Assembly: GCF_039691755.1 (NCBI RefSeq)
Contig: NZ_CP137552.1
Coordinates: 558,001 to 622,000 of the forward strand
Reading direction: 5' to 3'
Source of the DNA: Halomonas sp. Bachu 37
GTDB lineage: Bacteria > Pseudomonadota > Gammaproteobacteria > Pseudomonadales > Halomonadaceae
Length of the DNA stretch: 64,000 nt
The notes below the pieces were generated by a model. That model was not told the DNA's origin. It was given only the letters and a program-made list of their open reading frames with translations, and made no database searches. A program made the translations under genes and the position numbers. Of the stretch, positions 1 to 64,000 are shown piece after piece (position 1 is the stretch's first letter; each line of letters opens with the position of its first letter).

Positions 1-1
1 G

Positions 2-145
2 CGCAAGAAATACGGGGGCCTCGGGCCCTCGGAGCTGCGTCGCTTGAAGCAGCTGGAGGAGGAGAATCGCAAGCTCAAGCAACTCGTGGCCGACCTTTCC
101 CTGGACAAGGCGATGTTGCAGGATGTCCTCGGAAAAAAGCGTTGA
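2..145 (+). CDS. IS3-family transposase OrfA, C-terminal fragment
   Basis: This is the last 47 codons of the small upstream transposase gene. The visible part is Lys/Leu/Glu-rich ([19 protein letters not shown]) and matches the leucine-zipper end of IS3 OrfA proteins, which follows the helix-turn-helix and mediates multimerisation. The HTH part lies off the left edge. The stop codon at 143-145 overlaps the start of orfB, which is read one base back. Confidence 0.85.
133..139 (+). other. Programmed -1 frameshift heptamer of the IS3 element
   Basis: The bases AAAAAAG fall as A_AAA_AAG in the orfA reading frame (codons GGA AAA AAG). This is the classic bacterial -1 slippery heptamer. Slipping one base back moves ribosomes from orfA straight into the orfB frame four bases before the orfA stop, giving the OrfAB fusion transposase used by this family. 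Confidence 0.85.
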
Positions 146-1017
146 GCGCGTCGCGCAAGCGACAGCTGGCCCAGGACTTGGTTGATCAGTTCGGCGCCAG
201 TACACGGCAGGCCTGTGGCGTCCTCGCCCTGGCGCGCTCGGTGTTTTACTACCGCAGTCAGGCGCAGGACCAGCGCCCGCTGTTGCAGCGGATCCACGAG
301 ATCACCGCCACCCGGGTACGCTACGGCTACCGGCGTGTCCATGAGTTGCTCAAGCGCGAGGGCTGGGAAGTCAACCATAAACGCGTTTATCGGTTATACC
401 GCGAGGCTGGGCTTAGCCTGCGTCTCAAGCGCCCCAAGCGCCATCGGATGGCTGCCACCCGGCGCGAACGTGTTTTGGCCACGGGGCTGGATCAGGTCTG
501 GAGCATGGATTTTGTCAGCGATGCGCTGTTCAACGGCAAGCGTCTGCGGGCCCTGATGCTGGTCGACGAGTTCAGCCGCGAATGTCTCGCCATCCACGTT
601 GACAGTTCGATCGTCGCGGCGAACGTGGCCGAGGTCATGACCCGCTTGAGCGAAAGGGGACGCCATCCCTCACAGGTACGGGTCGACAACGGCCCTGAAT
701 TCGTCTCACGCGTGTTGGATCGTTGGGCTTACGAGCAGGGCGTCACATTGGACTTCAGCCGCCCAGGCAAGCCGACGGACAATGCTTTCGTTGAGTCCTT
801 CAATGGTAAGTTCCGGGCAGAATGCCTGAACATCCATTGGTTCCTGTCACTGGACGATGCGCGGCAGAAGATCGAAGCCTGGCGACAGGACTACAATCAG
901 CTCAGACCCCATTCTTCATTAGGCTGGCTAACGCCTGAAGAATTCGCTGCAAGTCGATGTTCGACAGCAATTTGCAGCGAAACAACGGCCGGAACTTCTA
1001 ACAATGACCGGTCCTGA
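142..1017 (+). CDS. IS3-family transposase OrfB (DDE integrase core)
   Basis: This is the catalytic part of the transposase, probably expressed mainly as a frameshift fusion with OrfA. The 291-residue reading is open from a TTG at 142. It has the HTH_21-like segment ([16 protein letters not shown]) and the rve integrase core. The three catalytic acids are visible: Asp in WSMDFVSD, Asp in VRVDNGPEF, and Glu in [10 protein letters not shown]. It closes with the usual [15 protein letters not shown] tail. The IS407-like group of IS3 is the best guess. The protein looks intact, so the copy could still be active if the left end is complete. Confidence 0.92.
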
Positions 1018-1033
1018 TATGGGGTGAGGGTCA

Positions 1034-1148
1034 AATTCGTCATGATCAGAGCTTAATGCCTGGTCCGAATTTCGGGGACCACCTCATTTTGGTGTCACCT
1101 TTTTTTGTTCCAAAAAGGCGCCACAAAAATTTGCTCGGTGAGCCGGGC
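1034..1148. other. Spacer between the IS3 copy and the first cassette core
   Basis: There is no gene here. It contains two imperfect hairpins: TGGTCC/GGACCA around 1060-1080, and a T-rich/A-rich pair CCTTTTT/AAAAAGG around 1106-1126. It could be the end of the IS, the remains of an attI or attC site cut by the IS, or both. I cannot choose between these from the sequence. Confidence 0.4.
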
Positions 1149-1156
1149 GTTAGGGC
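1149..1156 (+). repeat. Integron core site (R') opening cassette 1
   Basis: GTTAGGGC fits the R' core (GTTRRRY-type) at which integron integrases cut after the G. The following TTAGGGCT is the start of cassette 1. Its reverse complement AGCCCTAAC is found at 1721-1729 as the R'' of the same cassette, which is the pairing expected of a genuine cassette. The left half of this attachment site is not recognisable and may have been damaged by the IS3 insertion. Confidence 0.65.
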
Positions 1157-1422
1157 TGGTCGTAGTGTCCTCCAATGGCGAAAACGTAAATGGATTTGTC
1201 GTCGAATCGGTATATGAGTCTGTCTTTCTGTGAGATGCGCCGTGACCACAAGCCTGATAAGTTGTGTTTAAGCGGTTCAGGTTTGCCGATGCCGATTGAT
1301 GGGTCGTCAGAGCGGAGCATTTCTTTCAGCAATTTGCAGAGAGCTTTATGCAACTTCTTGTCTTTCTCTCGCATCTGTTCATAGGCTTCCCAAGTGCTAC
1401 CCTCAAATACCAGTGATCTCAT
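1150..1422 (-). CDS. yoeB: YoeB-type toxin (Txe/YoeB endoribonuclease)
   Basis: The 90-residue protein belongs to the RelE-fold mRNA interferases that cut mRNA at the ribosome. Family marks are WEAYEQM near the start, the Lys-rich KDKKLHKALCKLLKEML helix, GKPEPLKHNLSGLWSRRI, DRLIYRF and the C-terminal ending GGHYDQP. The catalytic region (Glu of GKPEPLK, Arg, His and Tyr near the C-terminus) is present, so it looks active. Its start overlaps the end of the antitoxin gene by 20 bases, as expected of a coupled pair. The TAA stop lies inside the cassette core site. It is encoded on the minus strand of cassette 1. Confidence 0.93.
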   Translation of the reverse strand: MRSLVFEGSTWEAYEQMREKDKKLHKALCKLLKEMLRSDDPSIGIGKPEPLKHNLSGLWSRRISQKDRLIYRFDDKSIYVFAIGGHYDQP

Positions 1423-1675
1423 TCATCTGCTCATCATTAGGTGTGTATCCTTGGCCACGGCTGTGAGTGTCGAGGGAGGCCGCAATTTGCTGCAGCAGGT
1501 CTCTACTCTGAAGAACATGCAGGGTTTCTTGTTCCCTTTCCCAGTCTTCAGCGCTCATAATCACGAAAGCCTCTCCGGCGCGGCGTGTCACTTTGAGAGG
1601 CTCATGTCTATTAATCACCTGTTCTACAAGGCTTTTTAGGTTGTCTCTGAATTTGTTTACACTGATGATATCCAT
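1403..1675 (-). CDS. yefM: YefM-type antitoxin (Phd/YefM family)
   Basis: The 90-residue antitoxin neutralises the YoeB toxin encoded just after it and represses their shared promoter. The N-terminal Phd/YefM DNA-binding fold is recognisable (IISVNKFRDNLKSLVEQVINRHEPLKVTRR, then AFVIMSAEDWE). I start it at the ATG at 1675, preceded by GGTGGAATT. An upstream in-frame ATG would add 11 residues with no family similarity. A palindrome lies just upstream. The toxin start overlaps its end, so translation is probably coupled. Confidence 0.92.
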   Translation of the reverse strand: MDIISVNKFRDNLKSLVEQVINRHEPLKVTRRAGEAFVIMSAEDWEREQETLHVLQSRDLLQQIAASLDTHSRGQGYTPNDEQMNEITGI

Positions 1676-1689
1676 AATTCCACCATTAC

Positions 1690-1706
1690 GTACGGAAACT
1701 CCGTAC
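1690..1706. promoter_or_regulatory. Operator-like palindrome upstream of yefM-yoeB
   Basis: GTACGG-aaact-CCGTAC is a perfect 6+6 inverted repeat 14 bases before the yefM start. YefM/YoeB complexes are known to bind short GTAC-centred palindromes in their own promoters, so this is a good candidate for the autoregulatory operator. Confidence 0.6.
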
Positions 1707-1720
1707 AACTATATCGCAAT

Positions 1721-1807
1721 AGCCCTAACAAGGCCAGTCACGGCGACGGTTACTACATTGCGGATTCGCCTCCATTCCGTAACCGCGCGTGCTGAGCGGC
1801 GTTAGCT
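1721..1807 (+). repeat. attC site of cassette 1
   Basis: R'' is AGCCCTAAC (1721-1729) and R' is GTTAGCT (1801-1807). Between them the arms pair imperfectly: CACGGCGACGGTTAC on the left can fold onto GTAACCGCGCGTGCTG on the right with unpaired bases, as in folded attC sites. The R'' is the exact 9-base reverse complement of the cassette's own leading core at 1149-1157. The central part (CACGGCGACG, TTGCGG, GCCTCCATTCCG, GCGCGTGCTG) recurs in the site at 3924-4007. Length is about 87 bp. Confidence 0.75.
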
Positions 1808-1826
1808 GTGATTGCCTCTCCCGCGC

Positions 1827-1846
1827 AGTGATACTATAGTGTCACT
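1827..1846. promoter_or_regulatory. Operator/promoter of the phd-parE pair
   Basis: AGTGATACTATAGTGTCACT is a near-perfect palindrome (one mismatched pair) that contains a -10-like TATAGT. It sits 25 bases before the antitoxin start. A palindrome over the -10 box is the usual place for a Phd/RelB-type antitoxin to repress its own operon. Confidence 0.55.
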
Positions 1847-1871
1847 GTAAATTTGTATCAGGGGGAGCCCC

Positions 1872-2129
1872 ATGAAAGTAGAGCTTGTTACAAACCTTAA
1901 GCGTCAAGCCACAAAAATTCTGGCAGACCTGCATCTGTCCAAAGAGCCGGTACTGATCACTGAACATGGCCAGCCATCCGCTTATCTTGTTGATGTGCAG
2001 GATTATGAGTTCATGCAGCGCCGACTTGAGTTGCTTGAGGGGCTCTCTCGGGGAGAGCGCGCTGTACTTGAGGGCAGAACGTACAGCCAAAGTGAGGCCA
2101 GGGAGAAGATGAGTCAATGGCTGAAATAA
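1872..2129 (+). CDS. Phd/YefM-family antitoxin
   Basis: The 85-residue protein has a Phd-like N-terminal DNA-binding half (VELVTNLKRQATKILADL, then PVLITEHGQPSAYLVDVQDYE) and a charged C-terminal half of the kind that wraps a toxin. It is preceded by a strong GGGGGAG ribosome site. Its last codons overlap the start of the ParE-like toxin by 13 bases. It is the plus-strand cargo of cassette 2 and should repress its own promoter through the palindrome at 1827-1846. Confidence 0.9.
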   Translation: MKVELVTNLKRQATKILADLHLSKEPVLITEHGQPSAYLVDVQDYEFMQRRLELLEGLSRGERAVLEGRTYSQSEAREKMSQWLK

Positions 2130-2419
2130 TCTGGACGGAGCCCGCCCTTCAACAACTGGATGCCATCGCTGACTACATTGCTCTGGATAACCCTGCTGCC
2201 GCAAGCCGTCTGGTCCAGGACGTTTTCGATAAAACCGAGCGTTTGGAAAATTTTCCCCAATCCGGCCGGATGCCTCCTGAGCTCCCCAATTCGGTATACA
2301 GAGAAGTAGTGGTTCCACCATGTCGCGTTTTTTATCGTGAGGATGAGCAGCGGGTTCTCGTCCTCTATGTCATGCGAGAGGAGCGGCAGCTTCGTGCGTA
2401 CATGCTGGGAAGCAGCTAA
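2117..2419 (+). CDS. ParE/RelE-superfamily toxin
   Basis: The 100-residue protein has the plasmid-stabilisation (ParE/RelE) fold: IIWTEPALQQLDAIADYI, then NPAAASRLVQDVFDKTERLENFPQSGR, VVPPCRVFYRED and VLYVMREERQL. ParE members poison DNA gyrase and RelE members cut mRNA; sequence alone does not tell which applies, though the layout is closer to ParE. It overlaps the antitoxin gene, so the two are made together. Its stop codon falls within the R'' of the cassette's attC, leaving no spare DNA. Confidence 0.9.
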   Translation: MAEIIWTEPALQQLDAIADYIALDNPAAASRLVQDVFDKTERLENFPQSGRMPPELPNSVYREVVVPPCRVFYREDEQRVLVLYVMREERQLRAYMLGSS

Positions 2420-2491
2420 CCAGACGCGGCACTCGGATGCCTTTGCCTCCGCTGCGCTGCGTCAAAGTCACCGGTATGCTCTGCGTTAGGA
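2414..2491 (+). repeat. attC site of cassette 2
   Basis: R'' AGCTAAC (2414-2420) is the reverse complement of the cassette's own leading core GTTAGCT (1801-1807), and the match extends to eight bases (CAGCTAAC against GTTAGCTG). R' is GTTAGGA at 2485-2491. Between them is an inner hairpin CTTTG/CAAAG and weaker outer pairing. The length of about 78 bp is normal for an attC. Confidence 0.72.
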
Positions 2492-2504
2492 TGCTGCAAA
2501 ATCC

Positions 2505-3017
2505 TCAGTTGAGGAGGATTGCGGCTGCGAGGTAAGTAGTCTCGAAGTGAAGATTGCGAGGTTTGGCGTGGATGCTAAAATCCCCGCCTGCATCGGCCAA
2601 CACTAGGGTCTGTTGACGTTTCATTCACGGCCGCGCTGGAGTCAGTTTTTATTCTGGGCAAGGCAGGAGAAGAGACGTTTGGTTATTCCAAATGAACGAC
2701 GACTAACGCCGCAGCGGATAAAAACTGACCCAGCCCTTCGGGTTGCGCATCAAAATGCGCCATCCTGCGTTGCGAAACTTGAAAAGGGAATAACCCTTCC
2801 CTGCGTTCCGCTCCTTGCCTGGCACATTTTGATGCAGCAACGCGGTTCGCGATGAAACGTCAACAGACCCTAGAGAAAAAGGCAATATGAACACGGCTCC
2901 CGTACCGATCCAATCGGCACGCCCGGCGCTCTGCAGCTCGTCGATCAGCATGCTGCGGATTACGCGATCCGCGTCAACTTGCTGGTTGCGCCCATCCGCG
3001 ATCATGTACTGTTGCAT
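2505..3017 (-). pseudogene. 81-codon gene of unknown function split by a MITE
   Basis: From an ATG at 3017 the minus strand encodes 49 residues (MQQYMIADGRNQQVDADRVI..., ending ILPFSL) and then runs into the MITE. If the MITE and one CTAG copy are removed, the frame continues without a break through VLADAGGDFSIHAK and KPRNLHFETTYLAAAILLN to a TGA at 2505-2507. That is 81 residues in all. The exact restoration of frame is strong evidence for a real, recently disrupted gene. I do not recognise the family. As it stands the gene would make a hybrid protein of about 104 residues ending inside the MITE. Confidence 0.7.
2603..2873. mobile_element. MITE (263 bp) with 18-bp perfect inverted ends and CTAG duplication
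   Basis: The ends are GGTCTGTTGACGTTTCAT (2607-2624) and its exact reverse complement (2852-2869), flanked by CTAG on both sides (2603-2606, 2870-2873). There is no transposase. CTAG fits the YTAR target of IS5-type transposases, so an IS5-family enzyme probably moved it. The inside carries further inverted pairs (2641-2652 with 2718-2729; 2681-2689 with 2787-2795; 2747-2761 with 2821-2835), so the single strand could fold strongly. It interrupts the 81-codon gene. Confidence 0.8.
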
Positions 3018-3040
3018 GTCGACCTAGACCGGAGAACGCC

Positions 3041-3889
3041 ATGCCTTCCCCCCTCGTGACCACCGACTGGCTGCAGGACAATCTGGATAACGAACATTTG
3101 GTACTGATCGACGCTAGCATGGCCAATGTCGTTGGCAAGGAGCCGATCGTTTATGACCGTCCTATGTTGATCCCGGGAAGTTTTCGGATCGACCTGGAAG
3201 GGGCGCTTTGCGATACCGGAGCTTCCCAAGCTCACGCCTTCCCGACGGAAGAGCAGTTCACGGCGGAGGCCTGTAGATTGGGCATCGAGCCCGAGAGCCT
3301 GGTGGTGTTGTACGACGATCAGGGTATCTACTCGGCACCACGAGCCTGGTGGATTCTGCGGGCTATGGGCCTCAAACAGGTGTTTGTTCTGGATGGTGGC
3401 CTGCCGCAGTGGTTGGCCGAAGGGCGGGACACCGATTCTGCTTCGGTTGCATATGCGGCCAAGCATGGCAGCGTGGTTGGTAAGCTCGACCACACCCTGG
3501 TTCGAGATTCTGTCTACGTTTTCCAGCATCTGGAGGACGAGCGAGTAACGGTCATCGATGCGCGATCACAGGAACGTTTCCTGGCGCAAGCGCCAGAACC
3601 CAGGCCTAGTGTGCGCGGTGGCCACATCCCCAATTCCCTCAACCTGCCGTTTACAGAGGTGCTGGAGGGTTATCGGTTCAAGCCAGCCAGCCAGCTGGCG
3701 TCAACGTTTGCCCACCTCGCTCCCTCCCTTCAGCCCAACAACGGGCACCAACTGGTGTTTTCCTGTGGTTCCGGCATCACCGCCTGCATCATTCTGCTGG
3801 CGGCCGAGCTGGCCGGGTATACTGAGCTGTCGCTGTACGACGGTTCCTGGGCTGACTGGGGGAGCAATGAGTCATTGCCGGTGGCGTAG
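3041..3889 (+). CDS. sseA: Thiosulfate/3-mercaptopyruvate sulfurtransferase
   Basis: The 282-residue protein has two rhodanese domains. The first is inactive and the second carries the catalytic Cys in the loop CGSGITA (about residues 247-253), the pattern of 3-mercaptopyruvate sulfurtransferases. Other family marks are YDDQGIYSAPRAWW, LDGGLPQW and RGGHIPNSLN. It moves sulfur from mercaptopyruvate or thiosulfate to acceptors such as cyanide or thiols and is cytoplasmic. The ATG at 3041 follows CCGGAGAACGCC. It lies divergent from the broken 81-codon gene and just before a degenerate attC, so it probably travelled as cassette cargo. Confidence 0.92.
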   Translation: MPSPLVTTDWLQDNLDNEHLVLIDASMANVVGKEPIVYDRPMLIPGSFRIDLEGALCDTGASQAHAFPTEEQFTAEACRLGIEPESLVVLYDDQGIYSAPRAWWILRAMGLKQVFVLDGGLPQWLAEGRDTDSASVAYAAKHGSVVGKLDHTLVRDSVYVFQHLEDERVTVIDARSQERFLAQAPEPRPSVRGGHIPNSLNLPFTEVLEGYRFKPASQLASTFAHLAPSLQPNNGHQLVFSCGSGITACIILLAAELAGYTELSLYDGSWADWGSNESLPVA

Positions 3890-3923
3890 CGGACATCATT
3901 TCGCTACAAGGGGAATTGGCGGT

Positions 3924-4007
3924 TCCTGACAATCACAGGCACGGCGACGTCTACTCTATTGCGGCTCTGCCTCCATTCCGCAGCTGCGCGTGCTGTCTGC
4001 GTGAAAC
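3924..4007 (+). repeat. Degenerate attC site after the sulfurtransferase
   Basis: The body (CACGGCGACG, CTCTATTGCGG, GCCTCCATTCCG, GCGCGTGCTG) is nearly the same as the attC at 1721-1807. The cores have drifted: R'' reads TCCTGAC (3924-3930) where TCCTAAC would pair with the cassette start at 2485, and R' reads GTGAAAC at 4001-4007 instead of GTTAAAC or similar. The shared body makes the homology secure; its activity is doubtful. Confidence 0.65.
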
Positions 4008-4009
4008 CA

Positions 4010-4300
4010 TCATTTTCTTCGTTTGAGATCGCGGTAGAAATTTTCGTGTGAGCCCAAGGCCATCAGTTCAAGCACCAGAGCGCCATCATCAAAACTGTAA
4101 CCCAGCAGAGTCAGCTGTTTGTTCATGTTGAACTTATGGACTCGCAGAAAGGCCAGATTCCCTTTCTTTTGTTCTCCAGTGTCGGGGTTGGCCATAAGAT
4201 CCTTAATGGCCAAATCAAGGTCCTTTTTCGGGTTGGGCTGGAGCTTCTTCACTGCTTTCTTGAATGTAGGGGTTTGTAATACACTCGTGGCCTTAACCAA
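4010..4300 (-). CDS. RelE/ParE-superfamily toxin
   Basis: The 96-residue basic protein shows the RelE-like pattern: TPTFKKAVKKLQPNPKKDLDLAIKDL, a Lys-rich turn (DTGEQKKGNLAFLRVHKF), LTLLGYSFDDGALVLELMALGSHENFYRDL and a basic tail. It starts 8 bases inside the end of the upstream antitoxin gene. Similar toxins are paired with ParD-like antitoxins of exactly the type found here. The target (mRNA or gyrase) cannot be told from the sequence. Confidence 0.85.
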   Translation of the reverse strand: MVKATSVLQTPTFKKAVKKLQPNPKKDLDLAIKDLMANPDTGEQKKGNLAFLRVHKFNMNKQLTLLGYSFDDGALVLELMALGSHENFYRDLKRRK

Positions 4301-4514
4301 AATCGTATGCCTCCAGCTTTCCGGCGTCCCGTTCTGCCTGCGCGATGATGGCCTGCCTCACGAACTCGTAGGGTAAATCGGGGTTATCTTCCATCATCTC
4401 GCCGATTTTTGCCCAATGTTCTATTTGCTTGGGTGGGGTCCGGTTAAGCGCTTTAGCTATAATGGTGGCTTTTTCAATCAGGTTTTGATCTAAACGAATG
4501 CTGTTCGTAGGCAT
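4293..4514 (-). CDS. ParD-like antitoxin
   Basis: The 73-residue protein matches the ParD_like group: NSIRLDQNLIEKATIIAKALNRTPPKQIEHWAKIGEMMEDNPDLPYEF, ending in a charged helix. It should bind the toxin encoded directly downstream and its own promoter. I start it at the ATG at 4514, preceded by GGAG with a six-base gap. Upstream in-frame ATGs add residues without family likeness. The ribosome site and start codon lie inside one arm of an inverted repeat. Confidence 0.85.
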   Translation of the reverse strand: MPTNSIRLDQNLIEKATIIAKALNRTPPKQIEHWAKIGEMMEDNPDLPYEFVRQAIIAQAERDAGKLEAYDFG

Positions 4515-4564
4515 TTGTAGCTCCATTGTTGAATTTTCTTGATTGTAGCAAAGAGCTACAAATG
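4512..4564 (-). promoter_or_regulatory. Inverted repeats over the promoter and start of the ParD-like antitoxin
   Basis: CATTTGTAGCTC (4512-4523) and GAGCTACAAATG (4553-4564) are perfect 12-base reverse complements. A second palindrome TGTAGC-aaaga-GCTACA lies at 4544-4560, so TGTAGC occurs three times. This suits an autoregulatory operator. If the transcript starts upstream of 4564, the two 12-base arms would also pair in the mRNA and hide the GGAG and ATG. Confidence 0.55.
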
Positions 4565-4670
4565 AGACGAGTTGCCACGGTCGCCGTTGCCGGATTGCTT
4601 TCCCGCTGGCGCTACAAAGCAGCAGCAAAGCGCGGAATCATGCAGTTTTAAGTCACGTGATGAGAAATTT

Positions 4671-5561
4671 ATGAGTACTCAACCGATGAAGTCGTTGTTA
4701 ACGTTTTCTGTCGCTGTTTTTCTTACCGTATCGGCATCAATTGCATCTGCTGACGGCCATGACTCCCTGATTGACACTGTGGAGCGAATCGCTGGCGAAT
4801 TAGAGGCTCGTGTGGGCTTTGCCGCTCATGATGTGGAGTCGGGCCAGCGGTGGGAATATCACGCTGACCAGCGATTTGCGATGTCCAGTACGTTCAAGAC
4901 GCTCGCCTGTGCCGCCCTGCTTCACCGGGTCGATACGGAAGAGGAGAGCCTCGACAGAACGGTGAGTTTTTCAGAGTCAGATATCGTGACCTACTCCCCC
5001 GTCACGGAGGAATACGCCGGCAGGCAAGCGATGACCCTTTCGGAGCTTTGTGAAGCGGCTCTGACGATGAGCGACAACACAGCCGCGAACTCGATTTTGC
5101 AAGCGCTGGGTGGGCCGGAAAAAGTGACAGCGTTCGCGAGGAGCTTGGGTGATGAGGTTACGCGTCTTGATCGCTGGGAAACGGAACTCAATGAAGCTGC
5201 ACCAGACGATCAACGGGATACGACGACTCCAAATGCGATGGTAAAAAATCTCGAGCGTTTGCTGTTGGGCGACGCGTTATCCGTAACTTCCAGGGATCAA
5301 CTACGGGACTGGCTTGAGAGAAACCAGGTTGCGGATGAGCTTTTTCGCGCTGCTGTACCGGAAGGCTGGATTATGGCAGATCGTACTGGGGCTGGCGGTT
5401 TTGGATCGCGATCTATAACCGCCATGATTTGGCCACCGGAGCGCAAGCCTATCGTGGTAGCTCTATATTTGACGCAGACGAAAGCTTCTTTCTCCGAGAG
5501 GAACGAGGCGATTGCCGAGATAGGTGACGCAATAGTGTTAGCGGTGAATACCGACCGGTAA
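4671..5561 (+). CDS. Class A beta-lactamase, RTG (carbenicillinase) type
   Basis: The 296-residue periplasmic serine beta-lactamase has a signal peptide of about 27 residues ending ASA. The active site is complete: Ser73 and Lys76 in SSTFK, SDN at 133-135, the omega-loop Glu169 and Asn173 in ETELN, and RTG at 237-239 in place of the usual KTG. RTG marks the CARB/PSE and RTG carbenicillinases, many of which are integron cassette genes, and the gene sits between attC-like sequences here. I start it at the ATG at 4671; an upstream in-frame extension has no signal character. Expected activity is against penicillins and carbenicillin. Confidence 0.93.
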   Translation: MSTQPMKSLLTFSVAVFLTVSASIASADGHDSLIDTVERIAGELEARVGFAAHDVESGQRWEYHADQRFAMSSTFKTLACAALLHRVDTEEESLDRTVSFSESDIVTYSPVTEEYAGRQAMTLSELCEAALTMSDNTAANSILQALGGPEKVTAFARSLGDEVTRLDRWETELNEAAPDDQRDTTTPNAMVKNLERLLLGDALSVTSRDQLRDWLERNQVADELFRAAVPEGWIMADRTGAGGFGSRSITAMIWPPERKPIVVALYLTQTKASFSERNEAIAEIGDAIVLAVNTDR

Positions 5562-5563
5562 AG

Positions 5564-5630
5564 CATGACCAGTGGCTGTGGCGAACGCACCCGCGCGGCA
5601 GCAAGATTGCCGCAACACTAGGCGTTAACT
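5564..5630 (+). repeat. Possible attC remnant after the beta-lactamase
   Basis: A core-like GTTAACT lies at 5624-5630, preceded by a clean hairpin GCGGCA-gcaagat-TGCCGC (5595-5613). The expected R'' is unclear (CATGACC near 5564-5570). The position right after the bla stop codon is where an attC would be, but the pairing rule met by cassettes 1 and 2 is not met here. Confidence 0.4.
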
Positions 5631-5651
5631 CCTGGAACTTTCGAGTACCTC

Positions 5652-6368
5652 ATGAGTAACCTGCTTCAAATTACGGTCTTGACGTTGATCGCGGGGCTTG
5701 CCATGCCCATCGGGGCGTCGATTGCGGCGGTCGAGCGAATTCGTCCGAACTGGCTGGAAAACGAATTGCGCCACAGTGTCATCGCCTTCGGTGGCGGCGC
5801 GCTTCTCGCGGCGGTGGCGCTGGTGCTCGTTCCCGAGGGCATACGCACGCTATCGCCGTTGGCGATCTTCGTTTGCTTTGCCGGTGGCGGCGTCACGTTC
5901 ATGATCCTCGATAGGCGTTTGGCAGCGAACGACGCGCCGGTTAGCCAGCTGATCGCCATGCTGGCCGATTTCATACCGGAGGCGCTGGCGCTTGGGGCGA
6001 CCTTTGCCTTGTCGCGGGATGCCGGGCTGCTGCTGGCGGGTGTCATTGCCTTGCAGAATTTTCCTGAAGGCTTCAATGCCTACCGGGAACTCAAATCATC
6101 GACCCATTATCGTCGGCTACAGATCATCGGCGCTTTTATCCTGATGGCCATGCTGGGTCCGGCGGCTGGCTTGTCCGGGTATTTCGTGCTTTCGGGCTAC
6201 CCGAAAGTGGTGTCCGCTATCATGCTGTTTGCCGCCGGTGGCATCCTGTACTTGATTTTTCAGGACATTGCGCCTCAGGCCAGATTGAAGAAACACTGGG
6301 CGCCTCCCTTGGGCGCCGTGGCGGGGTTCTTGCTGGGCGTCATGGGGCAAATCCTGATCGAGGGATGA
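5652..6368 (+). CDS. ZIP-family-like metal transporter
   Basis: The 238-residue integral membrane protein has about eight predicted segments and the layout of ZIP (ZupT/GufA-like) divalent metal transporters. The two signature helices read ADFIPEALALGA and LQNFPEGFNAYRE. In most ZIPs the second reads HN-PEG, so a metal-ligand His is replaced by Gln. The substrate is therefore uncertain; Zn or Fe uptake are the usual roles. It starts 22 bases after the attC-like core behind the beta-lactamase, and may be the first chromosomal gene past the array or part of it. Confidence 0.8.
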   Translation: MSNLLQITVLTLIAGLAMPIGASIAAVERIRPNWLENELRHSVIAFGGGALLAAVALVLVPEGIRTLSPLAIFVCFAGGGVTFMILDRRLAANDAPVSQLIAMLADFIPEALALGATFALSRDAGLLLAGVIALQNFPEGFNAYRELKSSTHYRRLQIIGAFILMAMLGPAAGLSGYFVLSGYPKVVSAIMLFAAGGILYLIFQDIAPQARLKKHWAPPLGAVAGFLLGVMGQILIEG

Positions 6369-6394
6369 GAATGCGCATGGCTCCCCCAGCATGA

Positions 6395-8603
<2,209 letters not shown>

Positions 8604-8857
8604 GGCAAGCCTCTTGAAACGGGTAATTGATCGAAAGATATTATCTGCAGGAAACGGATGCCTCGTGTCGTCTGGCTTGGAAGTTTAGAAAGTCGTAAAG
8701 TTCATTTCGTCGGACCTGAGTTTTGTGCGGCTGAGGGCTGCACGGTAGTGGTTTATGCGATGTACGGTTTATCAAACGCTGGGTAAATGCAGTTAAAAGT
8801 TTGTGCAAACAATACGATGCCGCCATGATGGAACAGATTTAGGTAAGGGTAACGGAT

Positions 8858-9976
8858 ATGCCAAGATTATCTGACGAGGATTACCGAAGTATGCCGATGA
8901 ATGCCACCTTGGCGCTGGCCGCGCTGGTGGTGATCATTGCCGGAATGAAATTGGGTGCCGATCTACTGGTTCCGCTGCTGCTGGCGATTTTCATTGCCGT
9001 GGTATGTACGGCGCCCGTGCAGTGGCTGCACCAGCTGGGGCTGAGCCTGCGGGCAGCTGTATGGTTGACACTTCTCGTGCTGCTGGCCTTCATTTCGCTG
9101 ATCGGAATACTCGTGGTCAACAGCTTCGGTACCTTCGTGGAGGCGCTGCCGGATATTGAAGCACGTCTTTATGAACATTACTGGAATCTGCTTAACGCTC
9201 TGGCGGCCAAGGGTCTGGCGATAAACCCGGAGCAGTTGAGCTCGCTCTTCAACATGGATGATGAGGAGAACTCCTGGGTTCCCAAGTTGCTGGGGGAAAT
9301 CGGCAACTTTTTCATGCAGAGCGTCGTGGTCTCATTGCTGGTGATATTCATGCTCTTCGAGACCCTGAATTTTCGTGCCAAGGTCTCCCATGCCCTGGTG
9401 AATCCTGCACCGAGTCTGAAGCGTTTCGGTGAGTTCAGCCTGACGCTGAAGCGCTACCTTGCCGTCAAGACCATGATAAGCCTGGTGACGGGGGTATTGG
9501 TGTGGCTGGCGTGTGTCCTGGTGGGGGTCGAATTCCCCTTGCTGTGGGGAGTGCTCGCTTTCGCCTTGAACTTCATTCCCAATATCGGTTCGGCCATTGC
9601 CGCCATTCCTCCCGTTCTGCTTCTGCTGGTCTCGCAAGATGGTGGGGTGTTCGAGGCGCTGGTCCTGGCCTCGGCCTATCTCGTGATCAATTTCATTCTG
9701 GGGAATCTCGTCGAGCCAAGGGTCATGGGGCAGGCGTTGGGGCTGTCCACGTTCGTGGCGTTTCTTTCCCTGGTGGTATGGGGATGGGTGTTCGGTGCGG
9801 TGGGGATGCTGCTTTCGGTATTGCTGACCATGACCTTGAAGATTGCCCTGGACAGTCATCCGCAAACGCGCTGGATAGCCCACCTGTTGGGTGCGGCAAA
9901 GGGCGATGGGAAACCGAGGGCATTGAGGGAGGCGGCCAAACCGCCATGGAAGCGAGAAAGAAATCGCTTGCCTTGA
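8858..9976 (+). CDS. AI-2E-family permease (PerM/YdiK-like)
   Basis: The 372-residue inner membrane protein has about seven to eight segments. It shows the two-helix N-terminus (LVVIIAGMKLGADLLVPLLLAIFIAVV), a soluble region around residues 90-150, and the family's C-terminal run with NFIPNIGS and LVEPRVMGQALGLS. The family includes TqsA (AI-2 export) and sodium/proton antiporters of halophiles, so the substrate is unknown; ion export would suit a salt-adapted host. It is preceded by GGTAACGGAT and stands alone. Confidence 0.88.
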   Translation: MPRLSDEDYRSMPMNATLALAALVVIIAGMKLGADLLVPLLLAIFIAVVCTAPVQWLHQLGLSLRAAVWLTLLVLLAFISLIGILVVNSFGTFVEALPDIEARLYEHYWNLLNALAAKGLAINPEQLSSLFNMDDEENSWVPKLLGEIGNFFMQSVVVSLLVIFMLFETLNFRAKVSHALVNPAPSLKRFGEFSLTLKRYLAVKTMISLVTGVLVWLACVLVGVEFPLLWGVLAFALNFIPNIGSAIAAIPPVLLLLVSQDGGVFEALVLASAYLVINFILGNLVEPRVMGQALGLSTFVAFLSLVVWGWVFGAVGMLLSVLLTMTLKIALDSHPQTRWIAHLLGAAKGDGKPRALREAAKPPWKRERNRLP

Positions 9977-10063
9977 GCGACTCGTGACGCCGCCGGATCG
10001 ACCCGGCGGCTATCATCGGCGTGGTCAGCGCGTATTGGCTCGAACCGGCACGCCTGAATTGGA

Positions 10064-10387
10064 TCAGGCGTTTTGGTCGATGAACTGCGCGAGCTGGGAT
10101 TTCGATTGCGCCCCGACCAGTGAAGCGACCTTGGTGCCGGACTTGAACAGCATGACGGTCGGCACTCCACGCACCCCCTGTTCCGCGGCGATTTCCGGCG
10201 CATCATCGACATTGATGCTGACGACTTTCAGGCCGTCCTGACGCTCTTGTGCAACTTCATCGACCACCGGAGCCATTACCTTGCACGGGCCGCACCAGGG
10301 GGCCCAGAACTTCAACAGGACAGGCTGCTCCGCATTGAGGACTTCCTGCTCGAAATTGGCGTTGGTGACATCGATATTATTGGCCAT
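10064..10387 (-). CDS. trxA: Thioredoxin 1
   Basis: The 107-residue cytoplasmic disulfide reductase has the intact WCGPC active site (residues about 31-35) in the context LLKFWAPWCGPCKVMAPV, and the cis-Pro loop GVRGVPTVMLF. It reduces ribonucleotide reductase, methionine sulfoxide reductases and PAPS reductase; a CysH gene lies nearby. A hairpin GCCGCCGG/CCGGCGGC (9989-10010) sits between this gene and the convergent permease gene but has no T-run. Confidence 0.98.
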   Translation of the reverse strand: MANNIDVTNANFEQEVLNAEQPVLLKFWAPWCGPCKVMAPVVDEVAQERQDGLKVVSINVDDAPEIAAEQGVRGVPTVMLFKSGTKVASLVGAQSKSQLAQFIDQNA

Positions 10388-11681
<1,294 letters not shown>

Positions 11682-11720
11682 CCGGCCCACCGGGAGAGCC
11701 TCGCCGGCGGGCGCAGCGGC

Positions 11721-12341
11721 TCAATGCTGAAGGTGCAGGCCGCACTCACGTTTGTCTTCTACCTTGGTGGGGTCGAAGTAGTCGAAGTTATTGGGCAGAT
11801 CATGGGCTTGCAGATACTGGTACATGTCGCGAGCGTTCCAGTGCAGTACCGGGGCGACTTTCAACAGGCCATCGGCGTTGCGCGACACCGGCTGCATGCG
11901 TGAGCGCTCCGGCGTGTCCTCGGCGCGCAGTGCTGTGATCCAGACATCGGGATTCATCTCACGCAGAGCGCGTTCGAAAGGCTCGAGTTTGACCTCTTGG
12001 GTAAAGGCATCGTGTCCCGGGTCATCGATACCCGGTGCTTGCCCTTCGAGTGCCTCGCGGTGGGCGCGTGAACGGCGGGGAAGATAGGTGATCAGGTTGA
12101 GGTTCAGGCGTTTGGCGATCTCGTCGGCGAACTGGTAGGTCGCCGGGGTGTTATAGCCGTTATCCATCCATACCACGGGGATATCCGGTTGCACTCGCGT
12201 GACCATGTGCAGGATGACCGCCTCGAAAGGGCGGAAGTTGGTGGTGCAGATCGCGTGCTTGCCCAGCCCCAATGCCCATTGGGTGAGGGCTTGGGGATCG
12301 TGGCCCAGGTCACGATTGATGGCATCAAGGTCCAACGACAT
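11721..12341 (-). CDS. cysH: Phosphoadenylyl-sulfate (PAPS) reductase
   Basis: The 206-residue enzyme reduces PAPS to sulfite using thioredoxin. It shows VVWMDNGYNTPATYQFADE, the loop ITALRAEDTPERSRMQPV, KVAPVLHWNARDMYQYL and the C-terminal catalytic ECGLH. It lacks the CC...CxxC pairs that hold the 4Fe-4S cluster of APS reductases, so PAPS is the likely substrate. At 206 residues it is shorter than the E. coli enzyme (about 244). It lies tail to tail with cysB. Confidence 0.93.
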   Translation of the reverse strand: MSLDLDAINRDLGHDPQALTQWALGLGKHAICTTNFRPFEAVILHMVTRVQPDIPVVWMDNGYNTPATYQFADEIAKRLNLNLITYLPRRSRAHREALEGQAPGIDDPGHDAFTQEVKLEPFERALREMNPDVWITALRAEDTPERSRMQPVSRNADGLLKVAPVLHWNARDMYQYLQAHDLPNNFDYFDPTKVEDKRECGLHLQH

Positions 12342-12478
12342 GGCGGCCTCCGGTAATAGTGAGTCTCGAATTCGGGCTGTTAGGCTACCAAACCCCCGTT
12401 ACCTCGCCCCAATACCGTTTAGTTAGGGTTTTATATTCCTTTATGTTTTAAGTCCTGCCTTTTTAATTCCTGGATTCG

Positions 12479-13831
12479 TTATCGCAATGCATCGATCAGA
12501 TGGCGAATCTTGTCCAGTGTCTCGGTGTACTCTTCCTCCTCCACGGAATCGGCGACCAGTCCGCCACCGCCCCAGACATGCAGTGTTCCTGCATCGGCGA
12601 TCACGCTGCGTATGGCGATGGAGGTATCCATGTTGCCGCGCACATCCACGTAGCCAAGGCTGCCGCAGTAGACACCGCGCTGGCTGGGTTCCAGCTCGTC
12701 GATGATCTGCATGGCACGGATCTTGGGGGCGCCGGTGATGGAGCCGCCGGGAAACGCGGCCGCCAGTAGCTCAAGCGGCTTGCTGTTCTCCTTCAACATA
12801 CCCTGCACCACGCTGACCAGGTGATGAACGTTGGGATAGCTTTCCAGGGCGCAAAGTTGTGGTACGCGAATGCTGCCTGGTTGGCATACACGCCCCAGGT
12901 CATTGCGCAGCAGGTCGACGATCATGACGTTTTCCGCCCGGTCCTTGGTGCTGTTCAGCAGGGCCTGCGCCAGCCGCGCATCCTCCTGCGACGTTGCCCC
13001 GCGTGGCCGGGTGCCCTTGATCGGTCGCGTCTCGACGTGCTTTTGCCGGCAACGGATGAAGCGCTCGGGGGAGAGCGACAGCACGCCCTTGTCCTCCCAG
13101 GCCATATAACCCGAAAACGGCGTGGGCGTGGCCTCGCGCAGCCGCAGGTAAGCGCTCCACAGGTCGCCCTCATAGGGGGCGTGGAAACGCTGGGCCAGGT
13201 TGATCTGGTAGCAGTCGCCGGCGCGGATGTAGCGCTGCACGGCGGCAAAGCGCTGCTGATAGCCCTGGCGATCCATGGCGGCGGTAAAGTCATCCTGAAG
13301 TGAAAACGTCGAGCTTTCAGGAGCCGGGTTGTCCAGCCACTGCAGTACCTCACGCCGCCGAGGCTCGCTTGCCACCAGCCAGGCCTGTTGCCGCTGATGG
13401 TCCTGGATCAGCGCCCAGTCGTATAGCCCTAAGCGGCTGGCGGGAAGCGAAGTGGCGCGAGCGGATCGCGCTGGCACCTGCTGCGCCTCGCGGCCTAGAT
13501 CGTAACTCCAGTAGCCGATCAAGCCTCCCAGAAAGGGCAAGTCGGATTCCGCTTCTGGAACAGGTAGTTGCTCCAGCAGGTATTGCTGAGCCTGAAATGG
13601 CCGTCGCGTCATTGCCGCGACTTCCGGCACGGGGGGCGTACAGGACACCTCTCCCTCGACACTGACTTCCATCAGAGTAAGCGGGTCGCTGCTCATGATG
13701 TCGTAATGCCCGTTCGCCTGGGGTCTGCCGCTATCCAGCAGGACGGCACCCGGACGGCGGCGCAGGCTGGCGAACCACTTCAGGGGTGAGTGGGAGTAGG
13801 GCAGGGCGGTGATCAACAAGGGCATCGTCAT
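12479..13831 (-). CDS. pabB: Aminodeoxychorismate synthase component I
   Basis: The 450-residue enzyme, with a glutamine amidotransferase partner (PabA) not in the window, converts chorismate to 4-amino-4-deoxychorismate for folate. The chorismate-binding domain fills the C-terminal half: YQINLAQRFHAP, FSGYMAWEDKGVLSLSPERFI, PIKGTRPRG, LRNDLGRVCQPGSI and PGGSITGAPKIRA. PIKGT rather than PIAGT separates PabB from TrpE. Start is the ATG at 13831, with another ATG two codons on. No clear ribosome site precedes it. Confidence 0.94.
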   Translation of the reverse strand: MTMPLLITALPYSHSPLKWFASLRRRPGAVLLDSGRPQANGHYDIMSSDPLTLMEVSVEGEVSCTPPVPEVAAMTRRPFQAQQYLLEQLPVPEAESDLPFLGGLIGYWSYDLGREAQQVPARSARATSLPASRLGLYDWALIQDHQRQQAWLVASEPRRREVLQWLDNPAPESSTFSLQDDFTAAMDRQGYQQRFAAVQRYIRAGDCYQINLAQRFHAPYEGDLWSAYLRLREATPTPFSGYMAWEDKGVLSLSPERFIRCRQKHVETRPIKGTRPRGATSQEDARLAQALLNSTKDRAENVMIVDLLRNDLGRVCQPGSIRVPQLCALESYPNVHHLVSVVQGMLKENSKPLELLAAAFPGGSITGAPKIRAMQIIDELEPSQRGVYCGSLGYVDVRGNMDTSIAIRSVIADAGTLHVWGGGGLVADSVEEEEYTETLDKIRHLIDALR

Positions 13832-14073
13832 GCTGCATAGGCCTGGCCGGATGGGCGACACATTCTAGAGGGAGGCTAACCGCGACACCAGCCGAGCTTT
13901 AGAACGCCTTTTTCACGTTGGCGGTTGCTCCACGGAAAGGTAAATTGCTCGCCGGGATTGTTGACACTCCAGGCAGTGAGCATCTCCGGCAATGCAACGA
14001 AAGATGTATAACCTGGCGGCTTTGCGCTTGTTGACGAGGGGGGGGCGGGAAGGCTAAAGTCCATGCATATTTT

Positions 14074-14087
14074 AATTGTCGACAATT
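14074..14087. promoter_or_regulatory. GntR-type operator in front of the propionate operon
   Basis: AATTGTCGACAATT is a perfect 14-base palindrome ending three bases before the regulator's ATG. FCD-type GntR regulators bind short TTGT..ACAA palindromes of this kind. A candidate promoter (TTGACG at 14031-14036, TAAAGT at 14055-14060, 18-base gap) would start RNA near 14067, so a bound repressor would block the first step of transcription of the whole operon. Confidence 0.75.
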
Positions 14088-14090
14088 ACC

Positions 14091-14825
14091 ATGACTTCAC
14101 TTGCTTCGTCTCCCGAGCCTTCCGTTCTCAGCACCGAGACCGCTTCACCTGAAGTACGCACCCTGGCCGAGCGCGTTTTCCACCAGTTGCAGGACGCCAT
14201 AGTACGCGGTGAGCTGGCGCCGGGAAGCAAGATTACCGAACCCGGGCTTTCCAAGACTTACGGAATATCCCGCGGCCCGTTGCGCGAAGCCATGCGACGT
14301 CTGGAAGCGCATCGCTTGATCGAGCGCGTACCGCATGTGGGGGCGCGCGTGGTGCAGCTTTCGATGAAGGAGTTGCTGGAACTCTTCGATGTGCGCGAAG
14401 CGCTCGAGAGCATGGCCGCCCGCCTGGCGGCGGAGCACATGCAGCCCGAGGAGATCGCCGGTCTGCGCGAAGTCCTGGCGGTACACGAACGCCAGTCGGA
14501 TCTACGCCGGGGCGAGGCCTACTTTCAGCGCGAAGGGGACCTCGATTTCCATTACCGCATCGTGCAGGGCAGCCACAACAAGATGTTGATGAACCTGCTC
14601 TGCGACGACCTGTACTACCTCGTCAGGCTTTACCGGACCCAGTTCAGCGCCAGTGGCTCACGCCCGCAGCGCGCCTTCGTCGAGCATCACCGCATCGTCG
14701 ACGCCATCGAGGCGGGAGACGCCGAACTCGCCGAACTGCTCATGCGTCGCCATGTCAGCGCCTCGCGGGCCAACGTTGCCGACCGCTACGCCGCCATTCT
14801 CGAACAACAGCCTGCGTCGCTTTGA
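14091..14825 (+). CDS. GntR-family regulator of the 2-methylcitrate operon
   Basis: The 244-residue protein has an N-terminal winged HTH ([53 protein letters not shown]) and a C-terminal FCD ligand domain with likely metal ligands ([31 protein letters not shown]). It is the first gene of the prp operon, 25 bases before prpB, and probably represses it until a propionate-derived ligand appears. I use the ATG at 14091; a TTG five codons earlier lies inside the operator. No ribosome site is visible, so the mRNA has a very short leader. Confidence 0.9.
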
Positions 14826-14850
14826 CGCCAGCCACTACCAGGAGATTGCC

Positions 14851-15735
14851 ATGACCCAACAGACGCCAGGTGCCCGCTTTCGTGCCGCACTAGAAGCAAA
14901 ACGGCCGCTTCCCATCGTCGGGACCATTAATGCCTACACTGCCATGATGGCCGAGCGAGTGGGCCATCAAGCGATCTACCTCTCCGGCGGCGGCGTGGCC
15001 AATGCCTCCTTCGGCCTGCCGGACCTGGGCATGACCACCATGAACGACGTGGTGCAAGACGCTCATCGCATCTGCGGCGCCACCGACCTGCCACTGCTTG
15101 TGGATATCGACACCGGCTGGGGCGGTGCCTTCAATATCGCCCGTACCGTCAAGGAGATGCAGCGTGCCGGCGTGGCGGCGGTTCACCTGGAAGACCAGGT
15201 GGCGCAGAAACGTTGCGGTCATCGTCCCAACAAGGAAATCGTCACCAAGCAGGAGATGGTGGACCGCATCAAGGCGGCGGCGGATGCCAAGATCGATCCC
15301 GACTTCTACCTGATCGCACGCACCGACGCCTTCCAGAAAGAGGGCCTGGATGCCGCCATCGACCGCGCCAACGCCTGTATCGAAGCGGGAGCGGATGCCA
15401 TCTTCGCCGAAGCGGTGCATACCCTGGACGACTATCGCGCCTTCTGCGAGCGAGTCGACGCCCCGATCCTGGCCAACATCACTGAATTCGGCGCTACGCC
15501 GTTGTTCAGCCAGCAGGAGCTGGGCGAGGTCGGTTGCCGCATGGTGCTCTACCCGTTGTCTGCCTTCCGCGCCATGAATGCGGCGGCGTTGAAGGTGTAC
15601 CAGAGCATCCATGACAACGGCCACCAGAAGGAAGTCGTCGACCTGATGCAGACCCGTGACGAACTCTACGACTTCCTCAACTATCACGACTTCGAGCAGA
15701 AGCTGGACGCCCTGTTCGAGAAGGGCGAGTCCTGA
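14851..15735 (+). CDS. prpB: 2-Methylisocitrate lyase
   Basis: The 294-residue enzyme cleaves 2-methylisocitrate to pyruvate and succinate, the last step of the methylcitrate cycle. It carries the isocitrate-lyase-superfamily loop with the catalytic Cys ([11 protein letters not shown]), the metal and substrate motifs [14 protein letters not shown] and ARTDAF, and [11 protein letters not shown]. The ATG at 14851 has a CAGGAGATTGCC site; earlier in-frame codons fall inside the regulator gene. Confidence 0.97.
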
Positions 15736-15846
15736 TTGCGTTCGCGCATGCAATAACGGATATGACGGCAATACGCCATTGCCCGACCAGCCACGTTAAA
15801 ACGACAAATAAGCGTTTCAAGACGCCGTATCACGAGGAGACACGAC

Positions 15847-16974
15847 ATGGCAGATAAACCCGTCAATGGAGCAGGCCTGCGCGGCCAGAGCGCCGGCACC
15901 ACCGCACTTTGCACCGTGGGCAAGACAGGCTCGGGCCTGACGTACCGTGGTTTCGATATCAAGGAGCTGGCGGAAAAGGCCAAGTTTGAAGAAGTTGCTT
16001 ACCTGCTGCTCAAGGGCAAGCTGCCCAATCAGGCCGAGCTAGATGCCTATATCGCCAAGCTCAAAAGCCTGCGCAGCCTGCCACAGGCGCTGAAGACCGT
16101 CCTCGAGCAGATCCCCAAGGACGCCCATCCCATGGACGTGATGCGCACCGGCGCCTCCATGCTGGGCAACCTGGAAACCGAAGAGAGCTTCGATGAGCAG
16201 CAGGATGCCTCGGACCGCCTGCTGGCCGTATTGCCTTCGATCATCTGCTACTGGTATCGCTACTCCCACGACGGCGTACGCATCGAGACCGAGACCGACG
16301 ACGAGTCGGTGGGCGGGCATTTCCTTCACCTGTTGCGTGACGAGCCGGCCTCGGAACTGCATGCCCGAGTGATGAACGTGTCGCTGATTCTCTACGCCGA
16401 GCACGAATTCAACGCCTCGACCTTTACCGCCCGCGTCTGCGCCTCGACACTTTCCGACATGCACTCCTGCGTCACCGGTGCCATCGGCTCGCTGCGCGGC
16501 CCGCTGCACGGCGGCGCCAACGAGGCGGCGATGGACATGATCGAGGACTGGAAGTCGCCGGAAGAGGCGGAAAGCGAGATCATGGGCATGCTCGAGCGCA
16601 AGGACAAGATCATGGGCTTCGGCCACGCGATCTATCGCGAATCCGACCCGCGTAACGCCATCATCAAGCACTGGTCCAAGAAGCTTTCCGAGGATGTCGG
16701 CGACACGGTGCTGTATCCGGTTTCCGAGCGTGTCGAGGAAGTGATGTGGCGCGAGAAGAAGCTGTTCTGCAACGCCGACTTCTTCCATGCCAGCGCTTAT
16801 CACTTCATGGACATCCCCACCAAGCTGTTCACTCCCATCTTCGTCTGTTCCCGCGTGACCGGCTGGTGCGCCCACGTGTTCGAGCAACGCGCCAACAATC
16901 GCATCATTCGCCCCAGCGCCGATTACATCGGGCCGGAAAAGAGCGAATGGGTGCCGATCGAGCAGCGTAGCTGA
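15847..16974 (+). CDS. prpC: 2-Methylcitrate synthase
   Basis: The 375-residue citrate-synthase-family enzyme joins propionyl-CoA and oxaloacetate. Family marks are GLTYRGFDIKELAE, LHGGANEAAMDM with a catalytic His, MGFGHAIYRESDPR with the second His, and a C-terminal RIIRPSADYIGP. The size and operon position favour the propionyl-CoA form over the housekeeping citrate synthase. A GAGGAGACACGAC site precedes the ATG. Confidence 0.97.
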   Translation: MADKPVNGAGLRGQSAGTTALCTVGKTGSGLTYRGFDIKELAEKAKFEEVAYLLLKGKLPNQAELDAYIAKLKSLRSLPQALKTVLEQIPKDAHPMDVMRTGASMLGNLETEESFDEQQDASDRLLAVLPSIICYWYRYSHDGVRIETETDDESVGGHFLHLLRDEPASELHARVMNVSLILYAEHEFNASTFTARVCASTLSDMHSCVTGAIGSLRGPLHGGANEAAMDMIEDWKSPEEAESEIMGMLERKDKIMGFGHAIYRESDPRNAIIKHWSKKLSEDVGDTVLYPVSERVEEVMWREKKLFCNADFFHASAYHFMDIPTKLFTPIFVCSRVTGWCAHVFEQRANNRIIRPSADYIGPEKSEWVPIEQRS

Positions 16975-17085
16975 TCTCGACTCCGGCCAGGAAACGACCG
17001 CATTTCAAGCTCAAGCGGTCGGTTCCGCTCCCTGCGCGCAGCCCTCTTGAATAGCCCTCTTCTCGACTTGATGATCCTGGACACT

Positions 17086-19698
17086 ATGAACACTGAATAT
17101 CGTAAATCCCTACCCGGCACTACGCTGGACTATTTCGATACCCGTGCGGCGGTCGAGGCGATCCAGCCGGGTGCCTATGCCACGCTTCCCTACACCTCCC
17201 GGGTGCTGGCGGAGCAGCTGGTACGCCGCTGCGATCCGCAGTTGCTGACCGATGCGCTCAAGCAACTGATCGAGCGTCGGCGCGACATGGATTTCCCATG
17301 GTATCCGGCGCGAGTGGTGTGCCACGACATCCTGGGCCAGACCGCTCTGGTGGATCTGGCTGGGCTGCGCGACGCCATCGCCGAGAAGGGCGGCGATCCG
17401 GCCAAGGTGAACCCCGTCGTGCCGACACAGTTGATCGTCGACCACTCGCTGGCGGTGGAGCATCCGGGATTCGAGAAGGACGCCTTCGCCAAGAATCGCG
17501 CTATCGAAGACCGGCGCAACGATGACCGCTTCCATTTCATCAACTGGACCAAGACGGCATTCGAGAACGTCGATGTGATCCCGCCCGGTAACGGCATCAT
17601 GCACCAGATCAACCTGGAGAAGATGTCGCCGGTGGTGCAGAGCCGCGACGGCGTCGCCTATCCCGATACCTGTGTCGGCACCGATAGCCACACGCCGATG
17701 GTGGATGCCCTCGGCGTGATTTCGGTAGGCGTGGGCGGCCTGGAGGCCGAGAGTGTCATGCTCGGCCGCGCTTCCATGATGCGCCTGCCCGATATTATCG
17801 GCGTGGAGCTGACCGGCAAGCTGCAGCCGGGCATCACCGGGACGGACATGGTCCTGGCGATTACCGAATTCCTGCGCAAGGAGCGTGTGGTCGGTGCCTA
17901 CCTGGAGTTCTTCGGTGAAGGCGCCGATGCATTGACGGTCGGTGATCGCGCCACGATTTCGAACATGACCCCCGAGTACGGCGCCACGGCGGCGATGTTC
18001 TACATCGATGACCAGACCATCGATTACCTCAAGCTCACCGGTCGTGACGATGAACAAGTCGCGCTGGTCGAAACCTATGCCAAGCACACCGGCCTGTGGG
18101 CGGACAGCCTGGCCACCGCCGAATACGAGCGGGTGCTGACGTTCGATTTGTCGTCGGTGACACGCACCCTGGCGGGGCCTTCCAATCCTCATGCCCATCT
18201 GCCCACATCCGAGCTGGCCCAGCGCGGCATCGCCGTGGGGCTCGATGCCGCACGCGAGGAAGAGAAGGCCGGCAAGATGCCCGATGGTGCCGTGATCATT
18301 GCCGCCATCACCAGCTGCACCAATACTTCCAACCCGCGCAATATGGTGGCGGCGGGGCTGATCGCGCGTAACGCCAACCGGCTCGGCCTGCTACGCAAGC
18401 CGTGGGTGAAGTCATCGCTGGCGCCGGGGTCGAAGACCGTCAAGATGTACCTGGAAGAAGCCGGACTGATGAACGAGCTGGAAAGCCTCGGCTTCGGTGT
18501 CGTCGCCTATGCCTGCACTACCTGCAACGGCATGTCCGGCGCCCTGGACCCCAAGATCCAGCAGGAAATCATCGATCGGGATCTCTATGCTACGGCGGTA
18601 CTGTCGGGTAACCGCAATTTCGACGGGCGTATTCACCCGCATGCGCAACAGGCCTTTTTGGCTTCACCGCCGCTGGTCGTTGCCTATGCCATTGCCGGAA
18701 CGATCCGCTTTGATATCGAGAAAGACGTGCTGGGCACCGATCAAGAGGGCAACCCCGTCACGCTGAAGGATATCTGGCCGGCCGATGAAGAGATCGACGC
18801 CATCGTCAAATCGTCGGTGAAGCCCGAGCAGTTCCGGCAAACCTATATCCCCATGTTCGATCTGGACAAGAGTGCCCGCGCCCAGGTAAATCCGCTTTAC
18901 GACTGGCGCCCTCAGAGCACCTATATTCGCCGTCCCCCTTATTGGGAAGGCAACATGGCCAGGGAGCGCACCCTCAAAGGCATGCGCCCGCTGGCAATCC
19001 TGCCGGACAACATCACCACCGATCACCTGTCGCCCTCCAACGCGATTCAGCTAAAGAGTGCGGCGGGCGAGTATCTGGCGAAAATGGGCTTGCCGGAGGA
19101 GGACTTCAACTCCTACGCCACCCACCGCGGCGACCATCTCACAGCCCAGCGCGCCACCTTCGCCAACCCCAAGCTGTTCAACGAGATGGTGCGCGACGAG
19201 CAGGGCAACGTGAAGCAGGGCTCCTTGGCGCGTATCGAGCCCGAGGGCAAGGTCACCCGCATGTGGGAGGCCATCGAGACTTACATGGAGCGCAAGCAGC
19301 CGCTGATCATCATTGCCGGGGCGGACTACGGTCAGGGCTCGTCGCGGGATTGGGCCGCCAAGGGCGTGGCACTGGCGGGGGTGGAGGCAATCGTCGCCGA
19401 AGGGTTCGAGCGCATTCACCGCACCAACCTGATCGGCATGGGCGTGATGCCGCTGGAGTTCGAGCCGGGAACCACGCGCGTGACCCTGGGGCTGGATGGC
19501 ACTGAAACATTTGATGTGGAAGGTGCCGTCTCGCCAGGCGCGATGCTGACGCTGGTGATCCATCGCCACAACGGCGACAGCGAACGCGTCGCGGTGAAGT
19601 GCCGCCTGGATACCGCCGAGGAAGTGTCGATCTACACCGCTGGCGGCGTATTGCAGCGTTTTGCCCAGGATTTCCTTGAATCGGAAGTGGCTGCTTGA
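17086..19698 (+). CDS. acnD: Fe/S-dependent 2-methylisocitrate dehydratase AcnD
   Basis: The 870-residue aconitase-family enzyme dehydrates 2-methylcitrate and needs PrpF for the correct isomer outcome. Cluster ligands are in SCTNTSNP and ACTTCNGMSG; substrate residues are in DSHTPM, ADYGQGSSRDWAAKG and DNITTDHLSPS. I start it at MNTEYRKSLPGT (17086), which matches AcnD beginnings. An in-frame ATG at 17071 is possible; neither has a strong ribosome site. Confidence 0.95.
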   Translation: MNTEYRKSLPGTTLDYFDTRAAVEAIQPGAYATLPYTSRVLAEQLVRRCDPQLLTDALKQLIERRRDMDFPWYPARVVCHDILGQTALVDLAGLRDAIAEKGGDPAKVNPVVPTQLIVDHSLAVEHPGFEKDAFAKNRAIEDRRNDDRFHFINWTKTAFENVDVIPPGNGIMHQINLEKMSPVVQSRDGVAYPDTCVGTDSHTPMVDALGVISVGVGGLEAESVMLGRASMMRLPDIIGVELTGKLQPGITGTDMVLAITEFLRKERVVGAYLEFFGEGADALTVGDRATISNMTPEYGATAAMFYIDDQTIDYLKLTGRDDEQVALVETYAKHTGLWADSLATAEYERVLTFDLSSVTRTLAGPSNPHAHLPTSELAQRGIAVGLDAAREEEKAGKMPDGAVIIAAITSCTNTSNPRNMVAAGLIARNANRLGLLRKPWVKSSLAPGSKTVKMYLEEAGLMNELESLGFGVVAYACTTCNGMSGALDPKIQQEIIDRDLYATAVLSGNRNFDGRIHPHAQQAFLASPPLVVAYAIAGTIRFDIEKDVLGTDQEGNPVTLKDIWPADEEIDAIVKSSVKPEQFRQTYIPMFDLDKSARAQVNPLYDWRPQSTYIRRPPYWEGNMARERTLKGMRPLAILPDNITTDHLSPSNAIQLKSAAGEYLAKMGLPEEDFNSYATHRGDHLTAQRATFANPKLFNEMVRDEQGNVKQGSLARIEPEGKVTRMWEAIETYMERKQPLIIIAGADYGQGSSRDWAAKGVALAGVEAIVAEGFERIHRTNLIGMGVMPLEFEPGTTRVTLGLDGTETFDVEGAVSPGAMLTLVIHRHNGDSERVAVKCRLDTAEEVSIYTAGGVLQRFAQDFLESEVAA

Positions 19699-19706
19699 GG
19701 ATGCCC

Positions 19707-20897
19707 ATGAATCACGTTCCACAGATCAAGATCCCCGCCACCTACATGCGTGGCGGTACCAGCAAGGGCGTCTTCTTCAGCCTCCAGGACCTGCCCGAGG
19801 CCGCGCAGGTCCCGGGCCGGGCGCGGGATGCCCTGCTGCTGCGAGTGATCGGCAGCCCCGACCCCTATGCCAAGCAGATCGACGGCATGGGTGGCGCCAC
19901 GTCCAGCACCAGCAAGACGGTCATTCTGTCGAAGAGCACCCAGCCAGACCACGACGTCGACTACATGTTCGGCCAGGTCTCCATCGACAAGCCTTTCGTC
20001 GACTGGAGCGGCAACTGCGGCAACCTTTCCGCGGCGGTGGGAGCTTTCGCCATTCATGCCGGCCTGGTCGAGGCCGATCGTCTCCCGCACGACGGTGTCG
20101 CCACCGTGCGTATCTGGCAGGCGAATATCGCCAAGACCATCGTCGCTCGCGTGCCGATGAGCGACGGCGCCGTGCAGGAAACCGGTGACTTCGAACTCGA
20201 TGGCGTCACTTTCCCGGCGGCGGAAATCGCGGTCGAGTTTATGGACCCGGCCGACGGGGAAGGCCCGATGTTCCCCACCGGCAACCTGGTCGATGATCTC
20301 GAGGTGCCGGAAGACGTGGCGGCGGGAGGCGTGCTGCAAGCCACCATGATCAACGCCGGTATTCCTACCATCTTCGTCAATGCCGAGGATCTGGGTTATA
20401 CCGGCACCGAACTGCAAGACGCGATCAACGGCGACACCAAGGCGCTGGCGCGGTTTGAAACCCTGCGCGCGCATGGGGCGCTGCGCATGGGGTTGATCCA
20501 GAACCTGGAAGAAGCCGCCAATCGTCAGCACACGCCGAAGATCGCCTTCGTCGCCAAGCCGGCAGACTATATCTCCTCGAGTGGTAAGCATATCAAGGCC
20601 GACGAAGTGGATCTGTCGGTACGCGCACTCTCCATGGGCAAGCTTCACCACGCCATGATGGGGACGGCGGCAGTGGCCATCGCCACGGCGGCGGCGGTGC
20701 CCGGTACCCTGGTCAGCCAGGCGGCGGGTGGCGGGGAGCGGACCAGTGTGCGCTTCGGTCATCCTTCCGGCACCTTGCAGGTGGGAGCCCAGGCGAGCCA
20801 GGTCGATGGCGAGTGGACGGTCGACAAGGCGGTCATGAGCCGTAGTGCCCGGATACTGATGGAGGGCTGGGTACGTGTGCCGGGAGACGCCTTCTAG
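19707..20897 (+). CDS. prpF: AcnD-accessory protein PrpF (methylaconitate isomerase family)
   Basis: The 396-residue protein of the diaminopimelate-epimerase-like fold isomerises the aconitate made by AcnD so the cycle can go on. Family marks are ATYMRGGTSKGVFF, GGATSSTSKT, WSGNCGNLSAAVG and RFGHPSGTLQVGAQ. The ATG at 19707 has GAGGA with a good gap; another ATG two codons upstream touches the ribosome site. It begins 8 bases after the acnD stop, so the two are surely co-transcribed. Confidence 0.96.
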   Translation: MNHVPQIKIPATYMRGGTSKGVFFSLQDLPEAAQVPGRARDALLLRVIGSPDPYAKQIDGMGGATSSTSKTVILSKSTQPDHDVDYMFGQVSIDKPFVDWSGNCGNLSAAVGAFAIHAGLVEADRLPHDGVATVRIWQANIAKTIVARVPMSDGAVQETGDFELDGVTFPAAEIAVEFMDPADGEGPMFPTGNLVDDLEVPEDVAAGGVLQATMINAGIPTIFVNAEDLGYTGTELQDAINGDTKALARFETLRAHGALRMGLIQNLEEAANRQHTPKIAFVAKPADYISSSGKHIKADEVDLSVRALSMGKLHHAMMGTAAVAIATAAAVPGTLVSQAAGGGERTSVRFGHPSGTLQVGAQASQVDGEWTVDKAVMSRSARILMEGWVRVPGDAF

Positions 20898-20945
20898 GCT
20901 ATTGTTTCCTGTACTAACGTTTCCTGAACAGCGAAGGAGGCCGAG

Positions 20946-22430
20946 ATGAGCGCGACCGTGGAGACCAACGTACGTCCCGACTACGATGGCGAACTACAGA
21001 AGATTGCCGATTATGTACTCGGGTTCGAGATCGAAAGTGCCGAGGCCTGGGATACTTCGCGCAACTGCCTGATGGATACGCTGGGCTGCGGCCTGCTGGC
21101 GCTGCGCTTTCCCGAATGCACCAAGCATCTCGGCCCGCTGGTGGAAGGCACCACCGTGCCACATGGGGCGCGTGTGCCCGGTACCTCGTTTCGCCTGGAC
21201 CCGGTCAAGGCGGCGTGGGACATCGGCGCCATCATCCGCTGGCTCGACTACAACGATACCTGGCTGGCGGCGGAGTGGGGGCACCCATCGGATAATTTGG
21301 GGGCCATCCTGGCCGTGGCGGACCATCTCTCGCAAAAGCGCGTCGCCCAAGGCGAGGCGGCGCTCACCATGCGCGATGTACTGGAAGGCATGATCCTGGC
21401 CCATGAAATCCAGGGAGTCCTGGCGCTGGATAACTCCTTCAACCGCGTGGGATTGGATCATGTCGTGCTGGTCAAGGTGGCTTCCACGGCGGTAGCGGCC
21501 AAGTTGATGGGCGCCAGCCGGGAACAGCTGCTTTCCGCCCTGTCCCACGCCTGGGTCGACGGCCAGAGCCTGCGCACCTATCGCCATGCGCCCAATGCGG
21601 GATCGCGCAAGAGCTGGGCGGCCGGCGATGCGACATCACGCGGGGTGAGATTGGCCGATATCGCCATGCGGGGGGAAATGGGCGTGCCGGGAGCGCTGAC
21701 GGCGCCTCAGTGGGGTTTTTACGATGTGCTGTTCAGCCATACCAACAAGGACTTGGCCACCAAGCCAGAGGGTGAGCGGAAGTTTACCTTCCAGCGCGAT
21801 TTTGGCTCCTATGTGATGGAAAATATACTCTTCAAGATTTCCTTTCCGGCGGAATTTCACGCACAGACGGCCTGTGAGGCTGCGGTCATGCTGCATTCGC
21901 AAGTCAAGGATCGCCTGGAGGAAATCGACAAGATCGAATTGACTACCCACGATTCGGCGATTCGCATCATTTCCAAGTCCGGCAGCCTGGCCAATCCGGC
22001 CGACCGCGATCACTGCCTGCAGTATATGGCGGCCGTACCGCTGGCGTTCGGTAGCCTGGTGGCGGAGCACTACGAAGATGAGTTTCACGCCGCCAACCCC
22101 ATCATCGATGAGCTGCGCGAGAAAATGGTAGTGGTGGAGGATGAACGTTACTCCAAGGATTACCACGATCCCTCGAAGCGCTCCATCGCCAACGCTATTC
22201 AGGTATTTTTCCGCGATGGAAGTAGTACCGACAGGATCGAAGTCGAGTATCCGATAGGTCATCGTCGCCGGCGCGTCGAGGGCATCACCGTGCTCGAAGA
22301 CAAGTTCCGGCGCAATCTGGCGACACGTTTTCCTGCCGCCCGCTGCGAGAAGATCTTTGACTTATGTACAGATCAGGCGCGTCTGGAGAAAACGCCGGTA
22401 CACAAGTTCGTCGACCTGTTCGTCATATAA
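20946..22430 (+). CDS. prpD: 2-Methylcitrate dehydratase PrpD
   Basis: The 494-residue MmgE/PrpD-family enzyme is the cofactor-free alternative to AcnD/PrpF. Typical segments are [73 protein letters not shown] and [15 protein letters not shown]. It is the last gene of the operon, with an AAGGAGG site before its ATG. Having both PrpD and AcnD/PrpF in one operon is known from Pseudomonas relatives and seems redundant. Confidence 0.97.
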
Positions 22431-22454
22431 CCACACGGCGTAATGCCGCAAGAA

Positions 22455-22494
22455 AAAGAGCCAGGCCCAGCTCGGAATCGTTGGGACTGGCTCT
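22455..22494 (-). terminator. Rho-independent terminator after the ComEA-like gene
   Basis: AAGAGCCAGGCCCA and TGGGACTGGCTCTT form a 14-base stem with one mismatch. Read on the minus strand the stem is followed by a T-rich run (CTTTTTCTT), so it mainly ends the comEA-like transcript. It may also stop prpD readthrough from the other side. Confidence 0.75.
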
Positions 22495-22522
22495 TGTCGG
22501 ATTGAGCAATATGCAGCGATGG

Positions 22523-22801
22523 CTAGAAATCGAGCTGATCGCGCATGCGGTCGACCGTTACCGGACCGATGCCACTGACGCGTGTCAGGTCATCGGCATC
22601 AGTGAAGTCGCCATTGGTCTCGCGCTCTTCAATAATGGCTTCCGCGCGGCTGGGGCCTACGCCCGGCAGTTCGGCGAGCAGCTCGGCATCTGCTGTATTG
22701 ACATTGATGGGAGCGACTTCCTGCGCCATGGCAGTGGAAACTCCTCCCAAGGCGATGCAGAACAGCAGTGCCAGTACCATCCCTCTAAGCGTTAACGTCA
22801 T
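22523..22801 (-). CDS. ComEA-like helix-hairpin-helix protein, exported
   Basis: The 92-residue protein has a signal peptide (about 26 residues, ending AMA) and a single HhH domain (INVNTADAELLAELPGVGPSRAEAIIEERETNGDF, then VSGIGPVTVDRMRDQL). The domain binds DNA without sequence preference. ComEA proteins pull incoming DNA into the periplasm during transformation, but short copies like this exist in many species not known to be competent. Confidence 0.92.
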   Translation of the reverse strand: MTLTLRGMVLALLFCIALGGVSTAMAQEVAPINVNTADAELLAELPGVGPSRAEAIIEERETNGDFTDADDLTRVSGIGPVTVDRMRDQLDF

Positions 22802-23078
22802 GTTTTGATCCCTTTATAATCCAGCTATGTAGCTAACCACCATGCTCAATGAGTCGGTAGAAAAGTGGTTTCGTTTGGGGACACGAGTTGGTGTCCTAGT
22901 TAAAACTAATCAGAAATCTCATTCTTGGCTGTGGGCGATAGACGTTTCTATGTGTAAGCTTCTGCCTTTATGTGGTAAGGAGATGTCTTACAACGTGCGA
23001 GTCGCCAGATGTTATACTTTTATACTCTCGTGAAGCCGTCCCGATAGACCGTCTCGATAAACCGTCTGGAGCCACCCC

Positions 23079-23780
23079 GTGTCGATTGACTCACCCTTGA
23101 TCATTGCGCTGGATTACGCGTCGCTGGATGCGGCCTTATGCATGGCCGACCGGCTGGACCCCCGTCATTGTCGCGTCAAGGTAGGCAAGGAATTGTTCAC
23201 CCGTAGTGGCCCGAGTGTGCTGGAAGCCTTGCATGGGAGAGGATTCGAAGTCTTCCTTGATCTCAAGTTCCACGATATTCCCAATACGGTTGCCGGCGCG
23301 GTACAGGCGGCGGCGGAGCAGGGCGTGTGGATGGTCAATCTGCATGCCGGCGGCGGGCGCCGCATGATGGAGGCGGCTCGTGAGCGACTCGAGCGTCACT
23401 CTCTCGAGACCCACCTGATCGCGGTGACCGTATTGACCAGCCTGACGGCGGAAGACCTGCATGAAGTGGGGATCACCCAGACGCCTGCCGAGCATGTCGA
23501 GCGCCTAGCTCAGTTGGCTCAGCAAAGCGGCATGCACGGGGTCGTGTGCTCGGCTCAGGAAGCCGCGCGACTGAAGGAGCGCTGTGGTGATGCGTTTCTC
23601 AAGGTTACTCCCGGTATTCGGCCGAGTTTCGCCGCTGCCGACGATCAGCAGCGTATCATGACGCCCAGCGAGGCCATGCGGGCCGGCAGTACCCATCTCG
23701 TTATCGGACGCCCTGTGACCCAGGCAGAAGATCCCATGGCGGCGTTGGCGGCCATCGAAGCCGAATTGACCACGCGTTAA
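23079..23780 (+). CDS. pyrF: Orotidine 5'-phosphate decarboxylase
   Basis: The 233-residue enzyme makes UMP in the last step of pyrimidine synthesis. The catalytic Lys-Asp array is seen in [14 protein letters not shown], with [16 protein letters not shown] and the phosphate loop LVIGRPVT. The GTG start follows CTGGAG. It follows the ihfB-lapA-lapB order of other gammaproteobacteria but here faces lapB tail to tail. Its leader has two 13-base tandem repeats. Confidence 0.97.
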
Positions 23781-23804
23781 TGGAATGCCGAGTTTTTGAT
23801 CGAG

Positions 23805-25001
23805 CTACTCGCCCTCAATACCGGTGATAGGCTTGATGGTGCCCCAGTCGCGGCAACTGGGACATTGCCACTGTAGTCGTTCGATAGTGAAGCCACAGCG
23901 CCGGCAGCGATGTCGAGGGCGTTGGTCGAGTAGTGCCTGGGTGTGGCGCTTCAGCAGCAGCAGGCGGGTGTCGGTCGCTCTGCCAGCCAGTTGCTGGCTC
24001 TCCACGTAGAGATCGACAAGATAATCGATTCCGCCCAGGCTGGGAGCTCGGTTGAGCTGCTCCCCGACTACCTCTATCGCGGTATCGATCCCTTCCTGGT
24101 GATGCACCGTTTCACCCAGCAATACGATGGTGCTGGTATAAGGGGCGCGGGCCAGCAGCTGCTCGAGATGCCGGCGTAATCCTGGCTCGTCATCGTTGAG
24201 CAGATAGGCTCGCTTGAGCAGGGGCAGCAGGGTGGGGATGTGTTCGCTGTCCTGGTCGGGTACATGGCCAAGCTGCTCGATGGCGCGGGTATAATGGCCA
24301 TCTTCCATGGCAAGTTCCGCTAGCAAGAGCGTGGCGCGTACGCAGTCGGCGTCCAGCTGCAAGGCCTTGCGCAAGTGGCGTTTGGCCATGGCGCGGCTGG
24401 CTTGCCGCCTGTCCTCCTCGGCCAGTTCGCAGAACCAGTGTGCCGTAGGGCGCCGCATCTCCGGGTGGCGTTTCAGGGTTCCCAACGTGACGTCGATTGC
24501 GGCCTGCCATTCTCCCTCTCGTTCCAGCAAGTCGACCAGCAAGGCTTTCCCGGTCTGGCGGTGAGAATCGTCCCGACTGGTTTCCAGTAGCTGAGTCAGG
24601 AGACGCTGGGCGCGATCGTACAGACCAAGCACCATGAAGTCCCGGGCCAGTTCGAGTTGAATCTGCTCGTTCTTGTGAGGAGCGAGTGCGGGGCGGGCGA
24701 GCAGGTTCTGGTGGATACCGACAGCCTTGTCGGCCTCTCCACGCGAACGGAACAGCTTGCCCAGGGCTATATGGGTATCGACGGTCTCGCTGTTTACCTC
24801 GAGAACATTGACGAAGGTCTCGATGGCCTGGTCGGGTTGTTCATTGAGGAGGTGGTTCAACCCGACGAAATACTCTTGGGACAGCTCGGTGTTTGAGGGC
24901 GGCGAGGCGGTGGAGCGGGTGCGATGGGATTGCCACCGGCCCAATCCATAACCGATGGCAATCGCTGCCAACAGAACAGCCAGCAGCACGACATCGGTCA
25001 T
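23805..25001 (-). CDS. lapB: Lipopolysaccharide assembly protein B
   Basis: The 398-residue protein has one N-terminal membrane helix (residues 1-21), tetratricopeptide repeats across the middle, and a C-terminal rubredoxin-like zinc/iron knuckle (CRRCG ... CPSC). In E. coli LapB (YciM) brings LpxC to the FtsH protease and so sets the rate of LPS synthesis. Its start directly abuts the lapA stop, so the two form one unit. Confidence 0.95.
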   Translation of the reverse strand: MTDVVLLAVLLAAIAIGYGLGRWQSHRTRSTASPPSNTELSQEYFVGLNHLLNEQPDQAIETFVNVLEVNSETVDTHIALGKLFRSRGEADKAVGIHQNLLARPALAPHKNEQIQLELARDFMVLGLYDRAQRLLTQLLETSRDDSHRQTGKALLVDLLEREGEWQAAIDVTLGTLKRHPEMRRPTAHWFCELAEEDRRQASRAMAKRHLRKALQLDADCVRATLLLAELAMEDGHYTRAIEQLGHVPDQDSEHIPTLLPLLKRAYLLNDDEPGLRRHLEQLLARAPYTSTIVLLGETVHHQEGIDTAIEVVGEQLNRAPSLGGIDYLVDLYVESQQLAGRATDTRLLLLKRHTQALLDQRPRHRCRRCGFTIERLQWQCPSCRDWGTIKPITGIEGE

Positions 25002-25319
25002 TTAGGCGACTTCCTTCAGCTCCTGCTTTAGCCCCTGGGTCCGCAGGTGATCAAGTTCCTTGCGCTGCTGCTTGTTCTGGCGTTCGGTGCGGGATAGGTG
25101 GGCTCGCAAGCGAACGTAAACTCCTATCATGGCCAGCATGCCGAGGACGACGCCAAAGGCGAGCGTGGCCAGCAGCCAGACCGATAGCGAAACGGGAGGC
25201 AGCTCCACCCAGATCAGGTTCAAAGCAACAGTCTGCTGGTTGTTTACGGCGAAAAGAATGCCGATCAGCAGAACGAAAAGCAAAATGATGGCCAGAATCA
25301 GCCCTTTGATCCAACGCAT
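25002..25319 (-). CDS. lapA: Lipopolysaccharide assembly protein A
   Basis: The 105-residue inner membrane protein has two membrane helices (about residues 5-25 and 45-68) and a charged C-terminal coil (RLRAHLSRTERQNKQQRKEL). It is the DUF1049 protein that accompanies LapB in LPS assembly. It lies between ihfB and lapB with no gap before lapB. Confidence 0.93.
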   Translation of the reverse strand: MRWIKGLILAIILLFVLLIGILFAVNNQQTVALNLIWVELPPVSLSVWLLATLAFGVVLGMLAMIGVYVRLRAHLSRTERQNKQQRKELDHLRTQGLKQELKEVA

Positions 25320-25432
25320 GAGGATTTCCTAGTCAGTGGCTCGTTCGGTCTATTGTGAATGAGTCGGCGCCCGGCGTCATCCGCATAAGGTCGGATAAAC
25401 CGGCATCCTTGCAGCCTGTTGCGTTACGCGGA

Positions 25433-25729
25433 TCAATAACCCAGCGCTCGGCTGGCATCGACCTGTTCGCGTAATTCCTTGCCAGGCTTGAAGTGTGGAA
25501 CATACTTTCCCTCCAGCTCCACGGCGTCACCCGTCTTGGGATTGCGTCCAGTACGCGGTTCACGGTAATGAAGGGAAAAGCTGCCAAAACCGCGTATCTC
25601 GACTCGGCCTCCATCCGCCAGGGCGAAGGTAATGTCATCCAGAATCAGGCGGACCGCCGTTTCCACTTCCTTGACGGAGAGTTCCGGTTGGCGCATCGCG
25701 ATTTGTTCGATCAATTCTGATTTGGTCAT
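25433..25729 (-). CDS. ihfB: Integration host factor subunit beta
   Basis: The 98-residue DNA-bending protein has the HU/IHF fold: [49 protein letters not shown] and a [14 protein letters not shown] end. The R-x-x-R-N-P-K-T arm with the intercalating Pro is intact. I take the ATG at 25729; the longer frame adds unrelated residues. rpsA, which usually lies just upstream, is missing; sdhE occupies that side instead. Confidence 0.97.
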
Positions 25730-25935
25730 CAGTTGGCTCCGTGCGAACGTTAAAGGTCGTGGCGCGCTTCCGACCTCTGTGCCACTCACCTCAGCATACT
25801 GTGCAATATGAGATAAAACAATCGAGATAAAACAAGGTACTAGGATGATCGCAGTCAAAGGAGAATAGCGTTGCTGGCGCACCCCATCGGCTCAGGTATA
25901 CTGGCGCTACATTCACCGTAGCAACGAGGCCGACG

Positions 25936-26229
25936 TTGAGCGAAGACACCTCTCCAGACGCAATACTGCGTAAGCGGCTCTACTGGCATTCCCGTCGTGG
26001 CATGTGGGAGCTGGATCTGCTGTTGATTCCCTTTCTTGAGCAGCGCTACGACCAGCTGGCCCAAGAAGAGAAGGAAGCTTTCCAATCTCTGATAAAGGAG
26101 GAGGATCAGGACCTGTTCGCCTGGCTTATGCGCCGAGAATGGCCGCAGGAGCCACAGCGCAAGCGGATCGTCCAGTTGATCGTAGAGCATGCCGAAACCA
26201 CCGATAATTCTGCATATCGTACCCTCTAG
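25936..26229 (+). CDS. sdhE: FAD assembly factor SdhE
   Basis: The 97-residue small helical protein helps attach FAD to succinate dehydrogenase and fumarate reductase flavoproteins. The conserved RGMWE motif is present (SRRGMWELDLLL), as is WLMRREWP. It starts at a TTG with weak upstream signals. It overlaps the next gene by 41 bases, the classic sdhE-cptA pairing. It may be followed functionally by nadB, another flavoprotein gene, on the opposite strand. Confidence 0.95.
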   Translation: MSEDTSPDAILRKRLYWHSRRGMWELDLLLIPFLEQRYDQLAQEEKEAFQSLIKEEDQDLFAWLMRREWPQEPQRKRIVQLIVEHAETTDNSAYRTL

Positions 26230-26596
26230 AGTAGCCGTTGCCCTGCACTTGTCGCTGGCTTTCGGTATCACTGCCCTGTATGGGTGGCTGGGTTCGGTTA
26301 TGGTTGCCCTGGGCGTTTTGCTGTTATGCCTGGCGGCGATAGCCTGGGTCCAGCGCAGTCAGCCGTGCGGTACCCTGTGGCTGAGCGAGAAGGGAGCGGA
26401 ATTGCAGAGTTACTGGGAATTGCAGCACGGTGGTTTGGGCCCTGCATGCAGGGTGCGCTGTCGTTATCTGGGGCCATGGTTGATAGGCCTCGATGTGGCC
26501 CAGCAAGGGCTGTGGTTGTGGCCGGATAGTGCATCGGCCAGTGAGCGTCGTGAGCTGCGGCGTCTGTTGCGTTATTCGACCGATGCCAAAAGCTAG
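26189..26596 (+). CDS. CptA/YgfX-family membrane protein
   Basis: The 135-residue protein has two close membrane helices (about residues 14-52) and a C-terminal soluble part (GTLWLSEKG, then LGPWLIGLDV and LWLWPDSASASERRELRRLLR). The YgfX family is encoded next to sdhE in many gammaproteobacteria. It was described as a toxin partner in E. coli and as a flavinylation accessory elsewhere; its role is debated. It overlaps nadB by 4 bases tail to tail. Confidence 0.88.
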   Translation: MPKPPIILHIVPSRVAVALHLSLAFGITALYGWLGSVMVALGVLLLCLAAIAWVQRSQPCGTLWLSEKGAELQSYWELQHGGLGPACRVRCRYLGPWLIGLDVAQQGLWLWPDSASASERRELRRLLRYSTDAKS

Positions 26597-28182
26597 GCGA
26601 GGCTGATGATGGACGGCCGTGCGGCTTGCCTAGTGTCGCTGGTAGAATTCGCGCCGCTGGGAAAATCGGTATTGTAATGCAAGCCTCGGGACTCGCGGCG
26701 TTGCTGGGCACAGGTCACGGTCAGGCAGGCCAGTTGAAGCGCCTGATGAATATGGTAGTAGGTCGTCTGCGCTTCAATCGAAGGTCTCTTTTGCAATAGG
26801 CTTTCCTGCAGCGCCTCAAGGGCTATCAAGGCGGAGTGCAACCCTTCGGTACTGCGTACGATCGAAACCTGCCGGCTCATGAGTTGGCGCATTTCGCGGC
26901 GCACTTCGTGTAGCTCGGTAGTCGATACGAGGGGGCCATCCGCAGGCCATGGCACTGCCTTTGGCTGGATAGCGGCGGCGGGAGGCGGCAGGGCGTTCTC
27001 TAGCGCGGCGGCGCAACTACGCGCAAATACCAGGCACTCCAGCAACGAGTTGCTAGCCATTCGATTGGCCCCGTGCAGGCCGGTGCAAGCGGCTTCGCCG
27101 ATGGCAAAGAGATGCGCTACACGGCTAGCGCCATCGAGGTCCGTGGCAATACCGCCGCAACTGTAATGCGCCGCAGGAACCACCGGGATGGGTTGCGTGA
27201 CGATATCGATACCCCGTGAAGCGCAGTGGGCCTGTATCGTGGGGAAATGGTGATGGATCGCCTCCGCTCCCAAATGGCGAATATCCAGCCATACATGGTC
27301 CAGCTGACTGCCGTGTATCTGAGAGTCGATAGCCCTGGCGACGATATCGCGAGGAGCGAGTTCGCCGCGCGAGTCGGCTTCCAGCATGAAGCGCTCGCCC
27401 TTTTCGTTCAGTAGATGTCCCCCCTCGCCCCGCACAGCCTCGCTGATCAAGAAAGCCGGACCCTCTGGGTCGTAAAGGCAAGTGGGGTGAAACTGCTGGA
27501 ACTCGAGATTCATCAGCGTGGCGCCCAGTTCGGCGGCCATGATCATGCCTTCGCCGCTGCCGGGTGCCGGTGTTGTGGTGTGCAGATAGAGTCCGCTGGC
27601 ACCGCCGGTAGCGAGTACCGTGTCGTCGGCAAGCAATTCATGTCCCTGGCCGGCCTCGTCCAGACAATAGGCGCCGCGGCAATGGTGCCGCCCATCCTGC
27701 AGTAGCCGGACCACGGTCAGGTCGCTTCGCTGGCTTATGTTGGCATGGCGCTGAACCGCATTGAGCAAGGTATCGACTACCGCCCGGCCGGTGGCGTCTT
27801 CGGCGTGGATGATCCGTCGAGCCCCGTGACCGCCTTCGCGGGTCAAGTGGTAGGGGTAGCGGGCTTGAGGATCGGGGTCGAGAGTAAAAGGTACGCCCTG
27901 ATCGATCAGCCATTCGATGGCGGCGGGACCATTTTCCACCGTGAAGCGCACGGCAGCCTCGTCGCACAGGCCGTCACCGGCAACCAGGGTATCCTGGATA
28001 TGCGCTTCGATAGCATCATCCGGTGACAGCACGGCAGCGATTCCCCCCTGGGCCCAGCGGCTGGCGCCTTGAACGTCACGGGCGGGGCGCACCAGGATAA
28101 CGGGGCGTGTAGCGGCTATTTCGAGGGCCAGGGTCAGCCCGGCGACACCGCCGCCGATAATCAGCACATTACGTGTAGCCAT
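26593..28182 (-). CDS. nadB: L-aspartate oxidase
   Basis: The 529-residue FAD enzyme oxidises aspartate to iminoaspartate, the first step in NAD synthesis. The N-terminal FAD loop GGGVAGLTLAL, the SRWAQGGIAAVL and TREGGHGARRIIHAED segments, PAAHYSCGGIATDLDG and GLHGANRMASNSLLECLVF all match NadB rather than SdhA. It is divergent from the tRNA cluster. Confidence 0.97.
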   Translation of the reverse strand: MATRNVLIIGGGVAGLTLALEIAATRPVILVRPARDVQGASRWAQGGIAAVLSPDDAIEAHIQDTLVAGDGLCDEAAVRFTVENGPAAIEWLIDQGVPFTLDPDPQARYPYHLTREGGHGARRIIHAEDATGRAVVDTLLNAVQRHANISQRSDLTVVRLLQDGRHHCRGAYCLDEAGQGHELLADDTVLATGGASGLYLHTTTPAPGSGEGMIMAAELGATLMNLEFQQFHPTCLYDPEGPAFLISEAVRGEGGHLLNEKGERFMLEADSRGELAPRDIVARAIDSQIHGSQLDHVWLDIRHLGAEAIHHHFPTIQAHCASRGIDIVTQPIPVVPAAHYSCGGIATDLDGASRVAHLFAIGEAACTGLHGANRMASNSLLECLVFARSCAAALENALPPPAAAIQPKAVPWPADGPLVSTTELHEVRREMRQLMSRQVSIVRSTEGLHSALIALEALQESLLQKRPSIEAQTTYYHIHQALQLACLTVTCAQQRRESRGLHYNTDFPSGANSTSDTRQAARPSIISLA

Positions 28183-28496
28183 CCGTTTATCCTTCCTGAT
28201 TGAAAGCGCCGACGAGCTCGGCTACCAACTGGAACGCAAGCCATACCATGAGTGTCGGCAAAACTGCTCAGGCAAGTTAGCAGGCTTTGGGTCGTCTTTT
28301 CCAGCACGCGAGCGATGATTTGCGGCGGGTAATAAACAGGGGCGGAGGCTCGGCGCATTGAACTTGCTATATCGGCTATAGCTGCAATGAGGGGCAGTGA
28401 CGGCAGGCGCATGGCGGCAGTTACCTGACAAGATGACGGGGCCAAGCCGAGATATAGCAGCTGCTGCGGGGAAGGTGGTGAGGTGTGCAGCAAGCG
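28183..28496. other. Intergenic stretch between nadB and tRNA-Leu
   Basis: In 314 bases I see no gene. A minus-strand open frame here borrows its start from the tRNA-Leu and is an artefact. A small inverted pair GCTATA/TATAGC lies near 28367-28383. No T-run terminator for the tRNA transcript is visible. The nadB promoter must lie at the left end. Confidence 0.5.
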
Positions 28497-28583
28497 TGGT
28501 GCCCGGAGCCGGACTTGAACCGGCACGGGGTTACCCCCGAGAGATTTTAAGTCTCTTGCGTCTACCAATTTCGCCATCCGGGC
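28497..28583 (-). tRNA. tRNA-Leu (anticodon TAA)
   Basis: The 87-base gene folds as a long-variable-arm tRNA: acceptor GCCCGGA, D-arm TGGCGAAATTGGTAGACGCA, anticodon loop with TAA, variable arm CTCGGGGGTAACCCCG, T-loop GGTTCAAGTCC and an encoded CCA. It is the last of three tRNAs behind pgsA, as in E. coli (leuZ). Confidence 0.96.
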
Positions 28584-28694
28584 GGTGCTGGTGTGAGTCG
28601 TGGAGCTGTATCAAACCAGGCTCTGGCACGTACCACTTTAACGTTGGTAAGCCACACGGCTAGCCTCGCAAGCAAAGAGACTGACCAGAAATAG

Positions 28695-28768
28695 TGGAGG
28701 CTGGAGTCGGAATCGAACCGGCGTACACGGAGTTGCAGTCCGCTGCATAACCACTCTGCCATCCAGCC
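28695..28768 (-). tRNA. tRNA-Cys (anticodon GCA)
   Basis: The 74-base cloverleaf has acceptor GGCTGGA, anticodon loop ACTGCAA with GCA, T-loop GGTTCGATTCC, discriminator U and an encoded CCA. It is the middle gene of the pgsA-tRNA cluster. Confidence 0.96.
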
Positions 28769-28861
28769 TTTACGAGTCGTTGGAGCGGAAAGTAGATTTG
28801 ACGGGGCTGCCGTCAGCCGGGCTGACGTTCCAGCTCACGACACTCGTCTACTATTTCGCTT

Positions 28862-28936
28862 TGGAGCGGGAAAGGAGATTCGAACTCCCGACCCTCGCCT
28901 TGGCAAGGCGATGCTCTACCACTGAGCTATTCCCGC
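28862..28936 (-). tRNA. tRNA-Gly (anticodon GCC)
   Basis: The 75-base cloverleaf has acceptor GCGGGAA, D-arm TAGCTCAGTGGTAGAGCA, anticodon loop TTGCCAA with GCC, T-loop AGTTCGAATCT, discriminator U and an encoded CCA. It is first in the cluster after pgsA. Confidence 0.97.
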
Positions 28937-29008
28937 TCGACTCGAGGGCGAATTATACGCATGGCTTGGCGCTTGTCAATGACTTGATGCGTCAGGCAAG
29001 GGCTTGAT

Positions 29009-29560
29009 TCACTTCATGGAACGGCTGAGGTGTGGCCAGGCGGCACGAAGGTATTGAATCATCGACCAAAGGGTCAGCAGCGCGGCGGCATACAGGGTAA
29101 CAACACCGAGATCGGCCAAGACATGTGCGGGAGGAAAGGCCAGCAGGATCAGTAGCGCGATCATCTGCAGGGTAGTCTTGACCTTGCCGATCCAAGAAAC
29201 GGCGACCTGGCCTCGCTTGCCCATTTCCGCCATCCATTCCCGCAGGGCGGAAATGACGATTTCGCGGCCGATGATGACCAGCGCGGGCAGTGTGAGAAGC
29301 AGCGTCTCGTAGCGTTCTATCAACAGCGCCAGCGCCACGGCCACCATCAGCTTGTCTGCCACCGGGTCGAGAAATGCGCCGAACGGAGTGGACTGGTTCC
29401 AGCGACGAGCCAGATAACCATCCAGCCAATCCGTCACCGAAGCCAAGGCGAAAAGGCCGGCGGCAAGCGGTAGGCTCCAGGAAAAGGGTAGGTAGAACAG
29501 CACCACCAACATGGGGATGAAGGCGATTCTGGCCAGGGTCAGTATATTGGGTATATTCAT
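29009..29560 (-). CDS. pgsA: Phosphatidylglycerophosphate synthase
   Basis: The 183-residue inner membrane enzyme joins CDP-diacylglycerol and glycerol 3-phosphate on the way to phosphatidylglycerol and cardiolipin. The CDP-alcohol phosphotransferase motif D-xx-DG-xx-AR-x8-G-xxx-D-xxx-D is complete ([22 protein letters not shown]). About four to six membrane helices are visible. It follows uvrC and precedes the tRNA cluster, the order seen in E. coli. Confidence 0.96.
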
Positions 29561-29672
29561 CGCGGCTTGCGATCCTTGCCATGGGTAAACGATGGGTGGC
29601 GGTCATGCATCCTAAGTCCATTCTATCTACCTTGGAAGAAGGCATCCATGCCGTTGTCCGTTTAAATGCCGG

Positions 29673-31496
29673 CTAGCCGTGCAAGGCGCGATAAATGCTT
29701 TCGGCCAAGGATTCGTTGATTCCCGGGACACGGGTCAATTCTTCACGCGCTGCCTTGCGTACGCCCTGTAAACCACCGAAAAACTTGAGTAGTTCGCGGC
29801 GCCGTTTCGGCCCGATGCCGGGAATTTCCTGTAGCGTGGACGTGCGGCGGGCCTTGTCGCGCTGGGCCCGGTGTCCGGCAATGGCGAAACGGTGGGACTC
29901 ATCGCGGATATGCTGAATCAAGTGCAGAGCCGGTGACGTCGGGTCCAGCGGTAGCGGATGTTCGGGAGAGTCGAGAAAGAGCGTTTCCAGGCCCGCCTTG
30001 CGCGTGGTGCCCTTGGCAACACCGAGAAGAAGTATGTCGGTAATCTCGAGATCCTGTAGAACCTCCCGAGCCATGTTCAATTGTCCCTTGCCACCATCGA
30101 CGATCAGCACGTCGGGTTTCTCGCCTTCTCCGCTTTTCAGCCGTTTCAGGCGCCGGGTCAGGGCCTGTTGCATGGCGGCGTAATCGTCGCCCGCCGCGAC
30201 CCCTTCGATACGAAAATGGCGATAGTCGCTTTTGCGTGGTCCGTTGTGATCGAAGACGACGCATGAAGCAACGGTTGCCTCCCCGTGGCTATGGCTGATG
30301 TCGAAGCATTCCAGGCGTTTGGGCGTTTCGGCCAGGGCGAGAGCGGTTTTCAGTGCCTCGAAGCGTTGTGATAGCTGCGTCTGGTTGGCCAGTTGGGTAG
30401 CCAGTTGCTGCTCGGCGTTGGTCATGGCCAGGTGCTGCCACTGGGCTCGGTGTCCTCGCACCTGATGGGTCAGGCGAACGCGCTTGCCGCTGTGCTGTTG
30501 TAGCGCCTGGGCCAGCAGGTCGGCATCGGGTAGAGACAAATTGGTGATGATTTCCGAAGGTATTTCACGGGGCTGGCCAAGATACAGTTGGCTGACGAAT
30601 TCGGCCAAGAGTGCATCGGGACTCAGGTCCAGGCCATTGCCCGGGTTGTGGTGGCGCGCTCCCAGCAGGCGCCCTTCTCTGACGCTGAGTACCGAGATTC
30701 CCAGAGCGCCCGGACGCTGGGCGAGGGCAATGATATCGGCATCGCCGCCCTGGGTATCCACAAACTGACGCTGCTGTAACTGGCGAAGTTGTTGTATCTG
30801 GTCGCGCAAGCGGGCCGCTTCCTCGAAATCCAGCGCCTTGCTGGCTTGCTCCATGGCATCGGTCAGTTCCCGGGTGACATGCTCGCTCTTGCCTTCCAGG
30901 CACATGATGGCGTGATCGAGGTCGCGCTGATAATCCTCGCGGCTTATGTAGTCGACGCAGGGAGCGCTGCAGCGCTCTATCTGATATTGCAGACAGGGAC
31001 GCGAGCGATGGGCGAAGACACTGTCTTCGCAGTTGCGGATGCGAAAGATCTTCTGCATCAGCGACAGGCTTTCGCGCACCGCACCGCTGCTGGGATAAGG
31101 TCCGAGGTAACGGCCATCATCACGCCGCTGACGAGCGCGCTTGTATTCCAGTGCCGGATAGGGATGGCGGTCACTGGCGAAAACGAAGGGGTAGGATTTG
31201 TCGTCCCGCAACAGGATGTTGTAGGGCGGACGCAACTCCTTGATCAGGGTCTGTTCCAGCAACAGGGCTTCGATTTCGCTGCGTGTGACGGTTACCTGAA
31301 TATCGGCGATTCGCGCCACCATGGCTTGCGTCTTGGCATTGAGCCGGCCGCGAAAGTAGCTGGCCAGCCGAGCCTTCAACCGCTTCGCCTTGCCGACATA
31401 CAAGGTGGCGTCGTGGTCATCCAGCATACGGTACACACCTGGCGCTTCACTGACGTTATCGAGGAAGTGTCTGGCGTCAAAAGGTTCGCGGCTCAT
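29673..31496 (-). CDS. uvrC: UvrABC excinuclease subunit C
   Basis: The 607-residue nuclease makes both cuts in nucleotide excision repair. It has an N-terminal GIY-YIG domain (GVYRMLDDHDATLYVGKAK), a UvrB-binding UVR segment near residues 200-240, the RNase H-like domain (ECFDISHSHGEATVASCVVF, DVLIVDGGKGQLNMA), and tandem HhH at the C-terminus (IPGIGPKRRRELLKFFGG, VPGINESLAESIY). I take the ATG at 31496 (MSREPFDARHFL). Confidence 0.97.
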   Translation of the reverse strand: MSREPFDARHFLDNVSEAPGVYRMLDDHDATLYVGKAKRLKARLASYFRGRLNAKTQAMVARIADIQVTVTRSEIEALLLEQTLIKELRPPYNILLRDDKSYPFVFASDRHPYPALEYKRARQRRDDGRYLGPYPSSGAVRESLSLMQKIFRIRNCEDSVFAHRSRPCLQYQIERCSAPCVDYISREDYQRDLDHAIMCLEGKSEHVTRELTDAMEQASKALDFEEAARLRDQIQQLRQLQQRQFVDTQGGDADIIALAQRPGALGISVLSVREGRLLGARHHNPGNGLDLSPDALLAEFVSQLYLGQPREIPSEIITNLSLPDADLLAQALQQHSGKRVRLTHQVRGHRAQWQHLAMTNAEQQLATQLANQTQLSQRFEALKTALALAETPKRLECFDISHSHGEATVASCVVFDHNGPRKSDYRHFRIEGVAAGDDYAAMQQALTRRLKRLKSGEGEKPDVLIVDGGKGQLNMAREVLQDLEITDILLLGVAKGTTRKAGLETLFLDSPEHPLPLDPTSPALHLIQHIRDESHRFAIAGHRAQRDKARRTSTLQEIPGIGPKRRRELLKFFGGLQGVRKAAREELTRVPGINESLAESIYRALHG

Positions 31497-31607
31497 GCAT
31501 GTCCCGGTGTTGATCGCTAATCTGCTCCCGAGTTTAACAGATACCGGAAAGTGTAGAGAGCAGGGCGGAGCCAAGTGCCGAGCAGTCTCATTGCGGGAAA
31601 AGTTTCG

Positions 31608-32252
31608 TCAGGGGGCGGTGAAACCGTCGACCAGGCCGTGACGCAAGGCCAGGTGCGTCAGTTCGACATCGGTGCTTACGCTGAGCTTGTCGAATAGCCG
31701 GTAGCGATACGTGTTGACCGTCTTGGGGCTCAGGTGCAGGCGATCGGAGATTTCCTGCACGCGCTGGCAGTTGACGATCATCATCGCGATCTGCAATTCC
31801 CGATGGGAGAGCTGGCTGAACGGGTTGCTGGTCTCGTCAAACTGGGAAAGCGCCAGCCGCTGGGCGATTTCCTGGCTGATGTAGCGGCGCCCGTTGAACA
31901 CCTGATGGATTGCCGCGATCATTTCCTCGGGCTCGGTGCCCTTGCTCAGAAAGCCTGCGGCGCCAGCTTCCAGCATGCGCTTTGCAATGCTGTCTTCGAT
32001 ATGGGCCGTGAGAATCAAAACCTTGATGTCTTCCATGCCACGATGGATGCGACGTGCCGCTTCCAGACCACCGATGCCGGGCATGCGAATATCCATGAGA
32101 ACGATATCGGGACGGAGTTTGCGGCACTGTGCGACAGCACTCTCTCCATCATCCGCTTCGCCGACAATCTTGATGTCGCTCTCTTCATCCAGAAGGTGAG
32201 CGATGCTGGTTCGCACCAGGTGGTGATCATCGGCAATCAGAACGTTGATCAA
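31608..32252 (-). CDS. uvrY: GacA/UvrY-type response regulator
   Basis: The 214-residue protein has a receiver with an intact acid pocket and phospho-acceptor (DDHH, VLMDIRMPGIGG) and a C-terminal LuxR/NarL HTH (LSHRELQIAMMIVNCQRVQEISDRLHLSPKTVNTYRYRLFDKL). In this family the BarA/GacS kinase partner feeds it and its targets are small RNAs that titrate CsrA/RsmA. I choose the TTG at 32252, giving (M)INVLIADDHHLVR with an AGGAG site; a longer ATG frame adds unrelated residues. The uvrY-uvrC order is conserved. Confidence 0.94.
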   Translation of the reverse strand: MINVLIADDHHLVRTSIAHLLDEESDIKIVGEADDGESAVAQCRKLRPDIVLMDIRMPGIGGLEAARRIHRGMEDIKVLILTAHIEDSIAKRMLEAGAAGFLSKGTEPEEMIAAIHQVFNGRRYISQEIAQRLALSQFDETSNPFSQLSHRELQIAMMIVNCQRVQEISDRLHLSPKTVNTYRYRLFDKLSVSTDVELTHLALRHGLVDGFTAP

Positions 32253-32431
32253 GGTAATGGCTCCTGCTTGAGGGAGGCGACAGTCCCGGCTGATGAATCT
32301 TCCTATACAGCTTGCCACAGCTCAAGCCAAAGAAGGATTAGTAAAAAGCATCGGATGGGTTACCGTAAAATACCTTGACTAGGCTCAAGCTTATCAGTAA
32401 TATCCGCCCCGCTGTCCTTCGGGGCATGAGT

Positions 32432-32507
32432 GGGGCCTTAGCTCAGCTGGGAGAGCGCAACACTGGCAGTGTTGAGGTCAGCGGTTCGATCCCGCTAGGC
32501 TCCACCA
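32432..32507 (+). tRNA. tRNA-Ala (anticodon GGC)
   Basis: The 76-base cloverleaf has acceptor GGGGCCT/AGGCTCC. It contains the G3:U70 wobble pair that identifies alanine tRNAs, anticodon stem CAACA/TGTTG around loop CTGGCAG, T-loop GGTTCGATCC, and an encoded CCA. A hairpin terminator follows. Confidence 0.97.
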
Positions 32508-32516
32508 CGAACATCG

Positions 32517-32562
32517 AAACCGCTTGAAGCCATCTTTACGATAAGGCCTCAAGCGGTTTTTT
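32517..32562 (+). terminator. Terminator of tRNA-Ala
   Basis: AAACCGCTTGA (32517-32527) pairs with TCAAGCGGTTT (32549-32559), extended inside by AGCC/GGCC-type pairing, and is followed by a run of T. It lies 10 bases after the CCA end. Confidence 0.88.
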
Positions 32563-32596
32563 CGTATGGAAATTTTGCTTGGGGGCGGGCGCAAGC

Positions 32597-32630
32597 TCTG
32601 GCCGGGTCGAAGCCCGGGCCAGAATTTTTT
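32597..32630 (+). terminator. Second plus-strand terminator before argF
   Basis: TCTGGCCGGG pairs with CCCGGGCCAGA with one bulge and is followed by ATTTTTT. The T-run is on the plus strand, so it backs up the tRNA-Ala terminator and separates it from the convergent argF gene. Confidence 0.65.
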
Positions 32631-32676
32631 CACTTCACATGCTGCGTTTGAGTCGTAAAGGCCTGGCGCGACGTGC

Positions 32677-33597
32677 TTATGCGTCGACCTTGCCCAGCAG
32701 CAGGAACTCGATCAGCGCCTTTTGTGCGTGCAGGCGGTTGCCAGCCTCCTGCCATACCACGGCGCGGGGATCGTCAAGCAATGTCATGCTGATCTCTTCG
32801 CCTCGATGAGCCGGCAGGCAATGCAGGAAGAGTGCATCGTCCTTTGCCAGGTCGAGTAGCGCCTCGGTGACCTGATAGCCGGCGAAAGCCGCTTCGCGCT
32901 TGGCCTGCTCCTGCTCTTGGCCCATCGATGCCCATACATCGGTGGTCACAAGGTCGGCATCGGCCACCGCCTGCTTCGGGTCGCGTACCACAGTGATGCG
33001 GTCGCCTCCGGCTTGCAGGATGTCGTGACGCGGCTCATAGCCTTCCGGACAGCAGATGCGCAAGTTGAAGTCGAACTGCCGGGCGGCATTGATCCAAGAG
33101 TGACACATATTGTTGCCGTCGCCGATCCATACCGCCGTGCCTCCCTTCACTGCGCCACGAAGTTCGGTCCAGGTCATGATGTCCGCGAGCAATTGGCAGG
33201 GGTGGTAATCGTCGCTAAGTGCGTTGATGACGGGAACGCTACTGGCGTTGGCGAAGGTTTCCAGACCTTGGTGGGAAAATGTGCGGATCATCACGGCGTC
33301 GACCATCTCCGCCAGTACCCGGGCGGTATCCTCGATCGGCTCGCCTCGCCCTAGCTGTGTATCGCGGGGAGAGAGAAACAGGGCGTGGCCGCCAAACTGA
33401 GCCATGGCGGTTTCGAACGAGACGCGAGTACGAGTGGAAGATTTCTCGAAAATCATCGCCAGGGTGCGGTTGGGCAGTGGCGTGTAGCGCGGTCCCTGGG
33501 CCTTGAGATTGCTCTTGATGGTGATGGCGCGCTGAATCAGGTAATGCAGCTCATCGGGGGTAAGATCCAGCAAGGTCAGGAAATGACGTGTCGCCAT
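32677..33597 (-). CDS. argF: Ornithine carbamoyltransferase
   Basis: The 306-residue enzyme makes citrulline from ornithine and carbamoyl phosphate in arginine synthesis. The carbamoyl-phosphate loop [13 protein letters not shown] and the ornithine loop [10 protein letters not shown] are all present. I take the ATG at 33597 ([12 protein letters not shown]), the family's normal start; the longer open frame upstream is not protein-like. Confidence 0.97.
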
Positions 33598-33788
33598 GGC
33601 AACTCTCCGCGCAAAAACCACCATCGTAGCCAGCCCGCAGGGGATGCGCAACGCGCAATGCATGCGTAGAATGGCAGTCATGAGCAAGGTTGAGTAGCGC
33701 ACTCGGGTACTGTCATCAGTCCTTGAGATCGCTACCTGTTCAGCCCTTGGTTGAAATCATCAGGCAGAACCATTAGGCAGGAGTTGTT

Positions 33789-34139
33789 ATGAGCACCACG
33801 GTTGAGAATATCCAGCGGCAGATCAGCGAAAATCCGATCTTGATCTACATGAAAGGCACACCCCAATTGCCGCAGTGTGGTTTTTCCGCACAGACCGTTC
33901 AGGCCTTGATGAGCTGCGGTGAACGTTTCGCTTTCGTCAATGTGCTGGATAATCCCGATATCCGTACCGAGCTGCCCAAAGTGGCCAACTGGCCTACCTT
34001 CCCCCAGCTGTGGGTGGAAGGTGAATTGGTAGGCGGCTGCGATATCGTCATGGAAATGCACCAGAGCGGCGAGCTGGAAACGCTGGTGAAAGCGGCGGCC
34101 GGACGCGCCGATTCGCCCCAGGACGACAGCAGCGCCTGA
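33789..34139 (+). CDS. grxD: Monothiol glutaredoxin GrxD
   Basis: The 116-residue protein has the CGFS active site (LPQCGFSAQTVQAL) and the glutathione/cluster-binding WPTFPQLWVEGELVGGCDIV. Proteins of this type pass 2Fe-2S clusters to targets together with BolA partners. An AGGAG site precedes the ATG. Confidence 0.97.
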   Translation: MSTTVENIQRQISENPILIYMKGTPQLPQCGFSAQTVQALMSCGERFAFVNVLDNPDIRTELPKVANWPTFPQLWVEGELVGGCDIVMEMHQSGELETLVKAAAGRADSPQDDSSA

Positions 34140-34278
34140 CGTTTGTCATGCCAATGCGTCGCCCTTATCGGTTCGGCGCATTGGCGGTGCCTGCCACAAT
34201 CGTTAAAATGACGCTTTATCGCGTGGGCAGTCGCGTCCATCGCTCCCGCCAAGCCCTGTCGCAAGGATCCCTCGCCCA

Positions 34279-36171
34279 ATGAGCTATCAGGTTCTGGCCC
34301 GCAAATGGCGTCCACGTACCTTTCATGAACTGGTCGGTCAGGCCCACGTTCAGCGGGCACTGGTCAATGCCCTGGATCAAGGGCGGCTGCACCATGCCTA
34401 CCTGTTCACGGGCACCCGCGGGGTGGGTAAGACCACGCTGGCGCGAATACTCGCCAAGTGCCTCAATTGCACGGCCAAAGGGCGTGGCGACGAGGGTGTC
34501 ACATCCACCCCTTGCGGCGAATGCGATAGCTGTCGCGCCATCGATGAAGGACGCTTCGTCGACCTGATCGAGGTCGACGCCGCCTCGCGCACCAAGGTCG
34601 AGGATACTCGTGAGTTGCTGGATAACGTCCAGTACGCGCCCACCCAGGGGCGCTACAAGGTGTATCTCATCGATGAGGTGCACATGCTTTCTACCAGCAG
34701 TTTCAATGCGTTATTGAAGACGCTGGAGGAGCCGCCTCCCCATGTAAAATTCCTCCTGGCTACCACCGACCCGCAGAAATTGCCCGCGACGGTGCTGTCT
34801 CGCTGCCTGCAGTTCACGCTCAAGCACATGCCGCCCGAGCGGATCGTCGAGCATTTGAGCAAGGTGCTCGAGGCGGAAGGTGTTGCCTACGAGGAGAGCG
34901 CCCTGTGGCTTCTGGGCAAGGCCGCCGAAGGGTCCATGCGCGATGCCATGAGTCTGACCGATCAGGCCATCGCCTTCGGCCAGGGGGCGGTTGTCCATGG
35001 CGATGTGGCGGCAATGCTGGGTACCCTGGACCATCGTCATGTGGTGGCGCTACTGGAAGCGCTGGCGCAGGTGGATGCGGCGCGGCTGTTGCAAGAAGTC
35101 GCCCAGCTCGCCGAGCAGGGGCCGGATTTCGCGGCGGTACTGGACGATGTCACCGCCGTGCTGCACCGTCTGGCTATTGCCCAGATGGTGCCCGATGCGG
35201 TGGACAACAGCCACGGGGATCGAGACGCCATCCTTGGCCTGGCCGCGAACTTCACCGCCGAGGACATCCAGCTCTACTACCAGATCGGCATTCAGGGGCG
35301 GGGAGACATGGCCAATGCGCCTGACCTGCGAAGCGCCCTGGAGATGACGCTGCTGCGGATGCTGGCCTTCCGGCCCCAGGGCGTGCCCAAACCGCCACGG
35401 ACCACGCTGCCGCTTACGGGGGCAAATCCCGAAACTGAAAAAGCGCCGGTGCCTGCGGCCCCTCGGGTCGAGGCCGCTCCTTCCTCGTCGTCATCAGCTC
35501 ATACACCGGCATCGGATCAAGCCGACCATCAGGAGGCAGCGGCCGCCGCGCCATCCATCGACGCGTCTTCTTCAGACTCCCCTGGGGTAGCTCCAGCCGT
35601 GGATAAGGGAGCGCCGGCAATGGAGGAGCCGCCACGACAGGCGGAGCCGCCGCCACCTTGGGAGACGCAGGTGGAGCCGGAGCTGGCCGATGAGCCCGGT
35701 AGCCCGGCGGATTCGATCGAGCCGCCATCGGCTAGTCCTGACCACGGTGAGGCAGCTGCCGAGGCCGGGCGGCTCGATCATGCCGGCTGGCTGGATATGT
35801 TCGATCAGTTGGGCCTGGGCGGGCTGACACGCAACCTGGCGGCACACTGTATTGTCCAAGCGGACGACGGTGCGGCCTTGACGTTGCTGCTGGACCCCAG
35901 TCAGTCAGCCATGCAGGCCGATGTACACCATCAGCGTATCCAGAAGGCACTGACTGCGAAGGGGTTTGCCCGTCGCTTGCATATCGAGGTGGCGGAATTG
36001 CCGCCGACCCTGGAAACGCCGCGCCAGCGCGAGGCTCGTGAAGCGGATGAACGCCATGCCGGGGCCGTGCAGGCGTTGCATCAGGACCCGCATGTACAGA
36101 AACTTCGACAAGCCTTCGGTGCGGAACTGATAGAATCCAGCGTCCAGCCGAGCGAAAGGATGACCCGTTGA
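34279..36171 (+). CDS. dnaX: DNA polymerase III subunits gamma/tau
   Basis: The 630-residue clamp-loader ATPase has the Walker A loop GTRGVGKTTLAR (about 44-55), a four-Cys zinc site (CLNC ... CGECDSC), Walker B IDEVHMLS and the sensor segment LLATTDPQKLPATVLSRC. A long Ala/Pro/Glu-rich linker (about 375-490) leads to a tau-like C-terminal domain that should bind the polymerase and DnaB. No A_AAA_AAG frameshift signal of the E. coli kind is seen, so a separate gamma form is not supported. Confidence 0.97.
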   Translation: MSYQVLARKWRPRTFHELVGQAHVQRALVNALDQGRLHHAYLFTGTRGVGKTTLARILAKCLNCTAKGRGDEGVTSTPCGECDSCRAIDEGRFVDLIEVDAASRTKVEDTRELLDNVQYAPTQGRYKVYLIDEVHMLSTSSFNALLKTLEEPPPHVKFLLATTDPQKLPATVLSRCLQFTLKHMPPERIVEHLSKVLEAEGVAYEESALWLLGKAAEGSMRDAMSLTDQAIAFGQGAVVHGDVAAMLGTLDHRHVVALLEALAQVDAARLLQEVAQLAEQGPDFAAVLDDVTAVLHRLAIAQMVPDAVDNSHGDRDAILGLAANFTAEDIQLYYQIGIQGRGDMANAPDLRSALEMTLLRMLAFRPQGVPKPPRTTLPLTGANPETEKAPVPAAPRVEAAPSSSSSAHTPASDQADHQEAAAAAPSIDASSSDSPGVAPAVDKGAPAMEEPPRQAEPPPPWETQVEPELADEPGSPADSIEPPSASPDHGEAAAEAGRLDHAGWLDMFDQLGLGGLTRNLAAHCIVQADDGAALTLLLDPSQSAMQADVHHQRIQKALTAKGFARRLHIEVAELPPTLETPRQREAREADERHAGAVQALHQDPHVQKLRQAFGAELIESSVQPSERMTR

Positions 36172-36192
36172 CGGGCGTTGAACGGCATCTGC

Positions 36193-36266
36193 GATTTGTA
36201 ACTCACCACGAATTTGTTAACTCATCACGAACTTGTTAACTCGCTAAGCACTTGTTAATTCACAAG
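36193..36266 (+). repeat. Four tandem copies of a 19-base unit before ybaB
   Basis: The units run 36193-36209 (17 bases), 36210-36228, 36229-36247 and 36248-36266 (19 each). Their shared core is (A/C)TTGTTAACTC followed by a CAC/TAA-type end. The last copy abuts the AGAGGA ribosome site of ybaB. The repeats fill the dnaX-ybaB gap and look like slipped duplications; a regulatory role is possible but unproven. Confidence 0.8.
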
Positions 36267-36277
36267 AGGAACGTCAC

Positions 36278-36604
36278 ATGATGAAGGGCGGAATGGGCAA
36301 CTTGATGAAGCAAGCCCAGGAAATGCAGGAAAAGATGCAGCGTGTTCAGGAGGAAGTCGCCAAATCCGAAGTACAGGGTGAAGCGGGCGCCGGCCTGATC
36401 AAGGTCACCATGAATGGTCGACACGATGTCAGCAAGGTCGATATCGATCCCAGCGTCATGGAAGAAGACAAGGAGTTGCTTGAAGACCTGTTGGCCGCTG
36501 CCGTCAACGATGCCGTGCGCAAGGTGGAAGTCAGCTCCAAGGAGAAGATGGAAGAAGCGACATCCGGCTTGAATCTGCCGCCTGGCTTCAAACTGCCGTT
36601 CTAA
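36278..36604 (+). CDS. ybaB: YbaB/EbfC nucleoid-associated protein
   Basis: The 108-residue protein forms dimers that bind DNA. It shows [20 protein letters not shown], the [22 protein letters not shown] core and a C-terminal [12 protein letters not shown]. It sits between dnaX and recR, as in nearly all gammaproteobacteria; the recR start is 4 bases after its stop. Confidence 0.97.
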
Positions 36605-36608
36605 GCCG

Positions 36609-37214
36609 ATGCGTTTCTCACCTCTTGTAGAGCAGCTGATGGAAGCGTTTCGGGTGCTGCCGGGTGTCGGGCCGAAAACCGCCCAACGCATGGCAATGCA
36701 CTTGCTTGAGCGGGATCGGGACGGCGGTCAGCGGCTTTCGGAAGTGCTTCAGGTCGCGCTCAAGGAGGTCGGGTACTGTGGTCGCTGCCGAACGTTGACC
36801 GAGGAGCCTGTGTGCGCTCTCTGCCAGAGTCCGCGTCGTGATGACTCTCTGCTCTGTATCGTGGAATCGCCGGCGGACCAGTTGGCCATTGAGGAAGCGG
36901 GTGGTTATCTGGGGCGCTATTTCGTCCTGCATGGCCACCTGTCGCCTCTTGACGGTATCGGACCCGAGGATATCGGCCTTGATCAATTAGAGGCACGCGT
37001 GGCGGAGGGCGGCATCCACGAAGTGGTATTGGCCACTAACCCTACGGTAGAGGGCGAAGCCACCGCCCATTATATCGCTGCCCAACTGGGTGATTACGGC
37101 GTCGCCATGTCACGCCTCGCCTATGGCGTGCCCATGGGAGGGGAGCTTGAATACGTCGATGGTGGCACGCTCAGTCGTGCTTTCAATGGCCGCCTGGCGT
37201 TTCGCAGTGAGTAG
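36609..37214 (+). CDS. recR: Recombination mediator RecR
   Basis: The 201-residue protein works with RecF/RecO to load RecA on gapped DNA. It has an HhH segment ([20 protein letters not shown]), a four-Cys zinc finger ([16 protein letters not shown]), a Toprim domain ([19 protein letters not shown]) and [11 protein letters not shown]. The gene follows ybaB at 4 bases and is probably translated from the same message. Confidence 0.97.
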
Positions 37215-37242
37215 TCAATATTTGTCAATCTGGATGTAACCC

Positions 37243-38376
37243 TTGCCTAACGTGACCCCCCCTGCCTTTTGCTGGATCGATACCCCCGACGCTCTGGATG
37301 CGGCCTGCCGCGAGGTCGAGCATGCCGATGTCATCGCCCTGGATACGGAGTTCTTTCGCGAGAAGACCTTCTATCCGTTGCCGGCGCTGATTCAGTTCGC
37401 TGCCGGAGAATTGGCTTACCTGGTGGACCCTTTGGTCACGCCTTGCACGGAGGCGTTTCGCCGCTTGCTGACCCAGGGGCCGTTAAAACTACTGCACGCC
37501 AGTAGCGAGGATCTTGAGGTATTCACCGCCTGGGCGGGTGCCGTGCCGATGCCTTTGGTGGATACCCAGATCGCCCAGGGCTTTCTCGGCGATACCCCGG
37601 GGATGGGATATCAACGGCTGGTGGAATTGTGGATGGGCAAGGTTCTGCCCAAGGAAGAGACACGCTCCAACTGGCTGGAGCGGCCTTTATCCCCGGCGCA
37701 GTGTGATTATGCGGCGCTCGACGTGATCTATCTGCTCAAGGTATGGCGCCTGCAGTTCGCAGAGCTTGAAAAACTGGGGCGCTGGGAGTGGCTGCAACAG
37801 GAGTGTGAGGAGCTGGTAAGTCAAGTGGGACGCAACAAGGTGACCGATGGTCAATGGTACCTTCGCCAGCGCCAGCTGTGGCGACTCAAGCCGCGCCAGA
37901 TCGAGGCTTATCGCCTGCTCACCACCTGGCGAGAGGGAGAGGCGCGCCGCCGTGACTTGCCGCGAAACTGGCTGGTCAGCGACAAGGTGCTCTACGCCAT
38001 CGCCGAGGCCCTTCCGACCCATCGAGCCGCACTAGCCGAGGTCGAGGGAGTCAAGCCGATGCTGATCAAGAAGCAAGGCGACACCATTCTGGCGCTGGTC
38101 AAACAGGCCGTGGCTCAGCAGGAGGCAGACCTGCCACCAGCCCTGCCTGCTCCGAGCGGTAGTGCTTTCAAGTCGCGCTTCAAAGGGATCAAGAGCGAGG
38201 TCAATGCCGAAGCCGAACGGCTGGGTATGGCGCCGGAGATGCTGTTGCGTCGGCGGGACATGGAGGCGTTGGTGGTGGCCGATATGGAGCACAAGCCCTT
38301 GCCGCTGCCTTCCGGCTGGCGTGGAGAAAGGCTGAATGAAGCGCTGCAACAAGTATTGCAGGAGGCGGAAGCATGA
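37243..38376 (+). CDS. rnd: Ribonuclease D
   Basis: The 377-residue 3'-5' exonuclease trims tRNA 3' ends. The DEDD residues are in ALDTEFFREKTFYP, LHASSEDLEVF and CDYAALDVIYLLKVW, followed by HRDC domains (LTTWREGEARRRDLPRNWLVSDKVL). It starts at a TTG. It is followed by ycgL with a 4-base overlap (ATGA), giving a rnd-ycgL-ycgN unit. Confidence 0.95.
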   Translation: MPNVTPPAFCWIDTPDALDAACREVEHADVIALDTEFFREKTFYPLPALIQFAAGELAYLVDPLVTPCTEAFRRLLTQGPLKLLHASSEDLEVFTAWAGAVPMPLVDTQIAQGFLGDTPGMGYQRLVELWMGKVLPKEETRSNWLERPLSPAQCDYAALDVIYLLKVWRLQFAELEKLGRWEWLQQECEELVSQVGRNKVTDGQWYLRQRQLWRLKPRQIEAYRLLTTWREGEARRRDLPRNWLVSDKVLYAIAEALPTHRAALAEVEGVKPMLIKKQGDTILALVKQAVAQQEADLPPALPAPSGSAFKSRFKGIKSEVNAEAERLGMAPEMLLRRRDMEALVVADMEHKPLPLPSGWRGERLNEALQQVLQEAEA

Positions 38377-38669
38377 TGGAAGGCAAGCTGCTGTGCGAAA
38401 TCTACAAGAGTTCGCGCAAGGAAGAAATGTACCTCTACGTCGATAAGCGCCAGGGGCTTGAGGCGGTGCCCGAAACACTGCTCGAACACTTCGGCAAACC
38501 GGTGGCGTTGATGACGCTGGTCCTCACACCCGACAAACCCTTGGCCCGAGCCAACGTCACTGACGTGATGGCAGCAATCAAGGAAAAGGGGTTTTATTTC
38601 CAGATGCCTCCCGCCAAGGAGGAGTATCTGTTGGACTTGTACCGCACGCCGACACAAGCGCGCTATTGA
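38373..38669 (+). CDS. ycgL: YcgL-family protein
   Basis: The 98-residue protein of unknown function has the YcgL fold: LLCEIYKSSRKEEMYLYVDKR, FGKPVALMTLVLTPDKPLARA and GFYFQMPPAKEEYLLDLYR. It lies between rnd and ycgN, the usual neighbours. Confidence 0.93.
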   Translation: MMEGKLLCEIYKSSRKEEMYLYVDKRQGLEAVPETLLEHFGKPVALMTLVLTPDKPLARANVTDVMAAIKEKGFYFQMPPAKEEYLLDLYRTPTQARY

Positions 38670-38728
38670 GTCTGGTATCTAGATCATACCTGTCGGTCGA
38701 AAAGGGGCACGATGCTGTGGAGAAAGCT

Positions 38729-39172
38729 ATGCGTGAACGTTTCTGGGAGCGATTTTCCCTGGAGGAGCTGACTCCACAGGAGTGGGAGGCGCTGTGCGAT
38801 GGTTGCGGTCAGTGTTGCCTGTTGAAGCTGCACGATGACGAGACTCAGGAGCTTGCGGTACTCAACGTGGCTTGCAAGCTGCTGGATATCTCGAGCTGTC
38901 AATGTAGTGACTACGCCAACCGCTTTGACAGCGTGCCGGATTGCACCCAACTGACGCCAGCGCTGGTGAAGGAATTCACCTGGTTGCCCGGAACGTGTGG
39001 CTACCGGCGCGTAGCGGAAGGGCGCAAGCTGGCGGGATGGCATCCACTGTTAAGCAATGATGCCGAACGAGTCCATCGCAAGGGGGTCAGTGTGCGCCAC
39101 TTCGCGGTTTCCCAGAATGACGTGCCCGAGCGCAAGCTGGAAGAGCACATCATCGCGGTGCTGCCCATGTAG
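38729..39172 (+). CDS. ycgN: YcgN-family protein (UPF0260, Cys-rich)
   Basis: The 147-residue protein has a conserved Cys set of the YkgJ-like Zn/Fe-chelating domain: CDGCGQCCLLKLHDDE, then VACKLLDISSCQCSDYANR, CTQLTP and PGTCGYRRVAEGR. The biochemical role is unknown. I take the ATG at 38729 with a GTGGAG site; a TTG start at 38666 overlapping ycgL would add 21 residues. Confidence 0.92.
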   Translation: MRERFWERFSLEELTPQEWEALCDGCGQCCLLKLHDDETQELAVLNVACKLLDISSCQCSDYANRFDSVPDCTQLTPALVKEFTWLPGTCGYRRVAEGRKLAGWHPLLSNDAERVHRKGVSVRHFAVSQNDVPERKLEEHIIAVLPM

Positions 39173-39181
39173 CACCGTCTG

Positions 39182-39289
39182 TTAGTTGACGACTAGGCTG
39201 CGCAGAGCGGCAGTCAGCTTTTTCCAAGAGCTGGAGCGTGAAGTGGTCGGGGTGTCCCAGATAGTCGGAAACTGCTCGCGTTGGGTCAT
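39182..39289 (-). CDS. Candidate small protein of 35 residues
   Basis: An ATG at 39289 preceded by CTGGAGATCAAC (good ribosome site) opens a 35-codon frame (MTQREQFPTIWDTPTTSR, then SSWKKLTAALRSLVVN) ending at a TAA. Its second half is a short basic amphipathic stretch. Upstream, a -10-like TATACT near 39376-39381 (minus strand) is overlapped by palindromes, which supports real expression. I recognise no family. It could be a regulated small protein or a leader peptide. Confidence 0.5.
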   Translation of the reverse strand: MTQREQFPTIWDTPTTSRSSSWKKLTAALRSLVVN

Positions 39290-39390
39290 GTTGATCTCCA
39301 GTTAGTTAAATATCCTTCTGGTTAAAACCTCGTTGCGCTAGCCATATCGTCTATGCGACCAAGGTTGTATGGGAGTGAGTATAATAAGTC

Positions 39391-39427
39391 ATGGAAATGT
39401 TTTCCATAAAAATCGGAAAATATTTCC
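39391..39427. promoter_or_regulatory. Two tandem palindromes, likely operator of the small ORF
   Basis: ATGGAAA-TGT-TTTCCAT (39391-39407) and GGAAA-ATA-TTTCC (39415-39427) share the same GGAAA-n3-TTTCC core. Their centres are 22 bases apart, about two helical turns, so two dimers could bind the same face. The first overlaps the -35 position of the candidate minus-strand promoter of the small ORF. The cognate regulator is not known. Confidence 0.6.
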
Positions 39428-39443
39428 ATATATCGTTCGGCCA

Positions 39444-39470
39444 CAAAAAAACGCGAATAGAATTCGCGTT
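39444..39470 (-). terminator. Terminator of the GGDEF-EAL gene
   Basis: AACGCGAAT (39450-39458) and ATTCGCGTT (39462-39470) make a perfect 9-base stem. On the minus strand a run of seven T follows. It lies 39 bases after the stop codon of the minus-strand GGDEF-EAL gene. Confidence 0.9.
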
Positions 39471-39508
39471 TGGCCTGGTATCCTTACCTTTATCTGGCAC
39501 CCCTGCCT

Positions 39509-42500
39509 TTATGATGTAAGCCGGTGCGCTTCAAGCCATTGGTTCAACTCGCCCAGCGGCATGGGGCGCGCGAACAGGTATCCCTGGAATACGTCACACT
39601 CCAGCGACGTGAGGTACTCGCGTTGACGGCAGGTTTCCACACCTTCTGCTACCACGGTAAGGTCGAGATGGTGAGCCAGGGCGATAATCCCTTGCACTAC
39701 CGCGGCGTCCTTGTCGTTATCGGCCATGTCGAGAATAAAGCTGCGGTCGATCTTGATCTTGTCAACTGGAAGATGGCGAAGGTAACTCAAGCTGGAAAAG
39801 CCGGTGCCGAAATCATCGATGGCCACGCTAACCCCCATGCCGCGCAGGGCATGAAGCGTATCGATGGCACTGTCGGTATCGTTCATCAATATTCCCTCGG
39901 TCAGCTCCAGTTCAAGCGACTCCGGTGCCAGGCCGGTGGTTTCCAGCGCCTGGTGTAGTGTGCTCAGAAAGCTGGGACGATGAAACTGCAGCGGGGAAAG
40001 GTTGATGGCCATGCGACAGTCGTCGGCAAGCTGCAGATGCTTCAAGGACATGAAATCGCGCGCCGCCCGCTCCATTACCCATTGACTCAGCGGGATGATC
40101 TGGCCGGTCTCCTCCGCGATGGGAATGAATAGCCCCGGCGAAATGAACCCTTTGGAGGGATGATTCCAGCGCACCAGGGCCTCGAAGCCCTCTACCTCGT
40201 TATCCCGGGTTATCAGCGGTTGGTAATGCAGGGCAAATTGCCCTTGGTCGATGGCTTCCTGCAGATCGTTGCGTAGCGTCACCCGCTGGGAGAGCTTTTC
40301 GGTAATTTCATGGGAAAAGGATTGAGTCGCGTTCCGCCCCTGTTTCTTGGCCTTGTACATGGCCATGTCGGCCTGTTGCAGCAGGGTTTCGGGATGTTCC
40401 AGAACGTCATCGCTCAAGGCGATGCCGATGCTGGCGGATAGGTACAGCTCGTGAGCGTCGATCCGGTAGGGGCGAGCGATATCGATCAGCAGTCGCTGGG
40501 CGATATCCTCGGCTTGCTGTGGCGAAACCAGGTCCGGCAACAGCAGCACGAATTCATCCCCGCCGAAGCGGCACAGGGTATCCGTGGGTCGAATCGCTTC
40601 CTTGAGCCGGCTAGCGACATTGACCAGGACCTGGTCTCCCACCGCGTGGCCCAAGGTGTCATTGATTGGCTTGAACTCGTCCAGGTCGATGAACAGCACG
40701 GCAAGTTGCTGGGCGTGGCGGCGAGCCAGTGCCACATCGTGGCGCAGGCGATCCTCGAACAGGGCACGGTTGCCAAGCCCGGTCAGCGCGTCGTGAGTGG
40801 CATGATAGGCCAGCTGGTTCTCTTGTTCCTTGCGCTCGGAAATATCGTTGATGATGCCGACGAAATGGGTCACCGCGCCATCGGCGTTGCGCACCGGCGA
40901 GATGAATATATTGTTCCAGAAGGCGCGACCATCCTTGCAGTAGTGACGAATGGTGAGATTGATGTCGCGTTCGTTTGCCATGGCCTCGGCTATCAGCCCG
41001 ATCTGGCGGGAATTGGTATCCGGACCGCGCAGGAAGTGGCAGTTGCGCCCCAGCGCATCGGCTTGGGAATAACCGGTGATCGCGGTAAACGCCGGGTTGG
41101 AGTAGACGATTGCGTAGTCGGGCGCCTTCGCTTCGGCAATCAACACTCCGTTGCTGCTGGCCTCGAGGCTGCGCTGGAAGATGCGTAACTGTGCTTCACT
41201 GGCGCGGAGTTCGCTCATATCCTTCGCCACGCCGTATACGCCTACGACCGAGTCATCCACCAGGGTAGGCAGAAACGAGATATCGATAGGGTGCAAGATG
41301 CCGCTGGGGCACTGCCAAGTGATCTCGAACCGCTGGGGAACTCCCCGCTTGGCCTTGTCGAAGGCTTCGATCATCCGCGGTAGCTGGTTCGGTTCGACGA
41401 TTTCTGTATAAGTACGTCCCAGTAGCTGGGCCTGGCTTGTGCCGAGCAAGTCGACCGTGGCTTGGTTGACACTCAGAAATGTTCCCGTCCGATCAAGGGA
41501 AAAAACGGCATCTGGATTGTGAGTGAAAAGCGAGCGAAAGCGCTGCTCGCTATCCTGAAGCGCTTGGCGGCGCATATGGTGTTCAAAGGTGAGGCTGATC
41601 AACCGAGTCGCGGTAGCAACAACCGTGTCCTGATCGCGGGTGGCGCCTCGGGGTTGGGCGAAAAAAAGCATCACCGCACCAAGGTGACGGTGAACCCTGC
41701 CATGCACTGGATAGGTATGTGCCGCCAGAAAACCGTGGCGCTGGGCCAGTTCGCAGAATTCGGCCCAGCGCGTTTCTTTGCGTAGGTCTGCGATGTGCAT
41801 GGGCTCTGTCGTCTCTTTGAATGCGGTGCCGGGACAGTGTCGCAGAGCGCGAAAGGCAGAGGGTAGACTGAGGGAAATCAGTTCGAGCCCCTCCCGTGAA
41901 GGAGCGCTATTTCCAAGCCATATTGCGACGTATGCTTCCTCCAGCTGGTGTTCCAGCATGCGACATACCTGTAACAGTACCGATGTGTAAGGGACTTCCT
42001 GTGCAATCATCGATTGAATGCGATGCTGGTCTTCGAGTGAGTCGTTGGCCTGGGCGAGTTCACGGGTACGCGCCTTGCGTGACGCCATCAGTCCCAGGCT
42101 GAAAATCAGCTGATACGTCAGCAGTATCCCGCCTAGACCGATTCCCACCGGTAGCAGGCTGCTCAGGGACCAGGCGTCGCTCGTCAAGGCCTGCGGCGAG
42201 GCTCCACCGCGATCATTCTGGTATTGATTCCAGCTGATCAAGAACCAGCCGCTGGTACTGAGAAATATGCCTAGAATACCGGCCAGTACCGCCTTCTTGC
42301 CGAGCGATATCTGTGACTGCGGAATACGTCGGCTGAGCATGACCATGGCAATGCCGAACGCGAACGTGAACAGACCGGCCAAGGGCGTGCTTGAACGCGG
42401 CATCCAGGTGGGCAGTGTATATCCGGCGTAGTGTGCCAGGGTCGTGCAGCCGATCAGCCACATGACGCCTCCGCCCATTTTGTAGAGAAGATTCTGGTAC

Positions 42501-42889
42501 TTGCCTTGTGGTCCTGCCCATAGACAGATTGCCGCCAAGCCCAGGGTAGGCAAGGCGTAAACGGGAAGACGGGGTTGCCCCGTCAACCACGACAGGCCGA
42601 TTTGGGTAGCGTTACTGGTCAAATGGTGAAGCAGGGTATAACCCCCGATAATGGCGATCACCACTGCCGCTAGACGGCGCCCCAAAGTAAGTTCGGCCAT
42701 CACCGCCGACAATCCCAGCCCGCCCACCAGTACCACCAGTGCGCTGTCGGCCATCAATGTCAATAGGGGAGGCTGGGCCGGAATCGGAAAGATACTGAAG
42801 GCCAGGCCGCCGGCACCGATAATCAGGGCACTCACCAGCAGTATCAGCAGGCCTGCCTGCAGGGCCAGTTCGCGGTTATTTACATCCAT
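39509..42889 (-). CDS. Membrane GGDEF-EAL protein with PAS and LOV-like sensor domains
   Basis: The 1126-residue protein has about eight membrane helices in the first 270 residues, a GAF-like segment (about 300-430), a PAS domain (about 440-560), a second PAS (about 570-690), GGDEF and EAL. The cyclase site RFGGDEF is intact (about 773). The phosphodiesterase marks EALVRW and DDFGTGFSSL are present. It may thus make and break c-di-GMP. The second PAS holds GRNCHFLRGPDT with Cys617 and CKDGRAFWNN, close to the LOV signature. I use the ATG at 42889; an upstream in-frame start adds 19 residues. Confidence 0.92.
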   Translation of the reverse strand: MDVNNRELALQAGLLILLVSALIIGAGGLAFSIFPIPAQPPLLTLMADSALVVLVGGLGLSAVMAELTLGRRLAAVVIAIIGGYTLLHHLTSNATQIGLSWLTGQPRLPVYALPTLGLAAICLWAGPQGKYQNLLYKMGGGVMWLIGCTTLAHYAGYTLPTWMPRSSTPLAGLFTFAFGIAMVMLSRRIPQSQISLGKKAVLAGILGIFLSTSGWFLISWNQYQNDRGGASPQALTSDAWSLSSLLPVGIGLGGILLTYQLIFSLGLMASRKARTRELAQANDSLEDQHRIQSMIAQEVPYTSVLLQVCRMLEHQLEEAYVAIWLGNSAPSREGLELISLSLPSAFRALRHCPGTAFKETTEPMHIADLRKETRWAEFCELAQRHGFLAAHTYPVHGRVHRHLGAVMLFFAQPRGATRDQDTVVATATRLISLTFEHHMRRQALQDSEQRFRSLFTHNPDAVFSLDRTGTFLSVNQATVDLLGTSQAQLLGRTYTEIVEPNQLPRMIEAFDKAKRGVPQRFEITWQCPSGILHPIDISFLPTLVDDSVVGVYGVAKDMSELRASEAQLRIFQRSLEASSNGVLIAEAKAPDYAIVYSNPAFTAITGYSQADALGRNCHFLRGPDTNSRQIGLIAEAMANERDINLTIRHYCKDGRAFWNNIFISPVRNADGAVTHFVGIINDISERKEQENQLAYHATHDALTGLGNRALFEDRLRHDVALARRHAQQLAVLFIDLDEFKPINDTLGHAVGDQVLVNVASRLKEAIRPTDTLCRFGGDEFVLLLPDLVSPQQAEDIAQRLLIDIARPYRIDAHELYLSASIGIALSDDVLEHPETLLQQADMAMYKAKKQGRNATQSFSHEITEKLSQRVTLRNDLQEAIDQGQFALHYQPLITRDNEVEGFEALVRWNHPSKGFISPGLFIPIAEETGQIIPLSQWVMERAARDFMSLKHLQLADDCRMAINLSPLQFHRPSFLSTLHQALETTGLAPESLELELTEGILMNDTDSAIDTLHALRGMGVSVAIDDFGTGFSSLSYLRHLPVDKIKIDRSFILDMADNDKDAAVVQGIIALAHHLDLTVVAEGVETCRQREYLTSLECDVFQGYLFARPMPLGELNQWLEAHRLTS

Positions 42890-43090
42890 ATCACTTCTAC
42901 TAGAAAGCAGGCTAGCTATTACGACGTGATTGGAGCGCGAAATCAACCATCGCGATGGCCTTAGTCGTCCTTATCCGATCAAGTTATTGAATAAAACGCT
43001 CAGGGCGATGCGGGGACCAGGCGATAACGTAATGACTTCACTGCTGATCGCCTGGTTTCTTCTGACGGCTAGTTCGGTACTGCTGGAGGG

Positions 43091-45217
43091 TCAGGGTGTC
43101 GTGGTGGATCGATCAAGCTTCTCTTGTGCCAATAGACCGAGCGCCCAAAGCACGAATGTGTCCTGGCGGGCGCCATCGCGCCAGGCCTTGAAGCGGCCCG
43201 AGGCACCGCCATGGCCGGCACTCATGTCGGTACGCAACAGGATCGGAGCCGCGCTCGTGGTCAGTTGGGTAGTGCGTGCATACCACTTGGCGGGCTCCCA
43301 GTAGGCCACGCGTGTATCGAGCCAGCTGCCTTCGACCAGCATGGCCGGGTAGGGCTGGGCGGTCACGTTATCCAGCGGTGAATAACCTTCTATCCGTGCC
43401 CTGACCGTTTCTTCCTCGGGATTGCCCCATTCGCTGTACTCCGCCGTGGTCAAGGGCAGATCGGGGTTCTGCATGGTCCGCAGGACATCGACGAAGGGAA
43501 CATCGAGTACGGCGGCGCAGAAACTCTGTGGCGCTCGGTTGACGCAGGTGGCAACCAGCAATCCCCCGGCGCTGCCACCATGAGCAACGATTCGATTCGG
43601 CTCACTGATACCCGCTTCGACCAGCTTGTCCCGGGCGGCGAGGAAATCGCCGAAGCTGTTCTCCTTGTGGGCCATCTTGCCTTGTAGATACCAGGGCTCA
43701 CCGCCTTCGCCACCGCCACGCACATGGGCAACGGCGAAGGCCACCCCCCGCTTGAGCAGCTCCAGGCGGGCAATCGAAAACCACGGATCGAGGGGTTCGC
43801 CGTAGGCGCCATAGCCGTACAAAAGGGTGGGAAGCGGTTGGTTGGCCAGGTCGGCACGCATGACTACGGAAACTGGAATACGCTCGCCATCGTCTGCGAT
43901 AGCCCAATGACGCCGGCTGACAAGATGTTCCGGCTGCATGTCGCCGTACACCGGTTGCTGCTTGAGCAGGGTGCGTTGGCGGCTGTCGATATCCCAGGCA
44001 ACCCAGCGCGGTGGCTGAGTAAAGGACTCCTCGCGCAGGCGCAGTTCGCGAGAGTCGAAGTGAGGGGAGTCTTCGAGCGACTGGGAACAGGGCGTTTCCG
44101 GCAGGGGTATCACCTCGTCCAGCTCCACTCGATGCTCGTCAGCGCCAATGACAAGGCGACGCAACATGACTTGCGCCTGCTGGTGGTCACGCTCCGCCAG
44201 CATCAAGCCCCAGGCAAAGGCATCCACGCCTTCCAGCGTAGTATCGGCACGTGGGCCGACGAGCACCGACCAGCCCGTCGACTGCGGTTCTGCCAGAAGC
44301 GCGGTTTCACAAGTGACATCCAGCTGAAAGTGCGGGCTGGCCTGGTTATGCACTCGGTAGAAGTAGCCGGGCCGATGTTCCAGGCTATATTCCACCCCCG
44401 ACTGGCGTGGAAGAGGGCTATACGGTGCGGTACCCGGGGAAGCGGCGGGCAGCAGCAATGTTTCGCTGGTGTCCTTGGAGGCGCTTTCGATCAACAGCCA
44501 CTCCCGCGAACGGGTCTTACCCAGCCCCAACCAGAATTCGGGGTCGTCTTCGCGCATGACGAGTTGTGCCGGAGCTGCCTGGAAACCTGCTCCATCGAGT
44601 GTGAGCCTAAGACGCCAGATGCTGTCAGGGCGCTGAGTCTCGTCGAAGCGTGTGAACAGCAGCGTGGCGGTGCTTGCGTTCTGGTCTTCCGCCCAGCAAA
44701 GCGCCGGGCCGATATCCTCCAACAGGCATTGCGGCTTCCCGTCGGGCAGGCGCTTGAGCCATAACTGGTAGCGTTCGTCGCCCTGGATGTCTTCGGTCCA
44801 GGCAAGCCACGTCTCCTCGGGAGAGAGTGCCATGTCCGCGAGTTCATAGAATTCATGCCTGGCTGCCCGGCGGTTGACATCCAGTACACATTCGGCAGTG
44901 TCAGGGTCGCCGTTGGGGTGACGCCACCAGAGTGGATGATCGGCGTCCGCCGCTGTCTCGCTCCAGAATGTGAAGTGGTCCAACGCGGTCTTCAACCCGC
45001 TGACGGCAAGCTCCCGCCTTGCCAGTTGGCTATCATAGAGGGCCTGGATCTCCGTGGTATAGGGGGCGAACCAGGTGTCGCTCTGCGCGTTGGCCGCCTG
45101 CAGAAACGCGCTTACCTCGGGGTTGTCGCGCTCTTCCAGCCAATGCCATTGGGGATCATCGGCACGCGCATGGCGGGCGACGGGAGACGATGGCGTTGCG
45201 CAAGGCTGTGCTTTCAT
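43091..45217 (-). CDS. ptrB: Oligopeptidase B (S9A family)
   Basis: The 708-residue cytoplasmic serine peptidase cuts short peptides after Arg or Lys. An N-terminal beta-propeller precedes an alpha/beta hydrolase with the nucleophile in GGSAGGLLV, Asp in GSWLDTRVAYWEPAKW and His in SAGHGGASGRFKAW. ANQPLPTLLYGYGAYG and LLKRGVAFAVAHVRGGGEGG are typical of PtrB. The length fits the family. Confidence 0.94.
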   Translation of the reverse strand: MKAQPCATPSSPVARHARADDPQWHWLEERDNPEVSAFLQAANAQSDTWFAPYTTEIQALYDSQLARRELAVSGLKTALDHFTFWSETAADADHPLWWRHPNGDPDTAECVLDVNRRAARHEFYELADMALSPEETWLAWTEDIQGDERYQLWLKRLPDGKPQCLLEDIGPALCWAEDQNASTATLLFTRFDETQRPDSIWRLRLTLDGAGFQAAPAQLVMREDDPEFWLGLGKTRSREWLLIESASKDTSETLLLPAASPGTAPYSPLPRQSGVEYSLEHRPGYFYRVHNQASPHFQLDVTCETALLAEPQSTGWSVLVGPRADTTLEGVDAFAWGLMLAERDHQQAQVMLRRLVIGADEHRVELDEVIPLPETPCSQSLEDSPHFDSRELRLREESFTQPPRWVAWDIDSRQRTLLKQQPVYGDMQPEHLVSRRHWAIADDGERIPVSVVMRADLANQPLPTLLYGYGAYGEPLDPWFSIARLELLKRGVAFAVAHVRGGGEGGEPWYLQGKMAHKENSFGDFLAARDKLVEAGISEPNRIVAHGGSAGGLLVATCVNRAPQSFCAAVLDVPFVDVLRTMQNPDLPLTTAEYSEWGNPEEETVRARIEGYSPLDNVTAQPYPAMLVEGSWLDTRVAYWEPAKWYARTTQLTTSAAPILLRTDMSAGHGGASGRFKAWRDGARQDTFVLWALGLLAQEKLDRSTTTP

Positions 45218-45283
45218 AAGGAGAGATGTACCATAGCGGGGAAATCAACGTCAGGTGCAAGCGCACCTACATGAGGGTTCGTT

Positions 45284-45715
45284 ATGTTGTTTGCAGAGTC
45301 TATGTCTATGTTGTGGGTTATTTATCTGGGCGTGTCGCTGTTGGTGCTGTTGGCCGTCTACCTGGGGCTGGCGTTTCTACCGCGGCTGCCGCGCTTGTTG
45401 CTGACGTGGATAGTCGCTGGCGCCATGTGGGCACCGGCGAGTTTCCGCCTGCCCTTGATCGAAGAGGGTGAATTCTACACCGGCTTGGCGCCCGCGGCGA
45501 TGGTTAGCGCAGTGGCCTTTCTCGAGCACTCTGGTGCTGCGCTGCGCAGTGGCTTGATATGGTTGCTGCTGGACATGACGCTGGGGGCGCTGGTGGGGGT
45601 TGCCTTGTGGTGGTGGCGTCGACCGCCTTCTGCCGAGCGCGGTTCGGACGCGCACACCGCTTCTCCCCGTGAGCCGGACGAAACGGTCCAGCGCCGTGAG
45701 CCGGTAATCGGTTGA
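45284..45715 (+). CDS. Hypothetical inner membrane protein
   Basis: The 143-residue protein has about three to four hydrophobic segments (residues 8-32, 35-55, 66-83, 90-112) and a charged, probably cytoplasmic, tail of about 30 residues. I do not recognise a family. It starts 66 bases after the divergent ptrB start and is followed 22 bases later by the amidotransferase gene, so the two may share a transcript. Confidence 0.75.
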   Translation: MLFAESMSMLWVIYLGVSLLVLLAVYLGLAFLPRLPRLLLTWIVAGAMWAPASFRLPLIEEGEFYTGLAPAAMVSAVAFLEHSGAALRSGLIWLLLDMTLGALVGVALWWWRRPPSAERGSDAHTASPREPDETVQRREPVIG

Positions 45716-45737
45716 ATTCCCTGGCTGGAGAATAGGC

Positions 45738-46532
45738 ATGTGTGAATTGCTGGGCATGAGCGCCAACGTGCCGACGGATATCTGCTTCAGTTTCTCGGGT
45801 TTTCTGCATCGTGGCGGCGGCACCGGGCCACATCGGGATGGTTGGGGAATCGCCTTCTACGAAGAGGGCGGATACCGTGAATTTCGTGACCCGTACCCCT
45901 CTGTCGACTCGCCTATCGCCCGGTTGATCTGCGACTACCCGATCAAGTCCCGGGTGGTCATCAGTCACATTCGTCACGCTAACGTCGGCAATGTGCGCCT
46001 GGCCAATACCCACCCCTTCACCCGTGAGATGTGGGGGCGGCCGTGGTGCTATGCCCACAACGGGCAGTTGGAAGGCTGGCAAACGTTACCGCTGGTGTTC
46101 TATACGCCGGTGGGAGATACCGACAGCGAACATGCCTTCTGCTGGTTGATAAGCGAGCTACGACAAGCTTTTCCCCGACCGCCTGACGAGGCCGACGTCC
46201 TGTGGAAGTTCCTGCACGGCTTGTGCGAGTACCTGCGCGGACTGGGCGTGTTCAACCTGCTGCTTTCCGATGGCGAGTACCTGTATACCTACTGTTCCAC
46301 CAAGCTTGCGCATATCACCCGACAAGCGCCTTTTGGCGAAGCCGAACTTTCCGATGCTGAAATCACGGTCAACTTCGCCGAGCACACCACTGCAGACGAT
46401 GTGGTTTCGGTCATCGCCACCCAGCCGTTGACTCACAATGAAACATGGCAGCATTTGATGCCGGGCGAGCTCCTGGTGTGGCACGACGGGATCATACAGG
46501 CACGCTATAGTAGTAATTCAAGCAGTACTTAA
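45738..46532 (+). CDS. yafJ: Class II glutamine amidotransferase (YafJ family)
   Basis: The 264-residue protein begins with the Ntn-type catalytic Cys2 (MCELLGMSANVP) that becomes N-terminal after Met removal. It contains GPHRDGWGIAFYEE, SHIRHANVG, HPFTREMWGRPWCYAHNGQL and GDTDSEHAFC. These are the glutaminase-site features of the YafJ/DUF4062-like GATase group. No synthase domain is attached and the acceptor reaction is unknown. Its TAA stop lies in the TTAA target duplication of the IS5 copy that follows. Confidence 0.92.
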   Translation: MCELLGMSANVPTDICFSFSGFLHRGGGTGPHRDGWGIAFYEEGGYREFRDPYPSVDSPIARLICDYPIKSRVVISHIRHANVGNVRLANTHPFTREMWGRPWCYAHNGQLEGWQTLPLVFYTPVGDTDSEHAFCWLISELRQAFPRPPDEADVLWKFLHGLCEYLRGLGVFNLLLSDGEYLYTYCSTKLAHITRQAPFGEAELSDAEITVNFAEHTTADDVVSVIATQPLTHNETWQHLMPGELLVWHDGIIQARYSSNSSST

Positions 46533-47762
46533 GGAAACGCTGCACAAATCCCACCGCAGCTGCCTGATTGGTACCGGCGGGGTATAATCTGACCTTCCTG
46601 CCACCGTCTGACAGAGCCACCCGATGAAGCAGATCTCGTTTGCCCAAGCCGAGCACCAGAACAAGAAAAAAGTCACCCGCCGCGAGCGGTTCCTGGCCCA
46701 GATGGAGGCGCTAGTGCCTTGGCAACGGCTGATCGATGCACTGTCGCCGTCCTACTTTCCCAACGCGGCAGGCAAGCGCGGCCGGCCCCCCATCGGCCTG
46801 GAGCGCATGCTGCGGATCTACTTCCTGCAGCAGTGGTACGCGCTTGCCGATGAGGCGCTCGAAGATGCCATCTACGATAGCCAGGCCATGCGTGACTTCA
46901 TTGGTATCGACCTGGCCATCGAGAGTGTGCCGGACGCGACCACGCTGCTGCGTTTCCGCCACTTGTTGGAGAAGCATGCGCTGACCCAGCGGATCTTCGA
47001 GGAAATCAATGCCCATCTGACCGAGAAGGGCCTGTTCATGCGCGAGGGCACCATTGTCGATGCCACCATCGTGGCGGCGGCGCCTTCCACCAAGAACAAG
47101 GCCAAGCAACGCGATCCGGAGATGAAGCAGACCAGGAAGGGCAAGCAGTATTACTTTGGCATGAAGGCTCATATCGGCGTTGATGCCGTCACCGGGCTGG
47201 CTCACAGTGTCACTGCCACCTCGGCCAATGTCGCCGATGTCACCATGGTGAACCAGCTGGTCCGAGACGATGACAAGCAGGTATACGGCGACGCGGGTTA
47301 CACCGGCATGTGGAAGTATCTGGACGAAGAGAAGGATGCCCCGGCCTCCCGCTGCTGTGTTGCCGCCAAGCGCAGCCCCATCAAGAAGATGGAAGACAGC
47401 CCCATGAAAACGCTGCTGCTGGCAATCGAGAAGGCCAAGGCCAGCATCCGCTCCAAGGTCGAGCATCCGTTTCATGTCATCAAGAACCTCTTCGGCTACC
47501 GCAAGGTGCGCTACAAGGGGTTGGCCAAGAACCAAGCGCAGCTATTCAGCCTGTTCGGACTGGCCAATTTGGTACTGGCGACACGATGCGAAGGCCGAGT
47601 TGACGGGGCCAGTGCGCCTTGAATCTGCCCTGTCAGCCGGATAGTCCGGCTGGCAGGAAAAACAGACCACCTAAGGTGGTTAGAAAATGATCGCTGACTC
47701 GGTGATTTTGCTACTCTGAGTCCTTCAGTCGCTCAGAGGCTAATTGATCAGCGGTTCCTTAA
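46529..47762 (+). mobile_element. Complete IS5-family insertion sequence with TTAA duplication
   Basis: The element runs from 46533 to 47758 (1226 bp). The ends read GGAAACGCTGCACAAAT and, reversed, GGAACCGCTGATCAATT (13 of 17 identical). TTAA is repeated on both sides (46529-46532 and 47759-47762), in agreement with the YTAR target of the IS5 group. One intact transposase gene fills it. It lies between yafJ and fadD. Confidence 0.9.
46624..47622 (+). CDS. IS5-family transposase
   Basis: The 332-residue DDE transposase begins with the DUF772-like N-terminus (RRERFLAQMEALVPWQRLIDAL, RGRPPIGLERMLRIYFLQQWY) and has the catalytic acids in GTIVDATIV, VYGDAGYTG and KVEHPFHVIKNLFGYRKVRYKG. It is unbroken, so the copy could be active. 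The same class of enzyme is a plausible mover of the CTAG-flanked MITE at 2603-2873, though the terminal repeats differ, so this particular protein probably is not. Confidence 0.95.
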   Translation: MKQISFAQAEHQNKKKVTRRERFLAQMEALVPWQRLIDALSPSYFPNAAGKRGRPPIGLERMLRIYFLQQWYALADEALEDAIYDSQAMRDFIGIDLAIESVPDATTLLRFRHLLEKHALTQRIFEEINAHLTEKGLFMREGTIVDATIVAAAPSTKNKAKQRDPEMKQTRKGKQYYFGMKAHIGVDAVTGLAHSVTATSANVADVTMVNQLVRDDDKQVYGDAGYTGMWKYLDEEKDAPASRCCVAAKRSPIKKMEDSPMKTLLLAIEKAKASIRSKVEHPFHVIKNLFGYRKVRYKGLAKNQAQLFSLFGLANLVLATRCEGRVDGASAP

Positions 47763-48074
47763 GCGTTAAGCCGTCCTTATGCCTAGTATTGCTTACGCTT
47801 AAGTGTTAGCAGACATGCCGGCAAACCTGCTTCCATTATCAAGTAGCTTGATGGTTGTGAGGCTAAAGTTGAAACGCAGGTTTCAATCGCTCGTTTTACA
47901 GCTTGGAGACGGTGGTTTATCGTATATCCCGACTTGCGAAGGTAATCACCGCGCAGGAAAAAGCAATGGTCTCCATACCGGGTTCGAGGGCAGATGGCTT
48001 CTGCAACGAACTGGCAACGCGGGGACCATCGCTTACGCCATGTCACTTGTCAGAATAACAAACGGAGATTGCCC
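47763..48074 (+). promoter_or_regulatory. Upstream region of fadD
   Basis: This 312-base region between the IS5 copy and fadD contains no gene. It holds the PsrA-like palindrome at 47869-47886 and, downstream, an AT-rich stretch with TATCGTATATC (about 47919-47929) that could serve as -10. The original sequence upstream of the operator is separated from it by the IS insertion, about 107 bases before the operator. Confidence 0.55.
47869..47886. promoter_or_regulatory. PsrA-like fatty-acid operator
   Basis: TTGAAAC-GCAG-GTTTCAA is a perfect 7+7 palindrome with a 4-base spacer. It fits the G/CAAAC(n2-4)GTTTG/C-type motif described for the TetR-family regulator PsrA of Pseudomonas, which represses fatty-acid degradation genes until long-chain fatty acids bind. 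The position 189 bases before fadD makes this role likely. Confidence 0.65.
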
Positions 48075-49745
48075 ATGAGCGAGCACGCCAATGCACCGGT
48101 ACTACAGGGGCCTGCACTGGAAGGTCTGGATCAGTACGACTCCGTCACCGATGTGTTTCATGCGGCGGTCGGCCGTTTCAAGACGAAGCCGGCGTTTTCC
48201 TGCATGGGACGGACGCTGACGTTCGATGATCTGGATCGTCTTTCGGGAGATTTTGCCGCCTGGCTGCAGCATGAAACCAATCTCGAGCCAGGTGATCGAA
48301 TCGCCATCCAGTTGCCCAACCTGCTGCAGTTTCCCGTAGCGGTATTCGGCGCCCTGCGTGCCGGTCTGGTGGTGGTCAATACCAATCCGCTCTACACCGA
48401 GCGGGAAATGGCCCATCAGTTCAAGGACTCCGGTGCCAAGGCAATCGTGATTCTAGCCAACATGGCCGACAAGCTCGAAAGAATCCTCGACAAGACCGAT
48501 ATCCAGCATGTGGTTGTCACCCAAATCGCCGATTTGCATGGCTTTCCCAAGCGCTTGTTGATCAATGCCGCCGTCAAATACGTCAAGAAAATGGTGCCTT
48601 CCTACTCGCTACCGGGCGCGGTGTCGATGCGCGATGCCCTCGGCAAGGGCGCTTCATTGAATCATCGGGATATCCAGCGTAGCCCGCACGACCTGGCGGC
48701 ATTGCAATACACCGGTGGCACGACGGGCATGCCCAAGGGCGCCATGCTGACCCACGAGAACCTGATCGCCAACATGCTTCAGGCACGTACCGCGATCGGT
48801 GCCAACCTGAGTGATGGCGAAGAGCTGATTATTGCTCCGCTACCGGTTTATCATATCTATACCTTTACCGTTAATTGCCTGTTTTTGATGGAGACTGGCA
48901 ACCATTCGGTATTGATTACCAATCCTCGTGATCTGGATGGCTTCATCAAGGAGCTGAAAAAGCTCCCTTTCACGGGGTTCATCGGGTTGAATACGCTGTT
49001 CAATGCGCTGTGCAACCGTGATGACTTCAGACAGCTCGACTTCTCCAAGCTTCATCTGACCATTTCTGGCGGCATGGCGCTGACCAGGCCCGCCGCCAAG
49101 CGCTGGGAGGAGGTCACCGGTTGCCCGATCGCCGAAGGTTACGGTCTTACCGAAACGTCTCCCATCGTCAGCTTCAATCCCACCGACGCGATTCAATTGG
49201 GTACCATCGGCAAGCCGGTGGCCGGTACCGCGGTCAAGGTTGTCGATGCGGATAACAATGATGTTGCACTGGGCGAGCCGGGCGAGCTCTGCGTGAAGGG
49301 ACCTCAGGTCATGAAAGGGTACTGGCAGCGCGAAGAGGAGACCGCTGCTTCGGTGGATGCCGAGGGTTGGTTCCATACGGGCGATATCGCCGTTCTCCAG
49401 GATGACGGCTACATCCGTATCGTCGACCGCAAGAAGGACATGATTCTGGTCTCGGGTTTCAATGTCTATCCCAACGAAGTGGAAGATGTCGTGGCAGCTC
49501 ACCCGGATGTCGTGGAGTCCGCTGCTGTGGGAGTTGCTGACGAGAATAGCGGTGAAGCCATCAAACTTTTCGTCGTATCCAAGAACCCTGAGCTTACGGC
49601 GGAAAGCCTGCGGGCCTGGTGCAAGAAGGAACTGACCGGCTACAAGGTGCCCAGATACATCGAATTCCGCGATGAACTTCCCAAGACCAATGTCGGCAAG
49701 GTTCTGCGGCGCCAATTGCGTGATGAAAAACCGGAGTCTGCGTAA
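48075..49745 (+). CDS. fadD: Long-chain fatty acid-CoA ligase
   Basis: The 556-residue AMP-forming ligase activates fatty acids for beta-oxidation or lipid use. The P-loop-like YTGGTTGMPKGAMLTHEN, GYGLTETSP, and the hinge segment GWFHTGDIAVLQDDGYI with DRKKDMILVSGFNVYP are intact. The ATG at 48075 has GGAGATTGCCC; a longer in-frame start upstream lacks support. A PsrA-like operator lies upstream and a strong terminator downstream. Confidence 0.96.
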   Translation: MSEHANAPVLQGPALEGLDQYDSVTDVFHAAVGRFKTKPAFSCMGRTLTFDDLDRLSGDFAAWLQHETNLEPGDRIAIQLPNLLQFPVAVFGALRAGLVVVNTNPLYTEREMAHQFKDSGAKAIVILANMADKLERILDKTDIQHVVVTQIADLHGFPKRLLINAAVKYVKKMVPSYSLPGAVSMRDALGKGASLNHRDIQRSPHDLAALQYTGGTTGMPKGAMLTHENLIANMLQARTAIGANLSDGEELIIAPLPVYHIYTFTVNCLFLMETGNHSVLITNPRDLDGFIKELKKLPFTGFIGLNTLFNALCNRDDFRQLDFSKLHLTISGGMALTRPAAKRWEEVTGCPIAEGYGLTETSPIVSFNPTDAIQLGTIGKPVAGTAVKVVDADNNDVALGEPGELCVKGPQVMKGYWQREEETAASVDAEGWFHTGDIAVLQDDGYIRIVDRKKDMILVSGFNVYPNEVEDVVAAHPDVVESAAVGVADENSGEAIKLFVVSKNPELTAESLRAWCKKELTGYKVPRYIEFRDELPKTNVGKVLRRQLRDEKPESA

Positions 49746-49855
49746 GCCGTGGTGTTCTCGCAAGACTAGCAAAGACTTTGGTTGCCGCCTGTCCGTCTCC
49801 GCGTTTTTCCCACACGCATTAGGCGCACTTGGTGCGACAGCGTTACAATGAACTG

Positions 49856-49887
49856 CTCGCCTCGTCATCGAGGCGAGTGGTTTTTTT
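49856..49887 (+). terminator. Terminator after fadD
   Basis: CTCGCCTCG (49856-49864) and CGAGGCGAG (49869-49877) form a perfect 9-base stem with a TCAT loop, followed by TGG and seven T. It ends the fadD transcript about 110 bases after the stop codon. Confidence 0.92.
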
Positions 49888-49971
49888 GTTACTGACGTTT
49901 CTGTGACTGGCATTTCTGTGACTGGAGTAGCTGTTCCCATCGTGACCCCTGATTCTCACCAATCCCCCGAA

Positions 49972-52900
49972 ATGACCGCACCAACGTTGCATGCCATCAG
50001 GCAAGGCCTGGGGAGCGTCATGCTGCGTGATGCCTATCGCCTGGAGAACAAGTTAGGCGGCCTGGAAAGACGTGTACGCGAAGGCAAGCCGGTGAATCGT
50101 GGCGTAGGCGAGCTGCAGCGGGAATTCAGCCGAGCGCGAGCGGTCCTGGCCCGCCGTCAGGCCCAGCCAGTCACGCTCAATTATCCGCCGGACCTGCCCG
50201 TGGTCGAGCGGCGGCAGGATATTCTCAAGGCTCTGGAACAGCACCAGGTTGTAGTTGTGGCGGGGGAGACCGGTTCGGGCAAGACGACTCAGCTACCCAA
50301 GCTCTGTCTCGAGCTGGGATTGGGTCGACGCGGCTTAATCGGCCATACCCAGCCTCGTCGTCTGGCCGCACGGTCGGTGGCGACCCGCCTGGCGGAGGAA
50401 CTTGAAGTCCCGCTGGGCGAGCAGGTCGGCTATCAGGTGCGCTTCACCGACCAGAGCAGCGAGTCGACACTGGTCAAGCTGATGACCGATGGCATCCTGC
50501 TGGCGGAAACCCAACATGACCCCCAGCTCAAACGCTACGATGCGATCATTATCGACGAAGCCCACGAACGTAGCCTCAATATCGATTTCCTGTTGGGGTA
50601 TCTGAAGCGCCTGTTGCCCAAACGGCCCGACCTGAAAGTCATCATCACCTCGGCGACCATCGATGTGGAGCGCTTTGCGGCACACTTCGGCAGTGTGGAA
50701 AAGCCGGCCCCCGTGGTTGCGGTATCCGGGCGCACTTATCCCGTCGAGACTCACTATCGCCCTCTGGTGCGCGACGCCGAGGATGAAGAAGACCGTACCC
50801 TGCAGGAGGGGATTCTCCACGCAGTGGAGGAGATCGCAATCATCGAGCGTGAGAAGGGCTGGCTCCACGGCCCGCGAGATGTGCTGGTATTTCTCCCGGG
50901 AGAGCGGGAAATCCGTGAGACCGCCGACACCCTGCGCCGTGCCGATTTGCGCGACACCGAGATATTGCCCCTCTACGCGCGGCTCTCCAACGCCGAACAG
51001 AACCGCGTCTTCAGCGCGCACCGTGGCCGCCGTATCGTCCTGGCCACCAATGTGGCGGAAACGTCGCTGACCGTGCCGGGCATCCGCTACGTGATCGATC
51101 CGGGGCTTGTGCGTATCAGTCGCTACAGTTATCGCGCCAAGATCCAGCGCTTGCCGGTGGAGGCTGTGAGCCAGGCCAGCGCCAACCAGCGCAAGGGGCG
51201 TTGTGGCCGGGTGGCGCCGGGGGTCTGTATCCGCCTCTATGGTGAAGAGGATTTCCTTGGCCGACCGGAGTTCACCGACCCCGAAATCCAGCGTACCAAC
51301 CTGGCGTCGGTGATTCTCTCGATGCTGGCGCTCAAGCTGGGCGATATCGAGAAATTTCCCTTTGTCGATCCACCTGATTCGCGATTTGTCAAGGATGGGT
51401 TTCGCCTGTTGTTCGAGCTGGGCGCGGTCAGCGAGCAGCAGCGCCTGACTCCGATGGGGCGCAAGCTGGCCCGCTTGCCCATCGACCCGCGCCTGGCGCG
51501 CATGGTGCTGGCAGGAGCCGAGCGGGGCAGCTTGCGCGATGTACTTATCGTGGTCTCGGCCCTGGCGATTCAGGACCCCCGCGAACGTCCGGCGGACAAG
51601 CGTCAGGCAGCCGACCAGGCTCACCAGCGCTGGCATGATCCCGATTCCGATTTTGTCGCCCTGCTCAATGTATGGCATGGCTTCGACAATGCTCGGGAGT
51701 CGCTTTCAGGCAACCGGCTGCGCCGTTGGTGTCGCGATCATTTCCTCAATTATCTGCGCTTGCGCGAATGGCATGATACGTTTCGCCAGCTGCGCCAATT
51801 GCTGCGTGACATGGACATCGAAGTGCCGCCACCGCCGCCTCGCGATGCCGATGAAAGCGAAGAGCAAGCGCGCCAGATGCGGCGCAAGACGTCGGACAAG
51901 ATGCACCAGGCGCTGTTGGCCGGGCTGCTCTCGAACCTTGGTCAATTGCTGGAAAATCGCGAATACCTCGGGGCGCGTAATCGCAAGTTCATGATTCATC
52001 CCGGCTCGGGGCTGGCCAAGAAAACGCCTAAATGGCTCATGGCATTCGAACTAGTGGAAACCTCGCGGCTGTTTGCCCGGACTGTGGCCAGGATCGACCC
52101 CAAATGGATAGAGCCGCAGGCGGAACATCTGGTCAAGCGTTCCTATAGCGAGCCGCACTGGGAGATGAAACGTGCCCAGGTAGTCGCCTTTGAACAGGTG
52201 ACGCTGTTCGGTCTGCCGATCGTGGCACGCCGCAAGGTGCATTTCGGCCCGGTGGACCCCGAGCTTTCCCGGGAAATCTTCATTCGCCGAGCTCTGGTGG
52301 AAGGGGAGTTTCGTACCCGGGGCGACTTCTTCGACCACAACCGCGCCTTGATCGCAGAGGTCGAGGCCCTTGAGGATCGTGCCCGGCGTCGGGATATTCT
52401 CGTCGATGAGGAGACGCTGTTCGCCTTCTACGATGAGCGGATTCCCGAAGGTATCGTCAACGGCAAGGGGTTCGAACATTGGCGCAAGGAGGCCGAGCGG
52501 CACCAGCCGGATCTGCTCAAGTTCGACCGCGCGGCGTTGCAGGCAAGGGACGCGCAGGATATTACCGAGCAACAGTACCCAGAACATATCACTCTCGGGG
52601 GCGTGGTGTACCCGCTGCATTACCACTTTTCGCCGGGCGCTGAAGATGACGGGGTGACGTTGACCGTTCCCGCGGCGATGCTGCCGCAACTGCCCAAGGC
52701 ACAGCTGGAGTGGCTGGTGCCGGGGCTGCTGCGGGAAAAGTGCATCGCGCTGTTGAAATCACTGCCCAAATCCGTACGCCGCCAGGTAGTGCCGATTCCC
52801 GACTGGGTAGATGCAGCCCTGGAGACGCTGATGCCGGAAAACCGGCCTTTGACCGACGCCTTGGGAGAGTTCATCCGCAGGCGGACTGGCGCGCGGGTGC

Positions 52901-53934
52901 ATCCGGACGACTGGCGCCTGGAGCAGCTCGAACCCCACTTGATCATGAATCTAAAGGTTGTTGACCATGCGGGGGAAACGCTGGGACAAGGACGCGATGC
53001 CCGTGAACTGGAGAAGCGCTTCGAAGCCGCTGCGGGCGAAGGGGCCAGGGCCTTGGCCGAGCAGGCCGCCGGGGAACCTGCCCTGGAAGGTATGCCCGAA
53101 ACCCCACTTCCCGAATCGCGGGTCACCACTCAGGCGGGAATTCGGGTGGAGGCCTTTCCCGCCCTGGTGGCGCACGGCAAACAGTTCAGAGTCGAGTTGT
53201 TCGATCATCCCGACAAGGCCTCGCTGGCGCATCGAGAGGGCATTGCGCGGCTGGCCATGGTGCGCCTGCCGGAGCAGGTCAAGGCGATACGTCGGCTGAA
53301 GGGAGTGGAAACTTGCGCGTTGCTGTTTGCCAAGGTGGGCAGCAAGCAGGCGCTGATGGATGACTTGGTGCTGGCCGTTTTCCAGGAGGTGATGGCGAAA
53401 GCTCCCTTGCCCCGTTCCCGTGACGAGTTAGACCAGCGTCTGAAAATCGGCCAGAGTGAACTGATAACGCAAGCCGAACACAAGGTGACGCAGGTAAGGG
53501 ACGCGCTGGAAGGGCATCTTGCGGTCAGCAAGGAGTTGAAGGGAAATCTTAATTTTTCCTTGGCGTTGATCTATAACGACGTCAAGGCGCAAATGCGCCA
53601 ACTGGTATATCCCGGATTCATCACTCAGTCGGGCACGTGGTTGAGCGAGTACCCACGTTATACCCAGGCGGCTCTGATCCGTTTGGAAAAGGCCCCGCGA
53701 GAACGGGGCCGCGACCAAATGCTGATGCAGGATGTCCAAGCCTTGGAAGCTCGCTGGAACGCCCGCCGTGAAAGCGAGAGGAGAGGTGAGGTAGAAGACC
53801 CCGAGCTTGTGGCATTCGGCTGGTGGTTGCAGGAGTTACGGGTCTCGCTTTTCGCGCAGCAGTTGGGTACCGCGATGCCGGTATCGGTCAAGCGCCTGGA
53901 GAAGCAGTGGCAGGAAATCATTGGCAGCGTTTAG
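49972..53934 (+). CDS. hrpA: ATP-dependent RNA helicase HrpA
   Basis: The protein is 1320 residues from the ATG at 49972 (1343 if the GTG at 49903 is used). The DEAH helicase core is complete: GETGSGKTTQLPK (about 98-110), IIIDEAHERSLN, ITSATIDVERF, VFLPGEREI, LATNVAETSLTVPGI and QRKGRCGRVAPG. HA2, OB-fold and the long C-terminal DUF3418 region follow. HrpA acts on RNA, with proposed roles in fimbrial mRNA processing and stalled ribosomes in E. coli. Confidence 0.95.
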   Translation: MTAPTLHAIRQGLGSVMLRDAYRLENKLGGLERRVREGKPVNRGVGELQREFSRARAVLARRQAQPVTLNYPPDLPVVERRQDILKALEQHQVVVVAGETGSGKTTQLPKLCLELGLGRRGLIGHTQPRRLAARSVATRLAEELEVPLGEQVGYQVRFTDQSSESTLVKLMTDGILLAETQHDPQLKRYDAIIIDEAHERSLNIDFLLGYLKRLLPKRPDLKVIITSATIDVERFAAHFGSVEKPAPVVAVSGRTYPVETHYRPLVRDAEDEEDRTLQEGILHAVEEIAIIEREKGWLHGPRDVLVFLPGEREIRETADTLRRADLRDTEILPLYARLSNAEQNRVFSAHRGRRIVLATNVAETSLTVPGIRYVIDPGLVRISRYSYRAKIQRLPVEAVSQASANQRKGRCGRVAPGVCIRLYGEEDFLGRPEFTDPEIQRTNLASVILSMLALKLGDIEKFPFVDPPDSRFVKDGFRLLFELGAVSEQQRLTPMGRKLARLPIDPRLARMVLAGAERGSLRDVLIVVSALAIQDPRERPADKRQAADQAHQRWHDPDSDFVALLNVWHGFDNARESLSGNRLRRWCRDHFLNYLRLREWHDTFRQLRQLLRDMDIEVPPPPPRDADESEEQARQMRRKTSDKMHQALLAGLLSNLGQLLENREYLGARNRKFMIHPGSGLAKKTPKWLMAFELVETSRLFARTVARIDPKWIEPQAEHLVKRSYSEPHWEMKRAQVVAFEQVTLFGLPIVARRKVHFGPVDPELSREIFIRRALVEGEFRTRGDFFDHNRALIAEVEALEDRARRRDILVDEETLFAFYDERIPEGIVNGKGFEHWRKEAERHQPDLLKFDRAALQARDAQDITEQQYPEHITLGGVVYPLHYHFSPGAEDDGVTLTVPAAMLPQLPKAQLEWLVPGLLREKCIALLKSLPKSVRRQVVPIPDWVDAALETLMPENRPLTDALGEFIRRRTGARVHPDDWRLEQLEPHLIMNLKVVDHAGETLGQGRDARELEKRFEAAAGEGARALAEQAAGEPALEGMPETPLPESRVTTQAGIRVEAFPALVAHGKQFRVELFDHPDKASLAHREGIARLAMVRLPEQVKAIRRLKGVETCALLFAKVGSKQALMDDLVLAVFQEVMAKAPLPRSRDELDQRLKIGQSELITQAEHKVTQVRDALEGHLAVSKELKGNLNFSLALIYNDVKAQMRQLVYPGFITQSGTWLSEYPRYTQAALIRLEKAPRERGRDQMLMQDVQALEARWNARRESERRGEVEDPELVAFGWWLQELRVSLFAQQLGTAMPVSVKRLEKQWQEIIGSV

Positions 53935-54082
53935 GGTTTGGCTGGCAAAAATGCTCACGAGCGCACAAAGTTAATCTAATGCCTTCTGTGATTGGACCTG
54001 GGTCTTTGCGTACTATCGAGCAGGGCGCAGCGCCAAGCGCGAACAGGAGGGCAAAGGCGGCACGCCTCAAGGGGAGAGATAC

Positions 54083-55204
54083 ATGACAAACGTGGTGATT
54101 ACCGGCACAGGCCTGTTCACGCCGGAACACGCCATTGACAATGATGCCTTGGTGGCAACGTTCAATACCTGGGTGGATCGGGAAAATGCCCGTTACTCCC
54201 AGGCGATTGCCGCAGGTGAGCGCGAGCCGCTGGCATATTCCAGCAGCGAATTCATCGAAAAGGCCTCGGGCATCAAGAGCCGTTATGTGTTGGATGCCAC
54301 GGGTATCCTGGATCCCGAGCGCATGCGCCCCAGGCTACCGGTTCGCCAGAATGACGAGCCTTCCATTCAGTGTGAAATGGCACTCGATGCAGCACGCCAG
54401 GCGCTGACCGCTGCCGGGGTGAAAGCGCAGGATATCGATCTGGTGATCGTTGCCTGTTCCAACCTTGAGCGGGCCTATCCTGCCGTGGCCGTGGAGCTGC
54501 AGGATGCCCTGGGAGCCGGTGGCTACGGCTATGATATGAACGTCGCCTGTTCATCGGCAACGTTTGCCCTGGAGGCCGCAGCCAACGCCATCGTCTCCGG
54601 CAGCGTCAAGCGCGCACTGGTCGTCAATCCCGAGATATGTTCTGCCCACCTGAACTTTCGCGACCGCGATAGTCATTTCATCTTCGGCGATGCCTGTACG
54701 GCGATGGTGCTGGAAGCTGACGATATCGCCACTGCGCCGACCCGCTTCGAAATACTGGGAACGCGCCTGGTCACGCGCTTTTCCAATGCCATTCGCAACA
54801 ATGCAGGCTTTCTGAATCGGGTGACCGACAGCGATCCGTTGGAAAGCGACAAGTTGTTCGTCCAGGAAGGCCGTCGCGTATTCAAGGAAGTCTGTCCGCT
54901 GGTGGCCAAGCTGATCACTGATCACCTCGCTTCGTTGGAACTCAGCGGTGAGGACGTGACGCGAATGTGGTTGCACCAGGCCAATCGCCACATGAACGAC
55001 CTGATTGGCCGAAAGGTGCTGGGGTTCGAGCCGGATGAAACCCAGGCACCGATTATTCTGGACCACTATGCCAACACAAGCTCGGCGGGGTCGATCATTG
55101 CCTTTCACCTGCACCATGACCAGCTCGAGACCGGTGACATCGGCGTGATCTGTTCCTTCGGCGCCGGTTATAGTGCCGGCAGCGTCGTGGTACGTCGCTG
55201 TTGA
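54083..55204 (+). CDS. KAS III-like beta-ketodecanoyl-ACP synthase (PA3286 type)
   Basis: The 373-residue thiolase-fold enzyme has the FabH-type triad Cys156 (NVACSSATF), His298 (WLHQANRHMN) and Asn331 (HYANTSSAGS). The N-terminal GTGLFTPEHAIDNDALV and the FIEKASGIKSRYV, NFRDRDSHFIFGDA segments agree with Pseudomonas PA3286, which joins octanoyl-CoA from beta-oxidation to malonyl-ACP and feeds it back into fatty acid synthesis. A GGGGAGATAC site precedes the ATG. A fadD gene lies nearby. Confidence 0.9.
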   Translation: MTNVVITGTGLFTPEHAIDNDALVATFNTWVDRENARYSQAIAAGEREPLAYSSSEFIEKASGIKSRYVLDATGILDPERMRPRLPVRQNDEPSIQCEMALDAARQALTAAGVKAQDIDLVIVACSNLERAYPAVAVELQDALGAGGYGYDMNVACSSATFALEAAANAIVSGSVKRALVVNPEICSAHLNFRDRDSHFIFGDACTAMVLEADDIATAPTRFEILGTRLVTRFSNAIRNNAGFLNRVTDSDPLESDKLFVQEGRRVFKEVCPLVAKLITDHLASLELSGEDVTRMWLHQANRHMNDLIGRKVLGFEPDETQAPIILDHYANTSSAGSIIAFHLHHDQLETGDIGVICSFGAGYSAGSVVVRRC

Positions 55205-55227
55205 TGGCAATTAAGGAGGTTGTAGCC

Positions 55228-56070
55228 ATGACCCTATCGATACGTAACACCTTGCCGGTAGCGCTTGTTGCCGCAATGCTTTCGGGTTGTGCCGGGGCGC
55301 AGGTGGAAGAGCGCCATCCCGACGACCCATGGGAAGGCTTCAACCGTCGTGTATTTGCCTTCAATGATGTCCTGGACCGCTATGCGTTGCGCCCGGTGGC
55401 TAAAGGCTATCGAACCATTGCGCCGCAACCGGTACAGACCGGGGTAGGCAACTTTTTTTCCAATCTCGGCGAGATTCGCACCGCCTTGAATAGTGTGTTG
55501 CAAGGGGAAATGGGCAACGCGGCGACGGCGACGTCGCGATTTCTGATCAATTCCACCGTCGGGGTGGGCGGTCTGCTGGATTACGCCACCCATATGGAGA
55601 TTACTGGACGCGAAGAGGATTTCGGCCAGACGCTGGGCGTCTGGGGGTGGGACGAATCTCGCTATCTGGTTCTGCCCTTGCTGGGGCCCAGCACCCTGCG
55701 GGATGCCACCGGCCTGCCGGCTGATAGAGCCACCTATCCTGTTGCTTACGTGGACGAGGAAGCGGTCAGGATGGGGCTTACCGCCTTGCGTATCGTCGAT
55801 GCTCGTGCTGGTTTGCTCGACCAGGAGGAGCTGATACACGGGGACCGCTACAGCTTCATTCGCGATACTTACCTGCAGCGCCGCCGCTTCGAGATTCGGG
55901 ATGGCGTCATGGATGACGACCCCTTCGCCATGGATGACTTCGACTTCAGCGATGCGAATTACGGCGAGGACCTGGGCGATGTGCCAGGGAGCGACGGAGA
56001 AATTGACAACGAGGAGCAAGCCAACCAACACCGGGACGACAGGGATGCCGGGGATACGGATTTTCAATGA
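55228..56070 (+). CDS. mlaA: MlaA (VacJ) outer membrane lipoprotein
   Basis: The 280-residue protein removes phospholipids from the outer leaflet as part of the Mla system. It has a lipoprotein signal with lipobox LSGC (Cys about residue 20), then DPWEGFNRRVFAFNDVLDRY, NFFSNLGEIRTALNSVLQG, EDFGQTLGVWGWDESRYLVLPLLGPSTLRD, all typical. The last 45 residues form a strongly acidic tail not found in E. coli, as expected of a halophile. AAGGAGG precedes the ATG at 55228. Confidence 0.95.
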   Translation: MTLSIRNTLPVALVAAMLSGCAGAQVEERHPDDPWEGFNRRVFAFNDVLDRYALRPVAKGYRTIAPQPVQTGVGNFFSNLGEIRTALNSVLQGEMGNAATATSRFLINSTVGVGGLLDYATHMEITGREEDFGQTLGVWGWDESRYLVLPLLGPSTLRDATGLPADRATYPVAYVDEEAVRMGLTALRIVDARAGLLDQEELIHGDRYSFIRDTYLQRRRFEIRDGVMDDDPFAMDDFDFSDANYGEDLGDVPGSDGEIDNEEQANQHRDDRDAGDTDFQ

Positions 56071-56098
56071 CGCGAATTTCGCCGACTGAGGTCTCTCG

Positions 56099-57295
56099 AT
56101 GGAGCACACCAAGCACTTGATCGCCGTGATTGACGAGCCGGGGCGTGAACGGGATTCCCTAGCGGAGGCAGTCACCTGCGATGGCATGTCGGTCTTTGCC
56201 ACGGAGGATATCGCCAAGCTTCCCGAGGAAACGGCATTGATCATTGCCCATGCGCGGGCGGTGCCCCGCCAGCAGTGGTCGCAACTCACCCGGCGGCTGC
56301 CGACCCTGGTGGTCAGTGATTCTCGTGAGGATGCAGATCTGCTCAAGGCAGTGGATATTGGCTTGGTGGACTACATTGTCCACCCCCTGCGTCATACCTC
56401 TTTATTGCGGCGCATGGTCAGCAAGGCGATCGAATTGCACCAACTGGCCCTGGAGCGAGACCGCGACCGCGAGCGCCTGGCGGAACTCAATGAAAGCCTT
56501 GAAACCCATCTAGCCCTGTTGCGTCTCGATCAACAGAGTGGCGGCCATGTACAGCGCCGCCTGCTGCCGGTACGTCCCAAGACCCTTAACGATGTGCATT
56601 TTGACTACTGGTTCGCTCCTTCGCTCTATCTTTCGGGGGACTTTCTCGATTATCAAGCGTATAACCAGCGCTACAGTACCTTCTACTTTGCCGATGTCTC
56701 GGGCCATGGGGCTTCATCGGCCTTCGTCACGGTATTGCTGAAATACCTTTGCAATCGCTGGTTACAGGAGTGGGACGGAGAACAACCGGAATACCTGCCG
56801 TCCAACTGGCTTGCGGCCATGAACCGTGAGCTGCAGGGAACGGATATCGGTAAGCATGCCACCTTGTTTGTCGGAATCATTGACCACGAGCGTCGCTATC
56901 TTCACTATTCGCTCGGGGCTCAGCTTCCCATGCCATTACTCATGGCCGATGGCGAAGTGAAACGATTACCGGGAGAGGGGATGCCGGTAGGACTATTCCC
57001 CGACGTGGAGTATCCTTCCCTGGGCTGTCCGCTGCCCCCGCAATTCCGGTTGTGGTTGTGTTCGGATGGCGTACTGGAATGCTTGCCGGGTGAAACGCTC
57101 GACATGCGGCTCAAGGAACTCGAGCAAAAGGTAAGTGAGAGTGTCTCGCTGGAGCAGTTGCGCGAGCGTTTGGCGCTCGGTCACCTGACCTCCTCGGAAG
57201 AGGAAGCGGCGGGGATCGATGCCACGCAGAGTCGCGATGCCTTGCCCGACGACCTGACAATCATGATGTTGAGCGGATTTGGTCATGCTGATTGA
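56099..57295 (+). CDS. rssB: RssB-like pseudo-receiver with PP2C phosphatase domain
   Basis: The 398-residue protein has a receiver-like domain (1-115), a coiled linker (115-150) and a SpoIIE-type PP2C phosphatase domain (about 155-395) with SGDFLDY, FADVSGHG, LCSDGVLE and DDLTIMML. In the receiver the phospho-acceptor Asp is replaced by His51 (LIIAHARAVP) and the conserved Lys by His (YIVHPLR), so aspartyl phosphorylation looks impossible. The order mlaA-rssB-STAS-tal matches Pseudomonas (PA2800 to PA2796), where RssB acts on sigma S control. Confidence 0.88.
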   Translation: MEHTKHLIAVIDEPGRERDSLAEAVTCDGMSVFATEDIAKLPEETALIIAHARAVPRQQWSQLTRRLPTLVVSDSREDADLLKAVDIGLVDYIVHPLRHTSLLRRMVSKAIELHQLALERDRDRERLAELNESLETHLALLRLDQQSGGHVQRRLLPVRPKTLNDVHFDYWFAPSLYLSGDFLDYQAYNQRYSTFYFADVSGHGASSAFVTVLLKYLCNRWLQEWDGEQPEYLPSNWLAAMNRELQGTDIGKHATLFVGIIDHERRYLHYSLGAQLPMPLLMADGEVKRLPGEGMPVGLFPDVEYPSLGCPLPPQFRLWLCSDGVLECLPGETLDMRLKELEQKVSESVSLEQLRERLALGHLTSSEEEAAGIDATQSRDALPDDLTIMMLSGFGHAD

Positions 57296-57803
57296 GGAAG
57301 GCCGCATTAAAGCGGCGTTCGATTCCGGTGTTTTTGTATTGAAATTATGCGGTGACGTACGCTTGACGCTATGCGCCACCTTGGACTCTCAAGCCCAGCG
57401 TCTGGCGCAGACACCGGGGCTGCAGACCGTACTGATCGACCTGCGCGAAGCGACTAACGTGGACTCCACCGCCTTGGGGTTTCTGGCCAAGGTGGCCATG
57501 GCGGTAAAGGGGCGGCTGGAACAGCCTCCCACCATCATTGCGGATAATCCCGATGTCCGCAAGATGCTGGATGTCATGGGATTTTCGCGTTTTTTCACAC
57601 TGATGGATGCGCCCTTGAAAGCGCCTATCGCCCTTGAGGAGGGGTTGGAGGATTTGCCCGAGGTCGCTGCTGATGAAGCGGCGCTGAGAGAGCGTATACT
57701 TGAGGCCCACCGCATACTGATGCGCATGAATGCGCACAATCGTGAGCAATTCCAGCCGCTGGTGGAAATGCTCGAGGCGCAAGAGGCAACCCCCCACCAT
57801 TGA
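57285..57803 (+). CDS. STAS-domain anti-sigma antagonist (RssC-like)
   Basis: The 172-residue protein has an N-terminal STAS domain with the phospho-site region NVDSTALGFLAK (the Ser is the usual phosphoacceptor), GFSRFFTLMDAP, and a helical C-terminal extension (ALRERILEAHRILMRMN). It is probably the substrate of the PP2C phosphatase encoded immediately upstream; the genes overlap by 11 bases. I take the ATG at 57285 rather than a TTG two codons earlier. A kinase partner is not in the window. Confidence 0.9.
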   Translation: MLIEEGRIKAAFDSGVFVLKLCGDVRLTLCATLDSQAQRLAQTPGLQTVLIDLREATNVDSTALGFLAKVAMAVKGRLEQPPTIIADNPDVRKMLDVMGFSRFFTLMDAPLKAPIALEEGLEDLPEVAADEAALRERILEAHRILMRMNAHNREQFQPLVEMLEAQEATPHH

Positions 57804-57931
57804 ACTCTGCCAGATTTCTCTTTAGTACATACTTCCCGTGGTGGTGATGCCGGCTCGGTAATGCCAAAGCGATGACAGCCGGGCCGCCGTGAAAAGGCAG
57901 TCCCGGTTCGATCATGCCTTGCGCAACTCAC

Positions 57932-58870
57932 TCAAGCCCTGCGCAACTCGCTAAGCAAGTCTTCGAGCCTGCGCTGATCGGCCATGAACTTGCGGATTCC
58001 TTCCGCCAGTTTATCGTTGGCCATTTCATCTTCATTCATCTGCCAGCGAAACGTGGCTTGATCCAGCGGTTCAGGCGCCGATTCCGCTGCTCCCGTGGGG
58101 CGCAGTTGGGCCTCTAGCTGTCCGGTCTCGGTGTCTAGCTCTTCGAGCAGGGCGGGCGAGATCGTCAATCGATCGCAGCCGGCCAGCGCGAGGATCTCAC
58201 CGGTATTGCGAAAGCTGGCTCCCATGACGATGGTGCGATAGCCGTGCCCCTTGTAGTGCTCATATATTTGCTTGACGGAAGCGACGCCTGGGTCGCGGGC
58301 GCCCGAGAAGTCCGCTTGCGGATCGCGCTGCTTGTGCCAGTCGAGGATTCTGCCCACAAAGGGAGACACCAGCGTCACGCCTGCATCTGCACAGGCCTGG
58401 GCTTGGGTAAAATTGAACATCAATGTCAAGTTGGTGCGTATCCCTTCGCGTTCCAGTTGCTCGGCCGCCTGGATACCTTCCCAGGTCGATGCCATCTTTA
58501 TCAAGATACGTTCTGGCCCGACTCCCTGGCGTGCGTAGCGCTCGATCAATGAACGAGCACGCGCCAAAGTGGCTTCCTTGTCGAAGGAGAGTCTGGCGCT
58601 TACCTCGGTGGAAACGTACCCCGGTACCAGGGCGCTGATTTCAGTGCCGATATCGACCGCAACGCGGTCGAGGGCAGCATCGATATCGGTACTGTCGCGG
58701 GCGATCTCGGCCAGGCGCTCGCGTCGCTCGGGCTGTTGGGCCGCCTGCAGTATCAACGAGGGGTTGGTAGTAGCGTCCTGCGGGGTGAAGCGACGAATCG
58801 TTTCCAGGTCGCCGGTATCGGCGACGACGGTGGTCATTTGCTTGAGTTGGGACAGCAGGCTGTGGGCCAT
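57932..58870 (-). CDS. tal: Transaldolase
   Basis: The 312-residue enzyme of the pentose phosphate pathway moves a three-carbon unit from sedoheptulose 7-phosphate to glyceraldehyde 3-phosphate. The Schiff-base Lys is in [13 protein letters not shown], with [10 protein letters not shown] near the start, [30 protein letters not shown] and [11 protein letters not shown]. Length is close to E. coli TalB (317). It is convergent with the STAS gene. Confidence 0.97.
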
Positions 58871-58946
58871 GAGCAGCTCCTTGAGGCATATTGTGGCTTA
58901 CTGTAGCAAGCGGCCGTTTTGAGGTACAGACGCCGACACGGCTGGT

Positions 58947-58965
58947 CAAATCGATTATCATTAGC
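58947..58965. promoter_or_regulatory. Fur-box-like site before the Bcr/CflA exporter
   Basis: Read on the minus strand, GCTAATGATAATCGATTTG matches 14 of 19 bases of the Fur consensus GATAATGATAATCATTATC by eye. It lies 30 bases before the exporter's start codon, where a repressor would block transcription. Confidence 0.45.
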
Positions 58966-58994
58966 CTCCTATCTAATTTATCGAGGAGCCTCAC

Positions 58995-60176
58995 TTGCAC
59001 TTGAATCCACGCCGAGTCGCGCTGCTGGTGGCGGCGAATACCGCTCTGGCACCCTTTGCCATCGATGCCTATCTACCCGCCTTGCCGGCATTGGCCGCCA
59101 CGATCGACGCGAGCATTCACCATACCGAGCTATCGATCAGCGTCTTTCTGTTCGGTTTTGCCCTTGGCCAGCTGACTTGCGGGCCGCTATCGGACTGTGT
59201 CGGACGCAGGCCGGTACTGCTCGGGGGCTTGGCGGTATTCCTGCTGGCCAGTCTGGCGATCACACAAGCCGGCACGTTGCATCAGTTGTGGGCGCTGCGA
59301 TTCGTGCAGGCATTGGGCGGCGGCGCGTGTGTGGTCAACTCCGCGGCGATCGTTCGCGACTGTTTCAGCGGTCGCGAGGCGGCCAGGGTCATGTCGACCA
59401 TGGCGATGATCCTGATGCTGGCTCCTTTGGCCGCCCCAGCCGTAGGCAGCGGTTTGCTCTATCTGGCCGATTGGTGGTTGATTTTTGTCTTCCTGGCGGC
59501 CTATGCGGCATTTCTGATGTGGCTGATGGGGCGGTACCTGCCGGAGACGCGGGATATGACACGCCCGGCGGCATCGCCGAAACAGGTGCTGGTGAACTAT
59601 GCCAGTGTATTGCAACATCGTGAGGCGATGGGCTACATCTGCGCGGCCGCGATGTCCTTCTCGGGCATGTTTGCCTTCATCACCGCCTCGCCGTTTCTGT
59701 ACATGGAGCACTATGGCCTTAGCCCGGCCATGTACCCGGTGATTTTCGGGGCCAATGTGGTGGTCATGGCCAGCTCGACTCGCGTCAACATACGTCTTTT
59801 GAGCCGCCGCTCCCCGCAGCAGAATCTGCGACTCGGACTTGGCATACAACTGGTGGCAGCGACAGGGCTGGTGCTGGTGGTGGCGACAGGTGTCGATTCA
59901 CTCTATACGGTGGTGCCGCTGGTCATGATGTTCATGGGCGTCATCGGCTTGATCGCTCCCAACGCCATTTCGTCGCTGCTCGAGCACTTCAGCCACATGA
60001 GCGCCACCGCCGCGGCCCTGCAGGGCAGCATCCAGTTTTCCTGTGGCGCGCTGGCCGGGGTGCTGGTCGGGGCCTTCGAGATAGACAGCGCATGGCCTAT
60101 GGTGCTGACCATGCTGGCGGCGTCGACGATAGGCAATATCGGCCTGCGTCTATTGACTCCGCGCGTTACCTCATGA
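58995..60176 (+). CDS. Bcr/CflA-family MFS exporter
   Basis: The 393-residue protein has twelve predicted membrane helices and the drug:H+ antiporter-1 marks: DAYLPALPALAATI in helix 1, LGQLTCGPLSDCVGRRPVLLGGL for motif A, RFVQALGGGACVVN, and GSGLLYLADWWLIFVFL. Members export bicyclomycin, chloramphenicol, cysteine or siderophores. It starts at a TTG after GAGGAGCCTCAC. A Fur-like site upstream hints at an iron-linked substrate, which is inference. Confidence 0.9.
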   Translation: MHLNPRRVALLVAANTALAPFAIDAYLPALPALAATIDASIHHTELSISVFLFGFALGQLTCGPLSDCVGRRPVLLGGLAVFLLASLAITQAGTLHQLWALRFVQALGGGACVVNSAAIVRDCFSGREAARVMSTMAMILMLAPLAAPAVGSGLLYLADWWLIFVFLAAYAAFLMWLMGRYLPETRDMTRPAASPKQVLVNYASVLQHREAMGYICAAAMSFSGMFAFITASPFLYMEHYGLSPAMYPVIFGANVVVMASSTRVNIRLLSRRSPQQNLRLGLGIQLVAATGLVLVVATGVDSLYTVVPLVMMFMGVIGLIAPNAISSLLEHFSHMSATAAALQGSIQFSCGALAGVLVGAFEIDSAWPMVLTMLAASTIGNIGLRLLTPRVTS

Positions 60177-60910
60177 ACGGGATGGCAATGGCGTGGATGG
60201 ACATGACGCCGGGCACCTGGTGGGCGTGCGCTGGGGTACTGGCTCTGGGGGCCTTCGTTCAGCGTGCGACGGGTTTCGGCCTGGCGGTAATCGGAGCGCC
60301 ACTACTGCTGATGCTGGAGCCCCGCTTGGTACCGGTCATATTGGTACTGTTCGGCTTGACCGTATCGCTGCTGATGGTACGTCATTACTGGCATGACGTG
60401 AGTCTGGATACTATCAGTGTAGCCCTGGTCGGGCGTTTGCCGGGCAATGCCCTGGGCATCTGGCTGTTGCTGGCGGCGCCCATGGTCATTCTGGAAAAGT
60501 TCATCGCGGTGATTGTGCTGTTCGCGGTGGCAGTGACGCTGTTTCGTTTCCGCCTGCCGGTAAACCGCGCCACGCTCTTCATAGCCGGCATCCTGTCGGG
60601 CATATTCGGCACGGTAGCCGCCATCGGCGGTCCACCCATCGTCTTGTTGATGCACGGTTTCCCACCGGATCGGTTACGCGGGAACCTGGCGGCATTCTTC
60701 ATTCTTACCGCATCGCTGACACTGGCCACCCTGGCCTTGGCCGGACAAATCCATGGCTGGCATTTGCTCATGGCCTTGAGCTTCCTGCCGGCGGTACTGC
60801 TGGGTAACGCCCTGGCCGACAAGGTGGCGCATCGTCTGGACCGGCGCCTATTGCAGGGATGCTCGCTTGCGCTGTGCAGCCTGGCGGCGCTGGGGCTCTT
60901 GCTGCATTGA
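60173..60910 (+). CDS. TauE/SafE-family permease
   Basis: The 245-residue protein with about eight membrane helices belongs to the TauE/SafE group (sulfite, sulfonate or organic anion export). Marks are GAFVQRATGFGLAVIGAPLLLML at the start and AGILSGIFGTVAAIGGPPIVLLM in the middle, the two repeat signatures of the family. Its ATG overlaps the exporter's stop (ATGA); further ATGs at 60182 and 60188 are possible starts. The shared message suggests joint control with the MFS exporter. Confidence 0.88.
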   Translation: MNGMAMAWMDMTPGTWWACAGVLALGAFVQRATGFGLAVIGAPLLLMLEPRLVPVILVLFGLTVSLLMVRHYWHDVSLDTISVALVGRLPGNALGIWLLLAAPMVILEKFIAVIVLFAVAVTLFRFRLPVNRATLFIAGILSGIFGTVAAIGGPPIVLLMHGFPPDRLRGNLAAFFILTASLTLATLALAGQIHGWHLLMALSFLPAVLLGNALADKVAHRLDRRLLQGCSLALCSLAALGLLLH

Positions 60911-60947
60911 GCAGGGCTTAGTACACAACTTGTCTTTTATGAATCTC

Positions 60948-60965
60948 TTGTCATGAAGTTGTCAT
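60948..60965 (+). promoter_or_regulatory. Pho box of the pst operon
   Basis: Two direct repeats TTGTCAT at 60948-60954 and 60959-60965 are spaced 11 bases start to start, the exact layout of PhoB sites. They lie 61 bases before the pstS start, so phosphate starvation should switch the operon on through PhoB. Confidence 0.85.
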
Positions 60966-61025
60966 CGAAGGGGTGCAAGGTATGCCTTGCGAAGGCCAGA
61001 TCCCTATATGACAGGAGTAATTCGC

Positions 61026-62036
61026 ATGAACCGTATTCTAAAAACGACCGTGCTCGCGGCGGCTGTAATGAGCGTTGCCGGTGTTGCCCAGGCGCGCGAT
61101 CAAATTCGTATCGTTGGCTCCAGTACTGTTTATCCGTTTGCCAGCTATGTGACCGAAGAGTTTGGTGCCACCACCGGCAACCCCACGCCTGTTATCGAAT
61201 CGACCGGTTCGGGTGGTGGTCTACGCCTGTTCTGTAATGGTGTCGGAGAAGGAACTCCAGATATCACCAACGCCTCTCGCCGTATGAAGGTCTCCGAGTT
61301 CGAGCGCTGTGAAGAGAATGGTGTTACTGACATTACCGAAGCCAAGGTCGGCTCCGACGGCATCGTGCTGGGCCAGTCAAGCGAAAACGAAGACTTCGAT
61401 TTAACTCTCGAGCAACTCTTCCTGGCGGTAGCGGCTCATGTGCCGGTGGATGGCGAGCTGGTCGACAACCCCTACACCAAGTGGAGCGATATCGACTCCT
61501 CCCTGCCAGACCGGGAAATCTCCATCTACGGACCGCCGACTACCTCGGGCACCCGTGACGCCTTCGAAGAGCTGGTCATGGAAGCCGCGTCTGAAGAGAT
61601 GGATGAGTACGAGGAAGCCTACTCCGAGATTCGTTCTGATGGTGTCTACATCGATGCTGGTGAAAACGACAACCTGATCGTTCAGCGGTTATCTGAAGAC
61701 ACTAAAGCCTTTGGCATCTTCGGTTACTCATTCCTGGTCGAAAACTCGGACAACATCAGTGCCGCCACCATTGAGGGCGTCGAGCCTGAAGTCGAAGCGA
61801 TCAGCTCTGGTGACTATCCTGTTGCGCGTTCACTGTGGTTCTACCTGAAGAACCAGCATGGCGATGAAGTACCCGCCATGTACGAATACGCCAACATGTT
61901 CATGGATGAGATGATGATTGGTGAAGATGGATACCTGGTTGATATCGGCTTGATTCCGCTACCTGAAGAAGAGCGCGAAGAAGCCCGTCAGAAAGTTGCA
62001 GATCGTGCTCAGCTCGCGGCGTCCGACCTGAAGTGA
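61026..62036 (+). CDS. pstS: Periplasmic phosphate-binding protein
   Basis: The 336-residue protein has a signal peptide of 23 residues (ending AQA). The phosphate ligands are IVGSSTVYPFA, ESTGSGGGLRLFC, DITNASRRM and TTSGTRDAF. The mature part is rich in Glu and Asp (EEMDEYEEAYSEIRSDG, EEEREEARQK), typical of exported proteins of halophiles. The ATG at 61026 has CAGGAG; an upstream in-frame start adds 13 residues. It follows the Pho box and opens the pst operon. Confidence 0.95.
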   Translation: MNRILKTTVLAAAVMSVAGVAQARDQIRIVGSSTVYPFASYVTEEFGATTGNPTPVIESTGSGGGLRLFCNGVGEGTPDITNASRRMKVSEFERCEENGVTDITEAKVGSDGIVLGQSSENEDFDLTLEQLFLAVAAHVPVDGELVDNPYTKWSDIDSSLPDREISIYGPPTTSGTRDAFEELVMEAASEEMDEYEEAYSEIRSDGVYIDAGENDNLIVQRLSEDTKAFGIFGYSFLVENSDNISAATIEGVEPEVEAISSGDYPVARSLWFYLKNQHGDEVPAMYEYANMFMDEMMIGEDGYLVDIGLIPLPEEEREEARQKVADRAQLAASDLK

Positions 62037-62133
62037 CACAGTGATCTCCAGAGTGAGCGAGGCCGGCAGCGTAAGCTGTCGGCCCGTTATGATTGAAGAT
62101 AGTTCGTTATTCGGTGACGACGTGAGAGAGACG

Positions 62134-63384
62134 ATGCAGACCAACCAGCTTCTACTGATGTTTTGCGGTGCGTTATTGCTGCTGGGGCTGCTGGCGTTCT
62201 TTGCTGGCCGTTCAAAAGCCGCTCGCTTGCGCGGCGCAGGCACGGTCATGTTTGCGCAGCCCGAGCAATATGCCTGGTTCACGGTGCTCTCCACCGCAGG
62301 GCCTGCGGTACTCGTGGGGGCGCTAGGAGCGCTTGTGCTGCTGCTCCTGGGAGCAGATATTCCGACTTTGTATTTATTGGCGGCGAGTCTGGTCGTGGCG
62401 GCTATAGGTTTGACGGTCAGCCTTGCCCAGGTGCGTCCTGATTTTCACGCCCGCCAGGCCATCGAACGCGTGATTCGCCTGACTCTGGCCGGGGCGGCGC
62501 TGATTTCCATCTTCACCACGTTCGGCATTCTGTTCTCGATTATTTCCGAGGCGCTGCGCTTTTTTCAGATGCACAGCTTCTGGGAGTTCATTACCGGCAC
62601 GACGTGGAATCCGGGAGCAAGCTTTCTAGCGTCCGCGGGTCGCGGTGACGGCAGTGGTGCCGAGTTTGGTTCGGTACCGCTGTTTGCCGGTACCTTTATG
62701 ATTACCGCCATCGCCATGCTGGTGGCGGTACCCATCGGTTTGCTATCGGCAATTTACATGTCCGAGTATGCGCCGCGCAATGTGCGCACTATCGCCAAGC
62801 CGGTGCTGGAAGTATTGGCGGGTATTCCCACGGTGGTCTATGGCTTTTTTGCCGCCATTACCGTCGCCCCGCTCATCGTCAATATCGCCGGCTTCTTCGG
62901 GCTTGATGCGTCTTACAACAACGCCGTCGCCCCCGGCGTGGTGATGGGAGTCATGATTATCCCGTTCATCTCGTCGCTTTCCGATGATGTGATCAATTCC
63001 GTCCCCGATAGCATGCGCCAGGGATCGCTGGCCTTGGGGATGACGAAAGGGGAAACCATCCGCGATGTCGTGGTGCCGGCCGCGCTGCCGGGGATTATCT
63101 CCGCGGCGCTCCTGGGGATGTCGCGTGCGCTGGGCGAAACCATGATCGTGGTGATGGCGGCTGGCATGCGGCCCAACCTGACCGCCAACCCGCTCGAGGA
63201 CATGACCACGGTCACCGTGCGTATCGTGGCGGCCCTTACCGGCGATCAGGAGTTTGAAAGTGCCGAAACGTTATCAGCGTTTGCGCTGGGTCTGGTGCTG
63301 TTCATTGTCACGCTCTCGCTCAATCTGGTGTCTGTGCTGATGATCCGACGTTTTCGCGAAAAGTATCGCGTGAATAACCTGTAA
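62134..63384 (+). CDS. pstC: Phosphate ABC transporter permease PstC
   Basis: The 416-residue inner membrane protein has an N-terminal extension with two to three extra helices before the usual six-helix permease core. The ABC-permease loop is in QGSLALGMTKGETIRDVVVPAALPGIISA, with GIPTVVYGFFA and SRALGETMIVVMAAG. The ATG at 62134 follows GAGAGAGACG; a longer frame from 62041 is less likely. It lies 97 bases after pstS. Confidence 0.95.
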   Translation: MQTNQLLLMFCGALLLLGLLAFFAGRSKAARLRGAGTVMFAQPEQYAWFTVLSTAGPAVLVGALGALVLLLLGADIPTLYLLAASLVVAAIGLTVSLAQVRPDFHARQAIERVIRLTLAGAALISIFTTFGILFSIISEALRFFQMHSFWEFITGTTWNPGASFLASAGRGDGSGAEFGSVPLFAGTFMITAIAMLVAVPIGLLSAIYMSEYAPRNVRTIAKPVLEVLAGIPTVVYGFFAAITVAPLIVNIAGFFGLDASYNNAVAPGVVMGVMIIPFISSLSDDVINSVPDSMRQGSLALGMTKGETIRDVVVPAALPGIISAALLGMSRALGETMIVVMAAGMRPNLTANPLEDMTTVTVRIVAALTGDQEFESAETLSAFALGLVLFIVTLSLNLVSVLMIRRFREKYRVNNL

Positions 63385-63402
63385 CGCCGAGGAACTGTTT
63401 CG

Positions 63403-64000
63403 ATGAACCACTCTTTTGATGACATCAGCCAGCAGCTCAAGCGGCGTCACCGTAAGTCCGCTCGCCTCAAATGGGTCTCGATGGGTTCGCTCGGCCTGGC
63501 GGGTCTGTTTCTGGTGTTCTTTTTCGCCGACATGTTGAGTAAAGGCCTGCCGGCTTTCCAGCAGGCTTATATATACACCGAGATCAACTATAACCAGGAG
63601 GCGGCCAGCGACGGTCGGCGAGCATTCGACGAGGAGTTGTTGCCGCTGATCAGCCGCACGGTGGTGCGAGTGATTCCGAACGAGCTGCGTAACAATCCCG
63701 ACTTGATCGGCACCAGTGAAACCCGGTGGGTACTGGCAAAAAGTGAGGTAGATCAATACCTGAAAGGGCACCGGAATCGTTTGAGTGAAGATGAGCAAGA
63801 GGCGATTGAGACTCGCGTAGAAGCCGGACAGGTCGATCTACGATTCAATACCACCTTCTTTGGCACGGGAGATTCCAAGATCGCCGGGAATGCAGGCCTC
63901 CTGTCGGCAGTGGTCGGTACCGTCATGACGATGATCGTCACGCTCGCCATCTCCTTTCCGATCGGCGTCATGACGGCGATTTACCTGGAGGAATTTGCCC
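63403..64000 (+). CDS. pstA: Phosphate ABC transporter permease PstA, N-terminal part
   Basis: About 199 codons are seen before the window ends. They include a first membrane helix (SMGSLGLAGLFLVFFFADML, about 27-46), a large periplasmic region (about 50-165), and the start of the permease core (GLLSAVVGTVMTMIVTLAISFPIGVMTAIYLEEFA). The ATG at 63403 has a GAGGAA site. pstB and phoU would be expected to follow outside the window. Confidence 0.92.
   Translation, partial: MNHSFDDISQQLKRRHRKSARLKWVSMGSLGLAGLFLVFFFADMLSKGLPAFQQAYIYTEINYNQEAASDGRRAFDEELLPLISRTVVRVIPNELRNNPDLIGTSETRWVLAKSEVDQYLKGHRNRLSEDEQEAIETRVEAGQVDLRFNTTFFGTGDSKIAGNAGLLSAVVGTVMTMIVTLAISFPIGVMTAIYLEEFA

Follow-up and report, generated by a model that had tools for sequence, protein, structure and literature searches.

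Clusters of attC sites lacking integron integrases (CALINs) are described, in the passages of the IntegronFinder 2.0 paper devoted to them (PMC9024848), as at least two clustered attC sites with gene cassettes and no integrase; the same paper proposes that they are integrons in a degraded state. One such integrase-less cluster is tabulated for Halomonas sulfidaeris strain SST4 (PMC10295459, Table 1, which also enters a CALIN and an In0 for Marinobacter sp. LQ44), and it is compared here by its table entry rather than by cassette content. The account of Halorhodospira halochloris in PMC7923331 describes a CALIN in a halophile with many toxin-antitoxin cassettes, an insertion sequence beside the array and a genome without intI. 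As for cargo, most beta-lactamase cassettes are held to originate from marine environments, according to the relevant part of PMC8352920.

We conclude with high confidence that positions 1093 to 5630 of the window (the whole 64-kb stretch of DNA that was analyzed) are a CALIN of five gene cassettes, with no integrase found in the genome. Judged from its sequence, it is a known kind of element and a well-supported one, several of its cassettes occurring also in other bacteria. The array is small and partly worn, reads from left to right, and holds three toxin-antitoxin pairs, a sulfurtransferase and a beta-lactamase; profile matches agree with this cargo, which a sequence-only reading of the DNA had already named. 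That reading set the array at 1149 to 5630. Its right end near 5630 stands, by way of a worn attC recognized by comparison with relatives, but its left edge belongs further out, at about 1093, the position of the right half of one more attC.

attC sites and cassette boundaries

A covariance model, R1, was trained on 37 attC sites taken from other genomes and used to search 84 kb. It matched attC1 (1722-1807, plus strand) at 100.7 bits and E 6.9e-32, a score partly built in because the training sites were gathered by similarity to attC1, and, with neither site used as a query, attC3 (3923-4007, plus strand; 76.5 bits, E 1.7e-23) and attC2 (2413-2491, plus strand; 22.7 bits, E 8.6e-5). The next-best match had 10.2 bits. 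These are the places at which attC sites had been predicted (about 1721, 2414 and 3924), and together with the worn sites recognized by comparison they make a close cluster of more than two. attC1 is intact, its stem bearing three extrahelical bases. attC2 has intact boxes, belongs to a different sequence type and fits the model less well; an 85% match to it adjoins another attC in genome G009. attC3 is recognizable, with worn core boxes.

The consensus structure has the anatomy of an attC site, with R'' and R' boxes, a paired stem and three unpaired bases on one arm. Twelve of its 24 pairs have changed on both sides, a count reached by none of 500 shuffles, and slid versions gave at most 6. 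Folding of the bottom strand alone was modestly better than that of shuffles for attC1 (z -1.5); at z -0.9 for attC2 and +0.6 for attC3 it did not on its own bear out either site and was rejected as a standalone argument for them. The last attC, at the right end, gave +0.6 and no attC shape. At the other end, the right half of attC0 (1093-1151, plus strand) precedes cassette 1, the left half not being recognized. It matches at 85-90% an attC in the IntI-bearing array L122 of another genome (G050); the window from 1046 to 1154 folds at z -2.7 but without attC shape, whereas the counterpart folds at z -5.5 with it.

The cores claimed for the cassette joints are in place, GTTAGGGC at 1149, GTTAGCTG at 1801 and GTTAGGA at 2485, and in cassettes 1 and 2 the R'' box is indeed the exact reverse complement of the cassette's own leading core for 8 bases or more. 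We searched for a GTTA core, an exact 8-base complement 200 to 1600 bases on and a further GTTA core 45 to 140 bases later. The pattern occurs three times in the 64-kb window: as cassettes 1 and 2, which are chained, and as cassette 2 reread from the opposite strand. Any chain appeared in 1 of 300 dinucleotide-preserving shuffles, which bears out the claim that such self-complementarity is hard to get by chance. A search with the strict core GTTRRRY found no cassette pattern in the window, because the cores here do not fit RRRY.

Cassette contents and occurrence elsewhere

Cassette 1 (1149-1801, plus strand) carries on the minus strand a YefM-YoeB pair, with the YoeB/Txe toxin gene at 1150-1422 (PF06769, 83.9 bits; TIGR02116, 73.3 against a cut-off of 51.8) and the YefM/Phd antitoxin gene at 1403-1675 (PF02604, 66.3 bits). 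It recurs at 92% identity in G035, at 87% in G063 and at 87% in a Marinobacter plasmid, the homology being bounded at or near the joints; in Halomonas sp. PA16-9 the homology (1152-1736) ends before most of the attC. Cassette 2 (1801-2485, plus strand; 8 bases of its core are complementary to R'') holds a Phd-ParE pair on the plus strand, a Phd/YefM-type antitoxin gene (1872-2129; PF02604, 53.3 bits) followed by a ParE-type toxin gene (2117-2419; PF05016, 73.4 bits). As a unit it was not found elsewhere, the comparisons yielding only its attC type and pairs of genes that are 67-70% identical in DNA; among the latter are matches of 67-70% in five Vibrio phages.

Cassette 3 (2485-4000, plus strand), whose R'' differs from its own core at one position, carries a rhodanese-type sulfurtransferase gene (3041-3889, plus strand; PF00581, 96.8 bits; NF008557, 198.4, under the cut-off of 250). 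It is split by a MITE-like element of 271 bp (2603-2873, unstranded) with perfect 22-base terminal inverted repeats and a long hairpin. The element has a second copy in its own genome, at 94%, and matches, some of them partial, in 27 of the 82 genomes of the genus. A 93% identical copy of the cassette in G069, located about 12 kb away from IntI, lacks the insert, and the homology runs from the core (2483) to the inside of attC3 (3975).

The ParD-like/ParE-like pair of cassette 4 (4000-4635, plus strand; both ends worn, the right edge approximate) lies on the minus strand, the toxin gene at 4010-4300 (PF15781, 123.4 bits) and the antitoxin gene at 4293-4526 (PF11903, 57.4 bits). An 83% identical unit (3999-4613) is found in the Salinivibrio kushneri plasmid NZ_CP114587. 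Cassette 5 (4636-5630, plus strand), closed by the worn attC at about 5567-5630, holds a CARB/RTG-like beta-lactamase gene (4671-5561, plus strand). Its 329 bits with NF033103, against a cut-off of 200, place it in class A, and it falls under the CARB/PSE/RTG family cut-offs (NF000481, 386.9 against 430; NF000284, 385.1 against 600). Marinobacter and Neptuniibacter have copies of the cassette that are 80-85% identical, and two of these copies stand in the IntI-bearing plasmid array of Marinobacter SBY-1. Thus cassettes 1, 3, 4 and 5 recur between other neighbors, and the homology begins or ends at the joints or close to them. The ends of cassettes 1 and 2 are intact; the worn ends of cassettes 3 to 5 suggest that these are probably frozen.

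Search for an integron integrase

No IntI gene was found in the window by tblastn at 1e-8, as the sequence-only reading had stated. Its suggestion that intI might lie left of base 1 did not hold: tblastn found none in the 19.5 kb to the left, where the sequence includes an IS3 element and further debris of repeats. We found no intI fragment in the array flanks and recognized no attI beside the array by eye, so that this is not a complete integron. In the 3.49-Mb genome no protein matched at the family cut-off, the best TIGR02249 score being 80.3 bits against 265; a piece of that protein scanned alone gave 116.3 bits. The two best matches are most like XerD and XerC. A 345-amino-acid recombinase at C1:2.47 Mb, which resembled IntI in having a split Phage_integrase match, was rejected on its TIGR02249 scores of 25.5 and 34.2 bits. 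The search of the genome for attC sites scored 150 of 1549 candidates and did not return attC2, so that sites of other types could remain.

Across the genus, IntI is matched at 1e-30 in 29 of 82 genomes and exceeds the cut-off in 19, with internal stops in 3 of these 19; many of the genomes are drafts, in which intI can be missed. R1 finds attC at 1e-3 in 74 of the 82 (31 of the 82 supplied training sites). BLAST matches to attC1, counted by hand, occur in 13 of the 19 genomes with IntI and in 43 of the 63 without.

Insertion site and flanking genes

The array is bordered on the left by an insertion sequence (1-1033, plus strand; C1:557799-559033 in the genome, 1235 bp), which extends about 200 bases beyond the left edge of the window. 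Its transposase frame (142-1017; NF033516 transpos_IS3, 256.5 bits against a cut-off of 160) and terminal inverted repeats, found by alignment, place it in the IS3 family; no target duplication was recognized by eye. On the same side stand some 110 bases similar to a repeat that a genome may hold in as many as 8 places and that also occurs at contig ends.

The flanking genes are a DUF4202 gene and serS. In 15 relatives examined, out of 70 others carrying the DUF4202 gene, the two are mostly less than 3 kb apart, with none of these cassettes and no R1 attC match between them. The gene order is therefore not conserved as ordinary chromosome, and with attC matches far above background this supports the array interpretation. 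On the right, at the junction (6438-6560, plus strand), homology with the relatives picks up again from about 6426-6440, before serS (identified by Pfam and 83.6% identical to that of Halomonas sp. PA16-9). A plasmid search with the downstream stretch gave one record, matching the serS side only. The Rfam scan of the window returned four tRNAs only.

Within the same insertion lies a ZIP-family metal transporter gene (5652-6368, plus strand; PF02535, 46.1 bits), absent from this site in the 15 relatives. Its flanks in 17 relatives showed no core or attC by eye and no R1 match in those loci. In G071, G033 and G002 it stands about 14-17 kb from IntI or attC, and in G071 and G033 it does so on the far side from the array. 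A plasmid search gave a single record (E 1e-40, 44% identical), and viral contigs gave none. Proteins 69-83% identical are spread patchily over distant taxa, many on short contigs (among the best 120 of 4190 matches), and because of this spread the gene is still entertained as a possible sixth cassette without recognizable attC.

Origin and fate of the array

The circular cassettes may have been inserted singly by an integron integrase like those of relatives. The array would then have been cut off from that enzyme, its left end replaced by the IS3 element and further debris of repeats. Two accounts of where this happened each come close to being probable. According to one, a whole integron lay between the DUF4202 gene and serS, and insertion sequences removed intI together with attI from its left side. 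Since the array is read from left to right, intI is expected on the left, and that is the side now occupied by the IS3 element and the 110 bases of repeat likeness; the half-recognizable attC0 and the broken IntI genes of the genus are also consistent with such a loss. Against it, the 15 relatives have no R1 attC between the two genes and no IntI in the stretch fetched, and the flanks gave neither an intI fragment nor a recognizable attI.

The other account, which we hold to be just as near to probable, has no intI here at any time: IntI acting in trans used a secondary chromosomal site, or recombination or insertion sequences moved the stretch here. The excess of genomes with attC matches over those with IntI above the cut-off argues for it, as do the attC1 matches in genomes without IntI, and CALINs away from the intI locus are reported for Xanthomonas in the relevant part of PMC12444791. 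However, insertion sequences overlie the left junction, so that the target site is unreadable, the worn right half suggests long residence, and intI may have been missed in the draft genomes. A wider reading, tentative and rather doubtful, would make integrase-less arrays the normal state in the genus: cassettes of one attC type, spread order-wide, would have been scattered by passing integrases to many chromosomal sites and then frozen, the ZIP gene here being a sixth cassette whose attC was lost. That the stretch is ordinary chromosome in which GTTA motifs fall by chance, or that a dispersed repeat unrelated to integrons only resembles attC, is refuted: GTTA motifs are common and the genus has other dispersed palindromic repeats, but chains are rare in shuffles, the R1 E-values are 7e-32, 2e-23 and 9e-5, the cassette units recur in other contexts and several relatives have the repeat close to IntI genes.

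In the CALIN as we read it, the cassette genes may persist through promoters of their own, and the toxin-antitoxin cassettes might guard the stretch against loss. Given their intact ends, cassettes 1 and 2 could putatively still move if IntI were supplied in trans, while the worn core boxes of cassettes 3 to 5 suggest that these are probably fixed.

Comparison with known systems

Set against the CALIN as characterized in those passages of PMC9024848, the array shows no difference in kind, its particulars being a MITE-like insert in one cassette and a worn right half. That of Halorhodospira halochloris, as far as the account in PMC7923331 goes, has ten cassettes and group II intron fragments; here there are five cassettes, a beta-lactamase and an IS3 element. 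The integron on the Marinobacter sp. SBY-1 plasmid (NZ_CP152381) carries the kindred beta-lactamase cassette twice, at 80% DNA identity, but an integron integrase is annotated in it, qnrVC1 is among its cassettes, and the plasmid has been typed as conjugative. Among plasmid matches the nearest named family of the enzyme is that of the RTG/CARB-type class A enzymes such as CARB-16, at about 59% protein identity, whereas its closest relatives are Marinobacter and Neptuniibacter enzymes (79-82%). Related cassettes in Marinobacter, Neptuniibacter and Salinivibrio, one of them with a beta-lactamase, are consistent with the marine-origin view as given in PMC8352920. The genus-wide mismatch between attC and IntI makes integrase loss in such arrays testable. 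The locus adds an integrase-less array with good support to a genus that is probably of the Halomonas type, for which the literature found offers little beyond the one Halomonas CALIN tabulated in PMC10295459.

Results

In the array at window positions 1093-5630, the three cores and the R'' boxes named by the sequence-only reading are all present where it put them. In cassettes 1 (YefM-YoeB) and 2 (Phd-ParE), R'' exactly complements the cassette's own leading core, and the two cassettes chain; a chain of this type was produced by 1 of 300 shuffles. attC1 (1722-1807) and attC3 (3923-4007) are 79% identical across 71 bases, and BLAST with E values up to 10 found just these two copies of the repeat in the Bachu 37 genome.

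Used as a BLAST query, attC1 matched 56 of the 82 genus genomes, Bachu 37 counted. From such matches in the fetched loci we drew an alignment (A1) of 37 sites from 31 other genomes, excluding the two sites of Bachu 37 itself, a third partial match in locus L042, one partial match in L121 and repeat copies of sites already taken. When folded, the consensus forms a stem, one arm of which has three unpaired bases, as in a folded attC; the four R-box pairs were put into the consensus structure by hand. Changes on both sides occurred at 12 of 24 pairs, a count reached by none of 500 shuffles, a control inflated by sequence kinship, and slid versions gave at most 6. The covariance model made from A1 (R1) recovered the three attC sites anticipated in the array: in the window and L017, the locus that includes its left flank, attC1 scored 100.7 bits, attC3 76.5 bits and attC2 (2413-2491) 22.7 bits, with the next best match at only 10.2 bits. 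A whole-genome search with R1 returned two sites, and attC2 was absent from its output, presumably because only 150 of 1,549 first-look candidates were scored; this result is therefore compatible with further attC sites in the genome.

The cassette joints are points at or near which homology to other records begins or ends. Homology to cassette 1 spans positions 1147-1793 in genome G035, 1136-1804 in G063 and 1138-1803 in a 1983-bp Marinobacter record, and is limited to 1152-1736 in Halomonas sp. PA16-9. Cassette 3 is shared with G069 from 2483 to 3975; there the sulfurtransferase, 93% identical, lies ~12 kb from an IntI, the MITE-like insert is missing, and the attC beyond 3975 has diverged from attC3. 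Cassette 4 (ParD-like/ParE-like) is matched at 3999-4613 in a Salinivibrio plasmid, adjoining other toxin-antitoxin pairs.

Homology to cassette 5, which carries a class A beta-lactamase gene, runs from 4632 or 4640 to 5579-5599 in M. lipolyticus, N. pectenicola and M. persicus, and from 4667 to 5579 in Marinobacter sp. 1-4A. In Neptuniibacter the start of this cassette coincides with the end of an attC, and in Marinobacter SBY-1 two copies lie downstream of an annotated integron integrase. R1 gave 12 matches in 9 of the beta-lactamase loci (28 searched of 65). In the flanks inspected, no cassette joints could be made out by eye around the Vreelandella genes 65-68% identical to that of cassette 5 (L166, L167 and L193), and thus the gene seems to exist outside cassettes too; in L166 an attC match lies ~7 kb from it.

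The 1983-bp Marinobacter record (NZ_CP092287.1, L153) is circular and contains a HigA antitoxin, the YefM-YoeB cassette, a cupin gene and two attC matches. A replication gene is absent from its four annotated features, and the record may represent a circle of excised cassettes or an artefact of assembly instead of a plasmid. The MITE-like element of cassette 3 (2603-2873, 271 bp) has perfect 22-base inverted ends and a long hairpin. A second copy (94%) lies in the same genome, and 27 of the 82 genus genomes have full or partial matches. An element in L072 with very similar ends, seen by eye upstream of a transposase-like reading frame, is possibly a mobilising relative.

The boxes of cassettes 1 and 2 are intact. 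Departures from the core pattern occur in attC3 and at either end of cassettes 4 and 5, the final core near 5624 excepted. As relatives carry intact versions of these joints, the worn ends suggest that the right half of the array is aged and would have lost movement.

At the left edge, the stretch 1093-1153 (attC0) matches one of the attC sites of G050, whose array bears an IntI, over the right half of that site, so at least one further cassette probably once stood left of cassette 1. Leftward lie 59 unassigned bases (1034-1092), which by eye resemble the left end of IS3 and could be debris of a second IS3 copy, and then the IS3 element itself (C1:557799-559033, on the Bachu 37 contig). Just left of the window, between IS3 and the DUF4202 gene (PF13875, 230.4 bits), is a ~110-base piece of a repeated element (L017:19181-19292). 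This element was matched in 11 further genomes of the genus, several of which have it in many copies and at the ends of contigs; the piece is probably one terminus of a further insertion sequence.

The array stands between the DUF4202 gene, found in 71 of 82 genus genomes, and serS, which is 83.6% identical to its PA16-9 homologue and makes a Halomonas-type host likely. The site was compared in 15 of 70 relatives, picked mainly from the closest matches, and in all 15 the DUF4202 gene is adjoined by serS. The spacing between the two matches is ~150-390 bases in four, ~1.6-2.7 kb in ten and ~11 kb in one; in Bachu 37 it is ~7 kb, the ZIP metal transporter gene included. In these 15 gaps there was no match to any of nine window genes, those of the cassettes and ZIP, and no R1 match, R1 being a model that would miss unlike attC types. 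The single R1 match in the 15 loci, a weak one of 17.9 bits in L146, lies outside the gap. On the right side, homology to the relatives picks up again near 6438. The ZIP gene (5652-6368) starts shortly past a GTTA core, and its relatives, 69-83% identical in the best 120 listed, are scattered across distant taxa, many on short contigs; it may be a gene cassette.

No IntI was found in the Bachu 37 genome (3,489,967 bases in 3 contigs, completeness 100), where the IntI family profile TIGR02249 peaked at 80.3 bits against a cut-off of 265. On protein pieces of this genome its top score was 116.3 bits, for a piece most like XerD, and the second-best piece is most like XerC. The cut-off was passed in 19 of 82 genus genomes, in three of which the match is interrupted by stops; at 1e-30, 29 had an IntI match, the additional ten being fragments or weaker matches.

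Discussion

The sequence-only reading was thus correct in its overall finding, a cassette array without a visible integrase, and the element is of a known kind. At 1e-3, R1 had matches in 74 of the 82 genomes of the genus (31 of them had given training sites) and, across the order, 68 of 194 sampled genomes in 47 of 96 genera at 1e-5. PMC8352920 describes taxon-level attC models, one of them for Oceanospirillales, and attCs that group by host environment, not phylogeny; so wide a distribution is thus to be expected and adds nothing new. PMC9024848 defines CALINs, PMC12444791 reports CALINs at a distance from the main locus, PMC12901181 mentions attG insertion, and Table 1 of PMC10295459 includes a CALIN for Halomonas sulfidaeris SST4, together with a CALIN and an In0 for Marinobacter sp. 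LQ44; in the passages of PMC3606827 covered, "integron" occurs in a reference only. PMC7923331 presents a comparable halophile CALIN, in which toxin-antitoxin cassettes are abundant, the genome is without intI and an insertion sequence adjoins.
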